From Lachnospiraceae bacterium (GTDB taxonomy: Bacteria; Bacillota; Clostridia; Lachnospirales; Lachnospiraceae), in contig JAFSDJ010000067.1 of assembly GCA_017436305.1 (NCBI GenBank), positions 1 to 43,209 of the forward strand: DNA of 43,209 bases. Reading direction: 5' to 3'. The translations under genes and the position numbers were made by a program. The stretch's first letter is position 1, and the number at the start of each line of letters is the position of its first letter. Of the stretch, positions 1 to 43,209 are shown piece after piece. Under the pieces are notes generated by a model. It was not told where the DNA came from and did no database searches. It saw only the letters and a program-made list of their open reading frames with translations.

Positions 1-714
1 GTGGAGCTTTTATTTACTCCCACTCTTTATAAATGGAAAAAACGTAGTATCAATTTATATTATGGAATTTGTGCAGTAGTTTTAATCGGAGGAATAGCAG
101 CATCTTCTTGGATGGCAAGTAAAGTGTCTTTTTCCATAAAGGCCTATCCGGTAATATTAATTTCTCTTGTGTATATAGTAGTATATTTAGTGGCCGGTTG
201 TATTTACCGGTACAAAAAATACGGAACCATTAAAAAAGGGAAAAAGCCTGGACAGGAGTACAAAGAATTTTCTTATTCGGAAACAATTAAAAATGAGTTT
301 TCCTTTAATGCAACTATGAAAGATAATATTGTAAAAGAACTACCGGGAGAGCTTGTAAAAAAATATAACAGAATAAATAAAAAGCGGAGAAAGAAAGGGA
401 ATCCTGAAATGACTCCTAATGAATATCAGGAGTTTTTAAAGACAGAAACTGCTAAACTTGCAAATACAAAAGGAATGAGAGCTTTTTATATTATTTTTAC
501 TGCACTCGCCATTGGATTTACGGCCTGCCATAGCGATATTATAGATACTTTAATATTTGGCATTATACTTAGCCTTATTGAATTTTTTATTTATAAGGTT
601 TTTAAAAAATCAAATGACAAAATTGTTTTTTACAGAAAAGAAATATTAGATAATTGTGAAAAGCAGGGATGTACCGTAGTAGAATATGTAAATGGCATGA
701 AAACAGAAGAATAG
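1..714 (+). CDS. Hypothetical membrane protein, possibly cut at its 5' end
   Basis: I do not recognise the family. The reading frame begins with a GTG at the very first base, so the true start may lie upstream of the window. The 237 residues show two hydrophobic segments near the N-terminus (about residues 21-39 and 48-69), a long strongly basic hydrophilic middle (about 70-158, rich in Lys and Arg around 120-133), then two more hydrophobic segments (about 160-176 and 181-200) and a short charged tail. The layout is 2 TM, a cytoplasmic domain of roughly 90 residues, 2 TM, with N- and C-termini probably inside by the positive-inside rule. It ends 24 bp before the promoter of the polyamine operon, and no clear terminator separates them. 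A role cannot be assigned; that it is a membrane protein is secure, its start is not. Confidence 0.6.
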   Translation: MELLFTPTLYKWKKRSINLYYGICAVVLIGGIAASSWMASKVSFSIKAYPVILISLVYIVVYLVAGCIYRYKKYGTIKKGKKPGQEYKEFSYSETIKNEFSFNATMKDNIVKELPGELVKKYNRINKKRRKKGNPEMTPNEYQEFLKTETAKLANTKGMRAFYIIFTALAIGFTACHSDIIDTLIFGIILSLIEFFIYKVFKKSNDKIVFYRKEILDNCEKQGCTVVEYVNGMKTEE

Positions 715-737
715 AAAAACTACTTTTTAGCGCTTTA

Positions 738-766
738 TTGACATAACCTTTCCCATATGCTATATT
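738..766 (+). promoter_or_regulatory. Sigma-A-type promoter of the polyamine operon
   Basis: TTGACA at 738-743 and TATATT at 761-766 are separated by exactly 17 bp. The -35 box is perfect. Transcription would start near 773, leaving an untranslated leader of about 350 nt before speD. Confidence 0.8.
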
Positions 767-772
767 AATAAA

Positions 773-1064
773 CGTATGGAAACAGATTTTGTTCATGGTT
801 TCCTTATTGATTGAGTTAGAAGCTCAAATTTTATAAGTTGGTTACTTCATAACCCGTGTATTTGTATATACACAAAACTTGTGAAACGGTCAATAAGAGT
901 AGTAAAAGTAAGTATTTGCTATATAGACTCTGGTCATAATCTGTTTTAATTTTAATAATCGGTACGGTTTCGTGTACTGTATTTTCCGTAGGAAATTTGA
1001 AAAATTATCAGATGATACGTAACGCAGGTAAGGGTGTGAAAACCTTTTATCTGCGTTTTTTGTT
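773..1064 (+). promoter_or_regulatory. Structured 5' leader of speD, candidate cis-regulatory RNA
   Basis: This non-coding stretch lies between the promoter and speD. It contains a run of short local hairpins: GGAAAC/GTTTCC (778-783 with 798-803), TTGAG/CTCAA (811-815 with 823-827), GGTTA/TAACC (840-844 with 850-854), GTGTAT/ATACAC (856-861 with 868-873), GTAC/GTAC (962-965 with 974-977) and TTTCC/GGAAA (983-987 with 991-995). It ends in an intrinsic terminator (1021-1061). A terminator placed between a strong promoter and the first gene implies attenuation. Plausible inputs are polyamines, S-adenosylmethionine or a translation-coupled signal; this is inference. I could not match it to SAM-I, preQ1 or T-box consensus features by eye. 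Confidence 0.55.
1021..1061 (+). terminator. Intrinsic terminator (attenuator) upstream of speD
   Basis: AACGCAG at 1021-1027 pairs with CTGCGTT at 1051-1057. The stem continues inward with AAGG (1030-1033) pairing CCTT (1043-1046) past a small bulge, and the hairpin is followed by a run of six T (1056-1061). It sits 70 nt upstream of the speD start, so it would abort transcription before the operon unless an alternative fold forms. Confidence 0.75.
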
Positions 1065-1130
1065 ATGGCGACAGAGAAAGTATTGGCTTTAGACAATGGG
1101 TAGTTCACATACATGGAAAGGAAGAGTCCC

Positions 1131-1883
1131 ATGGAAGGTAAATTAAAATTATACGGTTTTAATAATTTAACAAAATCCTTAAGCTTTAACATATATGATG
1201 TTTGCTATGCCAAAAGCTTTGCAGAGCAGATGGATTATATTTCATATATTGATCAGGAGTACAATTCAGAACGTTTGACAAAGATTTTGGTGGACGTTGT
1301 TGAAATGATTGGAGCAAAGATTTTAAATATTTCCCGGCAGGATTATGATCCCCAGGGGGCTTCCGTAACCATTTTAATTGCAGAGGATTCCATGGTGCCT
1401 ATGGGAGATACTATTGTGGCTCATTTGGACAAGAGCCATGTAACCGTTCACACATATCCTGAGTACCATCCGGAAAACAGCATTGCTACTTTCAGAGTGG
1501 ATATTGATGTGGAAACCTGTGGTAAAATTACCCCTCTTTCCACACTTGATTATTTGATTCGCTCTTTTGATTCAGACATTATTACAATGGATTACAGAGT
1601 TAGGGGCTTTACAAGAGATGTATTTGGCAAAAAGCTGTTTATGGACCATAAAATAACTTCCATTCAGAATTTTATTGATGAAGAAATCTTAAAGAAATAC
1701 GACATTGAAGATATTAACGTAGAAAAAGCCAATATTTTCCACACGAAGATGATGTTAAAGGAAAGAAATCTCCAGGATTATCTGTTTAATGATGATGTAG
1801 AGAAGCTTCCATTTGAAACAAGAGAAGAGATTGAGGCAAGTCTTCAAAAAGAAATGATGGAAATATTTATCGGTAACCGGTAA
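1131..1883 (+). CDS. speD: S-adenosylmethionine decarboxylase proenzyme, long bacterial type
   Basis: The enzyme decarboxylates S-adenosylmethionine to give the aminopropyl donor for spermidine synthesis. It is a pyruvoyl enzyme made as a proenzyme that cleaves itself before a serine. That site is visible as [12 protein letters not shown], where the Ser after Lys becomes the pyruvoyl group (Ser102 from this start). The Cys in VDVETCGK and the [18 protein letters not shown] region are also typical of the E. coli-like long form. An ATG also exists at 1113, but AAAGGAAG at 1117-1124 sits 6 nt before the ATG at 1131, so I chose 1131, giving 250 residues. It is the first gene of a six-gene polyamine operon, 20 bp before the PLP decarboxylase, and lies behind a probable attenuator. 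Confidence 0.93.
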
Positions 1884-1903
1884 ATGTAAAGGAGACAGTA
1901 AAG

Positions 1904-3352
1904 ATGGTGGAATATACTCAAAATGATGCACCAATTTATGATGCATTAGATCGTTTTCGAAAAATGAGGGTAGTACCCTTTGATGTACCCGGTCATAAAA
2001 GAGGAAGAGGAAATCCGGATTTAGTAAGGCTTTTAGGAGAGCAGTGCGTTGGGATTGACGTTAATTCCATGAAGCCTTTAGATAATCTGTGCCATCCGGT
2101 ATCGGTTATCAGAGCGGCTGAAAAGCTGGCAGCAGAGGCTTTTGGAGCGGAAGATGCTTTTTTAATGGTTGGTGGCACCACATCCTCTGTGCAAAGTATG
2201 GTATTAACTGTATGTAAACGGGGAGACAAGATTATTCTTCCAAGAAATGTACACAGAAGTGTGATTAATGCCCTTGTTTTATGCGGGGCAAAGCCGGTTT
2301 ATGTAAATCCGGAAGTAAATCAACGCCTTGGAATTTCATTAGGAATGGAACTTTCTCAGGTAGAGCAGGCAATTATAGACAATCCGGATGCAGTGGCAGT
2401 ACTTGTAAATAACCCTACCTATTATGGTATTTGTTCTGACTTGTGTTCCATTGTAAAGCTTGCCCATAGCCATGGCATGAAGGTATTAGCCGATGAAGCT
2501 CATGGTACACATCTTTATTTTGGAGAAAATCTTCCTATTTCTGCCATGAAGGCAGGAGCAGATATGGCAGCGGTCAGCATGCACAAATCAGGAGGAAGCT
2601 TGACACAAAGCTCCTTTTTATTAATTGGTCCTGGGATTAATGCCGGTTATGCAAGGCAGATTATTAATTTAACCCAGACTACAAGCGGTTCCTACCTGTT
2701 ATTGTCCAGTCTGGATATTTCCAGAAGAAATCTGGCACTAAGGGGAAAAGAAGAATACGCAAGAGTGGTGGAGTTAGCCGAATATGCCAGAGCAGAAATT
2801 AATCAGATTGGCGATTATTATGCTTATTCCAGAGAGTTAATAAATGGTAGCAGTATTTATGATTTTGATGTAACGAAGCTGTCTGTTAATACGTTGGATG
2901 TGGGACTGGCAGGCATTGAAGTATATGATATTTTGCGGGATGAGTACGATATACAAATAGAATTTGGAGATTTTGGCAATATTCTGGCTTATATTTCCGT
3001 AGGTGACAGGAAACAGGATATAGAACGTCTTGTCAGTGCTTTAGCAGAAGTAAAACGCCGCTATAAAAAGGATAAAACAGGACTTTTAACCCAGGAATAT
3101 ATAGAGCCAATGGTGGAAGTAACACCACAGGAAGCTTTTTATGCTGAAAAAGAATCAATAGCAATAAAAGATTCCGTAGGGCGTATTTGCAGTGAATTTG
3201 TTATGTGTTATCCGCCGGGAATTCCTATTATTGCACCGGGAGAGCGGATTACGGAAAAAATCGTGGAATACATTTATTATGCAAAGAAAAAAGGTTGTTC
3301 CATGACCGGACCGGAAGATGCCAATATTGAAAGGTTAAATGTGTTAAAGTAG
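1904..3352 (+). CDS. speA: PLP-dependent Orn/Lys/Arg decarboxylase, probable biosynthetic arginine decarboxylase
   Basis: This fold-type I PLP enzyme removes the carboxyl group of a basic amino acid. At 482 residues it is the short Gram-positive (YaaO/Bacillus SpeA-like) form. Visible landmarks are FDVPGHKRGRG near the N-terminus, the PLP-holding ADEAHGTH (Asp197, His200) and the Schiff-base lysine in SMHKSGGS (Lys228). The C-terminal part carries YPPGIPIIAPGE, characteristic of the family's C-terminal domain. AAGGAGA lies 8 nt before the ATG. Arginine as substrate is inferred from the neighbours: agmatine would feed the agmatinase encoded two genes downstream. Sequence alone does not separate arginine from lysine or ornithine specificity in this family, so the symbol is provisional. 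Confidence 0.87.
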   Translation: MVEYTQNDAPIYDALDRFRKMRVVPFDVPGHKRGRGNPDLVRLLGEQCVGIDVNSMKPLDNLCHPVSVIRAAEKLAAEAFGAEDAFLMVGGTTSSVQSMVLTVCKRGDKIILPRNVHRSVINALVLCGAKPVYVNPEVNQRLGISLGMELSQVEQAIIDNPDAVAVLVNNPTYYGICSDLCSIVKLAHSHGMKVLADEAHGTHLYFGENLPISAMKAGADMAAVSMHKSGGSLTQSSFLLIGPGINAGYARQIINLTQTTSGSYLLLSSLDISRRNLALRGKEEYARVVELAEYARAEINQIGDYYAYSRELINGSSIYDFDVTKLSVNTLDVGLAGIEVYDILRDEYDIQIEFGDFGNILAYISVGDRKQDIERLVSALAEVKRRYKKDKTGLLTQEYIEPMVEVTPQEAFYAEKESIAIKDSVGRICSEFVMCYPPGIPIIAPGERITEKIVEYIYYAKKKGCSMTGPEDANIERLNVLK

Positions 3353-3430
3353 TAGAAAAAGGTAATTATGAAGGCACTGAATAATTACAAAAAAGTTACG
3401 GTGTAACCAGTAACGAAGGGAGTGACAGCA

Positions 3431-4282
3431 ATGCAATTATGGTTTACAGAAAGACATACCCCTAATGTGAAGTTTTCAATCCGGGTAGACAGACAGCTTT
3501 ACAGCGGACACAGTGATTTTCAAAGAATCGATGTTTTTGAATCCAAAGAATTTGGACGATTTTTAACCTTAGACGGTTACATGATGCTAACGGAAAAGGA
3601 CGAGTTTATTTACCATGAAATGATTACCCATGTACCTATGGCAGTTCATCCAACAGCGGAAAAGGTGTTGGTCATTGGCGCAGGGGATGGAGGCGTAGTA
3701 AGGGAATTAACCCGTTATTCTTCCATAAAGCAAATTGACATGGTAGAAATCGATCCATTGGTTGTGGAGGTATGTAAAAAGTATTTACCGCAGACAGCCT
3801 GTAGATTAGATGATAAGAGGCTGAATATTTACTATGAGGACGGACTTCGTTACATTCGTTCTAAAGAAAATGCTTACGATTTGATTATTGTAGATTCTAC
3901 GGACCCCTTTGGACCGGGAGAAGGTTTATTTACTAAGGAATTTTATGGAAACTGCTACAAAGCATTAAAGGAAGATGGAATTATGGTAAATCAGCATGAA
4001 AGTCCATTTTATCCGGAGGATGCCATTGCTTGCCAGAGAGCTCATAAGAGAATTGTAGAAAGTTTTCCAATAAGCAAGGTTTATCAGGTGCATATTCCTA
4101 CTTATCCATCAGGCCATTGGTTGTTTGGATTTGCTTCCAAAAAATATCATCCGATTCATGATTTTGATGCAACCAAATGGAATATGCTTGGAATTGTTAC
4201 TAAATACTATACACCAAGATTACACAGCGGATGCTTTGCATTGCCTGCGTATGTAGAGGAGCTTTTAAGAGATGTTGAATAA
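3431..4282 (+). CDS. speE: Spermidine synthase-type aminopropyltransferase
   Basis: The protein transfers the aminopropyl group from decarboxylated SAM to an amine such as putrescine, or possibly agmatine. It has the small N-terminal beta domain (LDGYMMLTEKDEFIYHEM), then the Rossmann methyltransferase-like fold with VIGAGDGGVVRE (residues 81-92), the adenosine-binding acidic residue in MVEIDP, and the catalytic loop VDSTDPFGPG (154-163). QHESPFY follows, as in true spermidine synthases. A GTG at 3422 is in frame, but GAAGGGAG at 3415-3422 fits the ATG at 3431 better (8 nt spacing), giving 283 residues. The 3' end overlaps the agmatinase gene by 11 bp, so the two are probably translationally coupled. 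Acceptor specificity (putrescine against agmatine) cannot be read from the sequence. Confidence 0.92.
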   Translation: MQLWFTERHTPNVKFSIRVDRQLYSGHSDFQRIDVFESKEFGRFLTLDGYMMLTEKDEFIYHEMITHVPMAVHPTAEKVLVIGAGDGGVVRELTRYSSIKQIDMVEIDPLVVEVCKKYLPQTACRLDDKRLNIYYEDGLRYIRSKENAYDLIIVDSTDPFGPGEGLFTKEFYGNCYKALKEDGIMVNQHESPFYPEDAIACQRAHKRIVESFPISKVYQVHIPTYPSGHWLFGFASKKYHPIHDFDATKWNMLGIVTKYYTPRLHSGCFALPAYVEELLRDVE

Positions 4283-5123
4283 AAATGTAGAAACTTTTAT
4301 TGGCTGTGACTGTGAATATGAAGATGCAAAAGTTGTGTTATTCGGCGCACCTTTTGACTCTACCACTTCCAATCGGCCGGGTACCAGATTTGGAAGTAAG
4401 GCAATCAGGGGAGAGTCTTTTGGTCTTGAAACCTACAGCCCCTATCTGGATAAGGATATTACAGATTATAATTTCTTTGACAGTGGAGATTTGGAACTTT
4501 GCTTTGGAGATGCCTCTTTGGCACTTTCTGATATTGAAGAAAGAACCAAAACAATTTTAGAGGATGGAAAACTGCCTCTTATGATTGGTGGAGAGCATTT
4601 AGTTACTTTAGGTGCAGTCAGAGCAGTGTCAGAGAAATATCCGGACCTTCACATCATTCATTTTGATGCTCATGCGGATTTAAGGGATGACTATTTGGGA
4701 GCGAAGCTGTCTCATGCCTGTGTGCTTAGAAGATGCCATGATATTTTAGGAGATGGAAGGATTTTTCAGTTTGGAATCCGTTCCGGCGACAGAGAAGAGT
4801 TTGTATGGGGAAAAAACCATGTTTCCACTAGAAAATTTGACTTTGAAGGCTTAAAAGAAGTGGTAGAAAACTTAAAGGGGAAACCGGTTTATTTTACCAT
4901 TGATTTAGATGTATTAGACCCGTCTGTTTTTCCGGGAACAGGAACACCGGAAGCAGGGGGAGTCACTTTTTTACAGTTGTTAGATGCTATCTATACAGTA
5001 TGTAAAGGCAGTAAGATTGTGGCTTGTGACGTAAATGAGCTTAGTCCTTCTTATGACCCAAGCGGAATTTCAACGGCAACTGCCTGCAAGGTGGTTAGGG
5101 AGTTACTTTTGAGTCTTGTATAG
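4272..5123 (+). CDS. speB: Agmatinase-family ureohydrolase
   Basis: The protein hydrolyses a guanidino compound, agmatine or possibly N1-aminopropylagmatine, to urea and the free amine. All six manganese ligands of the arginase/agmatinase family are present: His in GGEHL (109), the DAHAD cluster (Asp132, His134, Asp136) and the DLD pair (Asp211, Asp213) in FTIDLDVLDPS. Length (283) is normal. The ATG lies within the last codons of speE (11 bp overlap). Because speE precedes speB and the pair is coupled, two orders of reaction are possible: agmatine to putrescine to spermidine, or agmatine to aminopropylagmatine to spermidine. The neighbourhood does not decide between them. Confidence 0.92.
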   Translation: MLNKNVETFIGCDCEYEDAKVVLFGAPFDSTTSNRPGTRFGSKAIRGESFGLETYSPYLDKDITDYNFFDSGDLELCFGDASLALSDIEERTKTILEDGKLPLMIGGEHLVTLGAVRAVSEKYPDLHIIHFDAHADLRDDYLGAKLSHACVLRRCHDILGDGRIFQFGIRSGDREEFVWGKNHVSTRKFDFEGLKEVVENLKGKPVYFTIDLDVLDPSVFPGTGTPEAGGVTFLQLLDAIYTVCKGSKIVACDVNELSPSYDPSGISTATACKVVRELLLSLV

Positions 5124-5230
5124 TCGATACAAAAAAAATAATATTATGTAAACCGAAACTATTATAAGTAAGTTAAAAACAAGTTAATATAAATAGAAAA
5201 ATACAACGAAAATCAGAAGGAGATAAGAAA

Positions 5231-6433
5231 ATGGGAAAAGCGCTTATTATTGGATGTGGCGGTGTGGCCAGTGTAGCAATTCACAAATGCTGCCAGAATA
5301 GTGATGTATTTGAGGAAATCTGTATTGCCAGCAGAACAAAGGAAAAATGCGATGCCCTAAAAGAAAAATTAGAGGGAACAACAAAAACAAAGATTACTAC
5401 TGCAAAGGTAGATGCAGATAAAGTAGATGAGCTGATTGCTCTTATTGAAAAAGAAAAACCGGACATTGTAGTAAATCTGGCTCTTCCATATCAGGATCTT
5501 ACTATTATGGATGCCTGCCTTGCAACAAAGACTCACTACATGGATACAGCAAACTATGAGCCGGAAGATACAGCTAAATTTGAATACAAATGGCAGTGGG
5601 CTTATAGAGAAAGATTTGAAAAAGCCGGTATTACAGCCCTTCTCGGAAGCGGTTTTGACCCGGGTGTAACAAGTGTATTTTCTGCCTATGCATTAAAACA
5701 CTACTTTGATGAAATTAACTATATTGACATTTTAGACTGCAACGCAGGAGACCATGGTTATCCATTTGCAACTAACTTTAACCCTGAGATTAATATACGT
5801 GAAGTGTCTGCAAAGGGTTCTTACTGGGAAGACGGACACTGGGTAGAAACAGAGCCAATGGAAATCAAGAGAGTATACGATTTTCCTGAAATTGGTGAAA
5901 AAGATATGTATTTACTTCATCATGAAGAAATTGAGTCATTGGCATTAAATATTCCCGGAATTAAAAGAATTCGTTTCTTTATGACTTTTGGACAAAGCTA
6001 TCTGACTCATTTAAAATGCCTTGAAAACGTAGGAATGACTTCCATCGAACCAATTATGTACGAAGGAAAAGAAATTGTACCGTTGCAGTTTTTAAAGGCA
6101 GTGTTGCCGGATCCATCCTCACTAGGTCCAAGAACAAAAGGAAAGACCAATATCGGATGTATTTTTATTGGAAAAAAAGATGGAGTAGAAAAGAAGCTTT
6201 ACATTTACAATACCTGTGATCATGAAGAATGTTATAAGGAAGTAGGCTCTCAGGCGGTAGCATATACAACAGGCGTGCCTGCTATGATTGGTGCTATGAT
6301 GCTTATGACAGGCACATGGAAGAAGGCAGGGGTTTACAACATTGAAGAATTTGATCCGGATCCATTTATGGAGGCGCTAAATAAATGGGGACTTCCGTGG
6401 AAGATTTCGGAGGATCCGAAACTTGTAGATTAA
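5231..6433 (+). CDS. Carboxynorspermidine/carboxyspermidine dehydrogenase (saccharopine dehydrogenase family)
   Basis: Members of this family join an amine (putrescine or diaminopropane) to L-aspartate beta-semialdehyde by NADPH-dependent reductive condensation, giving carboxyspermidine or carboxynorspermidine. The N-terminus shows the dinucleotide-binding IIGCGGVASVAIHKC. ALLGSGFDPGVTSVF and DCNAGDHGYPFATNFNP are hallmarks of the bacterial CASDH group and distinguish it from lysine-forming saccharopine dehydrogenases. Length is 400. GAAGGAGAT precedes the ATG closely. It follows speB after 107 AT-rich bases, a gap large enough for an internal promoter, although I found no convincing one. Its partner decarboxylase is the next gene, which makes the call firm; putrescine against diaminopropane as substrate is inferred from the operon. 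Confidence 0.9.
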   Translation: MGKALIIGCGGVASVAIHKCCQNSDVFEEICIASRTKEKCDALKEKLEGTTKTKITTAKVDADKVDELIALIEKEKPDIVVNLALPYQDLTIMDACLATKTHYMDTANYEPEDTAKFEYKWQWAYRERFEKAGITALLGSGFDPGVTSVFSAYALKHYFDEINYIDILDCNAGDHGYPFATNFNPEINIREVSAKGSYWEDGHWVETEPMEIKRVYDFPEIGEKDMYLLHHEEIESLALNIPGIKRIRFFMTFGQSYLTHLKCLENVGMTSIEPIMYEGKEIVPLQFLKAVLPDPSSLGPRTKGKTNIGCIFIGKKDGVEKKLYIYNTCDHEECYKEVGSQAVAYTTGVPAMIGAMMLMTGTWKKAGVYNIEEFDPDPFMEALNKWGLPWKISEDPKLVD

Positions 6434-6448
6434 AGAGGTAAATATAAG

Positions 6449-7576
6449 GTGAAAATAGAACAGTTACCTACCCCTTGTTATATTGTGGATGAGGGGAAAT
6501 TAAAAAACAATTTAGAGATTTTAAAAGGCGTTATGGATAGGACCGGATGTAAGATTTTGTTGGCACAGAAGGCGTTTTCCATGTTTTCGGTTTATCCGCT
6601 TATTGGGCAATATTTAAGTGGTGCTACTGCCAGTGGACTTTATGAAGCAAAGCTTGCTCATGAATATATGAAAGGGGAAAATCATATTTTTTCGCCTGCG
6701 TATAAAGAAAATGAGATTGATGAAATTGCGTCCATTTGCGGACATGTGGTGTTTAATTCTTTTTCACAGCTTGAAAGATTTGGGGAAAGAGTCAGAAAGC
6801 AGGGGGCCAGTGTGGGACTTCGGATTAATCCGGAACATTCTACCCAGCAGGGGCATGAAATTTATGATCCCTGTGCCAAAGGTTCAAGGCTTGGAATCCC
6901 TCTATCTTCTTTTAAACCGGAGCTTTTAGAAGGGGTAGAAGGGTTGCATTTTCATACCCTTTGTGAACAGAATGCAGATGCTCTTTCTGAAACATTAAAA
7001 GTTGTGGAAGAGAAGTTTGGACCATATATGAAACAGATGAAGTGGATTAATTTTGGTGGTGGACATCATATTACAAGAAGTGATTATGATATTGCCCTAC
7101 TTGAAAAATGTATTAATCACATTCAGGATGCTTATAAAGTCCGGGTTTATTTAGAGCCGGGAGAAGCAGTTGCCCTAAATGCCGGATATCTGCACACTAC
7201 TGTGCTTGAAACTATAGAAAATGATATTCGGATTGCTATTTTAGATACTTCTGCTGCATGTCATATGCCGGATGTACTGGAAATGCCCTATCGTCCACCT
7301 CTTTCAAAGTCTGGTGAGCAGGGAGAAAAGAAATATACTTACCGCCTTGCCGGTCCTACCTGTCTTGCAGGAGATGTGATTGGAGATTATTCCTTTGATG
7401 AGCCTTTAAAACCAGGAAGTCGACTGCAGTTTGAGGATATGGCTATTTATTCCATGGTGAAAAATAATACATTTAACGGCATGGCTTTACCGTCTATTGC
7501 TCTTATGAGAGAGAATGGGGACTGTAAGGTTGTGAAGGAGTTTGGGTATGAGGATTTTAAGATGAGGTTGTCGTAA
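6449..7576 (+). CDS. nspC: Carboxynorspermidine/carboxyspermidine decarboxylase
   Basis: This fold-type III (alanine racemase-like) PLP decarboxylase converts carboxyspermidine to spermidine or carboxynorspermidine to norspermidine. The N-terminus LPTPCYIVDEGKLKNNLEIL and the PLP lysine in ILLAQKAFSMF (Lys41) are diagnostic. GLHFHTLCEQ, WINFGGGHHI and YLEPGEAV give the phosphate-binding and active-site strands, and DTSAACHMPDVLEMPYRP is the NspC-type C-terminal motif. The start is GTG at 6449 with AAGAGGT upstream. It follows the dehydrogenase by 15 bp and is the last gene of the operon. The first large inverted repeat begins 27 bp after its stop codon. Confidence 0.92.
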   Translation: MKIEQLPTPCYIVDEGKLKNNLEILKGVMDRTGCKILLAQKAFSMFSVYPLIGQYLSGATASGLYEAKLAHEYMKGENHIFSPAYKENEIDEIASICGHVVFNSFSQLERFGERVRKQGASVGLRINPEHSTQQGHEIYDPCAKGSRLGIPLSSFKPELLEGVEGLHFHTLCEQNADALSETLKVVEEKFGPYMKQMKWINFGGGHHITRSDYDIALLEKCINHIQDAYKVRVYLEPGEAVALNAGYLHTTVLETIENDIRIAILDTSAACHMPDVLEMPYRPPLSKSGEQGEKKYTYRLAGPTCLAGDVIGDYSFDEPLKPGSRLQFEDMAIYSMVKNNTFNGMALPSIALMRENGDCKVVKEFGYEDFKMRLS

Positions 7577-7578
7577 GG

Positions 7579-7771
7579 AACTTGTGGAGGTTTATAGGGG
7601 GACGCGTGTGCAGGCAGATAGTAGGTTGGCTGGCACGCTGGCGCTCGGATAAAGACGCAGCGGTACTAATGCGCTTTAGGGACAGCGCATAAGGACCGGC
7701 GTCTTTATACGGCCTGCCAACCTACTATCTGCCTGCACACGCTGGGCGCTTTATGGCTCACAGAGTTTGTG
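7579..7771. repeat. Large nested inverted-repeat element
   Basis: Two 27-base arms, 7604-7630 and 7716-7742, are perfect reverse complements. Inside them lies a second stem (7649-7658 with 7699-7708, core ATAAAGACGC), then CGGT/ACCG (7661-7664 with 7695-7698), then ATGCGC/GCGCAT (7669-7674 with 7685-7690) closing a loop TTTAGGGACA. Outside the perfect arms, weaker complementarity (for example AACTTGTGG against CAGAGTTTGT) extends the element to roughly 7579-7771. It is visibly richer in G+C than its surroundings and encodes no credible protein. It could be a repetitive extragenic or MITE-like element, or a structured RNA. It may also end transcription of the polyamine operon, but no T-run follows it. 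Confidence 0.8.
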
Positions 7772-7875
7772 ACGACGGAGAAAGCCTGTTGGGTGAATTG
7801 AGTAATATAATATATTGAAATATGACAGATAAAAGAAAGCATATCAGGGGTAAAACTTTGGTATGTTTTTTTATA

Positions 7876-7938
7876 GTAACAGTTCAGCCATAGCTTGTAT
7901 CAATGAGCACATTGAACAAGCTATGGCTGAACTGTTAC
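7876..7938. repeat. Second long perfect hairpin, 23 bp plus 6 bp stem
   Basis: Arms 7876-7898 and 7916-7938 are perfect reverse complements (outer bases GTAACAGTTCAGCC). They are followed inward by a one-base bulge at 7899 and TCAATG/CATTGA (7900-7905 with 7910-7915) around a four-base loop. In total 29 base pairs form in 63 bases. The sequence just downstream has only ATTTTG, so it is not a classical terminator, though it could act as one. Such flawless stems usually point to a recently spread repetitive element or to a selected RNA structure. Confidence 0.8.
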
Positions 7939-7965
7939 ATTTTGTAAATTCCTCAGATTAATTTC

Positions 7966-7994
7966 TTGACAAGACTATGTATATGCTGTATATA
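7966..7994 (+). promoter_or_regulatory. Promoter of the ABC transporter cassette
   Basis: TTGACA at 7966-7971 and TATATA at 7989-7994 are 17 bp apart. It is about 100 bp upstream of the first ATPase start, and the -10 box lies inside the palindromic operator at 7986-8007. Confidence 0.75.
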
Positions 7995-8007
7995 TATTTA
8001 TATACAG
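7986..8007. promoter_or_regulatory. Candidate operator for the cassette's GntR repressor
   Basis: CTGTATATA (7986-7994) and TATATACAG (7999-8007) form a perfect 9 bp dyad with a 4-base centre, covering the promoter -10 box. GntR/YtrA-family repressors bind AT-rich dyads of about this size upstream of their own ABC operons. A repressor gene of this family lies in the same cassette (9721-10101), so autoregulation is a natural reading. Binding itself is inferred. Confidence 0.7.
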
Positions 8008-8096
8008 TTAATACACAATAAAAATTAAGAACAATAGAACAAGGCGTAGCTTAACCTACCTCTTATTTCATTTACCACAAAAGGAGACCACCCATC

Positions 8097-8951
8097 ATGC
8101 TAACAGTACAAAACGTAAGTAAAACTCTAGGAAACTTCCAGATAAAGGACATATCCTTCCAACTTCCAAAAGGCTACATCATGGGCTTAGTTGGGCCTAA
8201 TGGAGCCGGAAAAACCAGTTTGTTTCATCTTATTATGGGACTATACGAAATGGACCAGGGGCAAATTACTATAAATGATTTTGACATTACAAAGGAAGAG
8301 GCACTTGCCAAAAATGACATTGGTTTTGTTTTTACAGAAGAGCTGTTTACAGGGAATTTGTCATTAATAGAAAATGCCGGAATGTACGGAAAATATTATT
8401 CAGATTATAAAGAGGAGCTTTTCTTAAAATATTGTGAAACCTTTCATTTAGATGCAAATAAAAAGCTGAAAAAACATTCCAAAGGCGAAAAACTGAAATT
8501 TCAATTTGCCTTTGCCCTGTCCCATCAGCCTAAATTGCTTTTATTGGATGAACCAACTGCCAACTTTGACCCGGATTTTAGGGAAATTTTTTTTAAAATT
8601 CTTGTACAGTTTGTAAAGGATGGAGAACATAGTGTGATTTTATCCACCCATCTTACCAAAGATTTAGACAGACTGGCAGATTATGTAACATTTATTAATC
8701 ATGGAAAAGTAGTTTTCAGTCTGGATAAAGAAACCATGGGGCAGAGGTACCGACTTGTAACTGGTGAAGCATACAAAATTAATTTAATCAATAAAGAGTT
8801 GGTTTTACACAAGGAGAACGGAAAATATTCTTCTAAAGCTTTAGTGAAGCATACAAGGTGGAGTGAATATGACAAGGAACTTTTAGTAGAAATTCCAACC
8901 ATAGAGGATATTATGTATTTTATCGTGAAGGGAGAGAAAAAACATGCTTAA
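8097..8951 (+). CDS. ABC transporter ATP-binding protein (first of two)
   Basis: This is the ATP-hydrolysing subunit of an ABC exporter. The 284 residues include Walker A GPNGAGKT (33-40), a non-standard signature SKGEK (128-132, usually LSGGQ), Walker B LLLLDEPT (147-154) with the catalytic Glu, and the switch His in STHLTKD (185). A C-terminal extension of about 80 residues follows the nucleotide-binding domain. The degenerate signature with retained Walker motifs resembles YtrB/BcrA-type ATPases found with GntR regulators. AAAGGAGA lies before the ATG. It overlaps the membrane-protein gene by 8 bp. Substrate is unknown; cassettes of this kind often respond to cell-envelope antibiotics or bacteriocins, which is family knowledge and not shown here. 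Confidence 0.9.
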   Translation: MLTVQNVSKTLGNFQIKDISFQLPKGYIMGLVGPNGAGKTSLFHLIMGLYEMDQGQITINDFDITKEEALAKNDIGFVFTEELFTGNLSLIENAGMYGKYYSDYKEELFLKYCETFHLDANKKLKKHSKGEKLKFQFAFALSHQPKLLLLDEPTANFDPDFREIFFKILVQFVKDGEHSVILSTHLTKDLDRLADYVTFINHGKVVFSLDKETMGQRYRLVTGEAYKINLINKELVLHKENGKYSSKALVKHTRWSEYDKELLVEIPTIEDIMYFIVKGEKKHA

Positions 8952-9633
8952 AATGGTTGTTTCAGATTATATACAAAGCTGGAAAAGCGCATGGAAAAAT
9001 CTGGCAAAAGAAGGCTGGTTTGGTTACTTGTATTTCATTGCGTTTCCACTGGTGACGGATATGAAGGCCAGGCAGTCAATGGTATACCTATGCGCTGTAA
9101 TTCCCATGGTTCTTGGCATTTTACTTTCCAGATTATATCCAAACAGAATACATAAAACCTTGTTTCTTTGTCCTATGTCAAAAGAAGACAGAATTACTTA
9201 TTTCAAAACCGCTTTCAGGTTTCGGGTAAGTTTGCCGCTTATATTATTTTTGGTTGTAAATTCGGTACTTTTTATAAAGGACTACATCTCGCCATTGTAT
9301 CTGATAATAGAGTTTATTATTTTGTTTCTTTATGTAGTTTCCGTAAATATTTATTGGTGCTACTGGTCTACAGATGGAAAACGTAATATTTATTCAGAAA
9401 AAAATCATTTGTCAGGTACTTTTTTTATTTGGGATTTGTTTTCGTTAATAGGAGTTTTTAATATGGTAATTATAACGCCAATGTTAGTTTCTTCCCGGTT
9501 TGATTATATTATTGTGGGAATTTGTCTGGGATTACAGTTTTTTGTATTTTTTAAGCTGGTAACCCGTTATTATAAAAAAGTTATGGACTTATCTGTTAAT
9601 TATGAAGCCGGCTACGGAAAGAAAGATAAATAA
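8944..9633 (+). CDS. ABC transporter membrane subunit
   Basis: The protein has 229 residues, about six hydrophobic segments and no recognised catalytic motif. The amphipathic N-terminal stretch is followed by membrane segments at roughly 47-61, 96-111, 116-139, 158-176 and 180-202. Its start codon overlaps the end of the ATPase gene by 8 bp, so the two are probably translationally coupled and form a transporter. A short cytoplasmic motif, PMSKEDRITYFKTAFRFRVSL, is echoed in the small membrane protein at 10819-11280 (PVRKEDIWKVRAEYLKEF), suggesting that the two membrane proteins are distant paralogues. The transported substrate cannot be inferred. Confidence 0.8.
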   Translation: MLKMVVSDYIQSWKSAWKNLAKEGWFGYLYFIAFPLVTDMKARQSMVYLCAVIPMVLGILLSRLYPNRIHKTLFLCPMSKEDRITYFKTAFRFRVSLPLILFLVVNSVLFIKDYISPLYLIIEFIILFLYVVSVNIYWCYWSTDGKRNIYSEKNHLSGTFFIWDLFSLIGVFNMVIITPMLVSSRFDYIIVGICLGLQFFVFFKLVTRYYKKVMDLSVNYEAGYGKKDK

Positions 9634-9720
9634 ATTTTTCTAAAGAAAAATGGTGCAGGAGTGTTCCGGCAAAAGTATTGTAGAAATAGTGAAATCATAC
9701 AGAAAATACCGGAGGAAAAC

Positions 9721-10101
9721 ATGAAAATTGTAATTAGAACCCAGGGAACTATGGCAATCTATGAGCAGATTGTCAATCAATTAAAAAATGAAATTGTGAC
9801 CGGAAATCTAACAGCAGGAGAGGCACTTCCGTCCATCCGGGCACTTGCCAGTGAATTGGAAGTCAGTGTCATCACTACCAAAAGAGCCTATGAAGAACTT
9901 GAAAAAGAAGGTCTTATTCGTTCAGTAGCAGGTAAAGGTTTTTATGTATGTGAATATAATAAAACCTACTTAAAAGAAAAACAGATCATGATGTTAGAAA
10001 AAAGGCTCACAGAAGTGTTGTCAGACTGCAAAAAAGCAGGACTTTCCAAGGAGGACATAAAAGATATGGTGGAAACTTTATATGAGGAAGAAAGGATGTG
10101 A
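9721..10101 (+). CDS. GntR-family (YtrA-like) transcriptional regulator
   Basis: The N-terminal winged helix-turn-helix is clear: IYEQIVNQLKNEIVTGNL, then LPSIRALASELEVSVIT and the wing GLIRSVAGKGFYV. The short C-terminal part, about 45 residues with MMLEKRLTEVLSDCKKAGLS, lacks the large ligand domain of other GntR classes. That is typical of the YtrA subgroup, which represses ABC transporter operons. An upstream in-frame GTG at 9661 would add 20 residues, but GGAGGA at 9711-9716 directly before the ATG at 9721 decides the start, giving 126 residues. It lies between the two ATPase genes and probably binds the dyad at 7986-8007. Confidence 0.9.
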   Translation: MKIVIRTQGTMAIYEQIVNQLKNEIVTGNLTAGEALPSIRALASELEVSVITTKRAYEELEKEGLIRSVAGKGFYVCEYNKTYLKEKQIMMLEKRLTEVLSDCKKAGLSKEDIKDMVETLYEEERM

Positions 10102-10105
10102 GAAA

Positions 10106-10750
10106 ATGCTGCTTTCATGCAATCATGTAACTGGAACAAAAAAAGGATTTGCTTTAAATGATGTAACATTTTCTTTGGAAGCAGGCTTCATAATGGTTCT
10201 GGCAGGGGAAAACGGTGCAGGAAAGACTACACTTTTTAAAACCATTTTGGATAAAAAGAAACAATATACCGGAGAAATCTATTTAGATGGAAAAGAAATT
10301 TTCATAGACCATGAAAAAACTTTAAGCCGGATTGGGTTTGTTTCAGAGGAAAATATTTTTTTTAAGCAGTATTCGGCACTTGAAAATGCAAATCTGCTTT
10401 CGGTGTTTTATGAAAATTGGGACGGCATGGAATTTTTAAACAGTATGAAAAAAATGGGATTATCCGCCCACAAAATTGTGGGAAAAATGTCCAGAGGCGA
10501 GCTTATGAAGTTTCAGATGGCATTTGCCATGGCATATAAGCCAAAGCTTTATTTACTAGATGAAGCCACTGCCGGAATGGACCCGGTATTTCGCAAGGAT
10601 TTTTATAAGATTTTAAGAAGTATTATTGCAGAGGAGAAAGCCTCCATTATTATGACAAGCCATATTCAGGATGAATTGGAATTTCAGGCAGATTATTCCG
10701 GTATTATGAAAGAGGGAAGACTAGTACAGTTTAAAGAAAATATTGTTTAA
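10106..10750 (+). CDS. ABC transporter ATP-binding protein (second of two)
   Basis: This ATPase of 214 residues is shorter than the first and lacks its C-terminal extension. It shows Walker A GENGAGKT (34-41), an altered signature SRGEL (129-133), Walker B LLDEATAG (150-157, with Ala where Pro is usual) and the switch region MTSHIQDE (His186). I chose the ATG at 10106 because it starts just after the regulator's stop codon and has AAAGGA 9 nt upstream; an ATG at 10082 would overlap the regulator. The two ATPases share the odd signature form, so they may heterodimerise or serve two different membrane subunits. Confidence 0.88.
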   Translation: MLLSCNHVTGTKKGFALNDVTFSLEAGFIMVLAGENGAGKTTLFKTILDKKKQYTGEIYLDGKEIFIDHEKTLSRIGFVSEENIFFKQYSALENANLLSVFYENWDGMEFLNSMKKMGLSAHKIVGKMSRGELMKFQMAFAMAYKPKLYLLDEATAGMDPVFRKDFYKILRSIIAEEKASIIMTSHIQDELEFQADYSGIMKEGRLVQFKENIV

Positions 10751-10818
10751 ATAAGATAATAAATAAGTTTACATAACAAATTTGAGTACAAGTTTACAGA
10801 AACATTAGGAGGCAATAG

Positions 10819-11280
10819 ATGGAACAAGTAAAAAAATTTGATGCACTATACAAAAAGCAGGAAAGCTACAATTTCCTCATGTTTAGCATAGGAAAATATA
10901 TATTTCTTGTAGCAGGGTTATTTTTAACGTTAATGACTTTTGTAGAAGGTGAAATATATATGGCAGTCTATGCCTTTGTTTGTCTTGGCTGGAGCGTGAT
11001 TTTACATTTAAGACCATATTTGATAGTATTTGAAAACGGAAAGCAAATAAACATCTATAAAATGCTTAAATGGATGCCTGTTAGAAAAGAAGACATTTGG
11101 AAAGTAAGAGCGGAATATTTAAAAGAATTTATGAGAAAGATTTCTATAGTAGTTGTTATAGAGCAGATTATAGTAGTATTGTTTTCCGGTTCATTTGCAT
11201 TTTTTAATACACTTTATGTCATAGGAGTTTTAGTAGTTGTCTGGTTATCCGGAATTATCTGTATTGTATTCCCAAGCTAA
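10819..11280 (+). CDS. Small membrane protein, probable ABC cassette subunit
   Basis: I do not recognise the family. The 153 residues show hydrophobic segments at about 28-45, 50-66, 112-127 and 131-150, with a cytoplasmic stretch between (LKWMPVRKEDIWKVRAEYLK) that resembles one in the membrane subunit at 8944-9633. It lies 68 bp after the second ATPase, has an AGGAGGC ribosome binding site, and no terminator separates the genes. The simplest reading is a reduced membrane partner for the second ATPase. It ends abruptly in the last hydrophobic segment (IICIVFPS), so C-terminal truncation of a longer permease is possible. Confidence 0.65.
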   Translation: MEQVKKFDALYKKQESYNFLMFSIGKYIFLVAGLFLTLMTFVEGEIYMAVYAFVCLGWSVILHLRPYLIVFENGKQINIYKMLKWMPVRKEDIWKVRAEYLKEFMRKISIVVVIEQIIVVLFSGSFAFFNTLYVIGVLVVVWLSGIICIVFPS

Positions 11281-11289
11281 AGTCAACAT

Positions 11290-11440
11290 TACTGTTCACT
11301 TGGTTACCGGTAACAAACCAAACAAAAGCCGGGCGAAAATTTTCAAAAGGATATTTACGAATTAAAAGAGGAATGATATGATAGAACATGCTCCACAGTA
11401 AATATGGGAAAGAAATGGTTAATGGCATCTGTGAACAGTA
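11290..11440. repeat. Non-coding block bounded by 10-bp inverted repeats, with an internal palindrome
   Basis: TACTGTTCAC (11290-11299) and GTGAACAGTA (11431-11440) are perfect reverse complements 131 bp apart. Between them is the 12-bp palindrome GTTACCGGTAAC (11303-11314). Nothing coding is evident. This may be a remnant of a small mobile repeat, or a coincidence of short words in AT-rich DNA. Confidence 0.35.
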
Positions 11441-11496
11441 GCAGGAAAATACGTTGTGGTAAATTTCATAGAACTTGTTAAATTGAGGAAAAGACA

Positions 11497-12024
11497 ATGG
11501 AGAAAAGCAAAAAATTAGTTGTGGTAATAAATGGAAAAGGTGGGGTTGGAAAAGATACCTTATGTGAAAGCATAAATACAAAATATAAAATCTTTAATGT
11601 ATCTGCCATAACCCCTATTAAGGAAATTGCGAAAGAAAATGGCTGGAACGGGGAAAAAGACAATAAATCCAGAAAGTTTTTAGCAGATTTAAAAAAAGTT
11701 TTTACAGAATATAACGATTTACCAACCAAATATCTGTTAGAACAGTACGAGGATTTTCTAAAAAGTGACAACCAGGTAATGTTTGTACACATAAGAGAGG
11801 CCGCAGAAATTCAGAAATTCGTAAATGCCACCCATAAAAGCTGTGTAGCTCTTCTTATTTACAATGAAAAAGTAAACAATCAGGTTTACGGAAATGAGTC
11901 TGATGACCAGGTAGATCAATATGATTACGACTATAGATACAACAACTCAGCCCCATTAGAGCAGTCAAAGGCAGAGTTTTTAGCCTTCTTTGACCAAATC
12001 TGGGAAAACCATAATTCTAAATAA
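11497..12024 (+). CDS. P-loop nucleoside/nucleotide kinase-like protein
   Basis: The N-terminus VVVINGKGGVGKDTLCESI holds a Walker A motif (GKGGVGKDT, residues 13-21), in the arrangement seen in deoxynucleotide monophosphate kinases and related small-molecule kinases. Later landmarks are VMFVHIREAAEI (about 98-109), in the position where such kinases bind substrate, and an Asp/Tyr-rich acidic stretch near the C-terminus (SDDQVDQYDYDYRYNN, about 131-146) in place of the usual lid region. Length is 175. The start is supported by GAGGAAAAG just upstream of the ATG. It stands alone between the ABC cassette and a convergent small gene. The substrate is unknown; phage-derived dNMP kinases have similar layouts, but no phage genes surround it. 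Confidence 0.65.
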   Translation: MEKSKKLVVVINGKGGVGKDTLCESINTKYKIFNVSAITPIKEIAKENGWNGEKDNKSRKFLADLKKVFTEYNDLPTKYLLEQYEDFLKSDNQVMFVHIREAAEIQKFVNATHKSCVALLIYNEKVNNQVYGNESDDQVDQYDYDYRYNNSAPLEQSKAEFLAFFDQIWENHNSK

Positions 12025-12039
12025 TTTGTTTGTATTATA

Positions 12040-12071
12040 AAAGGACACGTTGTTACATAAACGTGTCCTTT
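12040..12071. terminator. Hairpin between convergent genes
   Basis: AAAGGACACGT (12040-12050) pairs with ACGTGTCCTTT (12061-12071) around a 10-base loop. The right arm lies inside the last codons of the reverse gene. T-runs on either side are short (TTTTATAATAC reading left on the reverse strand), so it is a modest bidirectional terminator. Confidence 0.6.
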
Positions 12072-12280
12072 AATTGTCCAATCAAAGCAATATCTTCACT
12101 GGTTAATTTTAAATTAGATTGAAAAGTCTTCCCCTCCGGAGTAGTTACTGTAAACTCATAAACACATCCTTCGCAAGCCCCATTCTCTCCAACTGCTTTT
12201 AAAAACAGCGGAAACTTCGGATGATTCTTAACAAATGTATCCCAAGCTCCTTTTAACTGTAATAATTTCATTGGATTCAT
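12053..12280 (-). CDS. Small conserved-looking protein of unknown function
   Basis: The gene encodes 75 residues on the reverse strand. It has its own strong promoter (12345-12373) and a GAGGT ribosome binding site before the ATG. The protein is compact and soluble: a helix-like start (MKLLQLKGAWDTFVKNHP), a Cys pair CEGC (36 and 39) leading into a beta-like section (YEFTVTTPEGKTFQSNLKLT), then a short C-terminal helix (SEDIALIGQLKDTF). Its shape and expression signals argue that it is real. No function can be assigned; the two cysteines alone do not make a zinc site. Confidence 0.7.
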   Translation of the reverse strand: MNPMKLLQLKGAWDTFVKNHPKFPLFLKAVGENGACEGCVYEFTVTTPEGKTFQSNLKLTSEDIALIGQLKDTFM

Positions 12281-12344
12281 AAAAGTACCTCTTTTCCTAA
12301 TTTTTTCCTAAGCCCTATTAGCTTTTTGGTTATCAATATATCTC

Positions 12345-12373
12345 ATTCTATTTCCAACCCCAAACCCTGTCAA
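12345..12373 (-). promoter_or_regulatory. Promoter of the small reverse-strand gene
   Basis: Read on the reverse strand, TTGACA (12373-12368) and TAGAAT (12350-12345) are separated by 17 bp, about 65 bp upstream of the start codon. Confidence 0.75.
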
Positions 12374-12433
12374 TGATAAACATGTAATAAATCAATTAAA
12401 ATTTTATTAAAATTCCCATGAAAAACCCCCATA

Positions 12434-12462
12434 TTGCCAATTCCCACAAAAAGAATTATACT
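12434..12462 (+). promoter_or_regulatory. Promoter of the trkA gene
   Basis: TTGCCA (12434-12439) and TATACT (12457-12462) are 17 bp apart. Transcription from about 12469 rules out an in-frame upstream start at 12434 and supports the ATG at 12518. Confidence 0.75.
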
Positions 12463-12517
12463 ATACCCATATTTAAACAAAACATTAGAAAGGAAAGGGA
12501 AATTCCGTAAAAATATT

Positions 12518-13876
12518 ATGCAAATAATTATTGTAGGCTGCGGTAACGTAGGAGACACTATTACAGAGCAATTAAGCAAAGAAGGACATAACATTTCCGT
12601 AATTGATACAGATGCCGCAAAGGTACAACAGACATCGGACAAGTACGATGTTTTAGGCATTGTTGGAAATGGTGCCAGTTTTACCAAGCAGATGGAAGCA
12701 GGCATTGAAAAAGCAGATTTACTGATTGCGGTAACCGGCAAAGATGAGTTAAATCTTTTATGTTGTGTGATAGCAAAAAAGGCAGGAAATAATTGCAATA
12801 CAATAGCCAGAGTCAGAAACCCTGTATACAGCAGGGAAATTCAATATATTAGAGAAGAAATGGGACTTTCCATGATTATTAACCCGGAGTTAGCAGCCGC
12901 CATGGAGGTTGGAAGACTTGTGAAATTTCCATCTGCCATAGAAATTGATTCCTTTGCAAAAGGGAAAGTGGAGCTTTTAGGATTCCGGGTAGCAAAGGAT
13001 AGCATTTTATGCAATGGAACCTTAAAGGATGTTGCGGTAAAATACAACCGTGATGTATTAGTATGTATGGTAGAAAGAGGAGACCAGGTCATTATCCCGG
13101 ATGGTAATTTTGTCATTCAGGAAAATGATATTGTATCGGTAGTAGCTTCTTCTAAAAACGCTATGGCATTTTTTAAGAAACTTGGTATATTCACAGGAAA
13201 AGCTAAAAGCGTTATGATCATTGGTGGTGGTGAGACTACTTTCTATTTGGCAGGCTACCTTTTAAACATGGGCATTAGTGTAAAAATTATAGAAAAAGAT
13301 AAAAGACGCTGTGAAGAATTGGCGGAGCTTTTGCCAAAAGCAATGATTATTTGCGGAGATGGAACTGACAGGACTCTTCTTATGGAAGAAGGTCTGAAAA
13401 CTACCGAAGCATTTATTGCATGGACCAGCTTCGATGAAGAAAATATTATGCTTTCTTTATTTGCAAAAAGAGTTTCTGATGCAAAGCTCATTACAAAGGT
13501 TCATCGGATTTCTTATGATGAGATTATAGCAGAATTGGATTTGGGAAGCATTATGTATCCAAAACATATTACGGCAGAAAGCATAATCCGCTATGTAAGG
13601 GCAATGCAAAATTCCATTGGAAGCAATGTGGAAACTTTGTACCGACTTTGCGATAACCGTGTAGAAGCCTTGGAATTTAAAGTAAATGAACATTCAAAGG
13701 TAGTAGATGTGCCTTTGCAGGAGCTTAATCTAAAAAGCAATCTGCTAATATGCGCAATCCAGCACAAAGGGAAAATTATTACACCTGGCGGACAGGATAA
13801 AATTTCTATTGGGGATACGGTAATTGTAGTAACCACCAATACAGGGCTGGATGATATTCGGGATATTCTGAAATGA
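12518..13876 (+). CDS. trkA: Trk potassium uptake system, NAD-binding regulatory subunit TrkA
   Basis: This peripheral membrane protein gates TrkH/KtrB-type potassium channels in response to nucleotides. The 452 residues consist of two tandem RCK units. Each has a Rossmann fold, MQIIIVGCGNVGDTITEQL at the start and SVMIIGGGETTFYLAGYLL near residue 230, followed by a C-terminal RCK_C domain. The second ends in HKGKIITPGGQDKISIGDTVIVV. The conserved acidic residue ending the second strand is present (VIDTD and KIIEKD). The nearest purine-rich stretch (AGGAAAGG) is about 17 nt upstream of the ATG, farther than usual, but the protein begins exactly at the family's first strand. trkH follows after 98 bp. 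Confidence 0.93.
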   Translation: MQIIIVGCGNVGDTITEQLSKEGHNISVIDTDAAKVQQTSDKYDVLGIVGNGASFTKQMEAGIEKADLLIAVTGKDELNLLCCVIAKKAGNNCNTIARVRNPVYSREIQYIREEMGLSMIINPELAAAMEVGRLVKFPSAIEIDSFAKGKVELLGFRVAKDSILCNGTLKDVAVKYNRDVLVCMVERGDQVIIPDGNFVIQENDIVSVVASSKNAMAFFKKLGIFTGKAKSVMIIGGGETTFYLAGYLLNMGISVKIIEKDKRRCEELAELLPKAMIICGDGTDRTLLMEEGLKTTEAFIAWTSFDEENIMLSLFAKRVSDAKLITKVHRISYDEIIAELDLGSIMYPKHITAESIIRYVRAMQNSIGSNVETLYRLCDNRVEALEFKVNEHSKVVDVPLQELNLKSNLLICAIQHKGKIITPGGQDKISIGDTVIVVTTNTGLDDIRDILK

Positions 13877-13974
13877 TAGAATACATTATCTGTAGCAGTA
13901 TGCAGGTTTCCATTCACACATCACCCTGTAGATATTGGGAAAATATAAAAGATTATTAGGATAATAGAGGAAAA

Positions 13975-15417
13975 ATGAATCGTTCAATTATTCGCTATAT
14001 TTTAGCAAGTGTTTTAGAATTTGAGGCATTGTTTTTATTACTGCCTTGTATCATTGCAATTATTTATAAAGAAGAAAGTTTCTTTGCATTTTTCATAGTG
14101 GCAGTTATCTGTTTTGGGTTAGGATGGCTTGGTAAGTTAAAAAAACCTAATATGGAGCAGTTTTATGCCAGAGAAGGCTTTGTAGCAGTTTCCTTAAGCT
14201 GGATTGTTTTAAGTATTATGGGGGCATTGCCATTTACCTTAAGTGGTGAAATTCCATCCTATGTGGATGCCCTATTTGAAACCATATCCGGTTTTACTAC
14301 AACCGGTTCCAGTGTACTGTCAGATATAGAAGCATTGTCGCACAGTGCTTTATTCTGGCGAAGCTTTACTCATTGGATTGGTGGTATGGGAGTGCTTGTA
14401 TTCATTCTGACAATTTTACCTTTGGCTGGTGGCTATAATATGTACCTTATGCGTGCAGAGTCTACCGGAGCAAATGTAAGTAAATTTGTACCAAGAGTGA
14501 AGGAATCAGCCAGAATTTTATACAAAATATACTTGGCAATTACTATAATTGTAGTGATTTGTCTGCTAATTGCAGGGATGCCATTATTTGATTCTCTCCT
14601 GTTAGCCTTTGGTACAGTAGGAACCGGTGGATTTGGTATTTTAAACGACAGTGTAGCTTCCTATTCAGTAGCAGTACAGGCAATACTTACCATATTTATG
14701 ATAGCCTGTGGTATTAACTTTAATGTGTATTATCTGTTGCTTGATAAAAAGCCAAAGGAAGCATTAAAATGCGAGGAAATGCGTTGGTATCTGCTTATAA
14801 TAGCCGCTTCTACAGCTATTATTACTTTTCAGGTGAGAGGAGATTTTGGCTCTATATTTGAAGCAATTCACCATGTACTGTTTCAAGTTGCATCCATTAT
14901 ATCAAGTACCGGATTTGGCACAGTAGATTTTGATAAATGGCCCGCTTTGTCCCGGTCTGTTTTAGTACTGATTATGTTTATTGGTGCCTGCGCCGGAAGT
15001 ACCGGTGGTGGTATGAAGGTTTCCAGAATTGTAGTACTTTGTAAGACGATTAAAAAAGAACTTTCCTACATTATACATCCAAGAATTATAAAGGGGATTC
15101 GCTTTGAAGGTAGCGTAGTGGCAAAAGAAACATTAAAATCCATTCAGGTTTACTTAACAACTGTAGTGGTAGTATTTGTTATATCGGTTATGCTTATTTC
15201 AATAGAAAATTATGATTTGGTTACTAATTTTACAGCTGTTTCCACCACCTTAAATAATATTGGTCCGGGACTTTCACGTGTTGGTCCTACATGTAATTTT
15301 GGGTTCTTTTCAGATTTTTCAAAGATTGTTTTAATGATTGATATGTTAATTGGAAGGCTTGAACTGTTCCCCATGCTTGTATTGATAGCCCCATCTACAT
15401 GGAGGAGAAATGGATAA
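13975..15417 (+). CDS. trkH: Trk/Ktr potassium uptake system, membrane subunit
   Basis: This is the pore-forming subunit of potassium uptake. The 480 residues contain four M1-P-M2 repeats. Selectivity-filter-like glycines are visible in ETISGFTTTGSSVL, FGTVGTGGFGI, SIISSTGFGTVDF and STTLNNIGPGL. The long loop HWIGGMGVLVFILTILPLAGG and the cytoplasmic CAGSTGGGMKVSR motif are family hallmarks. The gene follows trkA with a leader-less gap and GAGGAAAA before the ATG. Its C-terminus, LELFPMLVLIAPSTWRRNG, is typical. A strong terminator follows directly. Confidence 0.94.
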   Translation: MNRSIIRYILASVLEFEALFLLLPCIIAIIYKEESFFAFFIVAVICFGLGWLGKLKKPNMEQFYAREGFVAVSLSWIVLSIMGALPFTLSGEIPSYVDALFETISGFTTTGSSVLSDIEALSHSALFWRSFTHWIGGMGVLVFILTILPLAGGYNMYLMRAESTGANVSKFVPRVKESARILYKIYLAITIIVVICLLIAGMPLFDSLLLAFGTVGTGGFGILNDSVASYSVAVQAILTIFMIACGINFNVYYLLLDKKPKEALKCEEMRWYLLIIAASTAIITFQVRGDFGSIFEAIHHVLFQVASIISSTGFGTVDFDKWPALSRSVLVLIMFIGACAGSTGGGMKVSRIVVLCKTIKKELSYIIHPRIIKGIRFEGSVVAKETLKSIQVYLTTVVVVFVISVMLISIENYDLVTNFTAVSTTLNNIGPGLSRVGPTCNFGFFSDFSKIVLMIDMLIGRLELFPMLVLIAPSTWRRNG

Positions 15418-15427
15418 AAATACCAAA

Positions 15428-15458
15428 AATAAAAAAGAGCTTTGAGCTCTTTTTTATT
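15428..15458. terminator. Bidirectional intrinsic terminator
   Basis: A perfect 14-bp stem (15428-15441 with 15445-15458), core AAAGAGCT/AGCTCTTT, has a 3-base loop. A/T runs form the base of the stem, and the arrangement works for trkH on the forward strand and for the reverse-strand binding protein, whose stop codon lies within the right arm. Confidence 0.85.
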
Positions 15459-16287
15459 TTTTTCGGACGATAATCACCTGAGTAGAAGTAGCATAGCTGT
15501 CTGTAAAATCTACACTTTGTAATCGTTCATCTGTTACGGTAATAGCTGCAACACCAATATCAGCCCTACCGGATTGTACTGCATTTATGACCGCATCAAA
15601 TTCCATATCTTCAATTTTTAATTCATAACCAAGTTTATCGCAAATTGCCTGTGCAATATCCACATCGATGCCAACGATTTCTTTATCTACATAATATTCA
15701 TAGGGCTTGAAATCAACATTGGTAGCCATAACGAGAGTTCCCTTAGAGCGGTCAACTGAAGCAGGAGATTCATAAGGTGACCGGCCTTTTGTCTCATCTC
15801 CAATATAGTTTGAAATAATAGCTTCTAATGTACCATCTGTTTTTAATTCAGAGAGAGAGCTATTAATGGATGTAGTTAACTCAACGTTATCTTTAGATAT
15901 GCATATGGCATATTCTTCTGTGGAAAACTTTTCATCTAAAATCATTAAATCATCATTTTCTTCGATTATGGCTTTTGCCGGCTGTTCATCAACAATGATA
16001 CAATCAATTTCTCCCTGTTTTAATGCAGAAACAGCATCTGTTCCGTGGTGGAAACGTTTCACAGTGGAAGCTTCACCTTCGTAGTTTTGTGGGAAGACAC
16101 CACTTTCCAAATCTTCATAATCAGAAGCATAAATGTCGCCGGTAGTTCCAAGTTGTACCCCTATTTTTTTCCCGCACAAATCATTTACTGAAAAAACAGT
16201 GTTTTCAGGGACTTTGCTACAGCCTGTTAAGGATAAAATTGCAAGTACTGCCAGTGCAAGGATTGGAAATTTCTTTAAGTTTTTCAT
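15454..16287 (-). CDS. Amino-acid-type solute-binding lipoprotein with circularly permuted lobes
   Basis: This is a family 3 (polar amino acid) ABC solute-binding protein, anchored by a lipobox LSLTGC (Cys23). The two lobes are in reverse order. Residues 31-163 match what is normally the second half (LCGKKIGVQLGTTGD, ALKQGEIDCIIVDEQPA, EEYAICISKDN, LKTDGTLEAIISNYI). Residues 183-277 match what is normally the first half (KGTLVMATNVDFKPYEYY, IVGIDVDIAQAICDKLGY, AVQSGRADIGVAAITVTDER, VDFTDSYATSTQVIIVRKK). The cut falls at the hinge strand. Ligand residues are kept, including the carboxylate-binding Arg in TVTDER (255). A linker of about 20 residues joins the halves. The frame is intact and has its own promoter. 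No permease or ATPase gene is adjacent. Confidence 0.88.
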   Translation of the reverse strand: MKNLKKFPILALAVLAILSLTGCSKVPENTVFSVNDLCGKKIGVQLGTTGDIYASDYEDLESGVFPQNYEGEASTVKRFHHGTDAVSALKQGEIDCIIVDEQPAKAIIEENDDLMILDEKFSTEEYAICISKDNVELTTSINSSLSELKTDGTLEAIISNYIGDETKGRSPYESPASVDRSKGTLVMATNVDFKPYEYYVDKEIVGIDVDIAQAICDKLGYELKIEDMEFDAVINAVQSGRADIGVAAITVTDERLQSVDFTDSYATSTQVIIVRKK

Positions 16288-16320
16288 AATCTATTTTCTC
16301 TCCAATTTTATACTGTTTTT

Positions 16321-16349
16321 ATTATAGCAAAGTAATTCTTCTGTTACAA
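16321..16349 (-). promoter_or_regulatory. Promoter of the solute-binding protein gene
   Basis: On the reverse strand TTGTAA (16349-16344) and TATAAT (16326-16321) are 17 bp apart, about 35 bp upstream of the start codon. Confidence 0.75.
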
Positions 16350-16491
16350 CTGAAAATAGACAAGGAAATGCTGAAAAAACTGTAGGAAAAATACAGATTT
16401 TGTTGTAAAATGAAAACAGCCGGATGCGATAGGTTCCGGCAGACAAAGCATATATTTGTATAAACAAAAATAAATCAGGGGGGAAAGAGCG

Positions 16492-17472
16492 ATGATATTT
16501 AAATGCGTAAATTGTGGCGGTAACGTAATATATTCTCCGGAAAAGGCTGGTATGTATTGTCCTTACTGCGACAGTGATGAAAGTGGCGAAAAAGCACAGG
16601 GAGCAGGTTTTACCTGTATTAGCTGTGGGGCACCTTTAGAGGTAGAAGAGTTTACCAGTGCCTGCAAATGCAAATACTGTGGCTCTTACAGTATTTTAGA
16701 GGAAAGAGTAGAGGGAGAGTTTACCCCTCATTTAGTGCTTCCATTTAAAGTTGGTAAAAAACAGGCAAAGGAAAAAATTGTAGAGCAGTTCAAAAAGAAA
16801 CGGTTTATTCCAAGCGACTTTTTAAGCGAGGCCAAAATGGAAAAAATGGAAGGAAACTATGTTCCTTTCTTTATGTATGATTATGATTGTAAATACCATT
16901 ATGAGGGAATTGGCAAAAAAGTAAGAGTGTGGAGAAGCGGTAATACAGAATATACAGAAACCTCGCTATATAAAGTTGAAAGAAATATGGACGTTGACTT
17001 TGCCGGGATTCCCGTGGATGCATCTAAAGGCATGAAGGATGACATGATGGACTTATTAGAGCCTTATGATTATCAAGCCTTAGAGCAGTTCCAGGATAAG
17101 TATTTATCAGGCTTTTTGTCAGAACGTTACAATATGGGGTCAGAGGAATTGTCCATAAGAGCCAGAGAAAAAGCAAAAAAAGATGCGGAAAGTATGATAA
17201 AAAGCACCTTAACAGCGTATCAAAGTGTAAAAACAGAAAGTGACGAGGCAAATTTAAGCTTAAAGGACACTAAGTATTCCCTTCTTCCGGTCTGGTCCTA
17301 TTTGTATGAATACGGTGGAAAGAAGTATGAGTTTCATTTAAATGGTCAGACAGGCAAATTAGTAGGAGAACCACCTATTTCCACCAAAAAGGTTGTAGCT
17401 TATTCGACCACTACCTTCCTTGGAGTTTTTGCCATACTAAACTTTTTACGTATGATTTTGGAGGTGATTTAA
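16492..17472 (+). CDS. Zinc-ribbon protein with C-terminal membrane anchor
   Basis: The first 65 residues hold two zinc-ribbon-like units: CVNC with CPYC (Cys 5, 8, 23, 26) and CISC with CKYC (Cys 42, 45, 60, 63). The middle, about 75-295, includes a conserved-looking LVLPFKVGKKQAKEKI stretch and a YVPFFMYDYDCKYHYEG beta section. It is followed by a helical stretch and a single hydrophobic segment near the C-terminus (about 303-322). It resembles proteins annotated as TFIIB-type zinc-ribbon or PriA-like zinc-finger proteins in Clostridia, whose role is not established. A GC-rich hairpin (GCCGGA/TCCGGC, 16419-16440) lies in the leader, and GGGGGGAAAG serves as ribosome binding site. The TPM-domain gene starts immediately at the stop codon, so the two probably act together. 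Confidence 0.75.
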   Translation: MIFKCVNCGGNVIYSPEKAGMYCPYCDSDESGEKAQGAGFTCISCGAPLEVEEFTSACKCKYCGSYSILEERVEGEFTPHLVLPFKVGKKQAKEKIVEQFKKKRFIPSDFLSEAKMEKMEGNYVPFFMYDYDCKYHYEGIGKKVRVWRSGNTEYTETSLYKVERNMDVDFAGIPVDASKGMKDDMMDLLEPYDYQALEQFQDKYLSGFLSERYNMGSEELSIRAREKAKKDAESMIKSTLTAYQSVKTESDEANLSLKDTKYSLLPVWSYLYEYGGKKYEFHLNGQTGKLVGEPPISTKKVVAYSTTTFLGVFAILNFLRMILEVI

Positions 17473-18300
17473 GTGGATTACATAAAAGATTTTTTGAAGC
17501 AGTTTAAATGGATGTTTCTTGTTTTAGTCATTACTTTTGTTATATGGATTTTTGTGGTTGTGATTCCAAAGGATGATAATAGTCAGGAGATTTACACAAG
17601 GACCAATGACCAGTGTGACACAACAGAAAGAGTATTTGATTATGCTGATAAATTAACAGACGTAGAGGAAGATTTGCTTAGAGGATTAATTGCCCAGAGA
17701 GAAGACCAGATTGGCTGTGACATTGTACTTGTTACTATTGATGAGCAGTTAGATAAAAGTTTAATGGCTTATGCAGATGATTTTTATGATAATCATATGT
17801 ATGGATATGATGAGCCATGGGGAGACGGAGTTGTTTATGTAGATAACTGGTATGATGGTAATGTATGGTTCTCTACATGCGGTAAGGCAGAACATAACTA
17901 TTCTACATCCATGATAAACGATTTAATTGACGATGTAACAAGCATTACCAATGAAGACCCCTACCAGGCTTATACCCGTTATGTTAATGACGTGTATTAC
18001 CAGATGTCAGGTAGGTCAATTAATTCCTTTAATATGCCAATTTCTGCCGTACTTGTGTTAGCTATAGTAATTACCATTGTTTATACTGCAACTGGTGTTG
18101 CTAATACAAAAGCAAAACGTACTACTACAAATACTACTTACGTTCCGGCAGGAAGACCTGATATGGGACTATGCAATGATAATTTTATAAGCAAGCATAC
18201 AACCCACAGAAGAATTGAGTCAAGCAGTGGAGGCGGTGGTGGCGGACATCACAGATCCAGTGGAGGTCATTCTCATGGTGGAGGCGGCGGACGTCATTAA
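17473..18300 (+). CDS. TPM-domain (YgcG-like) membrane protein with Gly/His-rich tail
   Basis: The gene starts with GTG directly after the stop codon of the zinc-ribbon gene, implying translational coupling. The 275 residues contain a membrane segment (about 13-31), an extracytoplasmic TPM domain (about 53-180; VFDYADKLTDVEEDLLRGL, CDIVLVTIDEQ, GDGVVYVDNWYDGNVWFSTC), a second membrane segment (about 188-210) and a cytoplasmic tail that ends in Gly-, Ser- and His-rich sequence (SSGGGGGGHHRSSGGHSHGG). Such tails are common in this family. TPM proteins have been linked to photosystem repair in plants and to acid phosphatase activity in vitro; the bacterial role is unknown. The pair of a zinc-ribbon and a TPM protein suggests an envelope or metal-related function, by inference. 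Confidence 0.8.
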   Translation: MDYIKDFLKQFKWMFLVLVITFVIWIFVVVIPKDDNSQEIYTRTNDQCDTTERVFDYADKLTDVEEDLLRGLIAQREDQIGCDIVLVTIDEQLDKSLMAYADDFYDNHMYGYDEPWGDGVVYVDNWYDGNVWFSTCGKAEHNYSTSMINDLIDDVTSITNEDPYQAYTRYVNDVYYQMSGRSINSFNMPISAVLVLAIVITIVYTATGVANTKAKRTTTNTTYVPAGRPDMGLCNDNFISKHTTHRRIESSSGGGGGGHHRSSGGHSHGGGGGRH

Positions 18301-18356
18301 TCCCGGAGGATAATCCGCCGTTCCGGTTTTGGAACACATTCAAGCAGGGCAGAGTG

Positions 18357-19253
18357 CTACATTTCAAATGCCATATTTAAAGCCTCTGAAACAGTAAAGC
18401 TTAACCGTTTAATAACCTCATCTATGTCTTTGCTTGTAACATACATATTACTAAGCTCACTGTTTACCATTTTTCCCTGAAAGGGATTAATTGTTTCGTC
18501 TGATTCCATGTAAGAAATAGCATCTCTTACAATGGTTTCAGCATCTACAACTGTAGGGATTCCAATGGCGATCACAGGGATACCAAGACTTTCTTTTGTA
18601 AGTCCCTCCCTGTGGTTGCCAACACCGGAGCCGGGATGGATACCGGTATCCGTAATCTGAATTGTTTTATTTAAGCGTTTAATGCTTCTGGCGGCAAGGG
18701 CATCAATGACAATCATTAAATCCGGTTTGGTCTGTTCAATAACCCCTTTAATGATTTCTGCGGTTTCCATGCCGTTTTTTGCCATCACACCGGGAGCAAG
18801 AGAGCTTACCATGTGCATGCGGCTTTTGTTATAGGCAGCCTTGCCGTAGGTTTTTACAATATGTCTGGTAATACACAGATTGTCAATTACATCAGGACCC
18901 AGAGCATCGGCTGTTACTTCACGATTTCCCAGACCAACCACTAAAATGGATTGTTCTTTTTCAAAATTTGGGATAAGTTCCTTTAGCTGGACTGATAATT
19001 CTTTGGAGATTTCACGGTGATAGTTTTCGTCAGGCTCTATCATATTTGGAGTTTCCAGTGTAATATAAGTGCCCATGGGTTTACATAACGCCTTGGCGCC
19101 GTTTTTGGTGGAAACTAAAACTTTTGTAATACGTGTTTCTGTGTTTTCGTGATAACTTTCGTCAACGGTAATGCCATGGGTGTTTTCGGACACAACCTCC
19201 ATATTTTCGTGGGCTTCCAAAGCCAAATCTGTACGGACTTTATTTATGGACAT
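18357..19253 (-). CDS. gpr: Germination protease of spores
   Basis: GPR is the aspartic-type endopeptidase that degrades small acid-soluble spore proteins when spores germinate. It is made as a zymogen and cleaves its own N-terminal propeptide. The propeptide NKVRTDLALEAHENM resembles the cleavage site in the spore proteins themselves, as expected. Other family signatures are SILVVGLGNREVTADALGP, VMAKNGMETAEIIKG, LMIVIDALAARS and TGIHPGSGVGNHREGL. An ATG five codons upstream (19268) exists, but GGAGGA lies inside those codons at the right distance before the ATG at 19253, which I chose (298 residues). The gene is transcribed away from rpsT. Together with spoIIP it shows that the host makes endospores. 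Confidence 0.94.
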   Translation of the reverse strand: MSINKVRTDLALEAHENMEVVSENTHGITVDESYHENTETRITKVLVSTKNGAKALCKPMGTYITLETPNMIEPDENYHREISKELSVQLKELIPNFEKEQSILVVGLGNREVTADALGPDVIDNLCITRHIVKTYGKAAYNKSRMHMVSSLAPGVMAKNGMETAEIIKGVIEQTKPDLMIVIDALAARSIKRLNKTIQITDTGIHPGSGVGNHREGLTKESLGIPVIAIGIPTVVDAETIVRDAISYMESDETINPFQGKMVNSELSNMYVTSKDIDEVIKRLSFTVSEALNMAFEM

Positions 19254-19421
19254 GTTAAATTCCTCCATTGTATAGAAAATGGTGCTACAGTTCCTACAGT
19301 GGGTAGTAGCAAAAATAGTATAAGGATAGTTTGTGCAGTTTCTGAATAATTATTGCAATGTTTTGGCAATGGAAAATTATTGAAAAAATACGATAATTTT
19401 GGAAAAACTTTGGAAAAGCTA

Positions 19422-19450
19422 TTGACAGAACGGAAGATGAACAATATAAT
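19422..19450 (+). promoter_or_regulatory. Consensus sigma-A promoter of rpsT
   Basis: TTGACA (19422-19427) and TATAAT (19445-19450) match the consensus at all twelve positions with a 17-bp spacer, fitting a highly expressed ribosomal protein gene. Confidence 0.9.
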
Positions 19451-19462
19451 AATATGCGTGTG

Positions 19463-19500
19463 TTTACATCAGACTGTCCGTGTCCAGACTTAGATGTAAA
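19463..19500 (+). promoter_or_regulatory. 5' leader hairpin of rpsT, candidate autoregulatory element
   Basis: TTTACATC (19463-19470) and GATGTAAA (19493-19500) form an 8-bp stem starting a few bases after the predicted transcript start. It encloses an AG/CT and CTG/CAG upper stem with an A-A mismatch and an 8-base loop. The internal asymmetric bulge and mismatch are features often seen in ribosomal-protein binding leaders. Binding by S20 is inference. Confidence 0.5.
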
Positions 19501-19548
19501 TGCGAACATAGTGAACCAATATGAGAACATTTATAGGAGGTGTAAGTC

Positions 19549-19812
19549 TTGGCTAACATCAAATCTGCAAAAAAGAGAATTTTAGTTAATAAGACAAAAG
19601 CTGATAGAAACAAAGCAATCAAGTCTGGTGTTAAGACTGCTATTAAGAAAGTTTATGCAGCAATTGAAGCAAATGATGTAGAAGCAGCAAAAGAAGCTTT
19701 AAAAGGAGCAACTGTTGCTATCGATAAAGCAGCTACAAAAGGTGTATACCACAAAAACAATGCTGCAAGAAAAGTATCTCGTTTGACAAAAGCTGTAAAC
19801 AAGATTGCTTAA
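19549..19812 (+). CDS. rpsT: 30S ribosomal protein S20
   Basis: The product is a small basic ribosomal protein that binds 16S rRNA early in 30S assembly. The 87 residues begin ANIKSAKKRILVNKTKADRN, match the family in length and end in KVSRLTKAVNKIA. The start codon is TTG at 19549 behind a strong AGGAGG (19535-19540). A UUG start is also used by E. coli rpsT, where it takes part in autoregulation. Codon use is strongly biased, as expected for high expression. It lies between gpr (divergent) and spoIIP, and a strong terminator isolates it. Confidence 0.96.
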   Translation: MANIKSAKKRILVNKTKADRNKAIKSGVKTAIKKVYAAIEANDVEAAKEALKGATVAIDKAATKGVYHKNNAARKVSRLTKAVNKIA

Positions 19813-19835
19813 TTAGAAACATAAATAGTATTTAC

Positions 19836-19870
19836 AAAGTGTCAGGAGCCGTCATTCCTGACACTTTTTT
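19836..19870 (+). terminator. Intrinsic terminator of rpsT
   Basis: AAAGTGTCAGGA (19836-19847) pairs with TCCTGACACTTT (19856-19867), with an 8-base loop and further T residues to 19870. Confidence 0.9.
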
Positions 19871-20030
19871 GCGTTGATTTATCACAGGTTGGAAACTGCT
19901 GATGGCAGAGCTTGCAGGTGGTTCTAAATTTGCTTTGTGTTACATATAATTTCTTAGTCCTATCAATTTTCGTGGACAGCCAAGAAAGGTTTACATAAAA
20001 TCATTGGCTTGAGATTAGGAGACTCGTAAC

Positions 20031-21305
20031 ATGAAGAACAATAGAATACTGAATACAGTGCTTAGCATTCTATGTCTTTTAGGGTGCTTTTGTATTATCA
20101 GAGCAGCGCTTCTTTTTGGCTTTTTTGGCAGAGGAAATGTATCTTATTTTCTTACATGGGGTGATAAACAGATTCTTTCTATTTACACACCTGTTTTTTT
20201 GTACATGGAAGAAACCAGTGTGGCAGTTCATGTAGAGGAAATAGGGAAAGAAGTAGCGGCAGAATATTTGCCTATTTATAATTACATGAGAGAAAATCCC
20301 AGATATACCGTAGAAAATGAAAATCAGGAAATGATTGATAAAATCATTTTAAGTGAAGGACAGGATGAAAATCATGCACCTATAGAGTCCGAAGAGGCGT
20401 CTGTGACAGGGGAAGCGGCCCAAATAGAAGAAAATGCACTTTCTGCCATGGATGCAATGGAGCAGGAAAACAGACAGGCTGTGGCAGAACAGTTACAAAA
20501 GGAAAATGCCCGAATAGATTTTGTGGCAGCTAAAGAAAAATCTATTATTTATGATATGGAAAAGTTTCGTGATTTTGATACACTCTTAAAGGAATTTTAT
20601 GTGCTAGACAGTATTACTACCATAGATGAAAGTCAGTTGAATTTAGATGCTCTTTTAGGAAAAGATATGACTATGAAGGCATCAAATGATGTGCCGCAGA
20701 TTTTAATTTATCATACCCATTCTCAGGAGGGCTTTGCTGATTCTATTCCGGGAGATGAATCCACTACTGTGGTAGGCGCGGGGGATAAGTTAGCAGAGCT
20801 TCTTAGAGGGTATGGATTTAACGTGATTCATCACAAGGGCCGGTATGATGTAGAAAGCAGGGATTATGCTTATTCTAATGCGGCACCTGCCATAGAACAG
20901 ATTTTAGCTGAAAATCCATCTATTGAGGTTATTATAGATTTACATAGAGATGGGGTGGCGGAAAGCACCAGATTAGTTACTAATTTAAATGGTAAGCCTA
21001 CCGCCCAGTTTATGTTTTTTAACGGTTTAAGCCGCACGAAAAAACGAGGTGATATTGAATATCTGAAAAATGATAATATTGCAGAAAATCTGGCATTTTC
21101 TTTTCAGGCACAGTTAAAATGTCAGGAGTATTATCCGGGGCTTGCCAGGAAGATTTATTTAAAGGGGTATCGTTATAATATGCATTATAGAGGGAAAAGT
21201 TTGTTGATTGAGGTGGGAGCCCAGACAAATACAGTAGAAGAAATTATGAATGCCATGGAACCCATTGCCCATGTTTTGTACTTGACCTTGTCTGGGGAAG
21301 AATGA
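20031..21305 (+). CDS. spoIIP: Stage II sporulation protein P
   Basis: SpoIIP is the peptidoglycan amidase/endopeptidase that works with SpoIID and SpoIIM to thin septal wall and drive engulfment of the forespore. The 424 residues have an N-terminal membrane anchor (about 8-31), a Glu-rich variable stretch (about 70-165) and the C-terminal catalytic domain. The zinc-binding motif IYHTHSQE (His228, His230, Glu233), the DLHRDG segment (His305) and the closing LIEVGAQTNTVEEIMNAM with its conserved Glu are all present. It follows rpsT after 218 bp without an obvious sigma-A promoter, which fits mother-cell-specific transcription; I could not identify a sigma-E site with confidence. Confidence 0.94.
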   Translation: MKNNRILNTVLSILCLLGCFCIIRAALLFGFFGRGNVSYFLTWGDKQILSIYTPVFLYMEETSVAVHVEEIGKEVAAEYLPIYNYMRENPRYTVENENQEMIDKIILSEGQDENHAPIESEEASVTGEAAQIEENALSAMDAMEQENRQAVAEQLQKENARIDFVAAKEKSIIYDMEKFRDFDTLLKEFYVLDSITTIDESQLNLDALLGKDMTMKASNDVPQILIYHTHSQEGFADSIPGDESTTVVGAGDKLAELLRGYGFNVIHHKGRYDVESRDYAYSNAAPAIEQILAENPSIEVIIDLHRDGVAESTRLVTNLNGKPTAQFMFFNGLSRTKKRGDIEYLKNDNIAENLAFSFQAQLKCQEYYPGLARKIYLKGYRYNMHYRGKSLLIEVGAQTNTVEEIMNAMEPIAHVLYLTLSGEE

Positions 21306-21340
21306 TGTTATTGTTCACGGTCTTTCCGGCAACAGAAAGA

Positions 21341-21369
21341 TTGCAGAAATAGTATTTTTTTGTTATACT
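21341..21369 (+). promoter_or_regulatory. Promoter of lepA, between short inverted repeats
   Basis: TTGCAG (21341-21346) and TATACT (21364-21369) are 17 bp apart. The promoter lies between TTGTTCAC (21311-21318) and GTGAACAA (21386-21393), which are perfect reverse complements; the right one touches the lepA ribosome binding site. Confidence 0.7.
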
Positions 21370-21404
21370 GACAAGCAGTAACAAAGTGAACAAGGAGAAA
21401 AAAA

Positions 21405-23219
21405 ATGGCAGGAATTGATCAAAGTAAAATCAGAAATTTTTGCATTGTGGCTCACATTGACCATGGAAAGTCAACTTTAGCAGATAGAATTATTGAAAAA
21501 ACAGGACTTCTTACAAGCAGAGAAATGCAGGCACAGGTTCTTGATAATATGGAGCTTGAAAGAGAAAGAGGCATTACCATAAAAGCCCAGACTGTTCGTA
21601 TTGTATATAGGGCCCAGGATGGGGAAGAGTATATTTTTAACCTGATTGACACACCGGGACATGTTGACTTTAACTATGAGGTAAGCCGTAGTCTGGCAGC
21701 CTGTGACGGAGCAATTTTAGTTGTAGATGCAGCACAGGGAATTGAAGCTCAGACTTTAGCAAATGTTTATTTGGCATTAGACCATGATCTGGACGTATTT
21801 CCTGTTATTAATAAAATTGACTTACCTAGCGCAGAACCGGAGAGGGTAAAAGAAGAAATAGAGGATGTTATTGGTATTGAGGCTCATGATGCGCCTTTGA
21901 TTTCTGCAAAAAATGGAATTGGAATCGAAGACGTACTGGAGCAGATTGTAAAGAAAATCCCTGCGCCTGCAGGAGATAAGGAAGCACCCCTACAGGCACT
22001 TATTTTTGATTCCATATACGATTCTTATAAGGGAGTCATTATTTTTTGCCGTGTTAAAGAAGGAACTGTGAAAAAAGGCACTCCGATTTTAATGATGGCA
22101 ACAGGGGCTAAGGCAGAAGTTGTAGAAGTAGGCTATTTTGGCGCAGGACAGTTTATTGAATGTGAAGAACTGTCGGCGGGAATGGTTGGGTATATTACAG
22201 CCTCCATTAAAAACGTAAAAGATACTGCAGTAGGTGATACTGTAACTAATGCAAAAGAGCCTTGTAAGGAGCCGTTGCCGGGTTATAAAAAGGTTCAGTC
22301 CATGGTGTATTGTGGTATGTATCCGGCAGACGGCGCAAAATACCCGGATTTAAGAGATGCACTTGAAAAGCTTCAGTTAAATGATGCTTCCCTAAATTAT
22401 GAGCCGGAAACCTCCATCGCCCTTGGGTTTGGCTTTCGGTGTGGTTTCTTAGGACTTTTACATCTGGAAATCATTCAGGAGCGATTAGAGAGAGAATACA
22501 ATTTAGACTTGGTTACTACCGCACCGGGTGTTATTTATAAGGTTTATAAAACAAATGGAGAAGTCATTGAACTTACCAATCCAAGTAATTTACCGGATCC
22601 GGCAGAAATTGATTATATGGAAGAGCCTATTGTAAGTGCAGAAATTATGGTTACATCCGAGTTTATCGGTGCTATTATGGAGCTTTGTCAGGAAAGACGA
22701 GGCAATTATCTTGGCATGGAATATATGGAAGAAAAAAGAGCACTGCTTCGTTATGAACTTCCGTTAAATGAGATTATTTATGATTTCTTTGATGCATTAA
22801 AATCCCGTTCCAGAGGATATGCATCTTTTGACTATGAATTAAAGGGCTACGAGCGTTCCGAGCTTGTAAAACTGGACATGCTCATTAACAAAGAAGAAGT
22901 GGATGCTTTATCTTTTATTGTACACAAAGACAGTGCATACGACAGAGGCAGAAGAATGTGTGAAAAATTAAAAGAGGAAATTCCAAGACATTTATTTGAA
23001 ATTCCAATTCAGGCAGCAGTAGGTGGTAAAGTCATTGCAAGAGAAACCGTAAAGGCAATGCGAAAGGACGTATTGGCAAAATGTTATGGTGGTGATATTA
23101 CCCGTAAGAAAAAGCTTCTGGAAAAACAGAAAGAAGGAAAGAAGCGTATGCGCCAGGTTGGAAATGTAGAAATTCCGCAACAGGCGTTTATGAGTGTGCT
23201 GAAGCTGGATGATAAATAA
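21405..23219 (+). CDS. lepA: Elongation factor 4 (LepA)
   Basis: LepA is a translational GTPase that acts on the ribosome during initiation and elongation. The 604 residues are full length. The GTPase motifs are G1 AHIDHGKST (16-24), the switch region [13 protein letters not shown]3 DTPGH, G4 NKIDLP and G5 SAKNG. The LepA-specific C-terminal domain is recognisable in [16 protein letters not shown] and [34 protein letters not shown] precedes the ATG. It is followed by hemW after a gap of only 32 bp, the arrangement also found in Bacillus. Confidence 0.97.
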
Positions 23220-23251
23220 AATGTTAGAAATAGCAAATGGTGCAGGAAACA

Positions 23252-24535
23252 ATGTCAGATAAAAAAAGAGAAGATTATGTAAACCAACCGCTAAGTATAT
23301 ATATTCATATTCCCTTTTGCGAAAGAAAGTGCAACTATTGTGACTTTCTTTCAGCTCCGGCAGGACAAGAAAAGCAGGAGCAATATGTGAAAGCCTTGCT
23401 TGGGGAAATAGAGTACTGGGGCAGAAGGTTTGAAAATGTACCGGTAAAATCGGTTTTCTTTGGCGGCGGAACACCGTCTATATTAAAGCCGGAGTTGTTT
23501 GTGAGCTTGTTATGTAAACTTAAAGAGGCGTTTCAGGGTATTGTTACCTGCGAGAATGCCACTGATGAAATCATACAAAAACAAATGCTGCCTGATAAAT
23601 CGGAGAGTAGAAGGAATGATTTAAAGAGTAGTCAGAAGCAGACAGAGATTTCCATGGAATTAAATCCGGGAACAGTCACAGAGGAAAAACTGTTAGCCTA
23701 TAAACAAGCGGGAATTAACCGGTTAAGTATAGGCCTGCAATCGGCTGATAACAAAGAGTTAAAGCTTCTAGGCAGAATTCATACCTATGAACAATTTTTA
23801 GAAACCTACCATATGGCAAGAAGCTGTGGGTTTGACAATATAAACATTGACTTAATCAGCGGACTTCCGGGACAAAAGGTATCTGACTGGAAAGAAATCC
23901 TTAAAAAAGTACTGGCGCTAAAGCCGGAGCATATTTCTGCCTATAGTCTTATAATTGAAGAAGGAACCCCTTTTTTTGACACCTACAACGGGAAAGAAGA
24001 GCTGCTTGTGGATGAGGAAACAGACAGAGAAATGTATGCCCTTACGAAAACCATGTTAAAAGAAGCAGGCTATAACCGCTATGAAATATCCAATTATAGC
24101 AAAGCCGGGAAAGAATGTGTTCACAATATAGTTTACTGGCAAAGAGGAAACTATATTGGATTAGGTCTTGGAAGCTCGTCAATGGTTGATAATGTTAGAT
24201 TTCAGAATAGGACTGAATTTGAGAGTTATGTAAACTATTGGTGTGAAAAGTGCGGTAATAAAAAAGTTGATTTCCCGGAGGTTTGTCAGGAAATACAGCC
24301 TCTTACAACAGAAGAACAAATGGAAGAGTTTATGTTTTTAGGTCTCCGCATGATGGAAGGAGTATCGGTGGCAGAATTTGAAACTTTGTTTGAAAAAAGT
24401 ATTTTTGATGTGTATGGGAAGCTGCTGGAAACATTTGAAAGCCAAAAGTTACTTACTGTATCAGACAGAATTGCCCTTACGGATAAGGGGATTGATGTGA
24501 GTAATGGGGTTTTTGCGGAGTTTTTGCTTTCGTGA
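23252..24535 (+). CDS. hemW: HemW-type radical SAM protein (heme chaperone family)
   Basis: HemW is a radical SAM protein related to oxygen-independent coproporphyrinogen oxidase but thought to insert heme. The iron-sulfur motif is CERKCNYC (Cys23, 27, 30). It is followed by FFGGGTPS, SMELNPGT, GINRLSIGLQS, NIDLISGLPGQ and YEISNYSK, all typical. It lacks the N-terminal extension of true HemN. The start at 23252 is preferred over an ATG at 23237, because AGGAAAC lies just before the former. The protein has 427 residues, longer than usual. A Ser-, Lys- and Gln-rich insertion at about 97-130 (ENATDEIIQKQM, SESRRNDLKSSQKQ) sits between two conserved core elements, and explains the excess. Confidence 0.92.
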   Translation: MSDKKREDYVNQPLSIYIHIPFCERKCNYCDFLSAPAGQEKQEQYVKALLGEIEYWGRRFENVPVKSVFFGGGTPSILKPELFVSLLCKLKEAFQGIVTCENATDEIIQKQMLPDKSESRRNDLKSSQKQTEISMELNPGTVTEEKLLAYKQAGINRLSIGLQSADNKELKLLGRIHTYEQFLETYHMARSCGFDNINIDLISGLPGQKVSDWKEILKKVLALKPEHISAYSLIIEEGTPFFDTYNGKEELLVDEETDREMYALTKTMLKEAGYNRYEISNYSKAGKECVHNIVYWQRGNYIGLGLGSSSMVDNVRFQNRTEFESYVNYWCEKCGNKKVDFPEVCQEIQPLTTEEQMEEFMFLGLRMMEGVSVAEFETLFEKSIFDVYGKLLETFESQKLLTVSDRIALTDKGIDVSNGVFAEFLLS

Positions 24536-24542
24536 GACTTAC

Positions 24543-24571
24543 TGGACTTTTATTACCATAAAGAATATAAT
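24543..24571 (+). promoter_or_regulatory. Possible promoter of the surface-sugar operon
   Basis: TATAAT (24566-24571) has an imperfect -35 box TGGACT (24543-24548) 17 bp upstream. No terminator was seen after hemW, so read-through may also supply the operon. Confidence 0.5.
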
Positions 24572-24611
24572 ATAAAATAATGATAAATCATTTATACAAG
24601 GAGAATTCTTT

Positions 24612-25799
24612 ATGAAAAAAATGCTTTTACTTGGAGGTAGTCATGCTGAAATTCCTATTATTCAGGCTGCAAAGAGTATGGGATATTATGTGATTACTAC
24701 AGGTAATCAGATTGACGGAATGGGACATGCTTTGGCTGATGAATATATTAACTGTGATTTTAGCGATAAAGAAGCAATACTATCATTGGCAAAAAAAATA
24801 CAAGTAGAAGCAATTTGCTCGGGATGTAACGATTTTGCATATTTGTCAGCAGCATATGCATGTGAAAAATTAGGACTACCTGGACATGATTCCTATGAAA
24901 CAGCCAAGAAAATTCATCATAAAGATAAATATAGAGATTTGGCATGTAGGCTGAATATTGCTACGCCAAAGGCGCAAAAATGCAGAACTATAGAAGAAAT
25001 GTTGACGGCATGCAAGCGTTTGGAATTTCCTGTAATTGTAAAACCTGTAGATTTAACAGGTGGAAAGGGCATGACTCGCTGTGAAAAATTAGAGCAGGTA
25101 GAAGAAGCATTTGCCAAGGCCATGTTTGCCACAAGAGAAGATTATGTTGTTGTGGAAGAATTTATAATGGGGACAAACCATGGATTTTCGGCATATCTTC
25201 AAGAAGGCAAAGTGACTTTTTGTTTTGTGGATAATGAACAATATTACCACAATCCGTATTTAGTTTCAGGTGCAAGTACACCGGGAGATGTTTCAGAGGA
25301 GGCTATCAAACAGTTACGCGAAGACTGCGAAACGCTGGCAAAAGCTTTGCAACTAAAAGATGGAATTTTACATATACAGTTTATTTTAAAGAAGGACAAT
25401 ACTCCTGTAATTATTGAGGTGTGCAGAAGGACACCGGGAGATTTATATGTACATCTTGTGGAAATAGCTACAGGATTTGGTTATTCAGAATATATTGTAG
25501 CAGCAGAGGCAGGTATTAAAATGCCACTTCCTGTATTTCGCAATGCAAATGGATTTTATGTAAGGCATTGTGTTATGGCAGATGAGACAGGAGAGATTGA
25601 AAAGGTATTTATTGATACTGAAATAAAGCCATATATTGTTGAGAAGCTTTTTTGGTACAAAAAAGGTGATAAAATAGAAGACATATTAAAATATAAAGCA
25701 GGAATTGTTTTTTTGTATTTTGAAACGGCGAATGACTATCGAAAATATCTGAATAGGCTGACAACATTGATTAAAATTCAAATAAAGAAAGAAATATAA
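24612..25799 (+). CDS. ATP-grasp ligase of the surface-sugar locus
   Basis: ATP-grasp enzymes join a carboxylate to an amine or other nucleophile through an acyl-phosphate. The 395 residues show the N-terminal preATP-grasp fold (MLLLGGSHAEIPIIQAAKSMGY), the ATP-binding lysine and glycine-rich loop FPVIVKPVDLTGGKGMTRCE, VVVEEFIMGTNHGFSAY, and the metal-binding VIIEVCRRTPGD (Glu and Arg as in biotin carboxylase/CarB types). AAGGAG lies before the ATG. It is the first gene of an operon with an oxidoreductase, a lipid-sugar transferase, small transporters and an amino-sugar aminotransferase. The reaction is unknown. Attaching an amino acid or other acid to the amino group of a sugar is one reading that fits the context. 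Confidence 0.8.
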   Translation: MKKMLLLGGSHAEIPIIQAAKSMGYYVITTGNQIDGMGHALADEYINCDFSDKEAILSLAKKIQVEAICSGCNDFAYLSAAYACEKLGLPGHDSYETAKKIHHKDKYRDLACRLNIATPKAQKCRTIEEMLTACKRLEFPVIVKPVDLTGGKGMTRCEKLEQVEEAFAKAMFATREDYVVVEEFIMGTNHGFSAYLQEGKVTFCFVDNEQYYHNPYLVSGASTPGDVSEEAIKQLREDCETLAKALQLKDGILHIQFILKKDNTPVIIEVCRRTPGDLYVHLVEIATGFGYSEYIVAAEAGIKMPLPVFRNANGFYVRHCVMADETGEIEKVFIDTEIKPYIVEKLFWYKKGDKIEDILKYKAGIVFLYFETANDYRKYLNRLTTLIKIQIKKEI

Positions 25800-25829
25800 G
25801 GGGAATTTTGTGTTTAAGGAGGAGAAGGT

Positions 25830-26945
25830 ATGTATCGAATTGGCTTTATTGGAGGAGGGATTAATTCTGCCATTGGAAGAACTCATTTTATTGCTTCTCA
25901 GATGGATGGAAAGTTTAAACTGTTAGCGGGTGCATTTAGTCGAAACCCTGAAATTAATGAAAAGACAGGAAAAGAATTTCAGGTGGATGCAGGCAGAGTT
26001 TATAATGACTATCATGAAATGCTAATAAAGGAGAGAGGAAAGCTGGATGTTATAGCAGTCCTGACACCTACTGATACTCATGAAGTTATGGTAAGAGAAT
26101 GTCTAGAAGCAGGATTTCCCGTTATATGTGAAAAGTCAATTTGCACTTCTTATGAATCAGCATTGCGAGTAAAGGAATATGTTAAAAATACACAGGGATT
26201 TTTGTGTGTTACATACAATTATACAGGTTATCCGATGGTAAGAGTATTACGGGATAAAATTCGTTCCGGAGAATTTGGAAAGCTTACTAATATTATTGTA
26301 GAAATGCCGCAGGAGGGATATACCAGATACACTTTAGAGCATGAGAAACCCAAACCGCAAAAGTGGCGTATGTTAGACTATGAGATACCTACTATTTCAT
26401 TGGATTTGGGTACTCATTTACATAATATGATAGCATTTTTAACAGGGGAGCACCCTAAAGAAATTGTGTCGAGAGAAAGTAGTTTTGGTTTTTTTCCGCA
26501 AGTTATTGATGATGTGTTATGTATGGTCAATTATACAGATAATATTGCAGCTCAAATGTGGTTTAGTAAAGCAGCTCTTGGTAATAGAAACGGGCTGAAA
26601 ATACGAGTTTTCGGAACGAATGCCAGTGCAGAATGGTATCAGGCAGAGCCGGAAACTTTGAAAGTTCATGATAAGGAAGGAAGAATTTTTGTATTAGACC
26701 GAAGTAATGATAAAGCGGAGGGAGAGCAGGGGCGCTATAACCGATTTAAAGTAGGACACCCAAGTGGGTTTATAGAAGCTTATGCTAACTATTATTGGGA
26801 TATTTCAGATGCATTGGGAGAGTATCTTTTTAAGAGAGAAGAAGCTTCCCATTACTTAATGAATATTGATACTTCTATTGAAGGATTAAAGTTGTTTAAA
26901 GCAGCTCATGATTCAGCCCAAAGCCATCAATGGGTTAAACTTTAA
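25830..26945 (+). CDS. Gfo/Idh/MocA-family oxidoreductase
   Basis: Family members oxidise or reduce sugars and sugar nucleotides with NAD(P). The 371 residues begin with the dinucleotide-binding GFIGGGINSAIGRTHF, have VIAVLTPTDTHEVMVRECLEAG and the position of the usual EKP motif reads CEKSICTS, keeping the catalytic-region Lys but replacing Pro with Ser. The C-terminal half has SLDLGTHLHNMIAFL, with the His found at the substrate site in this family. AAGGAGGAGAA lies before the ATG. It is 30 bp behind the ATP-grasp gene. In sugar loci such enzymes often make keto- or amino-sugar precursors; the exact substrate is not readable. Confidence 0.85.
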   Translation: MYRIGFIGGGINSAIGRTHFIASQMDGKFKLLAGAFSRNPEINEKTGKEFQVDAGRVYNDYHEMLIKERGKLDVIAVLTPTDTHEVMVRECLEAGFPVICEKSICTSYESALRVKEYVKNTQGFLCVTYNYTGYPMVRVLRDKIRSGEFGKLTNIIVEMPQEGYTRYTLEHEKPKPQKWRMLDYEIPTISLDLGTHLHNMIAFLTGEHPKEIVSRESSFGFFPQVIDDVLCMVNYTDNIAAQMWFSKAALGNRNGLKIRVFGTNASAEWYQAEPETLKVHDKEGRIFVLDRSNDKAEGEQGRYNRFKVGHPSGFIEAYANYYWDISDALGEYLFKREEASHYLMNIDTSIEGLKLFKAAHDSAQSHQWVKL

Positions 26946-26962
26946 GAAAAGGAAATGATAGG

Positions 26963-27937
26963 ATGAAGGTACAGAAAGGATTAATCAGTTTTGTGATTCC
27001 ATGCTATTGCTCGGAAAAAACCATAGGAACAGTGGTGGATGAATTGATAGGGAGGATAAAAGAACAGTCAGAATTTGATTATGAAATCATACTTGTAAAT
27101 GATTGTTCAAAAGACCGGACTTCGGGAGTAATAAAAGAACTTGCAAAAATAAATCATAATATTGTGGCGGTAGACTTTTCAAGAAATTTTGGGCAACATT
27201 CTGCTCTAATGGCGGGGTTTCAAAAGGTGTTAGGAGAATATGTGGTGTGTCTGGATGATGACGGACAAATGCCTATAGAATCTGTTTTTGACCTGATAAG
27301 TGAACTGGAAAAAGGCGCAGATGTAGCTTTTGGACAATATGAGGAAATTAAACAAAATTGGGCAAGGAATATGGGAAGCAAAGTCAATGTATGGATGACA
27401 GAGCTTTTATTGGAAAAACCAAAAAATGTGTTTATGTCAAGTTTTTGGGCTGGAAAAAGGTTTGTTATAGAGGAAATACTTCGTTATGATGCAGCATATC
27501 CATATATTGGTGGATTGCTTTTACGTGTTACAAGAAATATGGTAAGTGTTCCGGTAAAACACAGAGAACGGGCAGAAGGTCGGTCTGGTTATACATTTTT
27601 TAAACTTTTAAATCTGTGGATGAATGGTTTTACCGCATTTTCAGTAAAACCATTGCGGTTTGCAACTTTTTGTGGCGGAATGAGTGCAGTAATTGGTTTC
27701 ATTTATGGGATTGTAATAATCATAAGAAAACTTTTAAATCCTGATATTTTATTAGGATATGCTTCCACAGTAACACTGATTTTGTTTATTGGTGGAATGA
27801 TTATGCTTTTGTTGGGGCTTTTAGGAGAATATATTGGCAGAATTTATATTTGCTTAAATAAAGCACCGCAATATGTGGTAAGAGATGTAGTGGATTATCG
27901 GGAAAAGGAAAAGAATTGGAGCGAGGAGCCGAATTGA
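26963..27937 (+). CDS. Family 2 glycosyltransferase, polyprenyl-phosphate sugar synthase type
   Basis: The protein resembles GtrB, ArnC and CsbB, which move a sugar from a nucleotide donor to undecaprenyl phosphate on the inner face of the membrane. The 324 residues comprise the GT-A domain (FVIPCYCSEKTIGTVVDEL, VNDCSKDRT, FSRNFGQHSALMAGF, the metal-binding CLDDDGQMP) and two C-terminal membrane segments (about 229-253 and 261-287). The linker region has REGRSGYTFFKLLNLW-like residues (ERAEGRSGYTFF), typical of this group. It is followed without a gap by two small transporters, a pairing also seen in ArnC-ArnE-ArnF and GtrB-GtrA systems. Donor sugar is probably the product of the aminotransferase encoded downstream, by inference. 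Confidence 0.88.
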   Translation: MKVQKGLISFVIPCYCSEKTIGTVVDELIGRIKEQSEFDYEIILVNDCSKDRTSGVIKELAKINHNIVAVDFSRNFGQHSALMAGFQKVLGEYVVCLDDDGQMPIESVFDLISELEKGADVAFGQYEEIKQNWARNMGSKVNVWMTELLLEKPKNVFMSSFWAGKRFVIEEILRYDAAYPYIGGLLLRVTRNMVSVPVKHRERAEGRSGYTFFKLLNLWMNGFTAFSVKPLRFATFCGGMSAVIGFIYGIVIIIRKLLNPDILLGYASTVTLILFIGGMIMLLLGLLGEYIGRIYICLNKAPQYVVRDVVDYREKEKNWSEEPN

Positions 27938-28302
27938 AAGAATATATAGGATTACATCTTGTATTGATGTTTTATGCAGTGGGGGGCATCTTTAGCAAAA
28001 GAGCGGCTGTCGCCCCTTTTTTATCTGTAGAATATATAGGGAATTATGCGGCTTTGCTTGCTGTTTTAGTAGTATATGCTTATTTTTGGCAGAAAATTTT
28101 AAAAAAACTGCCATTAACTGTAGCAATGGCCAATAAATCCATTACGGTCATATGGGGAATTATTTATGGTTATCTTGTATTTCATGAAAAGGTAACATTT
28201 TTTAATTTAGCAGGAGCCGTTATTATTATACTGGGAATATGCCTTGTAATAGGTGCAGATAAGGAAGAAATAGAAACAAAGGAGCAAAAATCATGTACAT
28301 AG
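27934..28302 (+). CDS. Small EamA/SMR-type transporter, first of a pair (ArnE/ArnF-like)
   Basis: The protein has about four membrane segments in 122 residues. HLVLMFYAVGGIFSKRAA, LLAVLVVYAYFWQKIL and MANKSITVIWGIIYGYLVFHE resemble half of an EamA transporter or an ArnE/ArnF flippase subunit. The start is a TTG at 27934, behind AGGAG (27924-27928), and it shares bases with the stop codon of the glycosyltransferase gene (TTGA), the same coupling geometry as an ATGA overlap. The next gene is a similar protein that overlaps its end by 10 bp, so the two probably form a heterodimer. The likely role is to flip the lipid-linked sugar to the outer face. Confidence 0.8.
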   Translation: MKEYIGLHLVLMFYAVGGIFSKRAAVAPFLSVEYIGNYAALLAVLVVYAYFWQKILKKLPLTVAMANKSITVIWGIIYGYLVFHEKVTFFNLAGAVIIILGICLVIGADKEEIETKEQKSCT

Positions 28303-28622
28303 CAGTTTATCTGATTTCGGTTTTGATTGCGTCTATTTCACAGATTTTGCTAAAAAAAAGTGCTATGAAGCATTACAGTTATAAATGGGGAGATTACTTA
28401 AATCCTTATGTAATCTGCGCATACGGAATGCTTTTTTGCTCTATGTTTTTGACAATATTTGCATATCGTGGAGTTGATTTGAAAACAGGACCGGTAATTG
28501 AAGCGGTCAGCTATATTTATGTAGCTGTTTTAAGTGCCATTTTCCTAAAGGAAAAAATAACTAAGAGAAAAAAAGCAGGGTTGATTGTTATTGTAATTGG
28601 AGTCGTGATATCTAATTTATAG
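28293..28622 (+). CDS. Small EamA/SMR-type transporter, second of a pair
   Basis: This 109-residue protein has four membrane segments (about 3-15, 34-50, 60-82 and 91-108). It begins MYIAVYLISVLIASISQILLKKSA, with the K-K-S motif after the first segment that is typical of SMR and ArnF-like subunits, and contains GPVIEAVSYIYVAVLSAIFL. Its ATG lies inside the last codons of the preceding gene, with AAGGAG upstream. Two different short subunits encoded together match the heterodimeric ArnE-ArnF pattern. A flippase role for an undecaprenyl-phosphate sugar is inferred from the neighbouring glycosyltransferase. Confidence 0.82.
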   Translation: MYIAVYLISVLIASISQILLKKSAMKHYSYKWGDYLNPYVICAYGMLFCSMFLTIFAYRGVDLKTGPVIEAVSYIYVAVLSAIFLKEKITKRKKAGLIVIVIGVVISNL

Positions 28623-28685
28623 TATAAAACTATAAATGATAAATAGGAGATAGTAAATAAGAATAGTTGTGTGAGAGGATAAAAT

Positions 28686-29807
28686 ATGATTGGATTTAAT
28701 GTAGCCCCTTTTGTGGGGAAAGAATTGGAATATATGAAACGTGCAGTAGACAATCATAAAATTTGTGGTGATGGAGAATATACTAAAAAGTGTAATAAAT
28801 GGATAGAAGAGAAAACAGGGACAAGTAAAGCCTTGCTAACTACTTCTTGTACCCATGCAACGGAAATGGCTGCACTTTTATGTGATATCAGACCGGGAGA
28901 CGAAGTAATTATGCCCTCTTATACATTTGTTTCTACGGCTGACGCCTTTGTTTTAAGAGGGGCAAAAATAGTGTTCGTAGATATAAGACCGGACACTATG
29001 AATATTAATGAAAAATTAATTGAGGAAGCGATTACCCATAAAACGAAGGCAATTGTGCCGGTTCACTATGCAGGAGTATCCTGTGAAATGGACACGATTT
29101 TAGCAATTGCCAAATTACATAACTTATATGTAATAGAAGATGCTGCACAGGGAATTATGTCCTCATATAAAAATAGAGCACTAGGCTCCATGGGCGAATT
29201 TGGTTGTTTTAGCTTTCACGAAACAAAAAACTTCTCTATGGGAGAAGGTGGTGCTTTAATGATAAGAGAGAAACAGTTTGTGGAAAGAGCAGAAATATTA
29301 AGAGAAAAAGGAACAAATCGTAGCAAATTTTTCCGTGGAGAAGTGGATAAATATTCATGGTGCGATATGGGTTCCTCTTATTTACCAAGTGATTTAAATG
29401 CGGCATATTTATGGGCACAACTTGAAATTGCAGAAGAAATTATTATGAATAGAATGAACACATGGAATATGTATGACGAGGCTTTTAGAGATTGGGGGAA
29501 TTTCGATGTACCAGTGATTCCGCCAGAATGTGAGCATAATGCTCATATGTATTACATTAAAGTAAAAGATATAGAAGAACGAACAAAAATTATTGCTTAT
29601 TTGCTTGAAAATAATATAAAAGCCGTATTTCATTATGTACCCCTTCATTCTTCGCAGGCAGGACTAAAATTTGGAAGATTTCATGGAGAAGATATTTATA
29701 CAACAAAGGAAAGCGAAAGATTGCTCCGGCTTCCGCTTTATTACGGAATTAAGCCGGAGCAGGTAGAATACATTATTCAGAAAGTGAAGGCTTTTTACGG
29801 TGCTTAA
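28686..29807 (+). CDS. wecE: Sugar nucleotide 4-aminotransferase, WecE/RffA type
   Basis: This PLP enzyme of the DegT/DnrJ/EryC1/StrS family aminates a 4-keto-6-deoxy sugar nucleotide; WecE makes dTDP-4-amino-4,6-dideoxygalactose. The match to E. coli WecE, recalled from memory, is close across the whole length: GDEVIMPSYTFVSTADAFVL, RGAKIVFVDIRPDTMN, VIEDAAQGIMSSYK, REKGTNRSKFFRGEVDKY and YTTKESERLLRLPLYY. The PLP lysine in FHETKNFS is Lys181. Length 373 is normal. It closes the operon and its last 35 bp overlap the convergent YfhO-family gene. It implies that the surface sugar made here is a 4-amino-6-deoxy hexose; no genes for making the 4-keto precursor are in the window. Confidence 0.93.
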   Translation: MIGFNVAPFVGKELEYMKRAVDNHKICGDGEYTKKCNKWIEEKTGTSKALLTTSCTHATEMAALLCDIRPGDEVIMPSYTFVSTADAFVLRGAKIVFVDIRPDTMNINEKLIEEAITHKTKAIVPVHYAGVSCEMDTILAIAKLHNLYVIEDAAQGIMSSYKNRALGSMGEFGCFSFHETKNFSMGEGGALMIREKQFVERAEILREKGTNRSKFFRGEVDKYSWCDMGSSYLPSDLNAAYLWAQLEIAEEIIMNRMNTWNMYDEAFRDWGNFDVPVIPPECEHNAHMYYIKVKDIEERTKIIAYLLENNIKAVFHYVPLHSSQAGLKFGRFHGEDIYTTKESERLLRLPLYYGIKPEQVEYIIQKVKAFYGA

Positions 29808-32800
29808 GCAAATGATTTGTTACATAGAGAATGACAGTCAAAATCCAAAAGCCTAATGAGATTCCCTTGCAGACTTTCATACCATATGGAATATATCTTA
29901 GTTCCAGTGTATGCTTGCCGGCAGGGGTTTTTATCATCATAAAAGAATTGTACGGGTCTTCAATTTCAACTTCTGAACCATCAATATAGGCATGCCAGTT
30001 TCTATCCCATGCAAGGCTTAGCATTGTATAGCCATCTTTTTCATAATTGGTCGTTCCGGTAATGGTGTCATTAATAATAGAAATATTCTCCAGCTGGTTT
30101 TTAGCGGCTTCTGCAAAGAAGTTTTTTAAAACTTCTGTATCCATAATAATGTAATTATAAGCACTTCGAAGTTCAGTAAAACTGTTTGGAAAATAGATTT
30201 CTTTTGTAACAGTTTCTCCGGCTTTACATTTTGTAAGAGGTGCTAATTCGCTGGCACATAAGTATGCAAACCCATTAGCCTCAGGGATATAGGTTACATG
30301 TATACGCAATTCTTTTAAAGAAGAAAAAGAATTACCATTTCGTTTATTTAAATAAATATCTGCAGCCTCATCAAGAGATATTGTGTTACCAAGTCCATCT
30401 GAAAAATAGAAGGAGTTCGGTAAGCTTTCTGTATCATCATATTCAAGATATTGTGTAATGTATAGTGGCTTATCTGACTTTGTGTAAAGACTTATCAAAT
30501 CATTGAAGAAATCCGGTACAAAATCAAGAGAATCTAAGTGTGCCGCCTCGAAAGGTGCATAAATACCAAGTGAAAAGGCATTGGGATTTTCGAAAACATA
30601 ATAAATGTCCGAAGTACCTATATAATTGTAATGTTGCAAACCTTCCGTTATTCCGGTGGCATATTTTGGAAGAAAGATATAACGGCTACTACTAAGTGAC
30701 ATACCAAGAGGAGTGGAAATATGGTTACTTGTCATTAAGTTTCCACTGGCATAAAAACCGTAAATGCCGTTGGTGTTTAATTGATGCTGTGATACAAAGG
30801 AGTTAAATAGGCTGTTAGCACCTGTATGGTATATTTGTCCTGTGTTAGAGAGCCATGATGCAGGGAATGAGCTTCTAAAATAATCAGAATCATCGGATAA
30901 TTCCTGCCTGATATCTTCTTCGATAGAGCAATAATCACCATAGTAAAGCATATAATTATGTTCAAAATTTCCTATAGCATAAGTCATATTCAAGCCAAGC
31001 TCTAAAATAAGAAAGCCCACAAGCAACTTTGAATAAAATGTTTGTTTATATTTCATAAAAAACATATGAAATACTAAATAAATAAGGCAGAATATTAGCG
31101 TAATAATCCATGAATAGGAACTGTTTCCATTACTGCAAAATTGGCAAATCAGGAAAAATACAATAAGTATGCCTGTTAATAGAGTATATTTTTTGATTGA
31201 AACGCTTTTAATCTGACAAATGCCATCATAGGCAATCTCAGCCAATAAAAAGAGCAGTAAAAATACAAAACGATTCGGAACCTTAGTTTGGTAGTGCAAC
31301 CCATTCCAAATAAAGGAAAGTACTTGCTCATTAAAGCTTATATAAAGAAGAACTATTGGAATGATTTTCTTTAACTTTGTTTTTAAAGAAATATTCTTTG
31401 CGCTAAAATATATGAGAATTAAAAATAGTGATAAAATACCGCAATATATATTTAGCATACCATTATCTGAAGAAACTGAGTTAGAAGACGTAAATATCAT
31501 ATGTTTCTTCCATTGTTCTAAGAAGCTTGTATGCAATCCAATAGAAGGAAATACGGAATCGTTTTTATTATACGGTGAGTCATAGGTGGAAAGCAGCGTA
31601 TTTGAGATGACAAAAAAGCTGTTTCCGGCTGCTAATAAAGAGCATAGTGCAAAACGTATTCCCTTTGTAAAAAGGTCTTTTATTCCTTCAAAATGATATG
31701 TGAAGAAATAAATAACTAAAAAGATACACATATAGAGAGCTAAGTATAGGTTGGTAATAATACAATATGTAAGAAGAAGTACATAAGGAAGAGTCTTTTT
31801 TTTGTACATCAAATAATCCATTGCCAGTATAAGCAGTGGAAATGCAAATAGAGTAAAATACCATCCTGTATAGTTGTGCATAGAAAGCATATAAGCATTT
31901 AAAGCATAAATTAGTGCAGGAACTAATAAACGGAAGTCAGTTTTATCCGCATTTTTGTTACGGAGTCTGTGGGTCATGTAAAAAGTCATGGCAAATCCGC
32001 AAAGTCCGAAGCAAAAAGCTTCTCCAAGCAATAAAAGTGGAGCAATTTGGTCTGGAGAAAAAAACTTGTAAAAAGAAAACAGTTGAACAAGTGGAGTATT
32101 AGCATAAATATTCGCACCATATCCGCCATTCATGCTTAAATAAGTATTTCCATCCTTTAAGCTATAATAAAGGTCCATATAAGAAGGCAAAGTTAAAGCA
32201 ATGCCGTCTTCATCAAAGAAGGAGTTATTTCCAAATGGTACACAATTTGTCATAACCATGTTTCCTATATAAAAAAGGAATGGAATAAAAAATGCCCAAT
32301 AATAAATTCGGTTTTCACTTAAATGAGAAGTAATGCGTTTGGGTAATTTCCAGTTATCAAGAGCTTTTTTTATGGATAATAGTACAGCATAAACTTTCTC
32401 TTTGTCACTGTTAAAATACAGGCATAGGAAAAGAAGAAGACCAACACTGCTAACAATGACACTTACATATGTAACAGTACCAAGGGATACTTCTTTTGCC
32501 TGTTCGTTGTTATATGATTCTAAAAGTGCAGGAAGCTTTTCGGCTAAATCTTCGTTTAATATAAACGTAAGAAGTTGAAAATTTGTATTAGCGTTTATAA
32601 GGTTCGTTAATGAAGTGTAGCCGGAAACATTATTTTGTTCTGCGGAATCTGTCAGTTGAAATAATTCGCCGGAAGTATCATTAAACAGATACAAATTGTC
32701 AGGAAGAGTTTCCGTTGATTTCACTGTAAAAGGAACGTAAAAACAAGGTTCAGCAGATTTTACAGAGCTTAAGTCCATGTTAAAAATAGTATCTGTTATG

Positions 32801-34398
32801 GAAGTAAAACTATAAAGTTCAGAATCCGCAAGAACTATAGTTGCGTCAAAAGGAGTAAATAAGTCTTCAGTCGCCCCTATTTTATAACAGAGAGCATTAA
32901 GTTCTTCTATATAATTGGGTAAAGCTTTTTTTGTGTATTTCTTTAGCTCAGAGGAATTAACAGAGACGAGTTCTGTCAATTGATTTATCAACTCATTTGT
33001 TTCTGTATTTACATGAGTGGAGGTAAAATCTGTATATGCCTCTTTGCTTGACAATTGTGTATCAGAGGTAGCTTTGGAAGCACTATCGGTAAACGTAGTA
33101 TCTGTAAAAGCAACGGTCTTGGAAGTACTTAATATGTCCCAAATGTAAGCAGTATTAAGACTTCTGCTACTTGGTATGAAATCGGTATTGGTAATACAGT
33201 AAGCATTTAAGAAAAACTCTACAAGAATCAAAGAGCAAAAAAGAGCCTTGAAAAGCTTTTTGGCACCATTACCCTTATAATTTGTATATAAAAAAGCAAC
33301 AAAAACAGCAAATATAATGAGAATTACAGGAAAAACAGCCGAGAAAAAATTGTGTGAACTACCAATCCACGAAGAAACAATAAACAATGCAGTTAGTAGC
33401 ACACTAATATGTAAATCTGTTACATGTACTTCTCTTAAATTAGAAATTGATTCTGAAGCCAGTTTTAAACACCAGAAAATCAAAAAGAAGCTATAGGATA
33501 AAGAAAAGCTTCCGGGTTCTGAGCATAAATTGAATACAAATCTGATTGGCGAAATCCAGAGAGAAGCAACAATAATAAGAGAAAAAATACCATAATAAAT
33601 TCTCTTTTTTTCGGAAATATTTCTCATAGTAAAAAATAAGAAAAATCCAAATAAAAATATTAATCCAAAATACATATCCATACCATTAGAAGTAAAATAA
33701 GCAATAGAAGCTGTACTTCCGGGCAGGAAACGGGATAAAAATACGAGAAGAGAGCAGGTAGTGCTAAAGCCTGAATAACCGGACAGACTGTAAGCGGATT
33801 GTAAGTGTGGAATAATGCGAAAACCGGCCATGAGAGAAATAAGTAAAAAGCAGCTTAATTTATGGCAGAGATTTCCTAAAGAGCAACTCTTTTCAAGCTT
33901 TAATTCAAAAATGGTAAGAAGTATTAACAAAAGAAAAATAGGAATGGAACTTTCCGGATCTAATGCTAATGCTAAAGTACCAAGTAGAAGAAAAGGCAAA
34001 TGTCGAACACCTTTTAACATTATCTCAAATGATAGAAATACAATAGGAAAAATGGCATAAAGGCATAAGGTAGAAACAGAGTTTTCCTGTACAATGCCAT
34101 AAGAGCAAAGTCCGTATCCACAGGAAAGTAAAAGTTGCCATATATAGCTTAAATTATTCAAAATCTGTGTATGTTTTAAATAATAGAAAAAACATACACT
34201 TGCCAAAGAGTTAATGATAATTGATTGCATAGATAGCGTACCTACAATCTGCGTACCATTTCCTGAAAGATAAAGACACTTTGCTGAAAATAATATGATC
34301 AATGTAAATAAAAAAACGCTTGAGTATGAAGAAGAACTTTTTTGCGTTTGCTTTGCAGTGTCTTTAAACATTTGAATATTTTGTGTTGAATTTTTCAT
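29773..34398 (-). CDS. Double-length YfhO-family membrane protein, probable GT-C transferase
   Basis: YfhO proteins are multi-span membrane proteins with the GT-C fold; the B. subtilis member takes part in glycosylating lipoteichoic acid with CsbB. They usually have about 860 residues; this has 1541. The C-terminal half, about 690-1541, is complete: FFDEDG (727-732) in the first outer loop, a tandem of membrane segments, NIYCGILSLFLILIYF and a large outer domain ending YTMLSLAWDRNWHAYIDG, then a last membrane segment. The N-terminal half looks like a second, degenerate copy: it keeps LSRFLPGSTAS (221-231) and the following segments but lacks the acidic first loop. The promoter at 34463-34491 excludes an upstream ATG at 34491, so I start at 34398, behind AAAAGGGG. 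Confidence 0.82.
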   Translation of the reverse strand: MKNSTQNIQMFKDTAKQTQKSSSSYSSVFLFTLIILFSAKCLYLSGNGTQIVGTLSMQSIIINSLASVCFFYYLKHTQILNNLSYIWQLLLSCGYGLCSYGIVQENSVSTLCLYAIFPIVFLSFEIMLKGVRHLPFLLLGTLALALDPESSIPIFLLLILLTIFELKLEKSCSLGNLCHKLSCFLLISLMAGFRIIPHLQSAYSLSGYSGFSTTCSLLVFLSRFLPGSTASIAYFTSNGMDMYFGLIFLFGFFLFFTMRNISEKKRIYYGIFSLIIVASLWISPIRFVFNLCSEPGSFSLSYSFFLIFWCLKLASESISNLREVHVTDLHISVLLTALFIVSSWIGSSHNFFSAVFPVILIIFAVFVAFLYTNYKGNGAKKLFKALFCSLILVEFFLNAYCITNTDFIPSSRSLNTAYIWDILSTSKTVAFTDTTFTDSASKATSDTQLSSKEAYTDFTSTHVNTETNELINQLTELVSVNSSELKKYTKKALPNYIEELNALCYKIGATEDLFTPFDATIVLADSELYSFTSITDTIFNMDLSSVKSAEPCFYVPFTVKSTETLPDNLYLFNDTSGELFQLTDSAEQNNVSGYTSLTNLINANTNFQLLTFILNEDLAEKLPALLESYNNEQAKEVSLGTVTYVSVIVSSVGLLLFLCLYFNSDKEKVYAVLLSIKKALDNWKLPKRITSHLSENRIYYWAFFIPFLFYIGNMVMTNCVPFGNNSFFDEDGIALTLPSYMDLYYSLKDGNTYLSMNGGYGANIYANTPLVQLFSFYKFFSPDQIAPLLLLGEAFCFGLCGFAMTFYMTHRLRNKNADKTDFRLLVPALIYALNAYMLSMHNYTGWYFTLFAFPLLILAMDYLMYKKKTLPYVLLLTYCIITNLYLALYMCIFLVIYFFTYHFEGIKDLFTKGIRFALCSLLAAGNSFFVISNTLLSTYDSPYNKNDSVFPSIGLHTSFLEQWKKHMIFTSSNSVSSDNGMLNIYCGILSLFLILIYFSAKNISLKTKLKKIIPIVLLYISFNEQVLSFIWNGLHYQTKVPNRFVFLLLFLLAEIAYDGICQIKSVSIKKYTLLTGILIVFFLICQFCSNGNSSYSWIITLIFCLIYLVFHMFFMKYKQTFYSKLLVGFLILELGLNMTYAIGNFEHNYMLYYGDYCSIEEDIRQELSDDSDYFRSSFPASWLSNTGQIYHTGANSLFNSFVSQHQLNTNGIYGFYASGNLMTSNHISTPLGMSLSSSRYIFLPKYATGITEGLQHYNYIGTSDIYYVFENPNAFSLGIYAPFEAAHLDSLDFVPDFFNDLISLYTKSDKPLYITQYLEYDDTESLPNSFYFSDGLGNTISLDEAADIYLNKRNGNSFSSLKELRIHVTYIPEANGFAYLCASELAPLTKCKAGETVTKEIYFPNSFTELRSAYNYIIMDTEVLKNFFAEAAKNQLENISIINDTITGTTNYEKDGYTMLSLAWDRNWHAYIDGSEVEIEDPYNSFMMIKTPAGKHTLELRYIPYGMKVCKGISLGFWILTVILYVTNHLLKHRKKPSLSE

Positions 34399-34462
34399 AA
34401 AAGTGAATACCCCTTTTCTTTTATTTGAAAATCTTGTTTGTTTATGTAGAAAACCCTTAGAA

Positions 34463-34491
34463 ATTATAGCATTTCGAGTCCGGGCAATCAA
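34463..34491 (-). promoter_or_regulatory. Promoter of the YfhO-family gene
   Basis: On the reverse strand TTGATT (34491-34486) and TATAAT (34468-34463) are 17 bp apart. The transcript would begin near 34456, about 58 bp before the chosen start codon. Confidence 0.75.
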
Positions 34492-34552
34492 GTAGCTTGT
34501 AGATTACTATGCTTATAAATTACATCAAAAATTTCCAAACTTCCCAGAAGTC

Positions 34553-34580
34553 TTGCAAAAAATAAAATATATTGTAGTAT
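34553..34580 (+). promoter_or_regulatory. Possible promoter of the RHS gene
   Basis: TTGCAA (34553-34558) and TAGTAT (34575-34580) are 16 bp apart, about 60 bp before the RHS start codon. Both boxes are imperfect. Confidence 0.4.
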
Positions 34581-34639
34581 GTACTCGGAACAAATTAACA
34601 ATGAGGGAAAATAGTTTAAATGAAGGGGGATATGGAAAA

Positions 34640-37600
34640 ATGATATTTACACGAGGAGCAAGAGTTTTTAAAAGAGGACTTTCGCTATTGTTAGTGGTGA
34701 CCATGCTGGCAGGGACGATCCCGGAATGTGTCTATGCAGAGAATGGAAAAGTGACCGGCACAGATGCTGCGGAGATTAACAATGCCGGAGAAAAGAGTGT
34801 TAGCGAAAATTGCGAAGAAACCGAATGCAGTCCGACTACCACAGAGCTTGCATATGACCGCAAGGAAGAATTACAGGGGGGCCGGTATGCCCTGCTGTCC
34901 GCCGGGCAGTCAGACATCCGGATAAAAGCCCATAAAACCAGTATAGCAGGTTTTGTGTATACCAACAAAAATTTCCGGTATCATGGAATCAGTATCAAAG
35001 TAGTAGGTAAGATGCAGGCAGGAAAACAAATCCTGCTGCATACTCCTGTATGGAAAAACAACCGTAAAGTAGTCTTAAAAACGGAAAATACCCAAATGAT
35101 AAGCAGACCGGATATCATAAAGGAAACAGATTATAAATCTGTTATCGGCGCAGAAAAAAATTTAAACTGTACCGGTGAGCGGATAAAAGCATGGGATAAT
35201 TCTACCAGGCTTATTTATTCAAAAAATGGAAATATCAACATAAATGGAGACAACATTACCATAAATGCAGTCATCTATGCACCAAATGGAACTGTAAATA
35301 TCAGTGCAGACAATTTTACCCTAAACGGCTGCATTATTGCAAAAAATATCAGAATAAACAGCAGGGTTGTAAATATCAATGCTTTATCAGGCAGGGATAC
35401 TGCTTCCGGGGGTGTGGATGATACAGAGGCGGTCAGTGAAAATACTTTAAAACCTACCGGGGAAAATAAGGAAAAACAGAATGAAACAGGCAGTAACCAG
35501 CAGAAGCATGAAAAAAATTCAGAAAAAGAGACAAATGTAAACCAGACTGGAGATTATGCTGCAAATCAGCAGGAAAACCGGATAATAAAAAATACAGCAA
35601 TTGACCGGAAGCAGTGGAAGCAAAGGGATAAATCAAAGGAACAGTCCGGGGAAATTACAAGAGATGCAGAGGATATAGAACCCGCAGACCTGCCGGAAGA
35701 AGATGAGCCACCTATAGCCCTTATAGAAGGTGATGAAACCTGTTATAGAAAAGAAAACGGAGTCTGCTTTATTACTTTAAATAATAATTCCTATTCGCCG
35801 GATGGAAATCAAATGGCTAGTGAATTATCTGTTCATTATGACAGCGATTGTGATGGGATATATGAAACTGCCTGTTCAGAGATAACCGAAAATAACAATA
35901 CCTATTATATCCAGACCGGAGAGGTTGGAAAATATAAAGCAACGCTTATAGTAACAGAACAGACAGAAAATGCCCTGAAACAGGAAGCAGAACTGACTTT
36001 TGAAGTGGTAAACAAAGCGCCAACGGTAAGCGGTGTCATGGAAACCGACAAAAAGCTTACTATTATGGAGCTTACAGATGAAGCTTTGCCCCAAAAAACA
36101 GATATGGAAAAAACAATCAGAAATCTGACGGAGTCAGGTTATGATGTGACTTATAAAAGCTTTGGTTTAAAAGACGAAGATATCGTATCTCTGGGGGAAG
36201 TAAATTATTTAAGCACTCAAAGCATAGGTAACAATTATCAAACTAATGATGCAACTACAGATGACACATCCTTGTCGGAAAATGCCATTATTTTAACTGC
36301 AAAAATGGATCGTAACGAAGACGAGAGTGTTTCCTTAAGCTGGCAGAGTGATGAGGGAATCCGTAACTTATCAGGATATACCCTGTACAGAAAACAGAAT
36401 GATGAACCATATACAAGCATATCCACCTGGGACGGGAAAAGCCGGATAAAAGTATTAAATGTTTATCCTCTAAGTAAAAATTTCATTTTCTGGATGAATA
36501 GTAAACTGAAAAATTCCAATGAAACGCCTGGAAAGGGACTTTTAGATATTGATGCAGTACATTTTTCTGATTTCAATCAGAACCCGGAACAGTTTTTATT
36601 AAATACAGATGGAACATATAAATATGATGTGATTCTGTTTGGCACTGCCAACAGTAATAGTTACCACGATTTAAATGAAGCTTCCTATAATGCTACTTTA
36701 AAATTTATCCGGTCCGGAAGAGGCGTTTTGTTTGGTCATGATACTGTCGTGTCTAATACTACTCAGACCAATTACTATTTGGCAAAGTTTAGCCAGTTAT
36801 TGGGAATTACCTTTCATACATATGCCTCAAGAAACGTTATCGGCAGCGAAGTAGATGTAGTAAAAGAAGGAACTCTTACCAGTTATCCATGGAAGCTTAG
36901 AGGTACCCTTACAGTACCGGTAAGCCATTCTTCTAATCAGTTTGTGGAGGGAGAGTTTGGAAAAGGTACTACAGTATGGATGCGGTATCATGGACAGAAT
37001 CCGGTAACGGACGATAATTTTTATCTTATAAGTAAAAATAATGTGGCAATGATACAAACGGGTCATTCATCAAGGGCAAGTGACGATGAGAAAAAAATAC
37101 TTGCAAATACCGTATATTACTTAAAACAATATACCCTTGATACAGAAGCGAAAGACCCAACCGCCTATGATTTAAATGCTCCCAAAGTAACAGGTGCCGA
37201 CTCATATTTTATCAGTACAGCTTTAAATGAAATGCTGCTTCACATACAGGGAGAAGACACAGGAACCATTTATGAATATTACGTAAAAACGGTTCCGGCA
37301 TGTAAAGAGGACAGGGTACTTATCTCAAATACAGTCAGTATGGAATCAAAAACAGGAATCAAAGGCTTTCTTGTAAAAATAGATGATAATCCGGAAAAGA
37401 CAGAAGAACTTTTTGAAAAGAGTCTTTTAACCGGAGAATACAGAAACTTTGTAAGGGCAAATGAGGACAATGCTTACACAGACATTCCGGCAGAATACAT
37501 CGGAAAGGAATGTTATGCCCATATCTGCGCTGTTGACAACGCAGGCAATATAGGAGAACAGACAGTCATAAAGCTTGACACAACCACAGATATATACAGT

Positions 37601-40600
37601 GTCAGCGAGTTTTTTAGTGAAGAAGCAGACTACGTGGTACTGGATTTAGAAGAAAACACCTTTGATACCACAGAACAGGCATTGTTAGAAAAAGCTCTCG
37701 TGGAAACAGGTGCAGACATACTGGCACCATCTGACAGCCTGACAAGCGAAATTCTTGCAAAGGAAATTGCAAAAAAAATAAAAAACAAACAGTACATAGC
37801 AAAAGGACGAACACTGTTTTTTGAAACCGGCTATCAGGATGCAGAAAACGACCCATGTTACTTGGAAGAAATCAGGATAACCGATGGAACAGACCACACA
37901 ACCATTATTACGTCCGATAAAGACGAGACAGAAAAGCAGGAAAAAACCTATACAGTTTCCAAAAACGGTATTTATCACATTTCGGTAAAAGTACAGGATA
38001 ATCCGGCAGGCGACAATGAAGCACTTTCCGGTTACAGGGCATGGTCAGAAGCATATACTTTGGCAGAAAAGCTTATCTGTACGGAAAGACCGGTGATTAC
38101 GGAGCTGACTGTAACGGAGTCCGTAGAAGGAAGCGGAAACTACCGGATTAGCTGGGATGCGTATGCACCGGGAAAAAAAGCTTTGGAAAACAAAGGAATT
38201 TCCAAGGTTTTACTGTCATGGAAAAAAGCAGGAGAAACCGGATGGAAGGAAGGAGAGCTGCCCGAAAATCCGGAGGAAGGATATATCTATCTGATAAAAG
38301 CAGTGGCGGTAGATGAAAATGGCATAAAATCCCTTCCAAAAGTAGCCATAGTGGACAGACAGAAAATATCCATGTCAGACGCAGATGGTGGAATGGTGGT
38401 AAAAAATGCCATTGAAATACTGACTTTAGGTAATGTGGAAAAATCCTGTGAAAGTGTCCTTTCGGAAATAGAAAATACATACAGAAATGGGGAATATTCC
38501 GTTTCCATAAAAACCGCTACGGCTGATACCATAAGCTTTGAACAGACAGAATCCATCCGCTTTCTTATTGTGCCGGATAAAGCATGGGAGACAGAATATT
38601 TAAGCAAAGCAGCCATACAAAAAAATATAGAAGAAACAAATGCCATGCTTCTTTACGGGGATGAAAACCGGTCTCTGGCAGACAGTATCAGACAAGAGGT
38701 AATCAGCCGGAAAAAAGATATCCATACGGGAATGCTTACGGGAATGGAAGTGTCATATACCGGAAAGTGCCGGGAATGGTTTGAAAACTCCAATTATGCT
38801 GTCAGAATAATTGCAGAGTATGAAAACGCAGTCACAAAGAAAACCTTAACCAGCCTGTATAACCAACCATTTATCCCGAAAGAACCGGGAAAATACAACC
38901 TGATATTACAGGCAGCAAGTAAAGATGAAAAAGGGAATACCGGAAGATACCAGGGAGATTATCCGGTAGTTACGGATTTTTATGTATATGAAAGACCGGT
39001 CTGCAAAACCACGACCACACTTACCGGTGATGAAAACGATGCAGCTAAAATCAAAACATCCGTTGCAATAGAAAAAAGTGCAACAGGAAAAGACAACTAC
39101 ATAATGGAAGTCACAAACTGGTGGAAAACCCTTAAAGGCAGCTGGAAGGAAGGAGAACTTCCGTCACTCATTCAAAGAGGTGAAACATACCTTCTAAAAA
39201 CCGTGGTGACAGATGCTAATGGCATTTCCTCCTATCCATACGTGGAAATCATTACCACAGAGGGAGTCCCCGTGCCGGATCTTGTGGCACCGGTTGTAAC
39301 GATTCAGTCGCCAAAGACAGGGGAAAAAACAGAAGGACTTACGGATATTGTTGGAAGCATCCGGGATGACGTACAGATAAAGGAATATTCCATTACTTAT
39401 GATAATGGAAAAGACAAAAAAGAAACTACTCTGTATCCGGAGAAAGGGAATAAGGAAAACGAAAAGCTTGGAGCCATTGATTTTTCCTATCTTCCAAACG
39501 GTAATTATACGATTACTGTGGAAGTCAAGGACACTAACGGAAATGAAGCCGCTGACAGCGTGAAGATTATAAATGCATGCAGGCTCATAAAGCTTACAAA
39601 TGTAACAGCCGATGAAACCTGTGTATATATTCATGGAAAGAAAACTGTTATCAACGAGCTGGCAGAGACTGACTATACTTACCAAAAACAGGGCAATGAG
39701 GAAGAAATAACGGTAGAGGCAGGAGAAACACCCTCCGGGGAAGAAAAATACCGGGTTACGGCCACTGTTATAACAGAGGAAGAAAATACCGGTGAATTTT
39801 CCGATGCAGGAATCCTGTCAGAGGAGGAAGTGCTGTTTCAGATTCCGGTAAGCCGTCTGGAAAGCGGTATCTATACCTTTAAGGCAAAGGCAGAGGATAC
39901 AAACGGCATATCAACGGAGGCAGTCATAAAGGCAGAGATTACCATAAACGCTGATGAAGACGAAGAAGGCACCATTACCGAAACAGAGTCTGCCATTACC
40001 CTAAATCTGGAAAGCGTTGAGCTTGTGGAAACAGAAGAAACTGCAGTATCCGGTAATGATATAACCGTTTCGGATAATAAAACCGGAAAGGAAGACACAA
40101 AAAAAGAAACCTATGTTAAAATAGAAGGGACCTATGAGTCCACAGACCAGATTACAGAAACAACCTTCACCTTAAAAAATGCAGAAACGGGAGCAGACAT
40201 TCCTTTTGAAACAAAGATGGAAAACGGCAGCGTAAGCCTGCTGGCAAAGACTTCAGACATGGTGCAGGGAGCGTTTACGGCTACAGGCCTGTTAAAAAAT
40301 GTGAAGGGATGCGCAGCTTATGCAACCATAAGCTTTCAGCTTACCGGGCCGGAAGAAGGCGGTAAAATTGTGGCTGCTCAGCCGGCAGACAGTCCGTTTC
40401 CGACCATTACATCCATTGATTTTTCAGAAGATAAAACCCGGATAAACATATACGGAGACAGGGCAGGTTATGAACATACTGCCCTGACCTGTGAAGGGGT
40501 GGAAAATGGCAGACAAATCCCGGTGACAGAGTGTGAAAAAGACGGAATTATCGGCTATATGCAGACCGCGACTCTGGAAAACGGCCGGTACAGAGTAACC

Positions 40601-43209
40601 CTTTTTGTATATAATGAAGCAGGGGAAACTCTTGGAATGATTACCGTTCCATTTACCTATACAAAGGAGAATAAGGGGACTGTTTCTGACAACACCGTTT
40701 CCGGCAACGAAGTGGATAAAGAACCGCCGGTAATTGAAATGGAGCTTGCGGATGAAGACTATATCCTGACGAAGGCCACAGACCTGACCGGAAGCATATA
40801 TGACGAAACAGAACTGAAAAGCTACACTGTCAGCCTGATACCGGAGAAAGAAGAAACAGGAATTGTCATAAAAACAGCAGGGGAGGAAGTAAGGGAAGGT
40901 ACCATTGCCACCATAGATACTGCCCTGTATGCAGACGGAGCCTACCGGCTGGTGGTAGAGGCAGAGGATACGGCAGGAAATAAAAAGACCTCCAGTCTGT
41001 CCATTCAGATAGCCGCCACCTTAAAAACCGGAAATCTGAACATGGGCTTTACGGACCTGGTGGCAGACATGTCCTTTGGAACCATAAACTTACAGAGATT
41101 TTATAACTCCAATAACAAAACCCGTGGAGACTACGGCTATGGCTGGACCATGGGACTTACCGGCATGACCTTAACGGAAACAAACAGCATTACCGAAGGC
41201 TATGACCAGATCGTAACAGGAAGCGGCATGGAAGCCACCTACCATATCAGACAGAGGCAGAACCACGATGTCATGGTCCACTACGGCGATGGCACCAGCG
41301 ACCGCTTTAAACTGAAGCTGAGCCCGGACAGCAGCACCCTTGTGCCGGTGGGACTTGTAAAAGTCACCTTTGAATGTGAAACCAGTCAGGGCGTCAGTCT
41401 GGAAATTGACGGGGATAACTCAGCCGGGGTGGATGGTGGAATCCTTGTGTGGGAAAATGAGGAAAATTTTGAAGAAATCCGGTATGTACTGACCACAAAG
41501 GATAACACAAAAATCTACTTAACCGCAGAAGACGGCGTTTATAAAATGACCGATTCCATGGGAAATGAAATCACTGTGGATGAAAACGGCTATCACGGGG
41601 AAGGAAATAAGGGAATTACCCTTACCAGAAACGAAAAGGGCCTGATTACCGGTGCCACAGACGGAAAGGGACATACCGTAAGCTACGGCTATGACGAAAA
41701 AGACGACCTGGTATCCTTTACCAACGAAGCAGGACATACAGTGCGCTTTGCCTATGATGACAACCACAACATAACCACTATCACAGACCCAATGGGAGTG
41801 GCAACTGCCCGGAACGAATACGATGAAAGCGGCAGACTCACAGCTACCATAGATGCAGACGGAAACCGGCTGGAATACGACTATGACGTGGAAGGAAGAA
41901 CCCAGACGGTAAAAAACAGACGTGGCTATACGACGGTCTATACCTATGATGAAAACGGAAATATCTTAAAAACGGTGGATGCCTTAGGAAATGCCACTTA
42001 CAATACCTATGATAAATACGGCAACATGCTGACAGAAACCGATGCCAACGGTAATACCACGTCTTATGCTTATGATGGTAATGGGAACGTAAAGCAGGTA
42101 ACTGCCCCGGACGGAACAAAAGTGGAAAGCACTTATACCCAGGAAAATTATGCATCATCCATAAAACTCATGGACAAAACCATTATAGCCATGGATTATG
42201 ACGAAGAAGGAAAGCTTACCGCCCTTACCGATGCCAATGGCAATACTACCACCTATGACTATAATCAGGAGGGAAAACTTACATCCCTGACAGATAAAAT
42301 CGGTCTGTATGAAAAAATCACATATGACAGTGAGGGAAATGTGGCATCCACCACAAACGGAGCCGGGGCAAGTGCCACCTATACCTATGACACAGACGGA
42401 AACTGCAACAGCGTTACCATAAGCCGGGTGGAAAACGGGGAAACAAAAACATTTACAAGCTATTATGACTACGATAAATCAGGCAACATTATCCGGAGTA
42501 CGGACAATGCCGGAAATGTGACAGCCTATACCTATGACAGCAACGGAAACCAGACCACATCGGTGGATGCCAAAGGAAGAACCATTCACTATACTTATGA
42601 TGACCTTGGAAACATGACAGCCACCACCTACCCGGACGGCACCAGCGAAAGCTTTTCTTATGATGAAAACGGAAACATCACAGAGGCAACAGACAGAAAC
42701 GGCAGGGCTGTCACCATGACCTATGACAGGGTGGACCGCCTTACAAAGAAAACCTACGCAGACGGTACCAGTGAAAGCTACACCTACGACCCGGCAGGAA
42801 ACCTGACGAAGCAGATAAGCACAAGCGGGGCAGTAACCGGGTATACCTACAATGAGAGAAATTTAAATACTTCCATTACAGATACTTATGGTGCCGTTAC
42901 TACCTTTACCTACGATGAGGCCGCCCGCCTTGTAAAAACAACGGACCATCTGGGAAATGAAACAGCCTATACTTATGATGATAACGGAAACATTACAAAC
43001 ACTACCTACCCGGATGGAAGCAGTGTAAGTGCAGACTATGACGCAAGAAACCGTCTGACAGCGCAGAGGGATGCATACGGCAGTGAAACAAGGTATGAAT
43101 ATGACGGTGCCGACAGGCTTACAAAGGTAACGGACGGGTATGGAAACAGCTACAGCTACGGCTATGACGGAAACGGAAACCTCATATCCGTAACCGACCC
43201 GAAAGGAAA
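34640..43209 (+). CDS. Giant secreted RHS/YD-repeat protein, 3' end beyond the window
   Basis: The frame stays open from ATG 34640 (GGGGGA upstream) to the window end: 2,856 codons so far. A signal peptide (KRGLSLLLVVTMLAGTIPECVYA, ending near residue 33) comes first. Then a polar-bead stretch of Asn/Ile repeats (NININGDNITINAVIYAPNG, about 195-250) suggests a beta-helix. A Gln/Lys/Glu-rich linker (about 255-360) and a DUF5057-like section with VILFGTAN and GRGVLFGHDT (about 615-830) follow. Several Ig/FN3-like domains run to about residue 2130 (for example PVVTIQSPKTGE and PPVIEMELADED). A DUF6531-like RHS opening MGFTDLVADMSFGTINLQRFY (from 2135) leads into more than 20 YD repeats (YTYDENGN, YDDLGNMT). 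The C-terminal toxin or effector domain, if any, lies outside. Confidence 0.9.
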   Translation, partial: MIFTRGARVFKRGLSLLLVVTMLAGTIPECVYAENGKVTGTDAAEINNAGEKSVSENCEETECSPTTTELAYDRKEELQGGRYALLSAGQSDIRIKAHKTSIAGFVYTNKNFRYHGISIKVVGKMQAGKQILLHTPVWKNNRKVVLKTENTQMISRPDIIKETDYKSVIGAEKNLNCTGERIKAWDNSTRLIYSKNGNININGDNITINAVIYAPNGTVNISADNFTLNGCIIAKNIRINSRVVNINALSGRDTASGGVDDTEAVSENTLKPTGENKEKQNETGSNQQKHEKNSEKETNVNQTGDYAANQQENRIIKNTAIDRKQWKQRDKSKEQSGEITRDAEDIEPADLPEEDEPPIALIEGDETCYRKENGVCFITLNNNSYSPDGNQMASELSVHYDSDCDGIYETACSEITENNNTYYIQTGEVGKYKATLIVTEQTENALKQEAELTFEVVNKAPTVSGVMETDKKLTIMELTDEALPQKTDMEKTIRNLTESGYDVTYKSFGLKDEDIVSLGEVNYLSTQSIGNNYQTNDATTDDTSLSENAIILTAKMDRNEDESVSLSWQSDEGIRNLSGYTLYRKQNDEPYTSISTWDGKSRIKVLNVYPLSKNFIFWMNSKLKNSNETPGKGLLDIDAVHFSDFNQNPEQFLLNTDGTYKYDVILFGTANSNSYHDLNEASYNATLKFIRSGRGVLFGHDTVVSNTTQTNYYLAKFSQLLGITFHTYASRNVIGSEVDVVKEGTLTSYPWKLRGTLTVPVSHSSNQFVEGEFGKGTTVWMRYHGQNPVTDDNFYLISKNNVAMIQTGHSSRASDDEKKILANTVYYLKQYTLDTEAKDPTAYDLNAPKVTGADSYFISTALNEMLLHIQGEDTGTIYEYYVKTVPACKEDRVLISNTVSMESKTGIKGFLVKIDDNPEKTEELFEKSLLTGEYRNFVRANEDNAYTDIPAEYIGKECYAHICAVDNAGNIGEQTVIKLDTTTDIYSVSEFFSEEADYVVLDLEENTFDTTEQALLEKALVETGADILAPSDSLTSEILAKEIAKKIKNKQYIAKGRTLFFETGYQDAENDPCYLEEIRITDGTDHTTIITSDKDETEKQEKTYTVSKNGIYHISVKVQDNPAGDNEALSGYRAWSEAYTLAEKLICTERPVITELTVTESVEGSGNYRISWDAYAPGKKALENKGISKVLLSWKKAGETGWKEGELPENPEEGYIYLIKAVAVDENGIKSLPKVAIVDRQKISMSDADGGMVVKNAIEILTLGNVEKSCESVLSEIENTYRNGEYSVSIKTATADTISFEQTESIRFLIVPDKAWETEYLSKAAIQKNIEETNAMLLYGDENRSLADSIRQEVISRKKDIHTGMLTGMEVSYTGKCREWFENSNYAVRIIAEYENAVTKKTLTSLYNQPFIPKEPGKYNLILQAASKDEKGNTGRYQGDYPVVTDFYVYERPVCKTTTTLTGDENDAAKIKTSVAIEKSATGKDNYIMEVTNWWKTLKGSWKEGELPSLIQRGETYLLKTVVTDANGISSYPYVEIITTEGVPVPDLVAPVVTIQSPKTGEKTEGLTDIVGSIRDDVQIKEYSITYDNGKDKKETTLYPEKGNKENEKLGAIDFSYLPNGNYTITVEVKDTNGNEAADSVKIINACRLIKLTNVTADETCVYIHGKKTVINELAETDYTYQKQGNEEEITVEAGETPSGEEKYRVTATVITEEENTGEFSDAGILSEEEVLFQIPVSRLESGIYTFKAKAEDTNGISTEAVIKAEITINADEDEEGTITETESAITLNLESVELVETEETAVSGNDITVSDNKTGKEDTKKETYVKIEGTYESTDQITETTFTLKNAETGADIPFETKMENGSVSLLAKTSDMVQGAFTATGLLKNVKGCAAYATISFQLTGPEEGGKIVAAQPADSPFPTITSIDFSEDKTRINIYGDRAGYEHTALTCEGVENGRQIPVTECEKDGIIGYMQTATLENGRYRVTLFVYNEAGETLGMITVPFTYTKENKGTVSDNTVSGNEVDKEPPVIEMELADEDYILTKATDLTGSIYDETELKSYTVSLIPEKEETGIVIKTAGEEVREGTIATIDTALYADGAYRLVVEAEDTAGNKKTSSLSIQIAATLKTGNLNMGFTDLVADMSFGTINLQRFYNSNNKTRGDYGYGWTMGLTGMTLTETNSITEGYDQIVTGSGMEATYHIRQRQNHDVMVHYGDGTSDRFKLKLSPDSSTLVPVGLVKVTFECETSQGVSLEIDGDNSAGVDGGILVWENEENFEEIRYVLTTKDNTKIYLTAEDGVYKMTDSMGNEITVDENGYHGEGNKGITLTRNEKGLITGATDGKGHTVSYGYDEKDDLVSFTNEAGHTVRFAYDDNHNITTITDPMGVATARNEYDESGRLTATIDADGNRLEYDYDVEGRTQTVKNRRGYTTVYTYDENGNILKTVDALGNATYNTYDKYGNMLTETDANGNTTSYAYDGNGNVKQVTAPDGTKVESTYTQENYASSIKLMDKTIIAMDYDEEGKLTALTDANGNTTTYDYNQEGKLTSLTDKIGLYEKITYDSEGNVASTTNGAGASATYTYDTDGNCNSVTISRVENGETKTFTSYYDYDKSGNIIRSTDNAGNVTAYTYDSNGNQTTSVDAKGRTIHYTYDDLGNMTATTYPDGTSESFSYDENGNITEATDRNGRAVTMTYDRVDRLTKKTYADGTSESYTYDPAGNLTKQISTSGAVTGYTYNERNLNTSITDTYGAVTTFTYDEAARLVKTTDHLGNETAYTYDDNGNITNTTYPDGSSVSADYDARNRLTAQRDAYGSETRYEYDGADRLTKVTDGYGNSYSYGYDGNGNLISVTDPKG

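Follow-up and report, generated by a model that had tools for sequence, protein, structure and literature searches.

The window analysed here, a stretch of DNA 43,209 nucleotides long, carries the gene of a solute-binding protein (SBP), a lipoprotein in which the two halves of the family occur in swapped order. The sequence-only reading had described an intact frame and named no strand; the open reading frame is unbroken, encodes 277 amino acids and lies on the minus strand. The gene and its surroundings contain the following features.

15454..16287, minus strand: coding sequence of the permuted solute-binding lipoprotein, 277 amino acids plus stop codon (open reading frame, Pfam and PDB phmmer matches)
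16219..16287, minus strand: signal peptide and lipobox LTGC, residues 1-23, with a presumed lipidated Cys23 (by eye)
15799..16197, minus strand: normal C-terminal half, now first, residues 31-163 (Pfam, PDB phmmer, half-HMM)
15742..15810, minus strand: new junction from the old C-terminus to the old N-terminus, residues 160-182 (alignment)
15523..15525, minus strand: codon of Arg255, an Arg invariant in 26 aligned proteins (alignment)
15457..15741, minus strand: normal N-terminal half, now last, residues 183-277 (Pfam, PDB phmmer, half-HMM)
16321..16349, minus strand: sigma-70-like promoter TTGTAA-17-TATAAT with TG before the -10 element, 10/12 (weak alone)
15425..15461, minus strand: terminator-like hairpin of 17 pairs overlapping the stop codon (sequence scan)
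15418..15453, no strand: 36-base gap separating TrkH from the SBP stop codon; relatives of the same genus carry a permease, an ATPase and further genes here (locus comparison)

The claim that the halves are swapped is borne out by both Pfam SBP_bac_3 (PF00497) and PDB phmmer, which place the C-half first and the N-half last. The whole protein scores 116.8 bits with SBP_bac_3 (cut-off 26.4) in two stretches, and comparison of the halves with the profile, which had been proposed as a check, assigns residues 185-276 to profile positions 1-92 and residues 107-161 to positions 97-129; the latter piece scores 21.2 bits alone, which is under the cut-off. The top PDB phmmer match, 4zv1 (AncQR), is divided in the same manner, with query residues 181-276 aligned to chain residues 8-104 (72.5 bits) and residues 29-163 to chain residues 107-232 (61.1 bits). 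Two half-HMMs, whose building set contains the window protein, give 167 and 150 bits on it. With lobe limits that we take from E. coli GlnBP, residues 31-163 presumably comprise most of lobe II and the return to lobe I, and residues 183-277 the start of lobe I and the strand crossing into lobe II, so that the termini would have moved from lobe I to lobe II relative to canonical SBP_bac_3 proteins.

The protein resembles SBP_bac_3 proteins (AncQR 4zv1 and the canonical proteins of loci L018-L022 and L026) in possessing both halves, the ligand residues and a lipobox, and its nearest canonical relatives share 56-62% of N-half residues and 45-54% of C-half residues with it; it differs from them in the swapped halves and the new junction. 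Because its order is C-N, where canonical SBP_bac_3 proteins are N-C, it is called here a permuted branch rather than a canonical member. A profile search that ignores the order of its matches classes the protein as a normal SBP. All 16 NCBIfam models listed scored below their own cut-offs on it; TIGR01096 (lysine/arginine/ornithine SBP), for instance, gave 122.9 bits against a cut-off of 256.35.

The ligand-binding Arg is retained, as had been asserted: Arg255, which by alignment corresponds to the ligand-carboxylate Arg of canonical amino-acid SBPs, is invariant in an alignment of 26 proteins. Given the invariance of Arg255, Asp100 and other residues, the window protein likely binds an amino acid. 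A promoter and a terminator of its own had also been attributed to the gene; sites of both types are present, but they are weak evidence, since the shuffled means are close to the counts in the region (seven promoter-like sites versus 4.5, and one terminator-like site versus 0.5).

A protein 74% identical to that of the window and collinear with it over its full length is encoded in four out of five congeneric genomes (G001, G002, G003 and G005), while the fifth, G004, gives weak matches only and the gene is missing there. A scan of a collection of species genomes adds 27 loci with identities of 46-70%, mostly titled MAG or uncultured, the three exceptions being Pseudobutyrivibrio xylanivorans MZ8, P. 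ruminis AD2017 and Lachnospiraceae bacterium G11. Homologues of the same order, for which a search had been suggested, are thus found at full length in many independent assemblies. The alignment of 26 comprises the window protein and those of 25 of the 27 loci (the near-copies L050 and L051 are omitted), and the junction block NYIGDETKG, residues 160-168, is invariant in all 26. Because these proteins come from separate contigs, an assembly join at about 15735-15800, which had been named as a possible source of the arrangement, is excluded, and it is confirmed that the halves are genuinely swapped in a native protein and that the order is no artefact.

Same-order homologues make up 39 of 392 rows, a count that omits G375 (a canonical triple) and tandem or divergent fused matches; the order was checked in 34 of the 39, the remaining five being G396, G088, G373, G398 and G151. 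In a plasmid collection 127 records matched; the two junction-spanning matches that were inspected, H4 from Streptococcus suis and H12 from Rhizobium, start upstream of canonical genes and are tblastn over-extensions of ordinary canonical genes, and order was therefore read with the half-HMMs. The resulting listing holds 167 open reading frames distinguished by their last 120 residues, with L023/L061 and L103/L148 counted twice although each pair is the same gene: 50 are standalone C-N proteins (the window's included), 30 are C-N and “fused” (their last half is followed by over 150 residues), 28 are C-N-C (27 with break B and one with break D, as defined below), 45 are standalone canonical, one is canonical and has a long tail, and the remainder are tandem or partial. 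These counts are not frequencies, because the search queries were permuted proteins. Twenty further loci chosen for odd match spans comprise three C-N and 17 canonical proteins. The permuted order is common in gut bacteria.

The absence of an adjacent permease or ATPase, also pointed out previously, holds for the window locus, and the relatives explain it as a local loss. The permease and ATPase expected beside the SBP of a PAAT-type importer are lacking in the window and present in G001, G002, G003 and G005, where the SBP is followed directly downstream by the permease and then the ATPase (Pfam BPD_transp_1 and ABC_tran in G001); in the window, the last base of TrkH is 15417 and the SBP stop codon starts at 15454. 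The flanks are the same in the window and in the relatives, with TrkA and TrkH on one side and, on the other, a protein with a weak zinc-ribbon resemblance, a TPM-domain protein, Gpr and rpsT (TrkA, Gpr and rpsT being named by eye). Since these flanks are shared with four genomes of the genus that keep both partners, the window copy has become an orphan secondarily, its permease and ATPase having been lost from this locus. Other relative loci that were viewed mostly carry a permease-ATPase pair or fusion. The two SBP-adjacent genes at 16492-18300 of the window are common to loci L063 and L075; the zinc-ribbon resemblance of one lies under the Pfam cut-off, and the TPM-domain protein has a tail rich in Gly, His and Ser.

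Elsewhere in the window genome, which was searched for the permease, the sole match, with 34% identity, is found on contig 32 next to a canonical SBP. As the genome is 84% complete (in 107 contigs), relocation of the permease to another place in it is possible. The dN between the window and its sibling L075, expressed relative to that between L063 and L075, is raised 5.0-fold for the SBP, the largest ratio of nine genes, and 1.8- to 3.5-fold for the eight neighbours; the synonymous sites of the SBP are saturated, and its dN is small beside them. By this substitution pattern the window SBP is constrained but evolves somewhat faster, and because its relative dN is the highest of the nine, its function may be relaxed. 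The raised dN, the locus devoid of permease and ATPase, and a single distant permease match that already adjoins another SBP would all fit an orphan that has become a sensor or a scavenging decoy in this genome, outside any importer. No receptor or kinase was recognised among the neighbouring open reading frames, however, and SBPs can serve permeases encoded elsewhere, so this role can be entertained only tentatively, as possible but on balance unlikely. No riboswitch or T-box that might hint at the ligand was found in the window at Rfam gathering thresholds. At these thresholds the 11 relative loci gave one RNA match, off the operon: a TwoAYGGAY RNA (RF01731) at 16435-16599 of L075, in the sibling genome G001, just upstream of a lepA-like gene.

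The positions at which the chain has been opened in different permuted proteins were placed on the C-half profile, which has 117 positions. Break “A”, that of the window protein, lies at the start of the profile; break “A'” lies about four positions into it and leaves helix-like residues C-terminal (L073, L185, L188); break “D” lies at about position 24 (L168); and break “B” lies at about position 64 (L017/L070, L024 and others). The loci of permutant B are L024, L111, L113 and L123-L146. Of 250 genomes of the family, each representing a different genus, 24 contain permutant B at full length; this figure omits G035, a separate line, and the order was checked in all 24. The junction, by HMM limits, measures 15-19 residues in most lines viewed and 28-30 in L073 and L074; A-order proteins with an L074-like junction of 27-28 residues occur in three further genera (L200-L202, which are off the trees). 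All four breaks fall in the C-half, which by structure we take to be lobe II, and this shifts the lipid anchor or permease link onto that lobe. No break inside the N-half was seen among the 167 open reading frames and the 20 odd-span loci, which were retrieved with permuted queries; L173 reads N-C-N and starts at the edge of its stretch.

Reconstruction of the history of these breaks suggests that the permutation very probably arose more than once. A tree of 97 units (140 units thinned at 80% similarity, after omission of duplicate loci) implies at least eight changes of order. A tree of 69 hand-picked units, with the first two units only of each array and one unit of L103, has 11 changes between permuted and canonical order on the best tree, of which at least six are forced by starred branches. 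Both trees have long branches and some 215 columns, and L015, L016, L112 and L120 shift place between trees. AU tests reject a single clade for the 61 A-order units (p 0.00075), for all 35 permuted units (p 1e-42) and for main A together with L074 (p 1e-48), and do not reject one for permutant B (p 0.228); the groups were set by order, except that main A was combined with L074 only once a tree had been seen. The break-D protein L168 (G697, 1390-2196) joins the break-A protein L163 with support 100/99, and because of this grouping it is conceivable that one permutant may derive from another.

A single ancient permutation followed by several reversions to the canonical order would also produce many changes, since change counts cannot separate gain from loss, and it would accord with the deep branching of the tandem permuted clade and with the result for permutant B. 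It would have to accommodate four different break sites, a permutant (L074) placed beside a canonical protein (L044) with support 100/99, and a set of 51 PDB sequences in which only the canonical tandem 6h30 runs through the junction, and it is accordingly judged improbable. For the separate origins, tandem duplication followed by trimming of the outer parts is plausible. An array of the type of L103 (G375, 3410-6313), where a permease is joined to three almost identical canonical SBP domains, is of a kind from which trimming could yield permutants; as a trace of a tandem parent, the linker of L103 is unlike the window junction.

Some permuted domains stand alone, others are fused to a permease, and others form permuted-frame arrays of two, three or five units before a permease-like part. 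The fusion of SBP_bac_3 and BPD_transp_1 in L056 is called by Pfam, the others by length and by eye. Two-unit arrays are encoded by L061, L106, L107, L108 and L170, three-unit arrays by L105 and by L199, whose stretch is cut, and a five-unit array, checked with Pfam, by L104. Arrays lie at 2570-7150 of L104 (G311), at 2230-5331 of L105 (G285) and at 7106-10537 of L061; the last protein, of 1143 amino acids, continues by eye into an ATPase-like part and is nearly a one-chain importer. Among nine stretches with permutant B, seven have both permease and ATPase; that of L070 shows only a permease, and that of L158 stops after the SBP. Both partners are present with the A' protein L073 and the A proteins L074, L112 and L161.

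The AlphaFold (AF2) model of the window protein, built from permuted homologues only, is good overall (pLDDT 84.9), with a mean of 61 in the junction block 161-170 and values below 50 for residues 1-24, which include the lipobox (residues 20-23 by eye). A model without a two-lobed fold had been named as a finding that would speak against the permutation; the model matches two-lobed binding proteins over residues 30-277, and the VIA matches are to proteins that we class as type II binding proteins and to LysR effector domains, in agreement with a two-lobed type II fold. The break had been placed at the inter-lobe hinge strand; in the model it falls not within that strand but just after the last strand (266-275), which is taken to cross the hinge into lobe II. 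The first VIA row is OpuAC, a glycine betaine-binding protein (2b4l), which resembles nearly the whole window chain and is tied with the LysR domains, and because of this tie the structural match alone is no proof of the swapped order. The OpuAC family, which we take to be PF04069 and distinct from the Pfam family of the window protein, is absent among the five Pfam families listed at E up to 1; the likeness to OpuAC is one of structure. Canonical amino-acid SBPs are absent from the 50 VIA rows, as expected with a sequential aligner, and their absence does not speak for a different fold. No solved structure of the C-N order was found among 51 PDB sequences (E up to 1e-20), because the best stretch runs through the junction only in 6h30.

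In the permuted-frame arrays one could also see canonical units whose outer halves hang free, which would suit a domain-swapped dimer: each C-half would find its N-half in a partner molecule, and the chain itself would not be closed. Many permuted proteins are single units, however (the 50 standalone and 30 fused reading frames), the AF2 monomer is predicted confidently over the core, and the 15-19 junction residues of most lines are enough to bridge the ends, which makes such a dimer a decidedly poor candidate. The 107 contigs, the lost partners and the raised dN might suggest an artefact of assembly or recombination, or two SBP genes merged into a chimera that is now decaying, but such an origin is scarcely credible beside an intact frame, the same order with an invariant junction in 26 proteins, 74% identical copies in four genomes of the genus, and a dN that is small next to saturated synonymous sites.

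Permuted binding proteins have been described in other families. Circular-permutation relationships have been reported among glycine betaine-binding proteins, including 2b4l, and between these and molybdate-binding proteins and CysB, with identities below 24% within that group (PMC2395249). According to PMC4990184, Tp0684 (TpMglB-2) is a native permuted lipoprotein of an ABC importer, glucose-binding and proposed as “Type Ic”, a class with a permuted N lobe, which still binds ligand and changes conformation and has relatives in Gram-positive gut bacteria; it differs from the window protein in its type I (cluster B) sugar-binding fold, its other break and its solved crystal structure. The family and structure matches of the window protein go to proteins other than Tp0684. 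The tandem SBP domains of a glutamine-transporter permease fusion, 6h30, have a C1-N2 segment collinear with the window protein, but each domain is canonical N-C, whereas the arrays described here begin with C and end with N. The statement that no native permutant of this family had been described is not contradicted by the literature searched, in which no native SBP_bac_3 permutant appears; this literature covered few subscription papers and included PMC2861598, PMC2912341 and PMC7683729. What is new here is a recent, repeated, multi-site permutation within the amino-acid family.

Taken together, the observations favour, with a probability of about 0.88, a native permutant of a family 3 (polar amino acid) SBP with a role in a PAAT-type importer, local loss of its partners, and several lines of descent. 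The window protein would bind an alpha-amino acid between its lobes through the conserved Arg255 and Asp100, and a protein of its type would, like a canonical SBP, pass the amino acid on to a PAAT-type ABC importer, but it would be anchored through lobe II, by the lipid or, in the fused forms, by the permease link, instead of through lobe I. The orphan window copy would either share another permease or shift to a new or reduced role. It belongs to one among several lines of permutants in Clostridia and related bacteria, perhaps generated by tandem duplication and trimming of outer parts.

Why the permutation might recur is suggested by ionotropic glutamate receptors, whose ligand-binding domain (PF10613) matches the window protein with a score of 32.7 against a cut-off of 30. 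Glutamate receptors couple ligand closure to the channel through their lobe II arrangement, and their channel is presumably inserted at about the place of break A; they are ion channels, and split rather than permuted, so that the likeness is an analogy only. By this analogy, permutation could have been selected repeatedly in importers because shifting the lipid anchor or permease link to lobe II would create a mechanically different, more directly coupled class, a conjecture that is more doubtful than not. Were it true, lobe II would run straight into the permease in the fused and array forms, and permuted forms would constitute a class of ABC importer that evolved several times. The swapped halves are a natural experiment in protein rewiring: within one bacterial family, permuted proteins exist alongside canonical relatives to which their N-halves are still 56-62% identical, and a native set with four breaks and standalone, fused and tandem forms makes it possible to test how permutations originate and become fixed, whether breaks keep to a single lobe, and how anchoring by the other lobe affects ligand closure and transport.

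The fused permuted form also occurs in L060, in a MAG titled Alphaproteobacteria, an origin that rests on the record title. The 12 genomes of its order include four with the fused full-length form (that of L060 among them), one with a shorter form (L198) and one with a weak tandem match (L199). The permuted SBP-permease fusions L060 and L195-L199 all belong to this order, whose one named record is Alphaproteobacteria, and transfer of such fusions across phyla is possible. The match in L197 contains one TGA.
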